Virus record (IMG/VR): IMGVR_UViG_3300008050_000270
Location: 1-25,949 of that record
Direction: 5' to 3' (one strand)
Length of the DNA stretch: 25,949 bases
Source: a virus
Below, in pieces: positions 1-25,949 of this stretch. The stretch's first letter is position 1, and each line of letters opens with the position of its first letter. Made by a program: the position numbers and the translations under genes. The notes beneath the pieces were generated by a model. It did no database searches. It saw only the letters and a program-made list of their open reading frames with translations, and was not told where the DNA came from.

Positions 1-2
1 CA

Positions 3-473
3 GATGGAGCCGATGGCACAGATGGAACGGATGGAGCCACCGGAGCCACCGGCGCAACGGGTCCGGCGGGAGCAACAGGCCCACAGGGTCCGGCGGGTCC
101 GGCGGGTCGAGATGGTGCGAATGTGGTGTGGGGTTCGGTTGCGGGTGGAATGCCACTCCCGAACACTTTGACTCATGTCATCATGACGCTTGCGATGGGT
201 GGACCCATCCCAATTCTCACACTCCCAGATTCCGATTTATCTATCACACTCATCCCGACTGATGCACCATCATTCCTGATTGATGCGAATCTCGTTCCAT
301 GTCCTTTCACATATCACAACGGTGTGTTATTGGTTGAAGGCACGATGTTGACTATTCATGCCGGTGCTACTGTCGATTTGTTGTTCGTCTTGGATGATGG
401 CATGGGTCAACCTCGATACTACATTTCAGGATTCTCAAAGAATGTCGGTGGACTGTCTTTTGACATCACTTGA
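3..473 (+). CDS. Collagen-like repeat fibre/adhesin protein, 5' partial
   Basis: The reading frame is open from the left edge, so the N-terminus lies outside the window. The first 40 or so codons are perfect Gly-X-Y triplets (DGADGTDGT, TGATGATGPAG, GPAGPAGRDG), the hallmark of a collagen-like triple helix. They run into a roughly 115-residue C-terminal domain rich in beta-branched and hydrophobic residues. Collagen-like stalks followed by a globular tip are common in phage tail fibres and head fibres, so a host-contact or virion surface role is inferred. A start at the GTG at 123 would cut the collagen part off and is unlikely. The C-terminal domain was not recognised. Confidence 0.8.
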   Translation, partial: DGADGTDGTDGATGATGATGPAGATGPQGPAGPAGRDGANVVWGSVAGGMPLPNTLTHVIMTLAMGGPIPILTLPDSDLSITLIPTDAPSFLIDANLVPCPFTYHNGVLLVEGTMLTIHAGATVDLLFVLDDGMGQPRYYISGFSKNVGGLSFDIT

Positions 474-492
474 TTGGTTCAATCCCCAATTG

Positions 493-500
493 TCATATAT
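493..500 (+). promoter_or_regulatory. TATA-like promoter for the 43-aa zinc-finger gene
   Basis: TCATATAT centred about 27 bases upstream of the ATG at 524, the spacing seen throughout this window for leaderless genes. Confidence 0.5.
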
Positions 501-523
501 GAGAATCCTCTGGTCAATGACCC

Positions 524-655
524 ATGCCTAACGAATGCGCTCAATGTCGCCTACCAATCACTCGCCATAACACAATCACGGCCATGAGTGTTATTTGCGG
601 CAAATGTTATCTGAAAAACCAAGCCGAAAAGCGAGCGAAAAAGGGTTTGAAGTGA
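524..655 (+). CDS. Small zinc-ribbon-like protein (43 aa)
   Basis: A 43-residue protein with two CxxC knuckles, CAQC at residues 5-8 and CGKC at 25-28, separated by 16 residues, followed by a lysine/arginine-rich tail (KNQAEKRAKKG). The paired knuckles suggest a single zinc-binding site, as in zinc ribbons and treble-clef fingers; the basic tail would suit nucleic-acid binding. The start is supported by a TATA-like box about 27 bases upstream, giving a leaderless mRNA. No specific family was recognised. Small zinc-finger proteins of this size recur at 7549 and 15807 and are typical of archaeal virus genomes. Confidence 0.6.
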   Translation: MPNECAQCRLPITRHNTITAMSVICGKCYLKNQAEKRAKKGLK

Positions 656-675
656 TACCTATCGAACCCGATATT

Positions 676-683
676 CAAATATG
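676..683 (+). promoter_or_regulatory. TATA-like promoter for the 77-aa gene
   Basis: CAAATATG centred about 27 bases upstream of the ATG at 706. Confidence 0.5.
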
Positions 684-705
684 AGTATGAGCCCGCTCTG
701 GAACG

Positions 706-939
706 ATGACAATTCGCTCCGAGCCTCAACGAACCTACGACCGAACTTGGATTGAAATCGAAGAGATGTTGAGCAAGGCCGAACTCAAATTGAATTATCA
801 TCAAACGGCGATGCAACAATATCCCACCAAGTCGAAGGAATGGGTTCATGATGCTCGCCAGTTCAAAGCACTTCAAGGAGTGGTCAAGACTCTCAAATGG
901 GTGTTGGGCGACAAATCCGTTGACCATCCACTCGTTTGA
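706..939 (+). CDS. Hypothetical 77-aa protein, largely helical
   Basis: Not recognised. The protein is mainly charged and helix-forming (TWIEIEEMLSKAELKLNYHQ, then ARQFKALQGVVKTLKWVLGD), without membrane segments or cysteines. The start at 706 is chosen because a TATA-like box lies about 27 bases upstream. Its TGA stop at 937-939 is also the first half of the TGATAA box that drives the downstream methyltransferase gene, so the two transcription units abut with no spare bases. Confidence 0.55.
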   Translation: MTIRSEPQRTYDRTWIEIEEMLSKAELKLNYHQTAMQQYPTKSKEWVHDARQFKALQGVVKTLKWVLGDKSVDHPLV

Positions 940-942
940 TAA
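937..942 (+). promoter_or_regulatory. TGATAA promoter of methyltransferase gene, overlapping upstream stop codon
   Basis: TGATAA centred 26.5 bases before the ATG at 966, followed by CGGTGGG. The TGA is the stop codon of the upstream 77-aa gene. Confidence 0.7.
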
Positions 943-965
943 CGGTGGGCTGGCTCTCATAAAGT

Positions 966-1859
966 ATGAGTGAGTTCTCGGTGTTGGTTGGTGATGCTCT
1001 CGATAGACTTGACGATATAGAACCCGAATCGGTTGACACTTGCATCACATCGCCACCATATTGGGGTCTCCGTGAATACACCGATGGTGATGATGAACTC
1101 GGCATCGAATCGAATCCACAGGACTTCATTGATTCACTTGTTCTGATTCTTCGAGCAGTCAAACGAGTTCTCAAGCCCGAAGGCACACTTTGGTTGAACA
1201 TCGGCGACACCTATGTGAAGAAGCAATTGCAGATGATACCGGCACGAGTCGCTATGGCACTCCAAGAGGATGGGTGGTTCTTGCGTCAAGAGATTATCTG
1301 GGCGAAGCCCAACCCCATGCCCGAACCATCGAGAGATAGGTGTTCTCGGAATCACGAAGTCATCTATCTGTTGGCCAAGTCCAAGAAGTATTACTTTGAC
1401 TTTGATGCCATCAAGGAGAAGTCCATCAACAAGAAGGTTGCAGGACCCAACATGAAAACAACGCAACACTATGGTGCAGGGAATGGTGGCAACGCCGGAC
1501 TCTTGGAGTGGAAAAAAAAGTTCCACAAGACTGGCACACCTTTTCGCCGCAAGCGTAGCGTCTGGTGGATTCCTGTCGTGCCATTCAAGGGCGCACACTT
1601 CGCAACATTCCCTCCACAATTGATTGAGCCATGCGTTCTTGCGGGTTCTCCGGTCGGTGGAATGGTTCTCGACCCGTTCGCCGGCTCTGGAACAACGCTC
1701 GGAGTCGCCGTCAAACATGGTCGCAACGCCATCGGTATCGAACTCAATAGTGAATATGCAGAACTGATTCCGAAGCGAGTCAGTCAAATTGTCGGCCATC
1801 TGGTTCAAGCCGATGAGCAGATTCCCCACACACCCACCTTTGGTGAGTGGTTCATTTGA
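966..1859 (+). CDS. DNA methyltransferase, N4-cytosine/N6-adenine type, beta-class motif order
   Basis: Transfers a methyl group from S-adenosylmethionine to an exocyclic amino group in DNA. The catalytic motif IV, TSPPYW, is at residues 28-33 and the SAM-binding motif I region, DPFAGSGTT, at 236-244 followed by GRNAIGIEL. The catalytic motif preceding the SAM motif is the beta-class order, with the target-recognition region between them. A Ser-Pro-Pro-Tyr motif is most often found in N4-cytosine enzymes but also occurs in N6-adenine ones, so the base modified is open. At 297 aa the length is normal and complete. No restriction endonuclease gene lies beside it, so it is probably a solitary viral methylase protecting viral DNA. 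It is expressed from its own leaderless promoter at 937-942. Confidence 0.93.
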   Translation: MSEFSVLVGDALDRLDDIEPESVDTCITSPPYWGLREYTDGDDELGIESNPQDFIDSLVLILRAVKRVLKPEGTLWLNIGDTYVKKQLQMIPARVAMALQEDGWFLRQEIIWAKPNPMPEPSRDRCSRNHEVIYLLAKSKKYYFDFDAIKEKSINKKVAGPNMKTTQHYGAGNGGNAGLLEWKKKFHKTGTPFRRKRSVWWIPVVPFKGAHFATFPPQLIEPCVLAGSPVGGMVLDPFAGSGTTLGVAVKHGRNAIGIELNSEYAELIPKRVSQIVGHLVQADEQIPHTPTFGEWFI

Positions 1860-1862
1860 TAA
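1857..1862 (+). promoter_or_regulatory. TGATAA promoter overlapping the methyltransferase stop codon
   Basis: TGATAA followed by GGGTGGG, centred 26.5 bases before the ATG at 1886. TGA at 1857-1859 is the methyltransferase stop codon. Confidence 0.7.
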
Positions 1863-1885
1863 GGGTGGGAATCGACTCGACACTT

Positions 1886-2281
1886 ATGGGATTCATTACA
1901 GATTGTCCAACCGAATACGCCATCTGGCAACAAGAGCAAGCGCACTTGGCTGAACTGGCCGAAGAACATGAGCGAGATTGCCTTGAGCAAGCGAAGCAAG
2001 AGATGAATCAAATCCTCGAAGTTCTGGGTCGGATTCCACACTACAAAGAAGCCAACGATTTGAATCAAACCATCAAGGATGAATGCGTTCTTGCGGGTGA
2101 ATACATCAAGACGATTCGCAACATCTGTGCGGGTGGCGAGCAACAAATCATTGTGCAATCAGTTCTCACGCCAATTGTCAACGGATTGGTCGATTCGGAA
2201 TACAATCTCGAAGCAGTTATTCAATTGCTGGAGCATAAGCCTGATAAACCAACACACACAACGACAAAGAAGGGGGAGTGA
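1886..2281 (+). CDS. Hypothetical acidic helical protein (131 aa)
   Basis: Not recognised. The first half is strongly charged and predicted coiled coil (WQQEQAHLAELAEEHERD, then LEQAKQEMNQILEVLGR); the second half is also helical and ends in a polar Thr/Lys tail. The start at 1886 is preferred over upstream alternative codons because the TGATAA box lies 26.5 bases upstream. The gene sits between two DNA methyltransferase genes and its stop is four bases from the GTG start of the C5 enzyme, so the two are probably cotranscribed. An accessory role in DNA modification is possible from context only. Confidence 0.65.
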   Translation: MGFITDCPTEYAIWQQEQAHLAELAEEHERDCLEQAKQEMNQILEVLGRIPHYKEANDLNQTIKDECVLAGEYIKTIRNICAGGEQQIIVQSVLTPIVNGLVDSEYNLEAVIQLLEHKPDKPTHTTTKKGE

Positions 2282-2285
2282 AATT

Positions 2286-4316
2286 GTGTCCGACCAACCC
2301 ATCTCAACGCCTAAGAAGCCGTTCAAATACATCTCACTATTCGCCGGTATCGAAGCCGCATCAGTCGCTTGGCATCCACTCGGTTGGGAGCCACAATTGT
2401 TCTGTGAAATCGAACCATTCCCATCGGCGGTTCTCGCTCAACGATTCCCAGATGTTCCGAATCTCGGAGATATTACAAAGGTGAATTGGGATGAGTGGAA
2501 AGACAAAGACATCGACCTTATTATCGGAGGCTCACCATGTCAATCGTTTTCTGTTGCAGGAAAGCGTCTTGGATTGGATGACCCTCGTGGGAACTTGGCC
2601 ATCGAGTTCTGCCGGATTGTTGACACAGTTCGACCAACATGGTTCATTCTCGAAAATGTGGCAGGACTCCTGTCATCTGACGGAGGGAGGGATTTTGGAG
2701 CCCTACTCGCACTCATGGGGGAATGCGGGTATGGGGTCTCATACAGGATTCTTGACTCTCAACATTTCGGAGTCCCACAAAGACGCAGAAGGGTGTTCGT
2801 TGTTGGACATCTTGGAGCCGATTGGCGACATTCCGCAGCGGTATTATTTGAGCCCAATAGCCTGTCAGGGGATTCTCCGAAGGCATCTGGAATCAAACGC
2901 CAAGCGAATGCCGAAGGTTCTCCAGAGAGCATTGGAGAGGGGCAAGGATGGTTTGAATCATCCACCGACCTCGACCGAAGAAGAGTGAAGGCCATCGGAA
3001 TCGAAGGTGGCCAAGCACGAGCGACATTCGGCGATGACCTCGCACCGACATTGAATTGTCAAGACGATAAAGCATTGGTTGGAGTCGAGATTGACGATGA
3101 AGTGTGGGGGATTGGTGGGAGTCAAGCCGACCAATGGGGTGCGGTTGTCAAAAACCTCGCACCGACTCTTCATTGTCAATCTGACTGTTCGCTCGTTGCA
3201 CATACACAAGAGATGAATGGCGACTTGCCCATCGGCATTGAAGGGAATATGCCAGCCCAGATGGGGAATTGTATGGAGAACACCCAACCGACCGTGATGG
3301 CAGGGAATGAGCGACCATTGGTTGCTACACCAACCGCTGGTGCATGGGCTGTCAATTCACGAGATGAAGTTCGATTGATTGACGATGATGGTCAAAAGAC
3401 TGGAACACTTCTCACGAGCGATGGCAAAGGTCAGACGATGATTGCTCAAGAACCCAATGTGGAGATATTCAAGTTCGATTCACAATCCTCGAACTCCATG
3501 AAATCGTCAAATCCAGATTCGGGATTACAATCTGGCGTGGAGATTGCACCGACTCTCGACACAATGCAACCCAATCCTGCTCTCAATCAAGGTGGGCTGG
3601 CGATTGTTCAAGAGGATGATGCGGTGTCATTCCAAGCAAATATGAGTCGCTCGAAGGATGGGGATTTGAGCCACTATGTCAAATTAGGACCCAACGATGG
3701 TTCGATAACTCCAACAATCACCAAAGAGACCAACCCTCGCAACGCTGCGACATTGGTTGCTCAACCGGATGATGTTGTGTCGCTTCAAGATGTTGAACAA
3801 TACAACAAGAAGTCGCCGTTGGCTGGAAAGGGGTATCGACAGGATGGCCAATCATACGCATTGGGTGTGCGTGGGAGTGCTGGAGTCGGTCAACCCACCG
3901 ATGTCAAGGCATTCACAACGAAGGGAGATGGGGCGGTCTTTGAAGCCGATATGCACCCAACACTCTCATCATCTCAAGGTGGTCAGGCTGGTCAAGGTTA
4001 TCCGGCGATTCGCAGGGAGATGATAGTTCGCAGATTGACTCCATTGGAGTGTGAGCGATTGCAGGGATTCCCCGATAACTGGACTCGCATCGAATGGAAA
4101 GGCAAACCCGAATCCGAGTGTCCAGATGGACATCGCTACAAAGCCTGTGGGAACTCGATGGCAGTTCCGGTCATTCGTTGGCTCGGTGAGAGAATTGAAG
4201 CCGTTGATTGTCATGTTCCTCATGTCGACCTGCCCGAAGAGAAGAATCGGGTATTGACCGGCTTCAAGGATGGTGTCGCCATATCTCAAGACACAATGGA
4301 TGAGTGGTTCTCGTGA
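2286..4316 (+). CDS. C5-cytosine DNA methyltransferase with long repetitive insert
   Basis: Methylates carbon 5 of cytosine in DNA using S-adenosylmethionine. Motif I (LFAGIEAAS) starts near residue 18, the catalytic Pro-Cys of motif IV (GGSPCQSFSVAG) has Cys85, motif VI ENV is at 123-125, motif VIII (QRRRRVFVVG) starts at 165. The C-terminal motifs are RRLTPLECERLQGFPDNW from 582 and GNSMAVPV from 622. The GTG start at 2286 follows a GGGGGAG ribosome-binding sequence; an upstream ATG would add sequence that overlaps the preceding gene and lacks homology to the family. Usual phage enzymes are 300-450 aa. This one is 676 aa because about 400 residues lie between motif VIII and motif IX. That stretch holds about seven degenerate copies of an APTL-x(5-12)-ALV-like unit (see findings). 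Confidence 0.93.
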   Translation: MSDQPISTPKKPFKYISLFAGIEAASVAWHPLGWEPQLFCEIEPFPSAVLAQRFPDVPNLGDITKVNWDEWKDKDIDLIIGGSPCQSFSVAGKRLGLDDPRGNLAIEFCRIVDTVRPTWFILENVAGLLSSDGGRDFGALLALMGECGYGVSYRILDSQHFGVPQRRRRVFVVGHLGADWRHSAAVLFEPNSLSGDSPKASGIKRQANAEGSPESIGEGQGWFESSTDLDRRRVKAIGIEGGQARATFGDDLAPTLNCQDDKALVGVEIDDEVWGIGGSQADQWGAVVKNLAPTLHCQSDCSLVAHTQEMNGDLPIGIEGNMPAQMGNCMENTQPTVMAGNERPLVATPTAGAWAVNSRDEVRLIDDDGQKTGTLLTSDGKGQTMIAQEPNVEIFKFDSQSSNSMKSSNPDSGLQSGVEIAPTLDTMQPNPALNQGGLAIVQEDDAVSFQANMSRSKDGDLSHYVKLGPNDGSITPTITKETNPRNAATLVAQPDDVVSLQDVEQYNKKSPLAGKGYRQDGQSYALGVRGSAGVGQPTDVKAFTTKGDGAVFEADMHPTLSSSQGGQAGQGYPAIRREMIVRRLTPLECERLQGFPDNWTRIEWKGKPESECPDGHRYKACGNSMAVPVIRWLGERIEAVDCHVPHVDLPEEKNRVLTGFKDGVAISQDTMDEWFS

Positions 4317-4648
4317 GTCTGATGCAATTCCTTGTGGGGTTGAATGATGTCGATGTTCGGGCTTGGGTCATTCAAACGATTGACAATGACTCCAAACATG
4401 AGAAGGGAATCCGAGTCTTGGCTCTCAATGTAATGAATGCTAAAGCGGGATTGGATGAGATTGTCGAGAAGTCTGGATTAGATATTGATTCAATTATGCG
4501 GGTGATGGATTCGTGGCGACTGGAACCCAATCTGGCTTCGATTGAAAACAAAGTGAGGGTGGCGAATGTGATACTCGATGCACTCTTTGAGCGAGAACCC
4601 AGAGGTGAGAATGATGACCAAGAATCCAAAATGTCGCAAACAAATTAG
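4313..4648 (+). CDS. Hypothetical 111-aa protein
   Basis: Not recognised. The protein appears wholly helical, with segments such as VRAWVIQTIDNDSKHEKG and AGLDEIVEKSGLDIDSIMRV; the latter resembles a helix-turn-helix in spacing but is not convincing. The GTG at 4313 overlaps the TGA of the methyltransferase gene by four bases (GTGA), the classical arrangement for translational coupling; an in-frame ATG at 4322 is the alternative. Its 3' end overlaps the next gene by 38 bases. It therefore belongs to the operon that starts at 1886. Confidence 0.6.
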   Translation: MSLMQFLVGLNDVDVRAWVIQTIDNDSKHEKGIRVLALNVMNAKAGLDEIVEKSGLDIDSIMRVMDSWRLEPNLASIENKVRVANVILDALFEREPRGENDDQESKMSQTN

Positions 4649-4874
4649 AGACGCTTTACTATTGATGGAGATAGATGATTCGTTCTCGTTGGATTGGTTT
4701 ATCGAAGAGATTAGAACGCCGAGAGGATTGACCAAAAGCAAACTTCTTCAACGCCAACCAATCCAACGAGTGGCGATGATTCTGACCGAGTATGTGGTTC
4801 AAGGATTCCTTGACCGAGAACAGACGACAACCCGAACGATAGCGCACTATCGAGTCGTGAAATTGCTCGAATAG
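4611..4874 (+). CDS. Putative winged-helix DNA-binding protein (87 aa)
   Basis: The segment LTKSKLLQRQPIQRVAMILT followed by EYVVQGFLDREQTTTRTIAHYRVVKLL has the shape of a small winged helix: a recognition-helix candidate, then a helix ending in 'GFL' and a two-stranded wing ending in YRVVKL. Transcription regulation is inferred. The start is ATG 4611 (a second ATG follows directly) because AGAGGTGAG, a good match to the archaeal anti-Shine-Dalgarno complement, sits just upstream. The gene overlaps the previous one, so it is the distal gene of the methyltransferase operon. Confidence 0.6.
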   Translation: MMTKNPKCRKQIRDALLLMEIDDSFSLDWFIEEIRTPRGLTKSKLLQRQPIQRVAMILTEYVVQGFLDREQTTTRTIAHYRVVKLLE

Positions 4875-4900
4875 TCTGAATCACAATTCTCCGCAAGTGT

Positions 4901-4906
4901 GAATAA
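4901..4906 (+). promoter_or_regulatory. TATA-like promoter for the 198-aa gene
   Basis: GAATAA centred 26.5 bases before the ATG at 4930. Confidence 0.55.
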
Positions 4907-4929
4907 CCACATAGACATAGGATAACAAT

Positions 4930-5526
4930 ATGGATGATTCCATTGAGAGTATAGATGATGTTGATGAATTACTGCCGAGCAAACATGATGAGGCATTGAT
5001 TCGGTTCGTTGCACATCTGTTGATTCGTGGTAAAACCGAAGCCGAAGTGAGAAGGTCATTGGTTGAAAATAGCCTCTTTGACTCTCACGCCTCGCCAGCA
5101 AAGTGGAGAACTCTTATTCGACAGAGCCAGATTGTTGCAGACGACATCAAGTGGATGGTCGTGGCGAAAGCCGAGATGGATGATGTTGAGCATCAACGAT
5201 TGGATTCATATGCTCGAAGGCGGCGAGCGATGGGTCGACTCGAAGCCATCATCGAGAGCGCACATCAACAGGCCGACTCGGTGAGCAAACTGAACTCGGT
5301 GTCATTCATGGTGGGTGGATTGCTCAAGGCACAGGAATCAATGGATAAGTTCACAGGAGCGCAAGAAGCCGCACCACAGGTTGTGGTCAATGTTGGCTAT
5401 GACCCATTACAACAGTTCCGAGATGTGATTCAAAAAGAGATTCAGGTCATAGATATTGAATTGGATGCCGAACTGGTTGATGAGGATATTGAAGAAGTCG
5501 TTGAAACCATTTCATCCGAAGAATGA
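4930..5526 (+). CDS. HTH-containing oligomeric protein, possible small terminase subunit
   Basis: Residues about 20-70 (EALIRFVAHLLIRGKTEAEV through PAKWRTLIRQSQ) look like a helix-turn-helix of the type that begins many small terminase subunits. Residues about 75-140 are charged helical and likely coiled coil, and the last 40 residues are very acidic (ELVDEDIEEVVETISSEE). HTH, central oligomerisation helices and a C-terminal tail is the architecture of small terminase proteins, which bind the packaging site and feed DNA to the large subunit. Against this, the large terminase is 7 kb away and no sequence signature is decisive. It has its own leaderless promoter. A DNA-binding regulator or replication accessory protein is the alternative. 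Confidence 0.6.
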   Translation: MDDSIESIDDVDELLPSKHDEALIRFVAHLLIRGKTEAEVRRSLVENSLFDSHASPAKWRTLIRQSQIVADDIKWMVVAKAEMDDVEHQRLDSYARRRRAMGRLEAIIESAHQQADSVSKLNSVSFMVGGLLKAQESMDKFTGAQEAAPQVVVNVGYDPLQQFRDVIQKEIQVIDIELDAELVDEDIEEVVETISSEE

Positions 5527-5534
5527 ATCTGCGG

Positions 5535-5599
5535 TCGGATTCGATTCGATTCGATTCCAGCAACCAGAACTGGCGAACTGGATGATATATCGAATCCGA
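5535..5599. repeat. 11-bp inverted repeat with tandem ATTCG units
   Basis: TCGGATTCGAT at 5535-5545 is the exact reverse complement of ATCGAATCCGA at 5589-5599, separated by 43 bases. The left arm runs into a short tandem array of GATTC units. It lies just after the stop of the 198-aa gene and could act as an operator, RNA stem or terminator. Confidence 0.55.
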
Positions 5600-5672
5600 T
5601 ATGGCCAAAAGTTCCTTCGAGTGTTTTCCAGACAATTACAAAAAAGACGAAAAAAACGAACTTAGAAAACCG

Positions 5673-5678
5673 CTATAC
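5673..5678 (+). promoter_or_regulatory. TATA-like promoter for the 45-aa ORF
   Basis: CTATAC after an A-rich stretch, centred 27.5 bases before the ATG at 5703. Confidence 0.45.
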
Positions 5679-5702
5679 TGCGAGCCTGTGAAATCCCCAA
5701 AT

Positions 5703-5840
5703 ATGCTCCATCCTGCAATCCGAACGACTGGTCGACATCATTCTGCCGAAGTTATTCGGTTCAATATCGAATCGAGGTTTGTTGAGGCTCGTTCGGCCCA
5801 GTTAAAATTGAAGTATTATGGCCAAAAAGCATTGATATAA
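5703..5840 (+). CDS. Hypothetical 45-aa basic protein
   Basis: Not recognised. A short basic polypeptide (MLHPAIRTTGRHH at the start, FVEARSAQLKLKYYGQKALI at the end). The frame is open back to an ATG at 5601, which would give 79 aa, but the TATA-like box at 5673-5678 with canonical leaderless spacing favours 5703. Its last codons overlap the first of two tandem TGATA promoter boxes for the 179-aa gene. The stretch from 5527 to 5702 before it shows only the inverted repeat and an A-rich promoter-like zone. Confidence 0.35.
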   Translation: MLHPAIRTTGRHHSAEVIRFNIESRFVEARSAQLKLKYYGQKALI

Positions 5841-5855
5841 CCGAAGCATTGATAA
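5832..5855 (+). promoter_or_regulatory. Tandem GCATTGATA promoters of the 179-aa gene
   Basis: Two copies of GCATTGATA (TGATAT at 5832-5837 and TGATAA at 5850-5855). The second predicts a transcription start near 5879, right at the AAGGAGAG ribosome-binding sequence (5878-5885) before ATG 5893, so this mRNA has a very short leader. Confidence 0.65.
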
Positions 5856-5892
5856 GGTGGAACACCTACGCCAATACAAGGAGAGAGCCAAA

Positions 5893-6432
5893 ATGAGCCA
5901 AACCGAAACCGAAACCGAAAGCCAGACCACCGAATTAACCCTTGACAGGGCAACAGGAACCCTTGTGGATTCCTCTGCCGTTATGTCAACAGGCGCAGGA
6001 TGCGCCGTTGCTTCGTGGGCAACAAAGCAGAAAAAGATTGACCGCACAACCGTGAATGACGCACCTGCCGAGAAGCAGACCAACAGCGTTGACCTCACAA
6101 TCGTTGACAACAACACCGGAGCAACCAGCCAAATCACCGGCGATGCAACAGTCGGACTTGACAACCCAGATGCAGTAATCACACAGAAACTTGGAACAAA
6201 GAGTCTTGCACTATTACTCTTGATGAACAACAACACCATCACCGCAGAGAACATCACCAGTCAGATGAAAGAATCACTCATCAATGGAGATGTCGCAACA
6301 CAAGCACGAATACTTGGACTCGACTTCGACTCCGAGAAGTTCGCCGCTGCTGAAGCACTTCTAAAGTCCATCACCAACGAGACTCGTGGAATGAAAGCAG
6401 GTCGCCAGCAGTTCACTGCTCGCACCGCTTGA
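5893..6432 (+). CDS. Unrecognised, probably abundant 179-aa protein
   Basis: Not recognised. The protein starts with a Thr/Glu repeat (SQTETETES), has a polar Thr/Asn-rich middle (VDNNTGATSQITGDA), a short hydrophobic stretch SLALLLLMNN near residue 105-115, and a helical C-terminus ending in GMKAGRQQFTARTA. Codon use differs from its neighbours: AAC, ACC, GCA, CGC and ATC dominate, whereas nearby genes use CGA and AAT freely. The same bias occurs in the capsid gene, the DUF6011 gene and two minus-strand genes. With tandem promoters and AAGGAG as ribosome-binding site, this points to strong expression, perhaps as a virion component or an abundant early protein. The ATG at 5893 is chosen for the ribosome-binding site. 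Confidence 0.8.
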   Translation: MSQTETETESQTTELTLDRATGTLVDSSAVMSTGAGCAVASWATKQKKIDRTTVNDAPAEKQTNSVDLTIVDNNTGATSQITGDATVGLDNPDAVITQKLGTKSLALLLLMNNNTITAENITSQMKESLINGDVATQARILGLDFDSEKFAAAEALLKSITNETRGMKAGRQQFTARTA

Positions 6433-6517
6433 ATCCCAAGTCAGTCAACCAACGATGGTTCACTCCCTGCATCCTTCGGGGTGTGGGGGGTGTTCAATCA
6501 TCACCGCCTTCATCGAA

Positions 6518-6671
6518 GGGTGTGCATGGGTGTGCCACCATCTGGTGGGATGCACATGGTCAACAACACGACCGGCCATCTGACAGATAGATGTGCCAGT
6601 TCGGAATGCTTTGACCAATCTGTGCGTTCGCCGAATCATCGAATGATGTGAAGGGTGTGCGATAGGTGTGC
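6518..6671. repeat. GGGTGTGC iteron-like direct repeats
   Basis: GGGTGTGC occurs at 6518-6525, 6528-6535 and 6653-6660, and AGGTGTGC at 6664-6671; related GGTGTG sequences continue nearby. The longer unit AAGGGTGTGC is found twice. Between 6433 and 6963 no convincing gene was seen on either strand; a minus-strand frame at 6460-6843 is His/Pro/Arg-rich and not protein-like. Confidence 0.5.
6522..6555. repeat. Two-part hairpin
   Basis: CCACCA (6535-6540) pairs with TGGTGG (6543-6548) around a two-base centre, and GTGCAT (6522-6527) pairs with ATGCAC (6550-6555) outside it. The arms overlap the GGGTGTGC repeats. Confidence 0.6.
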
Positions 6672-6889
6672 GGGTGCATGATGCCTCGCTCTCGCTCCCA
6701 GAGAATTGTCGATGATGATTCGACTTCGGGAACTGGAATATATTCAGCATCGTGGGGGGGATGAGAATGTCATTCGCTCCAGATAGCCTGATGGTCGACA
6801 ATCTGCCGGAGCCATGACCCCCCGCCTGTCGGTCGAGAAGCATTTGGTTTTTCGTTTTCGCTTGAATATCCTCTCAAAATAGAATCTCG

Positions 6890-6909
6890 TTTTTTCATTA
6901 TTTTTTTTT
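6890..6909 (+). terminator. T-rich terminator-like tract
   Basis: A run of six T (6890-6895) and a run of nine T (6901-6909) separated by CATTA. Archaeal RNA polymerase terminates at such U-tracts without needing a hairpin. It may end transcripts from the 179-aa gene or serve as an easily melted AT-rich block beside the iteron-like repeats. Confidence 0.45.
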
Positions 6910-6911
6910 CG

Positions 6912-6917
6912 CTATAT
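6912..6917 (+). promoter_or_regulatory. TATA-like box upstream of the 39-aa ORF
   Basis: CTATAT predicts a transcription start near 6941, leaving a leader of about 23 bases that contains AAGGGGGTG before ATG 6964. Confidence 0.4.
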
Positions 6918-6963
6918 TACTACTTATGTTCCATCAAATCAATTAAACAAACGAAGGGGGTGT

Positions 6964-7083
6964 ATGGGACACACACACACTACAAAATGGGAGAATGATA
7001 TACTGCGCCCAACCACACCAGATTGGGTGTGTATGTGTGTCAAGAGGGGGTCTCATCTGATTCTTTGGACTATCCCCCCATAG
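6964..7083 (+). CDS. Possible 39-aa peptide
   Basis: Not recognised. A short frame, Trp- and Pro-containing (TTKWENDILRPTTPDWVCM), ending with LILWTIPP. Support is a TATA-like box, a short leader and an AAGGGGG Shine-Dalgarno-like sequence just before the ATG. Its TAG stop is inside the loop region of the 7071-7091 hairpin. The DNA is low in complexity (CACACACA, GTGTGTATGTGTGTC), so the frame could be fortuitous. Confidence 0.35.
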   Translation: MGHTHTTKWENDILRPTTPDWVCMCVKRGSHLILWTIPP

Positions 7084-7091
7084 GGGGGATA
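7071..7091. repeat. Perfect 9-bp G/C hairpin
   Basis: TATCCCCCC at 7071-7079 and GGGGGGATA at 7083-7091 are exact complements around an ATA loop. A second perfect hairpin, GATTGAC/GTCAATC with a six-base loop, follows at 7094-7113. Confidence 0.75.
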
Positions 7092-7093
7092 AT

Positions 7094-7113
7094 GATTGAC
7101 ACCGCCGTCAATC
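7094..7113. repeat. Perfect 7-bp hairpin
   Basis: GATTGAC (7094-7100) and GTCAATC (7107-7113) flank ACCGCC. It sits three bases after the 9-bp hairpin, so the two would stack as a tandem structure in RNA or extruded DNA. Confidence 0.65.
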
Positions 7114-7171
7114 GGTTTGAATCCGGTTCCAATCATTCCCAATCATTGTTCTCATTGTGATTCCGCTTCAT

Positions 7172-7177
7172 TGATAA
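7172..7177 (+). promoter_or_regulatory. TGATAA promoter for the 84-aa gene
   Basis: TTGATAAGGGTGGG with TGATAA centred 26.5 bases before ATG 7201; same extended sequence as at 1857. Confidence 0.7.
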
Positions 7178-7200
7178 GGGTGGGATTGCGAGGGTTGGTC

Positions 7201-7455
7201 ATGCCGAAGAAGTCTGCAAAGCCAAGCCAACCGATTGAAGAATCATACCCGACCATCGTGATTCAGTTCCGAGCCAAAGGGAATCTCCCACCTGACATGA
7301 ATATGTCTGCGGCGGATATTGCGATGTTCCTTGCACAAGGGATTGGAATGGTCAACGAGCGTGAGCAAGTGGCTTGTGATGTGTCGTTCGGCCAGACCAG
7401 TATAACTCAATATGAAGTTCTCGCCAAAGTCTTGGAAACAACGGGTGGAGAATGA
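7201..7455 (+). CDS. Hypothetical 84-aa protein
   Basis: Not recognised. A basic N-terminus (MPKKSAKPSQP) leads into a compact alpha/beta-looking body with a hydrophobic strand (YPTIVIQFRAKG) and a helix (AADIAMFLAQGIGMVNERE). Start chosen at 7201 because the TGATAA box is 26.5 bases upstream; an upstream extension to 7096 would read through the promoter. First gene of a run of small genes up to 8408. Confidence 0.65.
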   Translation: MPKKSAKPSQPIEESYPTIVIQFRAKGNLPPDMNMSAADIAMFLAQGIGMVNEREQVACDVSFGQTSITQYEVLAKVLETTGGE

Positions 7456-7468
7456 TGGGGTCGATTCA

Positions 7469-7546
7469 ATGAAGGATGCAATCAGCGATTGGTTCTTTTT
7501 GATATGGGTGTCTATCTGGTTGTGGTTCATGGCTCGTGGTGATTAA
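7469..7546 (+). CDS. Possible 25-aa single-pass membrane peptide
   Basis: Not recognised. MKDAISDW is followed by a Trp/Phe/Leu/Ile-rich segment (FFLIWVSIWLWFM) and ARGD, the pattern of a single transmembrane helix. Support is weak: there is no clear promoter or ribosome-binding site, but the stop lies two bases before the next start, consistent with coupled translation. Confidence 0.3.
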   Translation: MKDAISDWFFLIWVSIWLWFMARGD

Positions 7547-7548
7547 GA

Positions 7549-7695
7549 ATGCGGCTATGTGCAAAACGAGGATGCCGGAACAGCGCATCGAGAGGATTCC
7601 GATTGTGCTATAACCATCAAAGTGCGAGAACCGCCATGAAACAGTTCTTGAAGAATCGAAAGAGTGGAGAAGCCACTCCTGATGAAGAAGAATGA
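7549..7695 (+). CDS. Small zinc-finger protein (48 aa)
   Basis: Cysteines and histidine are arranged C4-x4-C9, C20-x2-H23 (LCAKRGCRNS and RLCYNH), a pattern seen in very small viral and phage zinc fingers of the type 'C-x-x-x-x-C ... G-x-C-x-x-H'. The rest is basic, then ends in a short acidic tail (TPDEEE). A nucleic-acid or protein-binding role is inferred. The start follows the stop of the 25-aa peptide by two bases. No promoter with good spacing was found, so it probably depends on the 7172 promoter. Confidence 0.6.
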   Translation: MRLCAKRGCRNSASRGFRLCYNHQSARTAMKQFLKNRKSGEATPDEEE

Positions 7696-7705
7696 CCCAA
7701 TACCG

Positions 7706-7711
7706 TGATAA
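7706..7711 (+). promoter_or_regulatory. TGATAA promoter for the 100-aa gene
   Basis: TGATAACCCCCC, centred 27.5 bases before ATG 7736. This spacing selects 7736 over the ATG at 7718. Confidence 0.55.
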
Positions 7712-7735
7712 CCCCCCATGAAGAACGAATTGCGT

Positions 7736-8038
7736 ATGGGGAACATCACAAACCTCTCGTTGACATCGACTACCACAAGTCTTGTTCCAAGTCCAGCACC
7801 AGTCATGATGCTCCGTTTGACTGGCTCATTGGGGATGGATGATTGCACTTTGGAGATTCATGATTGTGCCGAAGTCGGAGATGTGGCATCCACGAACCTC
7901 GTTGCTAAATATATTCTATCCGCCCAGACGGGAGTGTTTTCATTTGACTTCGATGAAGTCATGTTCCTCAAAGGATTAGTCGTGGTCGCAACGCTTGGTG
8001 TGGCCGGACCCTTGAACTTGAATGTTGAATGGGAGTGA
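7736..8038 (+). CDS. Beta-rich 100-aa protein, possible virion decoration/minor structural protein
   Basis: The sequence alternates short hydrophobic strands and turns (MMLRLTGSL, CTLEIHDCAEV, VFSFDFDEVMFLKGLVVVAT, LNLNVEWE) with almost no helix. A pattern of 'strand, D-x-A, strand, phi-F-x-x-x-x-phi-K/N-G-L-x-V, terminal strand' is common in small beta-barrel proteins of phage heads and tails; the assignment to a virion role is inference. Start from the leaderless promoter at 7706. It is followed after one base by the next gene, so the pair is cotranscribed. Confidence 0.6.
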   Translation: MGNITNLSLTSTTTSLVPSPAPVMMLRLTGSLGMDDCTLEIHDCAEVGDVASTNLVAKYILSAQTGVFSFDFDEVMFLKGLVVVATLGVAGPLNLNVEWE

Positions 8039-8039
8039 A

Positions 8040-8408
8040 ATGATGGAATCGGCTCTGGAGAACATACTTGCCGAAGAGATATTGGAGCCGATACTTCTTC
8101 TCGTTCAATCTGGGAACGGCAAAATCTGGATTCACACTTGGGATGAGAATAAAGTCAAAATCGGCGAAGTCGATGGAGATTCATTCGACCCCGCTTTGAG
8201 AATATGTGAGCAATCCGTCTGGAACAAATACCGAACGGATGATGCGATTCGGCCAATTCTTCGCTCGCAATACACTTGCTTGAAGAATCCAGATGATGCC
8301 GTCAAGAAGTGGGTGTTCGACCACAACACTCTCGATGCCGACCGGAACGCCGTGATTATCTCATACACCTGTCAAGAACCAACGACCATTGTGATTCCAA
8401 AGAATTGA
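8040..8408 (+). CDS. Hypothetical 122-aa protein
   Basis: Not recognised. An N-terminal helix (ALENILAEEILEPILLLVQ) precedes an alternating region (KIWIHTWDENKVKIGEVDGD) and a C-terminal part ending with AVIISYTCQEPTTIVIP. The ATG at 8040 is preceded by GGGAGTG, a good ribosome-binding site that overlaps the end of the 100-aa gene, so it is the second gene of a two-gene unit. Its TGA at 8406-8408 forms the start of the next promoter box. Confidence 0.6.
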   Translation: MMESALENILAEEILEPILLLVQSGNGKIWIHTWDENKVKIGEVDGDSFDPALRICEQSVWNKYRTDDAIRPILRSQYTCLKNPDDAVKKWVFDHNTLDADRNAVIISYTCQEPTTIVIPKN

Positions 8409-8411
8409 TAA
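8406..8411 (+). promoter_or_regulatory. TGATAA promoter overlapping upstream stop codon
   Basis: TTGATAAGGGTG, TGATAA centred 26.5 bases before ATG 8435; its TGA is the stop of the 122-aa gene. Confidence 0.7.
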
Positions 8412-8434
8412 GGGTGTGGCCTCTCTTCATTGAC

Positions 8435-9298
8435 ATGAGCGACCAAGAAGTCCAAGTCGACCTCACATATCACAGGATGCCCGACTTTCCACATGAGATT
8501 GAAGCCGTCTTGAATGCCGCCATTATGCTCCAAGACTCCAAGATGTTCCCAGATTGTTGCTATCAAATCAGCGAGGCTATGGCTCACACTCTTAGAGAAG
8601 TGGGGTTCGATGCAGAAGCCAAAGCGATTGCTTGTGATGTGTATGGGTGGAATTATGACTATGTTCGATTCGCCGGTGGGATGCCTATCAAAGCACCCAA
8701 ACCATCCAAACATGACTCGTGGCAAGCCAGAGCAAAGGCTCGCAACCAGCGTGGCGGGAATAGGAACAAACCCAAAACCCGACCCGACCTTGTGCCATAT
8801 TATCTGGGGATATTCCACGAACAGGTTGTCGATGGTGATGGCTATGATGGCCATGTGGTTTGTGCGGCGAAAGGATTCGTTCTCGATGCCACCGCACTTC
8901 AATTCAATCGCCCACACAAAGGACTCCATTCGTCTAAGACGGTTGTGATTCCATCGGTGGCATTCCAACCGTTGCCAGATTCATATCAAGACTTGGTGTG
9001 TTGGCCGAGAAACTTGGCCGATGGAACTCCGCATCCTGATGCCGGTGCGGATTTGTTCGCTATCAAATCACTTGAGCAGGAACTCATCGCAATCTCATCT
9101 CCCAAATTACTTCGCAAGCAAGGTCAAATTGCATACTGTGTTCGAGGGGATATTGACTCCGATAACTGGATGGAGCATGGCGACCAGACCCAGCGGAATA
9201 TCGACAGGGCGAAAATGATGATGCTCAAGACTACTCAACAGTTCTTGGCTCTCGACCGAGATGGCGACATGAGTGGAACCGTATCATTTGAGGCTTGA
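8435..9298 (+). CDS. Papain-fold-like (transglutaminase/NlpC-type) protein
   Basis: The order of candidate catalytic residues matches papain-like folds: Cys41/Cys42 at the start of a helix (DCCYQISEAMAHTL), then GFDAEAKAIACDVYGWN, then His140 in DGHVV on a strand, then Asp151 in FVLDATALQF. Transglutaminase-like and related cysteine hydrolases use Cys, His and Asp in this order. The middle holds a Lys/Arg/Gly-rich loop (residues about 95-115), the C-terminal 100 residues are unassigned. The substrate is unknown: peptidase, cross-linking or amide-bond chemistry are all possible. A cell-wall role would need a peptide-containing host wall. Start selected by the 8406 promoter, not by the upstream in-frame GTG-like extension. 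Confidence 0.55.
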   Translation: MSDQEVQVDLTYHRMPDFPHEIEAVLNAAIMLQDSKMFPDCCYQISEAMAHTLREVGFDAEAKAIACDVYGWNYDYVRFAGGMPIKAPKPSKHDSWQARAKARNQRGGNRNKPKTRPDLVPYYLGIFHEQVVDGDGYDGHVVCAAKGFVLDATALQFNRPHKGLHSSKTVVIPSVAFQPLPDSYQDLVCWPRNLADGTPHPDAGADLFAIKSLEQELIAISSPKLLRKQGQIAYCVRGDIDSDNWMEHGDQTQRNIDRAKMMMLKTTQQFLALDRDGDMSGTVSFEA

Positions 9299-9310
9299 GA
9301 ACCAAAGCAT

Positions 9311-9316
9311 TGATAT
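9311..9316 (+). promoter_or_regulatory. GCATTGATAT promoter of predicted RNA
   Basis: AAAGCATTGATATAC, same class as the promoters at 5850, 11398, 14143, 25215 and the minus-strand one at 20012. It predicts a start at about 9340, where no ATG is present. Confidence 0.6.
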
Positions 9317-9339
9317 ACACCAACACCCTCGCATCAAAT

Positions 9340-9460
9340 ACCCAAGCGACTTGGGATGCGGAACGAGACCGCAAGTGGGAGAGTAATCCCTTAAACGGCC
9401 ACAACGAGTGGTCGGCCAACAAATGTATAGTCGAAGTGGCATCCCCCACCAATCCTTTTC
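9340..9460 (+). ncRNA. Predicted structured non-coding RNA (about 120 nt)
   Basis: The predicted transcript from the 9311-9316 promoter begins exactly with a perfect 6-bp hairpin (CCCAAG 9341-9346, CTTGGG 9350-9355). Then follow CGG/CCG (9359-9361 with 9369-9371), GGGA/TCCC (9377-9380 with 9387-9390) and CCAC/GTGG (9399-9402 with 9408-9411). A pyrimidine- and T-rich stretch at 9446-9466 may end it. No open frame starts near 9340: the first ATG gives 12 codons. A frame running 9295-9513 would have to start within the promoter. An alternative reading is a long structured 5' leader of the gene at 9521. This region (9299-9520) has no other gene. Confidence 0.5.
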
Positions 9461-9491
9461 CTTTACCCCACTATATCAATACCGGCGAGTT

Positions 9492-9497
9492 CATAAT
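9492..9497 (+). promoter_or_regulatory. TATA-like promoter for the 172-aa gene
   Basis: CATAAT centred 26.5 bases before the ATG at 9521. Confidence 0.5.
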
Positions 9498-9520
9498 GGT
9501 GTGCAATCCATGAATGAATT

Positions 9521-10039
9521 ATGACCGGAATCGGCGACAAGACCAGAGTGAGAATGATGAGTGTTCTCAAAATGTTCATCACGAACTCAAACGAACCAAC
9601 AAACAAAACTGGAATAATCAACGATGCACCGCTACAAGCGAAGTCATACAATCATACCATTCATTCGTTGAAGGTGTCGGGCTTCATCCAGAAGCATCCG
9701 AAGAACAGTCGCCGATGGTTGGCGACCGGCGAGGGAATCTCGTGGGTTGTCAAGTCGATAACTCAAGACAAAGTTCGAGAAGCGTATGATGGAGATGCCA
9801 TGAGGCATTCCAGAGTCAATCCAGATGCCAGTTCAAAGAAGTGTATCACCAATCCTCATCAACCGACTGTCGATATGATTCGATTGAATCTCACCGACAT
9901 CAACCAGTTCATCCACGCAATTATCGGAGACCGTTCGAATGGCGAAGTGTCATGGACTCGTGATGGTCGACAATTCTTGGTGAAGGTCGAGAATGGTGTC
10001 GTCAATCTATTCTTGGGGCAGGAGAGTGATTCTCAATGA
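9521..10039 (+). CDS. Putative winged-helix protein (172 aa)
   Basis: The first 75 residues (TRVRMMSVLKMFITNSNEPT, then QAKSYNHTIHSLKVSGFIQK and RRWLATGEG) look like a winged helix: three helices with a typical 'L-x-x-x-G-F-I' turn and a short hairpin wing. The C-terminal 60 residues are alpha/beta (MIRLNLTDINQFIHAIIGD, WTRDGRQFLVKVENGVVNLF). Regulation of viral genes is inferred from the fold only. ATG 9521 is favoured by the TATA spacing; an in-frame ATG at 9554 is possible. It overlaps the next gene by four bases and so heads a three-gene operon ending with the SprT-like gene. Confidence 0.6.
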   Translation: MTGIGDKTRVRMMSVLKMFITNSNEPTNKTGIINDAPLQAKSYNHTIHSLKVSGFIQKHPKNSRRWLATGEGISWVVKSITQDKVREAYDGDAMRHSRVNPDASSKKCITNPHQPTVDMIRLNLTDINQFIHAIIGDRSNGEVSWTRDGRQFLVKVENGVVNLFLGQESDSQ

Positions 10040-10296
10040 GTCTTGAGGATGACATACGAGAAGTGGTCGAAGAAGTGAACGATGAAATGGAGCACGATGA
10101 AATCGAAGTCAACGGACTCAAGACTCACTCATGGGAGATAAACGCCAACACATCGCCAACGGCGATTGGCGAGAAGGTTCTCATGTTGACATTGACAAAT
10201 CCCCAACAAGTATTCCGCTTGTTCCGAGCAGACGATATTATTTTCATCACCGCCGTTGAGGGTGAACAATGGGAACGAGTCGGAAATCCAGATTGA
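10036..10296 (+). CDS. Hypothetical acidic 86-aa protein
   Basis: Not recognised. Strongly acidic N-terminus (SLEDDIREVVEEVNDEMEHD) followed by an alpha/beta part (KVLMLTLTNPQQVFRLFRA, DIIFITAVEG). ATGA overlap with the preceding gene and a 28-base overlap with the next one show that it is translated within the 9521-10850 operon. Confidence 0.6.
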   Translation: MSLEDDIREVVEEVNDEMEHDEIEVNGLKTHSWEINANTSPTAIGEKVLMLTLTNPQQVFRLFRADDIIFITAVEGEQWERVGNPD

Positions 10297-10850
10297 CCAA
10301 CCCACTATCTGTTGAGCATCTCCTGTTGGTTCGGAATCTCTATCGAGAATTGCGAGCCGACCGACCAGATGTTCTCGGTGGGTTGCCAAGCGGAACATCG
10401 TGGTTGCGCTGGCGGTATCTCCGTGAGGGAACAATCCGCCTACTGGCGCAGGTCAGATTCAAGGATGATGATTTCACCATCTCTCTCAATCGCTATTCAT
10501 TCGACAAGTATCACTTGATGGAGCCACTCCTGCTCAAAGGATTGATTCATCACGAACTGCTTCACATTGTATGTGGGAGCGAAGCAGGACATGGCCAGAT
10601 GTTCACCAAATTGGAATCAGGCTGGGAACAATTTGACGAATATCGCTATCAACGAGCGAAGTTCGTTCGAGCAATCGAGCGTATCGAGCGAGATAAGGGT
10701 CGACTGTTCAAGTATGAATGTCCAAAATGCCACAAAGTTCTGTTCAGAACTCGCCGGATGGCTCCCGAATCGGCTTGTCGGGATTGCTGCAAAGCGAATA
10801 ACGGTGGAGTCTGGTGTGAATCTTTTGTGTTGATAGAACGGAACGATTGA
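10269..10850 (+). CDS. SprT-like zinc metalloprotease with C-terminal zinc ribbon
   Basis: HELLH at residues 95-99 (in LIHHELLHIVCG) is the HExxH zinc site, and His108 in GHGQMF, eight residues further on, is a candidate third ligand. The C-terminal zinc ribbon has CPKC at 151-154 and CRDCC at 170-174. This combination is that of the SprT/Spartan family; the cellular members cleave proteins crosslinked to DNA. Viral versions are common in head-tail viruses with unknown substrates. At 193 aa the length is typical and complete. ATG 10269 has GAGGGTGA as ribosome-binding sequence within the end of the previous gene. A role in clearing proteins from viral DNA is inferred. Confidence 0.88.
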   Translation: MGTSRKSRLTNPLSVEHLLLVRNLYRELRADRPDVLGGLPSGTSWLRWRYLREGTIRLLAQVRFKDDDFTISLNRYSFDKYHLMEPLLLKGLIHHELLHIVCGSEAGHGQMFTKLESGWEQFDEYRYQRAKFVRAIERIERDKGRLFKYECPKCHKVLFRTRRMAPESACRDCCKANNGGVWCESFVLIERND

Positions 10851-10853
10851 TAT
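10848..10853 (+). promoter_or_regulatory. TGATAT promoter overlapping the SprT-like stop codon
   Basis: TTGATATAGGTGGGG; centred 27.5 bases before ATG 10878. TGA at 10848-10850 is the upstream stop. Confidence 0.65.
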
Positions 10854-10877
10854 AGGTGGGGCTGGCTCGGTGGTAAT

Positions 10878-11372
10878 ATGCCCAGAAAGCGACCTGCCAT
10901 TGGCAAGAGAGAATTGAAGCGTATGACAAGAGAGAATCTGAAAGCGAAACTACTGGAACATGGACTTGAATGTGAGGATATGCAAGCAGGTTCAATCACC
11001 TATACGGTCGCCAGATTCCCACATGAACCGAACCAGATTGTCGCCGCTATCTATGGCTCAATCAAGGGTTGTGCATCTCTATGGATGAAAGAAGCCGCAT
11101 TCCAAGAGGCAAAGCCGAATCTCCCATCAGACACCGTTGTCGAAGATGTTGCTATGTTCCGCAGAGGATTCCAATGGGCGGTTCACTTTGATGCACCGAC
11201 ATCAGAATTGATTCCTGTGTGTGTGAGCGCAACCGTATCTGCTGGAACCAACCGACTCAACAAGACTCTCAAGCGCAGGGCGGATGATGACCGCCGAGCC
11301 GCCGAGAGAGAAGTCCGTCAGGCCAAGATGGCCGAACGCAAGCGTGATTGGAAAGACGATTCAAGTGTTTGA
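10878..11372 (+). CDS. Hypothetical 164-aa basic protein
   Basis: Not recognised. Very basic N-terminus (PRKRPAIGKRELKRMTREN), an alpha/beta middle (SITYTVARFPHEPNQIVAA, FQWAVHFDAP) and a long charged C-terminal helix rich in Arg/Lys/Glu (KRRADDDRRAAEREVRQAKM). Nucleic-acid contact is plausible from charge alone. Start set by the promoter at 10848. Confidence 0.65.
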   Translation: MPRKRPAIGKRELKRMTRENLKAKLLEHGLECEDMQAGSITYTVARFPHEPNQIVAAIYGSIKGCASLWMKEAAFQEAKPNLPSDTVVEDVAMFRRGFQWAVHFDAPTSELIPVCVSATVSAGTNRLNKTLKRRADDDRRAAEREVRQAKMAERKRDWKDDSSV

Positions 11373-11397
11373 ATTGACTATTGATATTCCGAAGCAT

Positions 11398-11403
11398 TGA
11401 TAA
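11398..11403 (+). promoter_or_regulatory. GCATTGATAA promoter of the DUF6011 gene
   Basis: CGAAGCATTGATAAG, TGATAA centred 26.5 bases before ATG 11427. Confidence 0.75.
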
Positions 11404-11426
11404 GTGGCAACCTGTTCGGTATAAAC

Positions 11427-12548
11427 ATGGCAACCATTAGTCCAGAGCAAATTGAAGCCGTCAGCGCACTTGAAAGTGTGCTTGACGATGTAATAGACCG
11501 AAGCAAATCCTTCGCAAGCGACCTCGTGAATAAGGGTCAGAAGTATTCGCTAAGTGAGAAGCAAATGTATTGGGTGAAGCGAATCACCGCAGAGGCAACA
11601 CCATCCTCGACTCCACCGGCAACACCTGTGTCCGGCGGCGCACCAGTATCGACTCCACCGGCAACCGAGAACCTCTCGGAACTATGCGACAAACTCGATG
11701 AAGTCAGACCATACCTTTCACACCGAAGTCAGACCTTCGCTCAATCCTTGATTCGTCAAGGTCGCAACAAGGGTTATCTATCCGCCAAGCAATTGCCGTA
11801 TGTTCACAAAATGATTGACGAGGGAACAGATGCACAGGCAAAGGGAATCGCCGATAAAGCAAGCAGGGATGCGGCTCGTGCGGCTCGTGCGGCGGCTCGT
11901 GAAGCACATCGCATCGCAACCACACCTGTGAGCGACTCCGATGCTATGGATGGATTTGAGGCAGTTCTGGAACTATTCGATGCCGCCGGTGCAACATTGA
12001 CTCGCACTAAAATCCACTTGATAACTGACGATGGCCGTGAAGTCGTTGTTCGTTCCAACCGCCGACACAAAGAGACCAACGAGGTTCTCTATGTTCACAA
12101 TCACGGTGCTGATTACAACGACCGTGATGCTCAATATGGACACATCAACAAAGCAACCGCAGGATGGAACTTCACTCCAGCAACCAACGCCGAAGTTCAC
12201 AGGGTTATGACACTACTTCGTGATGACCCACTTGGAACTGTGATGGACATGGGTCGCAAATCTGGCCGATGTTGCTTCTGCTCCTTGCCATTGACTGACT
12301 ATCGTTCAACCGCACATGGCTACGGACCCATCTGTGCAAAGCATTACCGCTTGCCATACTCAAAGGCCACCGCTATGGTCATCGAAGGCGAGATTGAATC
12401 AAAGGTTCTTGAAGTCATTATCATGCGTGATGATGAGGGGAACTTCGCCGTGAAAGACCACAAGACCGGAGAGACCATCTGCACATTCACCAGTCGCCAA
12501 GCGGCAAACGAATACGCAGACCAATTCTCAATCGTTGAGAAGGTTTGA
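11427..12548 (+). CDS. DUF6011-type zinc-finger protein with duplicated N-terminal motif
   Basis: Residues 282-306 carry the DUF6011-like zinc site: CCFC, then LTDYRSTAHGYGPICAKHY, a pattern found in phage and actinobacterial proteins of unknown function. The N-terminal half has two copies of a motif of the form FAxxLxxxGxxxxLSxKQxxxVxKx, at residues about 29-53 and 104-129, separated by a Pro/Thr/Ser linker. An Ala/Arg-rich helix (RDAARAARAAAREAHR) follows. The combination suggests a DNA- or protein-binding factor; function is not known. Codon use is of the abundant type (AAC, CGC, ACC, GCA) and the promoter is one of the strongest matches, so the protein is probably plentiful. Confidence 0.75.
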   Translation: MATISPEQIEAVSALESVLDDVIDRSKSFASDLVNKGQKYSLSEKQMYWVKRITAEATPSSTPPATPVSGGAPVSTPPATENLSELCDKLDEVRPYLSHRSQTFAQSLIRQGRNKGYLSAKQLPYVHKMIDEGTDAQAKGIADKASRDAARAARAAAREAHRIATTPVSDSDAMDGFEAVLELFDAAGATLTRTKIHLITDDGREVVVRSNRRHKETNEVLYVHNHGADYNDRDAQYGHINKATAGWNFTPATNAEVHRVMTLLRDDPLGTVMDMGRKSGRCCFCSLPLTDYRSTAHGYGPICAKHYRLPYSKATAMVIEGEIESKVLEVIIMRDDEGNFAVKDHKTGETICTFTSRQAANEYADQFSIVEKV

Positions 12549-12587
12549 ACCGATAGGTTGACGAATAGGGGTTCACTCCCTTGCTCT

Positions 12588-14123
12588 ATGAGCGAGGGTG
12601 GTGGATTGACCCTCACGAGTCAACAGGCTCGTGAAATAGCCCTTTATCCTGACCGTTGGGCGCAATACTTCAGAACCATCGAAGGCAAGCCCTTCATGCT
12701 TCACGAACGACCATATCTCATCGACATCTATCGGCACTTCGGTGCGACTGAACGGAATGACATCACGAAGGTGATTGTTCTCAAATGTTCACGCAAGGTC
12801 GAAAAGACCGAGACCATCTGCAACCTGCTCTTGTATGGGTTATTGAACATTCCATACTTCAATGCCGTCTATACCGCACCAAGACAACCACAGGTGTCCA
12901 GATTCGTTGAAGAACGGTTCAATGGGGCTATGATGTCAAGCATCAACGGTGGATGCCTTCTCAAGCAACGCATCAAAGCATCCGTGAGCCACCAGACATT
13001 CGATGTCGGTGCAAAGTCGTTGAACCACTTCTATGCCTACTCGAACTGGGGCGATGCTCACGGTTTGCTCGGTATCGCCGCCGATATGTGTTGCATAGAT
13101 GAATATCAGGATTCCGACCCAGATGTTCTCCCAATGCTAATCGAGATGCTGACTCAATCGAACTTCAAAATTGTTCTCGTGAGTGGAACGGCTCGTGAGC
13201 AAGGCTCGGAGTTCTGGCGGCTCTGGGAGACCAGCACGAAGGGCGAGTGGGATGGTGAACAATGGGTGCATCAGCATGGCCACGACACACAGGTTGACCA
13301 CATCATTGGCTATCACATCACTCAACCAATGCACCCCGATGTGAGCGATGATGACATTGAACAGAAGCGTGGAACATACACACCTCGCCGATTTCAAAAT
13401 GAAGTTCTCGGTGAGTTCTTTGCTGGTTCGGCAAAACCCCTCACATTCGATGTGGCTTTGGGAGTTATCGACTCCGATATGTTTCCGACCGAGAGCGTGA
13501 AAATCCCAGAAGAATCGGTGATGGGAATTGATTGGGGATTGACAACGACAATTGTCATCATGAGCGCAGATGGCAAACGGATATTGAACGCACTTCAAGT
13601 CGAGGCTCGTGGCGATGGAGACTTAGATGAAGTCGCACGAGTCAAGGAACTCATTCTCCGATACAATTCTCGAAAGGTCGTTTGTGATATTGGCTACGGC
13701 GCACGACAAGTCAAGGAACTCCAGAAGGAGTTCGGCGAGCGAGTCTGCTCGTGCTATTACTCATCTCGGCCTATGACTCCATATGAGTTCAAGAAGCGAG
13801 ATAACAACCGCAATATCATCAACATGGCCATTGTCGACAGAACCACATACATCGAACGCACTTTGGAGAAAATCAAAAAACAGGAAATCTCTTTGCCGTT
13901 CAAGGACAGGGAACTGGAATGGGTTCTCCACGAATGGTGTGCCATCAATTCATCTGTTGAGGATGATATGAAAACGAGTCGAAAACGCCGGTCGCAAACC
14001 CTGACGAAGTATGGTCGAGATGGAGATGACCACGCTTTTCACGCTCTGCTGTATGCGACTATTGCGCTCGATATGCTTGACGAAGGTGGTGGGTTGCCGA
14101 CCATGAGAACCTTTGGTGCGTGA
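12588..14123 (+). CDS. terL: Large terminase subunit (DNA-packaging ATPase/nuclease)
   Basis: Pumps viral DNA into the prohead and cuts it. ATPase domain: a variant Walker A, CSRKVEKTE at residues 67-75, lacks the usual Gly-Lys-Thr but keeps Lys and Thr; Walker B ends with Asp171-Glu172 in CCIDEYQD; coupling motif SGTA at 199-202. Nuclease domain (RNase H-like): Asp315 in GIDWGL, Asp367 in VCDIGYG, and Asp480/Asp481 in DGDDHAF near the C-terminus, three acidic positions as expected. At 511 aa it is complete. The ATG at 12588 is preferred over an upstream TTG; GAATAGGG about 24 bases upstream is a weaker TATA match than elsewhere. A small terminase gene was not found next to it. Confidence 0.92.
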   Translation: MSEGGGLTLTSQQAREIALYPDRWAQYFRTIEGKPFMLHERPYLIDIYRHFGATERNDITKVIVLKCSRKVEKTETICNLLLYGLLNIPYFNAVYTAPRQPQVSRFVEERFNGAMMSSINGGCLLKQRIKASVSHQTFDVGAKSLNHFYAYSNWGDAHGLLGIAADMCCIDEYQDSDPDVLPMLIEMLTQSNFKIVLVSGTAREQGSEFWRLWETSTKGEWDGEQWVHQHGHDTQVDHIIGYHITQPMHPDVSDDDIEQKRGTYTPRRFQNEVLGEFFAGSAKPLTFDVALGVIDSDMFPTESVKIPEESVMGIDWGLTTTIVIMSADGKRILNALQVEARGDGDLDEVARVKELILRYNSRKVVCDIGYGARQVKELQKEFGERVCSCYYSSRPMTPYEFKKRDNNRNIINMAIVDRTTYIERTLEKIKKQEISLPFKDRELEWVLHEWCAINSSVEDDMKTSRKRRSQTLTKYGRDGDDHAFHALLYATIALDMLDEGGGLPTMRTFGA

Positions 14124-14142
14124 GAATTGAGAATCAAAACAT

Positions 14143-14148
14143 TGATAT
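14143..14148 (+). promoter_or_regulatory. ATTGATATAC promoter of predicted structured RNA
   Basis: AAAACATTGATATACTG just after the terminase stop; predicts transcription from about 14172, where no start codon occurs. Confidence 0.6.
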
Positions 14149-14171
14149 ACTGAACACCCCTCGTCTTGATT

Positions 14172-14365
14172 AGCAGAGAACCCCACTCTTAGCGGAGTGT
14201 GGCCCCTGACGCTCGCTTCGGCGGCATGAGGGCGGGGAGAGTTCTATGGTGTATTGGATGCGGGGTCGCTCCCCAACCATCAAATCGGGTCGGGGGTTCG
14301 CCGCCGATTCCCAAAGCCTCGCTTGGTCGGTTCTGCCGTCATGGTGAGAGATTGCACCTGCGCCT
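14172..14365 (+). ncRNA. Predicted structured non-coding RNA (about 190 nt)
   Basis: From the predicted start the sequence forms a set of nested stems. AGAAC (14177-14181) pairs with GTTCT (14241-14245), with CCC/GGG beside it, closing a multi-branch region that contains CACTC/GAGTG (14184-14188, 14195-14199) and a GC-rich hairpin. Then ATGGT/ACCAT (14246-14250, 14276-14280) encloses GGGG/CCCC (14262-14265, 14271-14274). Then AATCGG/CCGATT (14283-14288, 14304-14309). GC content is far above the flanks, and a pyrimidine-rich stretch at about 14359-14370 may end it. It lies between the terminase and a convergent PP-loop gene. A 33-codon frame from ATG 14246 is possible but would sit in the stems. 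It is not a tRNA: no cloverleaf with anticodon arm could be drawn. Confidence 0.55.
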
Positions 14366-14374
14366 TCTTATTCA

Positions 14375-15226
14375 CTAATCGAACCAAGCCGAGAAGCAAT
14401 CGCATGACATATCGGTGTTGAGTTCTTTGTATGAGAACTTCTTTCCAGCCTCAATCATCTCTCTCAAATCCGTCAATGACAATGGGTTGCCACCTCGACT
14501 CAATGCTGTGTGTGGCGACTTCAACAATTCTTTGGTGATGCGCTCTTGTTCTTCGTGATGAGCATACACATCTGGGAGAGTCTTGAGCAAGTGAGCAAAT
14601 TGACCCAACCCCGCCTTGACGCAGAACCCACCACAGTTATTGTGTGTAAATCCCAATTCATACAATCGGGGTGGGTCAATACCAGACGCTTTCACTTCAC
14701 GCATCAATTTGCGTTTGAATGGGGTCGCACCTTCTAACAATGGAAAATAGACAGGGAATGGTGCTTGCGAGGCTCGACCTCGTTCGATGCGACCGCAATC
14801 CTCGATGTTATCGAACCCCATAACGACTATTGCATTATCCGGTGTGAACTCATCTTTCATGGCGGCTCTCAACGGTTCTCGTTTGAACACTCGTGAACAC
14901 ATATCAGCACGACTATTTGGGATGAACTTTCGCTCCCTCGCCATTGACCACAAGTCCAGCGGTTCCCCGCTTTTTCCAATTATAACAAATGAGCGAATCG
15001 GCAAACCAAGTGATTTGGATGCTTCATCGTTGAACCGATACAGGTCGGCATCTTCTGTCTTAGTATCGGCGAACCACAACACCACTCGCTCTTTGCCGAA
15101 CTGGTCAACACAACGCCTTGCCGCTTCATAGGATGACAACCCACCTGACCACATGACAACAAATGTGAAATCATCCGAACTTGGAATCGGAATGTCGTCT
15201 CCTATTGGCCATGCTTTCACTCCCAT
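14375..15226 (-). CDS. PAPS-reductase/PP-loop ATPase-like protein, paralogue 1
   Basis: Residues 27-32, SGGLSS, form the PP-loop of the adenine-nucleotide alpha-hydrolase fold (usual form SGGxDS; the Asp is Ser here). VVLWFADTKTEDADLYRF follows, the typical second strand and substrate loop of PAPS-reductase-like proteins. Two cysteines near 200 (HNNCGGFCVK) and two more at the C-terminus (SCDC) could bind metal or a cluster. Family members activate a substrate with ATP; some act in sulfate reduction or in DNA phosphorothioation (DndC). The viral substrate is unknown. The ATG at 15226 has a TTTTATG box (15257-15251, minus strand) at leaderless spacing, so the upstream in-frame ATG at 15253 is rejected. 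Length 283 aa. Confidence 0.85.
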   Translation of the reverse strand: MGVKAWPIGDDIPIPSSDDFTFVVMWSGGLSSYEAARRCVDQFGKERVVLWFADTKTEDADLYRFNDEASKSLGLPIRSFVIIGKSGEPLDLWSMARERKFIPNSRADMCSRVFKREPLRAAMKDEFTPDNAIVVMGFDNIEDCGRIERGRASQAPFPVYFPLLEGATPFKRKLMREVKASGIDPPRLYELGFTHNNCGGFCVKAGLGQFAHLLKTLPDVYAHHEEQERITKELLKSPHTALSRGGNPLSLTDLREMIEAGKKFSYKELNTDMSCDCFSAWFD

Positions 15227-15250
15227 AACAATCCCGACAAACCCCAACAT

Positions 15251-15257
15251 CATAAAA
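15251..15257 (-). promoter_or_regulatory. TATA-like promoter for PP-loop gene (minus strand)
   Basis: TTTTATG on the minus strand, centred about 27.5 bases before the ATG at 15226. It is divergent from the 15295 promoter, with about 40 bases between them. Confidence 0.55.
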
Positions 15258-15294
15258 CCATGTGGTCAACCTTTGAATGAATGAATCGAATCCG

Positions 15295-15300
15295 TGATAA
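15295..15300 (+). promoter_or_regulatory. TGATAA promoter of membrane-protein pair
   Basis: CCGTGATAAACCCC, TGATAA centred 26.5 bases before ATG 15324. Confidence 0.7.
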
Positions 15301-15323
15301 ACCCCAACCGCCCACCAGCCGGT

Positions 15324-15533
15324 ATGGACATCGAGACCATCCTCACGCTTATCGGCGTTGCCGCAATCCCCACAGCCCTTTGGCTTCGTGAACGATACAA
15401 ACGAGTCATGGCCGATGGCACGATAACGATTGATGAAGTTATTGAAGAAGCGCAAGCAATTTCAAAGAAAGCCGAAGAAGTCAAAGAAGTGGTTGACGAG
15501 ATAATCACCGAGAGTGAATCTAATGCCGAATGA
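15324..15533 (+). CDS. Small single-pass membrane protein (69 aa)
   Basis: A hydrophobic N-terminal helix (ETILTLIGVAAIPTALWL, residues about 4-21) is followed by a basic stop (RERYKRVM) and an acidic amphipathic helix with heptad spacing (EEAQAISKKAEEVKEVVDEI). The topology with one N-terminal transmembrane segment is clear; the function is not. Next to a second small membrane protein, a holin-like or membrane-anchoring role is possible. Start set by the TGATAA promoter; the upstream alternative at 15294 overlaps it. Overlaps the next gene by 11 bases. Confidence 0.65.
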   Translation: MDIETILTLIGVAAIPTALWLRERYKRVMADGTITIDEVIEEAQAISKKAEEVKEVVDEIITESESNAE

Positions 15534-15807
15534 CACCGACCGTGATGCGGTTCACTTTCAATGGACCCAAGCCATTCATCGAGATTTGGCTAATCTTCGA
15601 GATAATCATCTGGCGCACATGAGCGCAGACATCGCCGAATTGAAGCACGATGTCAAAACCATCGAAGGAGAAGTGGCGGAACTCAAGGAGATTAAGAACG
15701 AAGCATTGTCGATTCTCCGCCGCTATTCAGGTCGCATCGTGCTTGGAATCCTCATCGGAATCGGTGCGGCTACTGGTGCGCCAATGGCCGTTGATGGGAT
15801 GATTTAA
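15523..15807 (+). CDS. Coiled-coil membrane protein, holin-like (94 aa)
   Basis: A helical coiled-coil region (LKHDVKTIEGEVAELKEI, residues about 38-60) precedes a C-terminal transmembrane helix rich in glycine (IVLGILIGIGAATGAPMAV). N-terminal coil plus C-terminal membrane helix and under 100 aa is the layout of XhlA-type holin-associated proteins, but no family-level identity is claimed. ATG 15523 lies within the end of the preceding membrane-protein gene, so the pair is translationally coupled. Its TAA stop shares a base with the ATG of the next gene. Confidence 0.6.
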   Translation: MPNDTDRDAVHFQWTQAIHRDLANLRDNHLAHMSADIAELKHDVKTIEGEVAELKEIKNEALSILRRYSGRIVLGILIGIGAATGAPMAVDGMI

Positions 15808-15953
15808 TGCCTCTCCGGTGCGCCAAATGCGATGCTTGTGGGCGCACCAAATGGACTCGCTCATCAAGACCCAAGTGCAACGCCGTGAATTGCCCCAGAC
15901 GCTACGGGAATATGCGTATCATCGAAACCAACGACAAGCCAGATTGGTCATGA
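15807..15953 (+). CDS. Small zinc-finger protein (48 aa)
   Basis: Cysteines in the pattern C5-x2-C8-x2-C11 and C24-x4-C29 (RCAKCDAC and KCNAVNC) within 48 residues, with a basic middle (GRTKWTRSSRPK). Four of these could bind one zinc, as in a zinc ribbon. The ATG overlaps the preceding TAA by one base (TAATG), showing translational coupling with the membrane-protein pair. Function not known. Confidence 0.6.
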   Translation: MPLRCAKCDACGRTKWTRSSRPKCNAVNCPRRYGNMRIIETNDKPDWS

Positions 15954-16002
15954 CCTTCAACGGTGTCGGCTCACGATTCCAGAGCCGTTCGCTGAAGTCG
16001 AC

Positions 16003-16431
16003 TCAAACCCACCAAGCCCAGAACGGTGCATCAACACCATAGAAGTCCATCATGCCTTTGAATCCAGCGATTGCCGAATCAACATAATCTGCACCAGCGA
16101 TGAAAGCGGTATCGTGAGCATCCATGTATGGTCTCATGAATCTGCAATAGCCGGAGTTCCCAGCAAAGCGTCTCTTCTCAAAGTCGGCTTTGTTGATTGA
16201 GTTCATGACATCGCTCATCCACATTTGTTTGAAGTTCATAGGGTGAACATCACCCATGTGGTCAGCCCATCCGTTGGCCATAACACAGTCATACATGACT
16301 TGTGAAGCGGCGGTGATTGAACGAGCGTCTGTGGTTCTGACTTGAGAAGCACGAGCCCTGTATGCGTCTTGGAAATCGCCTTTGTCGTTGCGAGCCCAAG
16401 TCGTGGTCATTCCAACATTGTCATCGCCCAT
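16003..16431 (-). CDS. Unrecognised, probably abundant 142-aa protein
   Basis: Not recognised. Helical, aromatic and methionine-rich protein (FKQMWMSDVMNSINKADFEK, CRFMRPYMDAHDTAFIAGAD, ending FWAWWV). Codon use is of the C-ending, CGC/AAC/ATC type shared with the capsid gene, unlike neighbouring genes. The ATG at 16431 follows GGAG at nine-base spacing, and a CTTTATAGGGG box further up predicts a leader of about 16 bases. Its promoter and leader match those of the minus-strand gene at 19968. Both the expression marks and its place among head genes suggest an abundant virion-associated or assembly protein, but this is inference. Confidence 0.75.
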   Translation of the reverse strand: MGDDNVGMTTTWARNDKGDFQDAYRARASQVRTTDARSITAASQVMYDCVMANGWADHMGDVHPMNFKQMWMSDVMNSINKADFEKRRFAGNSGYCRFMRPYMDAHDTAFIAGADYVDSAIAGFKGMMDFYGVDAPFWAWWV

Positions 16432-16470
16432 GTTATCCGGTCTCCTATACCCTGTCGTGGCAGTTCCCCC

Positions 16471-16477
16471 CTATAAA
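16471..16477 (-). promoter_or_regulatory. CTTTATAGGGGGG promoter (minus strand)
   Basis: TTTATAG on the minus strand, about 27 bases before a predicted start near 16447; upstream CATTG-TGATGCCGAAC matches the region upstream of 19968. Confidence 0.55.
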
Positions 16478-16517
16478 GAGTTCGGCATCACAATGGTGTG
16501 GAATCACAATGGAAAGG

Positions 16518-16525
16518 TTCTTATG
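16518..16525 (+). promoter_or_regulatory. TATA-like box for the gene before the portal
   Basis: TTCTTATG about 25 bases before the ATG at 16546; a weak match to the window's promoter pattern. Confidence 0.35.
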
Positions 16526-16545
16526 TGAGTGTCCTCTCCGTCAAC

Positions 16546-16791
16546 ATGAGCCGACTTGGACAAAAAGCGAGCGTGTTGGGGGCGTTCCCCCCTATGAAGC
16601 GACTCGTGGATTGGACAGGATTGTTCAACCCCGCCAACCCCTTCGGGGGCGAGCCTCCACATATTGACACGGTGGAACAAGACCTGCTGAACACAGGGAT
16701 TGGTGTGGAGTGGCTCTCTTCTTCATTCTTATCACAAATGCAATTAAACCCCATGACACAACCCGCTATCTATGGCGGAACGCAAGCGTAG
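16546..16791 (+). CDS. Hypothetical 81-aa protein preceding the portal gene
   Basis: Not recognised. Pro/Gly/Asn-rich (GAFPPMKRLVDWTGLFNPAN, PFGGEPPH) then DTVEQDLLNTGIGVEWLSSS, without membrane helices. The C-terminal end overlaps the portal start by 20 bases, so translation of the two is probably coupled. A GGGGG/CCCCC mini-hairpin (16578-16591) lies inside the frame. Start chosen for TATA spacing; an in-frame upstream start at 16498 is possible. Small proteins in this position occur between terminase and portal in many head-tail viruses. Confidence 0.55.
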   Translation: MSRLGQKASVLGAFPPMKRLVDWTGLFNPANPFGGEPPHIDTVEQDLLNTGIGVEWLSSSFLSQMQLNPMTQPAIYGGTQA

Positions 16792-19198
16792 CATCACCGA
16801 CCGACTTCTGGGTCGCAATCGACCTGTTGATTCGGCAGATGTCGCCAAGTTCACCCAGATGGTGAATGAAGCACACAAACCGGAACTCGATTGGGATGGC
16901 AAAGCACTCGCATCCATGTCGAAAATTGGCCAAGCAACCCAAAAAGGTCGAGGCAAATCCGGCTCTGGAACTGAAACGAAAGTGTCCTATCAATTGTTGA
17001 GAGACATCAGCCTCAAATCCGAAGTGGTCAATGCAATCCTTCGCAGAACTGTTGATGACTGTCTTGGGAATGGCTACACATTCATCCTGCCCGAAGGTGC
17101 GGAATCTGGAGATTCAACACAATTGGCGAAGGCACGAGACTGGTTCAAGAATCCGAATCCCGATGACAACGGCAACGAGTGGTTGGAGACTCTAATCTAT
17201 GACCTTGCGTTATTTGGAGATGCCTATCTCGAACTCGATGGGAGTGCGGATAAATCTCTGGACTCAAAGGGTGTGAAGTGGACATTCGGTGGCGAACTCG
17301 TGAGTGTGTGGCCTATCCCTGCCGAGCAAATGAAATTGACCGCAGGGAATCGCAGACCCGCCCCACCTAAAATGGCCTATACGCAGAAGGTCAATGGCGA
17401 GACTCGACAATTCTCCGCCGACAAAGTGATTCACATTTCAAAGTTCAAGCATGGCCGAGCGTATGGAACTTCACCACTCATCGCCTTGTTGAATGTCATC
17501 GCCGGACACCTGAACCTGTCGAATTATCTGAACGAACTCTATACCGGAACTCTCCCCAAGACCATCCTCAATGTCGGCGACATCAGCAACGCCGAGATGA
17601 AGGCGATGCTCTCACTACTTGAGCAACAATTGACTGGTGGTAAATCACCGTTCGGGTTGGTCGCCGTCAATGGTGGAACAGGATTCAATATGCACAGGGT
17701 TCTCGATTCGACTCGTGAAGGGGCGCAATTGGATTTGCTCTATTACTATCGTGAAGAGATTTGCGCTGTGTTCGGAATCCCACCAATGAAATTGGGTTGG
17801 GTCCAAACAGGCAAAATGTCAAATCCAGAACAACAATTGGATGCGTGGTATGATGTGATTGAATCATTCCATCGCCGAATCGAAGCCGTCATCAACAATC
17901 GCCTGTTGCCGTTGCTTGGGATTGACGAATGGATATTCAATTTCACGACCATCCGACCGAGCCGTGAAAAAGAACTGGCCGAGACTCGCAAGGCCGAGTC
18001 GAATGCAATCAGCAATCTGCGCCAAGAAGGTGTGGTCAGTATCAACGAGGCTCGCCAGATGCTTGGTCTTGAGCGATTGAGCGAACCCGAAGCAGACGAC
18101 CCATTCTATCTCTCTCCGAAGTTATCCATCAATGCTGGTGCGGATGCGCTCGGCGGTGAAGGTGAGAATCCAGCGACTCCCCCATCTCTCAACGATTTAT
18201 TCCCTGAAAAAAGTCGGCCACTTGATGAAGGCGATGGAGCAGGTTCGGCTCCAGATTGGAATGATGAACTCGAACCGGCTGGATTATCCGCCGATATTCG
18301 GCTCGATATACAGAACAGGAGAATCAAATCTGCTGACGAATATGACAATCTCATCGGGCAGAATACAATCCTGATGGAACAAATGTTTGCCGACCAACAA
18401 GAACAATTCGCATCCGATGTGATGAGAGAATTGAACCAGATGTTCGCCGGTGGCGATGAAGCGGTTGAGATTCCAAATGTCGACCTTGACATTCCCATCA
18501 AAATGTTCAGACGAAAAGACACAATATCGCTCAACGACATCGAGGTCGCCATTGGCCGTATTGACACCAATATCGCCGCAACACTCGAAAAGCAAATTGT
18601 CGAAGCAGAAGTCATGCTCACTTCGGCTTATGCGGATTCACTCGCTCTCACACTTGCACCAACCGGAATGGCTTCGGCGTTGATGGCCGATGATATTGCG
18701 GCGATTGCATTCTGGCGAAGGCGATGGGTTCTCCCTGCTCTCCGCAACACACTCGGCTCACATCGCAAGAATGTCATCGGTGTCTTTGAGCGAATGGTGT
18801 CTGGTGGAGAATCATGGAAATGGGCTTCAGCCGAGATGCGTTCGTTGATTGACCCCAACGGTGCAAAATATCCATCATACTACTACTCACGCATAGCACG
18901 AACCGAGACTCGCCGAGTGGTTGAGAACTCACACATCTCTGGAATGCGGCGAGCAGGATTCCAATATGTGGAGAGATTGGTCGTTGTCGACACCCAAACC
19001 GACAGAGCATTGTGCGCTCCGTATGAAGGAGCCAAATACAAAATCGAAGAATCGAAGTCGGTTGTTCCAGCGCATCCAAATTGTCGATGCACATTTGTGG
19101 CCGTTGAGGACACTCCCGACCCCGACCAGATTGTTCCACCCGAAGATGTGTTGGTTCCGGCGATAGAAACTCTCCCAGAGCGTGAAGGTGGAAACTGA
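16772..19198 (+). CDS. Portal protein fused to a C-terminal MuF-like head morphogenesis domain
   Basis: Residues 1 to about 460 are an HK97/SPP1-type portal, the dodecameric ring through which DNA enters and leaves. Supporting segments are LKSEVVNAILRRTVDD, YDLALFGDAYLEL, HISKFKHGRAYGTSPL, LLYYYREEICAVFGIPPMKLG and the helix IESFHRRIEAVINNRLLPLL. A linker (about 460-700) with acidic and helical parts follows. Residues about 700-785 match the Phage_Mu_F (SPP1 gp7-like) domain: SRIARTETRRVVENSH (Arg707-Glu712), LVVVDTQTDRALC and HPNCRC (His768-Cys773). Such domains are usually separate minor head proteins. At 808 aa the protein is near the sum of both. It overlaps neighbours on both sides. Confidence 0.92.
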   Translation: MAERKRSITDRLLGRNRPVDSADVAKFTQMVNEAHKPELDWDGKALASMSKIGQATQKGRGKSGSGTETKVSYQLLRDISLKSEVVNAILRRTVDDCLGNGYTFILPEGAESGDSTQLAKARDWFKNPNPDDNGNEWLETLIYDLALFGDAYLELDGSADKSLDSKGVKWTFGGELVSVWPIPAEQMKLTAGNRRPAPPKMAYTQKVNGETRQFSADKVIHISKFKHGRAYGTSPLIALLNVIAGHLNLSNYLNELYTGTLPKTILNVGDISNAEMKAMLSLLEQQLTGGKSPFGLVAVNGGTGFNMHRVLDSTREGAQLDLLYYYREEICAVFGIPPMKLGWVQTGKMSNPEQQLDAWYDVIESFHRRIEAVINNRLLPLLGIDEWIFNFTTIRPSREKELAETRKAESNAISNLRQEGVVSINEARQMLGLERLSEPEADDPFYLSPKLSINAGADALGGEGENPATPPSLNDLFPEKSRPLDEGDGAGSAPDWNDELEPAGLSADIRLDIQNRRIKSADEYDNLIGQNTILMEQMFADQQEQFASDVMRELNQMFAGGDEAVEIPNVDLDIPIKMFRRKDTISLNDIEVAIGRIDTNIAATLEKQIVEAEVMLTSAYADSLALTLAPTGMASALMADDIAAIAFWRRRWVLPALRNTLGSHRKNVIGVFERMVSGGESWKWASAEMRSLIDPNGAKYPSYYYSRIARTETRRVVENSHISGMRRAGFQYVERLVVVDTQTDRALCAPYEGAKYKIEESKSVVPAHPNCRCTFVAVEDTPDPDQIVPPEDVLVPAIETLPEREGGN

Positions 19199-19587
19199 TG
19201 AGCAAAGGTGGATGGCCATTCATCAAAGCATCTCTCGCCTTTGGTCAGGGTCAAATAGCGTATGTCAAAGCGACCGCAAAGACGCTCGATAAGGTCGCCC
19301 ACCGAATCCTCACAGAAGCGAAGAAGCGAGCCCCTGTTGATACTGGTGCGCTTCGAGCATCGGGTCGAGTGTTGCGAGTTAATCAACATCAACGCATCGT
19401 GCAATTTGGCGGCGGTGGAACAGGAGTGGATTATGCCCAAGCCGTTGAACTTGGAACACACCGACAACGACCCCAACCATTCTTAGAACCGGCGGTGATT
19501 GCTCAACGCAAATCAGTCAAAAGGATATTCCAACAAGACGGGAATCGAGTCTTGCGAGTAATTGCGAGAAGCGGCTCGACAAAATGA
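19198..19587 (+). CDS. HK97 gp10-like tail-completion / head-tail joining protein
   Basis: The segments KRAPVDTGALRASGRV and VDYAQAVELGTHRQRPQPFL with PA at the end are typical of the HK97 gp10 family, which helps join tail to head. At 129 aa it is of family length. The ATG overlaps the portal TGA by one base, so it is cotranslated. Its TGA stop at 19585-19587 is the first half of the next promoter box. Confidence 0.85.
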   Translation: MSKGGWPFIKASLAFGQGQIAYVKATAKTLDKVAHRILTEAKKRAPVDTGALRASGRVLRVNQHQRIVQFGGGGTGVDYAQAVELGTHRQRPQPFLEPAVIAQRKSVKRIFQQDGNRVLRVIARSGSTK

Positions 19588-19590
19588 TAA
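19585..19590 (+). promoter_or_regulatory. TGATAA promoter overlapping upstream stop codon
   Basis: TGATAACGGTGGGGGG, centred 26.5 bases before ATG 19614; TGA is the stop of the tail-completion gene. Confidence 0.6.
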
Positions 19591-19596
19591 CGGTGG

Positions 19597-19607
19597 GGGG
19601 TCTCCCC
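19597..19607. repeat. GGGG-TCT-CCCC mini-hairpin
   Basis: GGGG (19597-19600), TCT loop and CCCC (19604-19607), in the untranscribed promoter-to-start interval of the 41-aa gene. The same motif is at 19979-19991. Confidence 0.5.
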
Positions 19608-19613
19608 TCGTTT

Positions 19614-19739
19614 ATGTCGAACTTGATGACAAGAGACTCCGAGTATCGTTGGTGTTCGGAATCCAAGTCGTGGGTTCTCAAGCGACTCGTGAGTCAGCGC
19701 CGCAAGAAGCCGCCATCGAATAAGTCCCAAAGGGCATGA
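19614..19739 (+). CDS. Possible 41-aa basic protein, convergently overlapping
   Basis: Not recognised. A short Arg/Lys/Ser-rich protein (SWVLKRLVSQRRKKPPSNKS). Support is a perfect TGATAA box with leaderless spacing; but its 3' end overlaps the minus-strand gene by 62 bases, and an ORF this small can arise by chance. If real, it is a rare antisense-overlapping gene. Confidence 0.4.
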   Translation: MSNLMTRDSEYRWCSESKSWVLKRLVSQRRKKPPSNKSQRA

Positions 19740-19968
19740 AGTATTCGGAGATGTTTCGGTCTGCAATAGTCCAGATGTTTGCATCGGTCTTGATTGCTCG
19801 GCGTTGAACTTCTGCTTCTGCACCGACTCCATAGTCGGTTGTGAACCAAACGGTCTTTGCAGTTCGCTTGACGATAGTGAATGTCCAAGTGCAATCTGAA
19901 TTGCAGATTGATGTTGCGGTGTATCTCTGTCCGGTCTCGAAGGTGTTGTCTGGGCTACGGTTGCTCAT
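19678..19968 (-). CDS. Unrecognised, probably abundant 96-aa protein
   Basis: Not recognised. Beta-rich small protein: NTFETGQRYTATSICNSDCT, WTFTIVKRTAKTVWFTTDYG, then a charged helix and SEYFMPFGTYSMAAS. Codon use is of the abundant C-ending type. The minus-strand ATG at 19968 is 26.5 bases from the centre of a TTTATAGG box, so a leaderless mRNA is expected; an ATG at 19974 is an alternative. A second GCATTGATATA box lies further up. Sequence around the promoter is related to that of the 16003-16431 gene. A structural or accessory role is inferred from expression marks only. Confidence 0.7.
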   Translation of the reverse strand: MSNRSPDNTFETGQRYTATSICNSDCTWTFTIVKRTAKTVWFTTDYGVGAEAEVQRRAIKTDANIWTIADRNISEYFMPFGTYSMAASCGADSRVA

Positions 19969-19978
19969 AAACATTCGT

Positions 19979-19991
19979 GGGGGTCTCCCCC
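19979..19991. repeat. GGGGG-TCT-CCCCC palindromic hairpin
   Basis: Perfect five-base arms around TCT. Lies between the TATA box and the start codon of the minus-strand 96-aa gene. Confidence 0.6.
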
Positions 19992-19998
19992 TATAAAG
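19991..19998 (-). promoter_or_regulatory. CTTTATAGGGGG promoter (minus strand)
   Basis: TTTATAGG on the minus strand, centre 26.5 bases before the ATG at 19968. Confidence 0.65.
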
Positions 19999-20006
19999 GC
20001 TTCGGT

Positions 20007-20012
20007 ATATCA
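20007..20012 (-). promoter_or_regulatory. Second GCATTGATAT promoter box (minus strand)
   Basis: TGATAT in GAGCATTGATATACCGAAG on the minus strand, 16 bases further from the gene than the TTTATAGG box; same class as boxes at 5850, 11398 and 25215. Confidence 0.55.
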
Positions 20013-20048
20013 ATGCTCTAAATCACAATCCTATTCACACCCCATCAA

Positions 20049-20054
20049 TGATAA
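20049..20054 (+). promoter_or_regulatory. TGATAA promoter of PAPS-reductase-like gene
   Basis: TGATAAAGGTGGG, centred 26.5 bases before ATG 20078, which sets the start there and not at the earlier in-frame ATG at 20048. Confidence 0.75.
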
Positions 20055-20077
20055 AGGTGGGAGATTTGTTTGATTGT

Positions 20078-21214
20078 ATGGTGAAGCGCATTAAACCCAC
20101 GCCGTATGTTGTTGGAGAACACAAACGGAATATGGAGAACTTCGTTGAAGTTCCAGATGCGACAGGTGTTGTTTGCTTCTCTGGAGGCAAGGATTCAACG
20201 GCCATGTTGTTGAGAATGCTTGAACTGGATGACCCAATCAGATACCCAATAACTCGTATTGTTTTTGCTGACACAGGTTTTGAGTTCCCTCAATTGTATG
20301 ATTACTTAGATAGAGTTCAGGCATACCTTGACGAGCATTATCCCGAACGGGGTCTTGTCATTGAGAGGGTCGCACCGATTGGAACATGGGATGAGTGGTT
20401 TTATGGTAATGCAACAAGAGGACAATTTGAAGGAAAACCAAGAGGTGCTCCCCTCAAATTATACCCATGTTGGTGGACCCGACAAGCCAAATTATACCCA
20501 CTCGATAAAATCATGGATGCAGGGGATATTACATACCAATATATGGGCATCGCCATTGATGAACCAAAGCGATTACAATCCGGCGTTCCACAAGTCAGAT
20601 TCCCCCTCGCCGAATGGGAATGGACAGAAGCCGATTGCATGGCCTTCTTAGACCATCATGGTATCGCTTTGGAACTTTACACAGTATTCAATCGACTTGG
20701 GTGTTATCATTGTCCAAAGCAATCATTCCGTTCGTGGTATTCACTTTGGCTCCACTTTCCTGAACTCTATGAGAAGGCCGAGTGGTGGGATAATGAATCA
20801 TATAACATCGCAGGTCATGGATTCACTTTGCGAGATAGGGGTGAAACTGGACTCGCCGAACTGCGGGTGAAGTTCAAACAGGGGTATATTCCAAAGGGCA
20901 GGATGGGAATGGAATGTCGGTCGTGTGATGCCATAACATTTGTCAATACTGGTGTGTTGGGATTTGAGGACTTTGAGGATGGTGAGGCAATCGAGAGATT
21001 GCCGGAGACCAAGAATGGGGGAAAATATGAGCACTTGAACGAGGCTGAAAAAGTCGAATGGATTCCCCCAAGCCATGCCAATATGGAACACATCAAAGCG
21101 GCCAAGTTCGACTCTTGGTTCTTGCCGATGATTGACGAGAATCCAACAGATTTACTGGATGATGAAGAGATTGATTGTATGGATTTAAGTCAATTCACGG
21201 ATGATGATAACTGA
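20078..21214 (+). CDS. PAPS-reductase/DndC-like PP-loop protein, paralogue 2
   Basis: SGGKDS at residues 35-40 (in CFSGGKDSTAMLLRMLEL) is a full PP-loop; IVFADTGFEFPQLYDYLDRV follows, the expected second strand and substrate loop. Cysteine pairs at 209/212 (GCYHC) and 280/283 (ECRSC) may hold a zinc or iron-sulfur cluster, as in DndC-like and PAPS-reductase-like enzymes. Possible activities are sulfate or PAPS reduction, or sulfur or nucleotide transfer to nucleic acid; no partner genes (DndB/D/E) are present in the window. It is 378 aa, longer than paralogue 1. Codon use has more TTA, ATA and T-ending codons than its neighbours, suggesting separate acquisition. The upstream in-frame ATG at 20048 is rejected in favour of the leaderless start. 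Confidence 0.88.
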   Translation: MVKRIKPTPYVVGEHKRNMENFVEVPDATGVVCFSGGKDSTAMLLRMLELDDPIRYPITRIVFADTGFEFPQLYDYLDRVQAYLDEHYPERGLVIERVAPIGTWDEWFYGNATRGQFEGKPRGAPLKLYPCWWTRQAKLYPLDKIMDAGDITYQYMGIAIDEPKRLQSGVPQVRFPLAEWEWTEADCMAFLDHHGIALELYTVFNRLGCYHCPKQSFRSWYSLWLHFPELYEKAEWWDNESYNIAGHGFTLRDRGETGLAELRVKFKQGYIPKGRMGMECRSCDAITFVNTGVLGFEDFEDGEAIERLPETKNGGKYEHLNEAEKVEWIPPSHANMEHIKAAKFDSWFLPMIDENPTDLLDDEEIDCMDLSQFTDDDN

Positions 21215-21236
21215 TTCCATACCGAACCGAATCCCT

Positions 21237-21242
21237 CTTAAC
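21237..21242 (+). promoter_or_regulatory. TATA-like box for the protease-scaffold gene
   Basis: CTTAAC centred 26.5 bases before ATG 21266; a weaker sequence match than elsewhere but correct spacing. Confidence 0.45.
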
Positions 21243-21265
21243 CCGCCTCGATAAACGCTTTGGTT

Positions 21266-22825
21266 ATGCGAGCAGTATTGCTGAACACAGATGAGTTCTC
21301 TTCTCGTGAAGGTGAATCTCGTGAAGTCGAAGTGAAATTGGACTTTCAGATTCCGTTCGAGATAGATACCAAACATTACTCCGACCAAGCGAAAGCAGAA
21401 GAGGGAGCAACCGCCGATGATGATGATGTTATCGTGCGGGGTCCTGTATATGTTGGCAACGCCGATATGCTTGACCGCCACAACGAACTCGTTGCGCCAA
21501 CCGCCATCCTCAATGCGTGGGCTGGCTACTCTAAGAATCCAGTCATCCTGTATAATCATAGCAAAGACACAGGAGTCATCGGCAAAATGCTCGATGTTGA
21601 GATGGGCGAATGGGATGGAATCGAGGGTGAAGTTCCGATTGGCCGAGCATTGATTGATGGTGGAGAGACGGCCATCGTCAGGAAAATCCGCAAGGGATTG
21701 CTTCGTGCGTTCTCTATTGGGTTCATCGCTCGTGCGGCTGTCAAAGAGTGTTTGGATGATGATGTGTGTTATCTGACATTCACCGAGATTGACTGGCTTG
21801 AGACGAGTGTGGTCGATGTTCCGGCATCGCCGAACGCACTATTCAATGTTGAGAAGCACATCATCGGGTATGAGGATATGGGAGATGCAATCGCAATCCT
21901 GTTTGAAAAAGAGCCATCCGAATCTCCGAGCGAAGAACCATCCGAAGGTGGAGATATGGAATCGCCAGTCGAAAATCTCTCGGTCGCCAGTTCGATGTGT
22001 TCTTGTGGCAGTATCGAAGTCGATACGGAGAACCCATCCAGTATCGAAGAACTTCGTGGAGAAGTCGACAACCTGAAAGCACTACTGCAAGCAATTTCAC
22101 CTCCATCTGAATCGCAACAGTCGGAATCCGAAGAAACCGATTCGCTTAATACCCCCCTCGACAACCGTTTGGGTCAGAGACCGGAGACCACCGACATGAC
22201 TGACGAATCCATTATTGAATCAGAAGAAGTCGAGGACACCGTTCTCGATGTTGTTGACGAAGAAGTTATCGTTGACGAACCCATTACTACTATTAAGAGC
22301 GCAGATGAAGATTCCAGCGCAGATGAAGATTCCAGCGAAGAAGAGGCAACCGAAGAGGTTGTCGAAGAAGTCGTTGAACTATCAGCCCCAGAAGAAGAGG
22401 TTGTTGAAGAGGTTGTTGAAGCAATCGAAGAAGAATCCACACCAGAACCAACCACAACCGAAGTATTGTTTGAAGTGGTCAAGGCTCTGGCTGGTGTCGA
22501 GTCGAGATTATCTGACATCGAGAATCACATTCAAGTGAGCGATGAGGTTGAAGCATTGAAGGCTCAAATCGCAGAACTCACGACCGAGAAGGAGACCGCA
22601 GAATCCGAAGCCGCAATTGAGGCCGAAGTCGCAAAGCGAGTCGCAGCACACATTGGTGATGCACCTTCTCCAGCACCCGAAGCAGACCCGAAGAGTCTTG
22701 CTTCAACCGTAGTGGAATCGACCAAGAAGTCGAACCGCCACGACCCCACACCGACCGTCAGCAAAGGCATGAATGGCCTTGCAGGATGGTTGGAATCACA
22801 GATTGCTTTGAGGGGGAGCAATTGA
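21266..22825 (+). CDS. HK97-type prohead protease fused to acidic scaffold domain
   Basis: Residues about 15-200 are the prohead protease (family U35): His98 in ILYNHSKD and Ser150 in LLRAFSIGF with surrounding LETSVVDVPASPNALF match the catalytic pattern. From about 205 the protein is extremely acidic, with VEEVVEEVVE-like coiled-coil stretches, and ends in a Gln/Ser-rich helix, as expected for a scaffold or delta domain that is cleaved during capsid maturation. The acidic region holds a tandem repeat of an 18-base unit (SADEDS twice, near 22305-22340). The start ATG is at 21266; the upstream TTG is not favoured. Protease and scaffold are often separate genes; here they form one 519-aa protein directly before the capsid gene. 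Confidence 0.9.
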   Translation: MRAVLLNTDEFSSREGESREVEVKLDFQIPFEIDTKHYSDQAKAEEGATADDDDVIVRGPVYVGNADMLDRHNELVAPTAILNAWAGYSKNPVILYNHSKDTGVIGKMLDVEMGEWDGIEGEVPIGRALIDGGETAIVRKIRKGLLRAFSIGFIARAAVKECLDDDVCYLTFTEIDWLETSVVDVPASPNALFNVEKHIIGYEDMGDAIAILFEKEPSESPSEEPSEGGDMESPVENLSVASSMCSCGSIEVDTENPSSIEELRGEVDNLKALLQAISPPSESQQSESEETDSLNTPLDNRLGQRPETTDMTDESIIESEEVEDTVLDVVDEEVIVDEPITTIKSADEDSSADEDSSEEEATEEVVEEVVELSAPEEEVVEEVVEAIEEESTPEPTTTEVLFEVVKALAGVESRLSDIENHIQVSDEVEALKAQIAELTTEKETAESEAAIEAEVAKRVAAHIGDAPSPAPEADPKSLASTVVESTKKSNRHDPTPTVSKGMNGLAGWLESQIALRGSN

Positions 22826-22867
22826 AATCAGAGTCCACAGGACAACAAACAGGGATAGTGAAAGAAT

Positions 22868-23932
22868 ATGACTGATGAAAACGAGATTCAATTTACCGAT
22901 ATGGTCGAAAGAGTGAAAGCAGCGCTGGCTGGTGCTGGCACTACAACCGGAGCAACAATGTTCCCGACTGAAACCGCAGACGAGATTATCCAGATAGTGT
23001 ATGAGCGAAACTTCATGCGTAGTCTGTTCCCATCTATGCCGATGTCAACCCGAACCGTCAAAGTTCCAAAATTGAACGGCTCTGTGAACTTTCACCGCCA
23101 AACACTTGGCCAGACCGAAGCCGGAACTGCATCTGACGAATCCCGACAGGCAACCACAGAGGTTGAACTAACACTCACCACAATGATTGCGAACATTCCA
23201 ATCGGCAATTACTTGATAGCATATGGTGTCGAAGGATTACTTTCAGTTCTTCGAGATGACATCGCATCCCGTCTTGCATACAACGAAGAGTCGCTACTCA
23301 TTAACGGCGACACTCAAACCACTCTTGCGAGCAACATCAACGGTGTCTATAACAGTTCGACCAACGCAACCGGAATCAATGCCACCGCAGGGTCAGAGCA
23401 GAACGATTACTTGCTCGAACTCAACGGACTTCGCAAACTGGCTGGCGCAACCGCAGTATCAGTTAGCGGAACATTCGCTTTGAGCCACCTTCGCTCGGCA
23501 ATCAACAATCTTGGAGTCTATGCAGACAACCGTGATGAACTCTCTTTGATTGTTCCTCGCAACCTTGAAGTTCAATTGCTTGGATTCACCGAACTCCAGA
23601 CAGTCGACAAGTATGGCGCAGGGGCAACAATCCTCTCCGGCGAACTCGGCCGCATCTATGGAATCAGAGTATTCGCAACCGGAGTCATCCCAACCAATCT
23701 CGATTGGACAGGAGTCTATGACGGCACAACCACAACCAAGACTGTCGCACTTCTGGTGAACAACCGTAGTCCACTCATTGGCAACCCTACTGACGCAGAC
23801 CGCCGCTTCAACATGGGATTCCTTGACGAGCCAACAAAGGATAGATTCGTTCTCATCCCTCGCCAAGACATCGCCTTCAATGTGCGCTATGCCGAAGCAG
23901 TATGTCTGCTAACTGGCATCGCAACCGTTTGA
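22868..23932 (+). CDS. HK97-fold major capsid protein
   Basis: Forms the icosahedral head lattice. Segments typical of the Phage_capsid family are present: FPTETADEIIQIVYERNFMR at residues about 37-57, VNFHRQTLGQTEAGTASDES, ANIPIGNYLIAYGVEGLLSV, DDIASRLAYNEESLLINGD (about 135-155), and the P-domain and A-domain elements through LEVQLLGFTELQTVDKYGAG. Length 354 aa is typical, and the N-terminal delta region appears short, in keeping with a separate scaffold. Codon use is the most biased in the window (CGC, AAC, ACC, GCA), consistent with the most abundant protein. Preceded by AGGGATAGTGAAAGAAT with no clear TATA box, so it may be read from the protease-gene promoter. Confidence 0.95.
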   Translation: MTDENEIQFTDMVERVKAALAGAGTTTGATMFPTETADEIIQIVYERNFMRSLFPSMPMSTRTVKVPKLNGSVNFHRQTLGQTEAGTASDESRQATTEVELTLTTMIANIPIGNYLIAYGVEGLLSVLRDDIASRLAYNEESLLINGDTQTTLASNINGVYNSSTNATGINATAGSEQNDYLLELNGLRKLAGATAVSVSGTFALSHLRSAINNLGVYADNRDELSLIVPRNLEVQLLGFTELQTVDKYGAGATILSGELGRIYGIRVFATGVIPTNLDWTGVYDGTTTTKTVALLVNNRSPLIGNPTDADRRFNMGFLDEPTKDRFVLIPRQDIAFNVRYAEAVCLLTGIATV

Positions 23933-23941
23933 GACTGACTT

Positions 23942-23996
23942 GAGTCGCCTTGACTGATAGGGAATAGCGTGAGCCAAACCTTTCGAGGGGCGACTC
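23942..23996. repeat. 8-bp inverted repeat after the capsid gene
   Basis: GAGTCGCC at 23942-23949 is the reverse complement of GGCGACTC at 23989-23996, 39 bases apart, just downstream of the capsid stop codon and just upstream of the next promoter. A 3' mRNA stem or terminator for capsid transcripts is likely. Confidence 0.6.
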
Positions 23997-23998
23997 CG

Positions 23999-24004
23999 TG
24001 ATAA
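23999..24004 (+). promoter_or_regulatory. TGATAA promoter of connector gene
   Basis: TGATAAACCG, centred 26.5 bases before ATG 24028, which sets the start there rather than the ATG at 24021. Confidence 0.7.
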
Positions 24005-24027
24005 ACCGTATCGGATAAGGATGAAGC

Positions 24028-24684
24028 ATGGCCGCAACCGACTACTGCACACTCGCCGAAGTCGAAGCATACTCTGGGGTTGACTTCTCCGAAGGCATCG
24101 GACCCACCGATGTTCAGATTGGCACGATGATAAGCAACGCATCTCGACTGATGGATGCTTATGCCGGACATCAATTCGCCGGTGTTGAAACTCATACCGA
24201 ATACTTTGACACCGCATTTGGACTGGCGAGCCTGACTTGTGGCGAACGACCGGTAGTGAGTATCACATCAATCCACTCCCTCTCCCCATCTGGTGCTGAA
24301 ACTCTTCTCGACGAAGGTCGAATCCCCAATAATGATGATTACTATCTGGCCGATGCTGAATCCGGCTTGGTCAGATTCCACTACGCATTCACCGAGTCAT
24401 TTGCTTGTCGACTCAAAGTCATCTATGATGCGGGGGCGACAACGCCGCCAGCCGATGTCAAAATGGCTACAATTCTCCATGTGGTCAGGTCAGCGGCTCG
24501 TGCCGCCATGAATGATGAGAATTGCATGGAGCGAGTCAAGGAGTTCTGGAAAGAACTCATCCGAGATACAGAACGAGAATACAAAGAATTGCTTGAGAAG
24601 GTAAAGAGCCATACCAAAGTCGGTGTCGCAACATGGGGTCAATACAAAATGCCTTCATCATTCTGGTATCGGGGGTCGAATTGA
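24028..24684 (+). CDS. Head-tail connector (gp6-like) protein
   Basis: Starts with DYCTLAEVEAYSGVDF and contains IGTMISNASRLMDAYAGHQF, then a central strand-rich part and RLKVIYDAGATTPPADVKMA before a C-terminal helix with VVRSAARAAMN and coiled-coil segments. This order, a helix of the form 'ISxASxLIDxYxG', strands and a trailing long helix, is that of adaptor or connector proteins (HK97 gp6-like) that bind beneath the portal. Length 218 aa fits. It lies right after the capsid gene. Start set by the promoter. Its stop overlaps the next start. Confidence 0.85.
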   Translation: MAATDYCTLAEVEAYSGVDFSEGIGPTDVQIGTMISNASRLMDAYAGHQFAGVETHTEYFDTAFGLASLTCGERPVVSITSIHSLSPSGAETLLDEGRIPNNDDYYLADAESGLVRFHYAFTESFACRLKVIYDAGATTPPADVKMATILHVVRSAARAAMNDENCMERVKEFWKELIRDTEREYKELLEKVKSHTKVGVATWGQYKMPSSFWYRGSN

Positions 24685-25193
24685 TGGCCATTGTCGACAC
24701 AGGATTACCTTCAATCGACCCATACACTACTCTCAAGAACCTTATCGAAGCCAATATGGATTCTCCTGATGGAACTTGGACTCCGAGCGTGAATCCAAAC
24801 TGGTTGCTTTACAAAAAACAAAAGACATATCAGATTTGCATCCAACCTTTAATCGGTTTAACCGAAGAAGCGAATCTCGACACAAGTTCGACTACTGTCG
24901 CTCGCACATCAATCTGGTTCGGGCGCATCACACTATTTGCTCCATCTCGCTCGCTACTGTGGGGTATGATGGCCAAGTTCCTGCTCGTGATGAACAACGG
25001 GACTCTCACAGAGCCGTCAGCGGGTTTGGAGCCATCTGGGAACAATGCGTATCAATACTGTCGAATCACTCGTTCGGATGAATCCAAGCCAGTTCGATTT
25101 GAAGAACCCGATTGTGGACCCGCCGGTGGCAAGGGCGACAATTGTGTTGGCTATCGCTCCGACTACACAGTTCAATTGAGATGGGGCGAATGA
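24684..25193 (+). CDS. Hypothetical 169-aa protein, probable tail-completion or tail-terminator
   Basis: Not recognised by sequence. Begins with VDTGLPSIDPYTTLKNLIEA then NPNWLLYKKQKTYQICIQPL and ends with a strand YRSDYTVQLRWGE. ATG 24684 overlaps the connector stop TGA by one base, so it belongs to the head-tail joining operon, as minor head and tail terminator genes usually do. Position is the main basis for the role suggested. Confidence 0.6.
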   Translation: MAIVDTGLPSIDPYTTLKNLIEANMDSPDGTWTPSVNPNWLLYKKQKTYQICIQPLIGLTEEANLDTSSTTVARTSIWFGRITLFAPSRSLLWGMMAKFLLVMNNGTLTEPSAGLEPSGNNAYQYCRITRSDESKPVRFEEPDCGPAGGKGDNCVGYRSDYTVQLRWGE

Positions 25194-25214
25194 GAGATTG
25201 ATATTCCGAAGCAT

Positions 25215-25220
25215 TGATAT
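25215..25220 (+). promoter_or_regulatory. GCATTGATAT promoter for the 80-aa gene
   Basis: CCGAAGCATTGATATATTG, TGATAT centred 26.5 bases before ATG 25244. Confidence 0.75.
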
Positions 25221-25243
25221 ATTGCTACCGACTCGGTTGTAAT

Positions 25244-25486
25244 ATGCGAACCGAAACCGCAATCCGCCGCCTGACCAAAAGAGCAAACGACTTTTTGGGT
25301 ATGACCCTCGACCAATATCTGAAACATTTCACCTATGTGTATGATGGCCGATGGTCGATGAATGACAATATATCAATGCAGAAGTGTTGGTATGCTTTGG
25401 GATGCCCAACGACCGCAGAAGAAGCGTTGAGTCTGCCACACTTACCTCGCCTCGACAACCCTCTAAGAAGTCGATGTGCGGAGTGA
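25244..25486 (+). CDS. Hypothetical 80-aa protein
   Basis: Not recognised. Basic helical N-terminus (TETAIRRLTKRANDFLGMTL), then TYVYDGRWSMNDN and a C-terminal helix-forming part. Start chosen for leaderless spacing from the strong promoter; an in-frame upstream alternative at 25214 lies within it. Followed six bases later by the 84-aa gene. Confidence 0.65.
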   Translation: MRTETAIRRLTKRANDFLGMTLDQYLKHFTYVYDGRWSMNDNISMQKCWYALGCPTTAEEALSLPHLPRLDNPLRSRCAE

Positions 25487-25491
25487 ATGAG

Positions 25492-25746
25492 ATGAGCGAC
25501 AAACAGATTGTCGCCGCTCTGGACAAAGTTCTGGGCGGGATTCCTGACGATGTGGTTTGCATCGAAGAGGTTGGAGTATCGGCTTCGCTCTATACTACTC
25601 ACGGATTGATTCGTTGGCTCTTTGACCACGCCACCGGCGATTACTTGGCCAAGTTCATATCACTTTGGAATACCGCTGATGTTGCAGGGCGAATCAATAT
25701 CATGGTTGATATTGCGATGTCCAAAACTGAATCTGAATCAAAGTGA
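25492..25746 (+). CDS. Hypothetical 84-aa protein
   Basis: Not recognised. Helical with a Gly/Leu-rich middle (LIRWLFDHATGDYLAKF) and short strands (GVSASLYTT). The ATG at 25492 follows GGAGTGA, an archaeal ribosome-binding sequence, so it is the second gene after the 25215 promoter. An upstream in-frame ATG at 25384 is not favoured. Its 3' end overlaps a convergent gene by a few bases. Confidence 0.6.
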   Translation: MSDKQIVAALDKVLGGIPDDVVCIEEVGVSASLYTTHGLIRWLFDHATGDYLAKFISLWNTADVAGRINIMVDIAMSKTESESK

Positions 25747-25949
25747 TTGGGCTTCGGCAGATGCCGACAGGTCATCGAGAACGGATTGCTTATCCATCGA
25801 CTTCATCATGATAGCGGTTGAATAGTGTTGTAGTCCACCTACATCGGCTTCACGCTTGAGGATGGATAGATACGCCGCCTTGACGAACTCTTCGGCATCC
25901 ATGTCATCATCAACAGGTGGGAGCCCAGACGCCTTCTTCGACTTCTTCG
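25738..25949 (-). CDS. DUF4214-domain protein, 5' partial (C-terminal end)
   Basis: On the minus strand the frame is open from the right edge (first full codon at 25947) to a TGA at 25738. The visible 69 residues end with EEFVKAAYLSILKREADVGG, LQHYSTAIMM and VLDDLSASAEAQSL, the characteristic 'F-V-x-x-x-Y-x-x-I-L-x-R-E-A-D-x-x-G-L ... S-x-E' pattern of DUF4214. That domain is found in secreted and surface proteins and in phage structural proteins. The N-terminal part (KKSKKASGLPPVDDD) is a Lys/Pro linker, and the gene continues beyond the window. Its end overlaps the 84-aa gene by nine bases. Confidence 0.7.
   Translation of the reverse strand, partial: KKSKKASGLPPVDDDMDAEEFVKAAYLSILKREADVGGLQHYSTAIMMKSMDKQSVLDDLSASAEAQSL

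Follow-up and report, generated by a model that had tools for sequence, protein, structure and literature searches.

The locus considered here raises the question of whether the 251-bp gap between two convergent viral genes, viz. those for the terminase large subunit (terL) and a PAPS-reductase-like protein, contains a gene whose product is an RNA. The stretch of DNA analyzed (the window) is the 25,949-base virus record IMGVR_UViG_3300008050_000270, and an 81,530-base IMG/VR contig (locus L001; whole record G001) matches it at 99.97% across the length of the window. Information regarding the virus, the putative promoter, the fold of the predicted RNA and other elements of this kind is discussed below.

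The source virus and the surroundings of the candidate RNA

Profile matches indicate that the window virus encodes a terminase, portal, prohead protease and capsid, and contig G001 also shows matches to a family B polymerase (PolB), primase domains (below or near the Pfam cut-offs), RFC-like ATPase domains and CobT. The PolB, primase-like and RFC-like matches point to replication proteins of archaeal type. CobT and PAPS reductase are reported for magroviruses in the available portions of PMC10160649, and the gene content found here agrees with the description of magroviruses given there for the genes compared (PolB, a portal/protease/terminase/capsid module, CobT and PAPS reductase). No relative of terL was found in genome_contigs or in 292 genomes from the order of a Poseidoniales genome. 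We consider this to be an uncultured marine virus whose host is probably archaeal and, judging from its gene content, probably a tailed, magrovirus-like virus of Poseidoniales archaea. Collagen-like coding repeats are present at both ends of the G001 contig (about 1–250 of the window), and the contig may be complete and broken within such a repeat. The genes that surround the gap are as follows:

12588–14123, plus strand: terL, the upstream neighbour (phrog_675, E 2.4e-61 with the longer start)
14375–15253, minus strand: PAPS-reductase-like gene, which converges with terL and faces the predicted RNA (phrog_424, E 6.4e-34)
15514–15807, plus strand: conserved small gene of the terL–portal interval (tblastn match in 37 of 46 loci, L001 included)

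Against Pfam, terL gives a weak GpA_ATPase match below the cut-off, and the reductase-like gene has no match. We have found terL in 63 viral loci, two of which (L001 and L014) are 100% identical. The sequence after terL in L002–L012 (terL identity 84–89%) is unlike by eye, and the element under study was not seen 3′ of terL in the 41 other loci inspected out of the 63, some contigs among them ending soon after terL. A blastn search with 14124–14380 against 65 loci returned this virus alone, together with short matches to its own promoter at 9309, and a search with 14172–14375 against 209 loci matched only the same virus. The terL–portal interval was surveyed in 46 loci with matches to both proteins: the portal follows terL in 40 of them, with an interval of 779 to 3501 bp, and the reductase-like gene was matched in one (L001). 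A separate search with the reductase-like gene found no locus but that of the same virus. Six relatives (L043, L047, L049, L051, L055 and L057) have the portal before terL, in a rearranged structural module. Since neither the predicted RNA nor the reductase-like gene was found in the relatives, the two look like an insert between terL and the conserved small gene, which speaks against a part in packaging.

A promoter without a start codon and the sequence that follows it

The elements identified in and around the gap are listed below.

14133–14149, plus strand: archaeal-type promoter, with a BRE-like ATCAAAAC at 14133–14140 and a TATA element ATTGATATA at 14141–14149
14160–14163, plus strand: CTCG element, separated by 10 nt from the TATA element and common to other promoters of the set
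14172–14365, plus strand: predicted noncoding transcript, beginning about 22 nt beyond the TATA element, GC-rich and with its largest frame scored as noncoding
14199–14378, plus strand: open frame with a CxxC motif, 59 codons from GTG (50 from the ATG at 14226), judged not coding

The sequence CATTGATATA occupies 14140–14149, and the parts of 14133–14149 are what we take, from general knowledge, to be BRE and TATA. A TATA-like element about 22 nt before an ATG is the layout of an archaeal leaderless promoter. At four places in the window (8404, 10846, 11396 and 25213) an element like ATTGATATA is followed by ATG after 22–23 nt, and a TATA-like hexamer whose first base lies 28–31 nt before the ATG is found in 27 genes of G001 and G004. 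The same leaderless spacing, about 22 nt from TATA, places the predicted start at 14172, where the only frame is a TTG frame of 8 codons. The CTCG element recurs at equal spacing at 9309 and 25213 of the window, at three places in G017, and in G003, G004 and G018. A promoter matrix was built from 26 leaderless genes, its full version including an upstream element. Of the 410,750 positions of G001, G004 and G017, 42 reach the target's own score, taken as the cut-off, on the BRE/TATA part of this matrix, and 24 of these 42 have a frame of 45 or more codons where one is expected. The full matrix scores the target low, at 7.6 (training range 1.7–30.1). The sequence-only reading had described a promoter of the window's strong class pointing to a start near 14172 that lacks a start codon, and the BRE/TATA rank, the spacing and the lone short TTG frame bear this out.

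The GC-rich character that had been ascribed to the sequence after the start also holds, the GC content over the 194 nt of 14172–14365 being 0.624 vs. a genome mean of 0.494, a value reached by 0.3% of windows of the genome. This GC island ends near the facing gene's stop codon, on the 3′ side of the predicted transcript, and the other equally GC-high islands of the 81.5-kb contig appear on inspection to be coding repeats, collagen-like ones among them. The transcript could instead be a leadered message for a small protein of 50–59 aa, beginning at 14199 or 14226 and carrying the CxxC and a later Cys/His pair. An open frame for it does exist, but a codon model trained on 20 window frames gives it −0.215 from GTG or −0.264 from ATG, values lower than any of the 259 in-frame control windows (mean 0.215, minimum −0.132); of 1295 out-of-frame windows, 166 do no better than the GTG version. 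No relative of this frame was found in phages, the only one among viral contigs is in the same virus, and we regard the small protein as improbable. The promoter, the want of a useful start codon, the GC island and the poor coding score together make a noncoding transcript likely, and a noncoding RNA with its own promoter at 14172–14365, as predicted from these features, is thus supported indirectly.

Predicted folds of this RNA and of other start-less elements

The fold of the predicted RNA is less favourable to the earlier proposal. The minimum free energy of the plus strand (−73.4 kcal/mol) is no better than that of shuffled controls (−78.3 ± 4.5 kcal/mol; z +1.07), 176 of 200 shuffles being as good, and the energy comparison therefore goes against a candidate structured RNA. 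Local plus-strand windows of 70 and 110 nt give z values from −1.3 to +1.5, and the first 80 nt of the target give +0.33 and +0.44. Local folds of the minus strand are better than those of the plus strand (z down to −2.3), and no promoter was found on the minus strand of the target region. Pair probabilities of the stems were averaged in five contexts with different 3′ ends, and a single stem is steady:

14184–14199, plus strand: CACTC/GAGTG stem, mean pair probability 0.59–0.95 in the five contexts

The stem AGAAC/GTTCT has a mean pair probability of 0–0.75 (0.53 in one longer context, 0–0.06 in three others), and the junction that it closes is present in the minimum-energy fold of the first 74 nt (z +0.6). 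The corresponding values are 0.02–0.09 for ATGGT/ACCAT and 0.13–0.32 for the inner GGGG/CCCC, and forcing nine stems (those named earlier and some added) costs about 15 kcal/mol. Hence, the arms of the proposed branched, multi-stem fold exist as letters but most of them are improbable in the ensemble, and the label "structured" for 14172–14365 is not supported by these fold models.

A second promoter of this kind is present in the window:

9309–9420, plus strand: promoter without a start codon, and a predicted RNA that begins near 9340 and has four hairpins in tandem

This promoter is 85% identical to that of the target over 34 nt. The fold of 9341–9420 has a z of −4.05 and the first 80 nt of the RNA have z values of −3.4 and −3.5, and by these modelled energies 9309–9420 is a better structured-RNA candidate than the target. 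A promoter-like element is also seen on the opposite strand at 9480. Fold scores were obtained for 19 positions in three genomes, viz. 18 start-less positions from the BRE/TATA scan and the target, of which 12 were set aside as having a frame of at least 60 codons starting within about 110 nt or as lying inside a gene; this exclusion cut the set after the table had been seen, and two of the kept positions have a frame at 136–137. The 7 kept start-less promoters, the target included, have GC contents of 0.55–0.62 over 80 nt, and 4 of the 7 have z values below −3, the target (z +0.44) being the weakest fold among them; 24 leaderless coding controls have a mean z of +0.17. A separate fold set of 11 transcripts was chosen partly by eye. 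Several members of the class have frames at their start, among them an ATG frame of 38 codons in G018 and a TTG frame of 64 codons in G017a. The target shares with the class the BRE/TATA promoter and its spacing, the absence of a coding frame at the start and a raised GC content, but its 5′ part is not more stable than shuffles. It thus resembles the class in promoter and composition, as judged from sequence, and is unlike it in sequence or fold. Elsewhere, L078:5983–5690 (minus strand) combines a promoter, a TTG frame of 64 codons and a series of hairpins that includes a piece like a tRNA T-arm, and a small frame after the hairpin series at L078:5120–5641 (minus strand) is HNH-like by eye, with no Pfam match.

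Two small families of putative RNAs were modelled from related viruses:

Family X (model R1), at L201:10885–10960, L015:5359–5432, L207:388–460 and L209:1833–1905: two conserved hairpins with a CCGAAG linker
Family Y (model R2), at L082:1428–1517 (minus strand), L004:10742–10831 and L092:9417–9506: branched, with an invariant core

A TATA element lies 18 nt 5′ of the aligned block in all four sequences of family X, two of which are nearly alike. In one pair both bases are changed, a level that 403 of 500 shuffles also attain, and the support for family X is therefore mainly its conservation and position. Its core is found in 8 stretches of viral_contigs, and model R1 had no match in 44 host genomes in a search run without a positive control. 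Family Y comprises three sequences, two of them nearly identical, with 100% of cells paired; three pairs are changed on both sides, a number reached by 14 of 500 shuffles, and these pairing changes appear supportive without being proof. In G003 family Y lies in the terL–portal interval, about 50 bases before the portal, and in G004 it adjoins the protease, where its promoter has a TTG frame of 42 codons and about 90 nt separate that start from the beginning of its core. The target, searched with the filters off, reached at best 0.7 bits (R1) and 2.7 bits (R2) on the plus strand, i.e., no match, and with no homologue in other viruses among the 209 loci it was rejected as a member of either family. 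Model R1 also matches the window's own virus near a predicted start (G001 39799–39732, minus strand, 15.8 bits); this was discounted as a family X homologue, since L042 and L006 have similar scores and a GTG frame of 97 codons opens there.

Exchange of such elements is suggested by a comparison of G018 (L084) with two copies of the G003 type (L108 and L190). Their protease proteins are 99% identical and the DNA directly upstream is identical, whereas the promoter-side stretch before the protease (L084:94–366, L190 upstream of 4001, L108 upstream of 3359) is mostly unlike. From these alignments it looks as if an accessory element before the protease has been replaced, in stretches that also carry short frames at the start, so that an RNA there is not certain.

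Competing explanations and relation to known systems

The reading that we favour, with a probability of about 0.5, is that an insert in a magrovirus-like virus, probably of Poseidoniales, carries an accessory noncoding RNA gene at 14172–14365. Host RNA polymerase would produce from 14172 an untranslated RNA of roughly 200 nt; its transcription, an end near 14365–14375 and its action as RNA are what we infer. The RNA would have no part in packaging and would act in trans, perhaps as a regulator or decoy in a virus–host or virus–virus contest, as suggested by its place in an insert and by the class of elements that it resembles. Of the two functions offered in the sequence-only reading, a regulatory or decoy RNA is, on present sequence comparisons, the better half. 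Counting against an accessory RNA gene are a fold no better than shuffles and the weakest of the 7 kept, the failure of R1 and R2 to match it, the lack of a homologue outside this virus, the low full-matrix score and the better local folds of the minus strand. The main rival, which we hold to be rather unlikely, is that transcription from the promoter runs into the 3′ end of the reductase-like gene and the product acts as an antisense or convergent regulator, through pairing with the mRNA or collision of polymerases. The transcript is indeed aimed at the 3′ end of 14375–15253, no run of 4 or more T occurs in 14172–14700, and there is a precedent in the haloarchaeal virus HFTV1, for which the available text reports 23 antisense transcripts, 12 of them inside operons of capsid and packaging genes or at the ends of such operons (PMC12542753); the end of the GC island near the gene boundary, however, points to the intergenic stretch itself. 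Slightly less likely again is that a chance or decayed promoter stands in a convergent gap and yields no functional RNA. The fold z near +1, the low full-matrix score and the fact that no conservation was seen are as expected of this, against which stand the BRE/TATA rank, the similar promoter at 9309 and the GC island.

The proposed resemblance to phi29 packaging RNA, which we take to be Rfam RF00044, is not supported. The position of the element beside terL is the one point in its favour. In the loci of relatives examined, searches recovered it neither next to terL nor at any other place; it has no Rfam match and neighbours a gene of the terminase large-subunit families; we consider a packaging RNA very improbable. 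At the gathering level Rfam gave no match for the target, and at E values up to 5 the sole match in the window is an L19-leader (10366–10401), below its threshold and outside the target. A tRNA or tmRNA was ruled out by search, and a DNA-level phage search gave no lead. A host-derived RNA was also rejected: 7 of the 292 genomes have matches (E up to 0.01) of 19–35 nt, where about 3 are expected by chance, two of these lie in one homologous gene, and the five loci read are all inside open frames. Long matches to the rest of the virus can likewise be set aside, the longest exact one being 13 nt and one other being 16 nt with a mismatch.

A broader possibility is that marine archaeal viruses carry rapidly exchanged noncoding RNA genes with promoters of their own, that a genome has several of these, and that they occupy variable intervals within the structural module, with the target as an orphan member of a set that serves host takeover or counter-defence. 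This reading draws on the retention of the protease at 99% in G018 and G003 while the promoter-driven stretch was replaced; the discounted R1 match in G001 lowered its odds slightly, and we hold it to be rather unlikely. A full-text literature search for magrovirus and noncoding RNA found no paper, and the target, if transcribed, would be an orphan viral noncoding RNA in an ocean virus group for which no literature match of this kind was found. The promoter rule, in which TATA is followed after about 22 nt by an ATG or by nothing, provides a simple means of listing candidate RNA genes in viruses of this sort, and families X and Y offer transcript searches something definite to look for.

Among known systems, phi29 packaging RNA is similar in that it adjoins a packaging ATPase gene and that a branched fold can be drawn for the target; it differs in that the ATPase family here is unlike the gp16 kind and the target, which Rfam does not match, is not kept with the terminase in relatives and has an unsupported fold. 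Family X shares with the target a TATA element, a GC-rich sequence and a virus of the same group, but its two hairpins and CCGAAG linker were not found in the target. Family Y is likewise noncoding-looking and, in G003, lies in the terL–portal interval, but it has a branched core and R2 does not match the target. The antisense RNAs of HFTV1 also belong to an archaeal tailed virus and start at the ends of structural operons; they are based on RNA-seq whereas the target is predicted from sequence, and the available text of that account gives no GC island or separate RNA gene (PMC12542753). Lastly, Tan1 is described in the available portions of PMC5069720 as an abundant 229-nt noncoding RNA of Marine Group II archaea. 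Although it is a host RNA and the target a viral one, and the two are likened by description and not by sequence, they are similar in size, both are orphan noncoding RNAs, and Tan1 comes from the presumed host group of this virus (PMC5069720).
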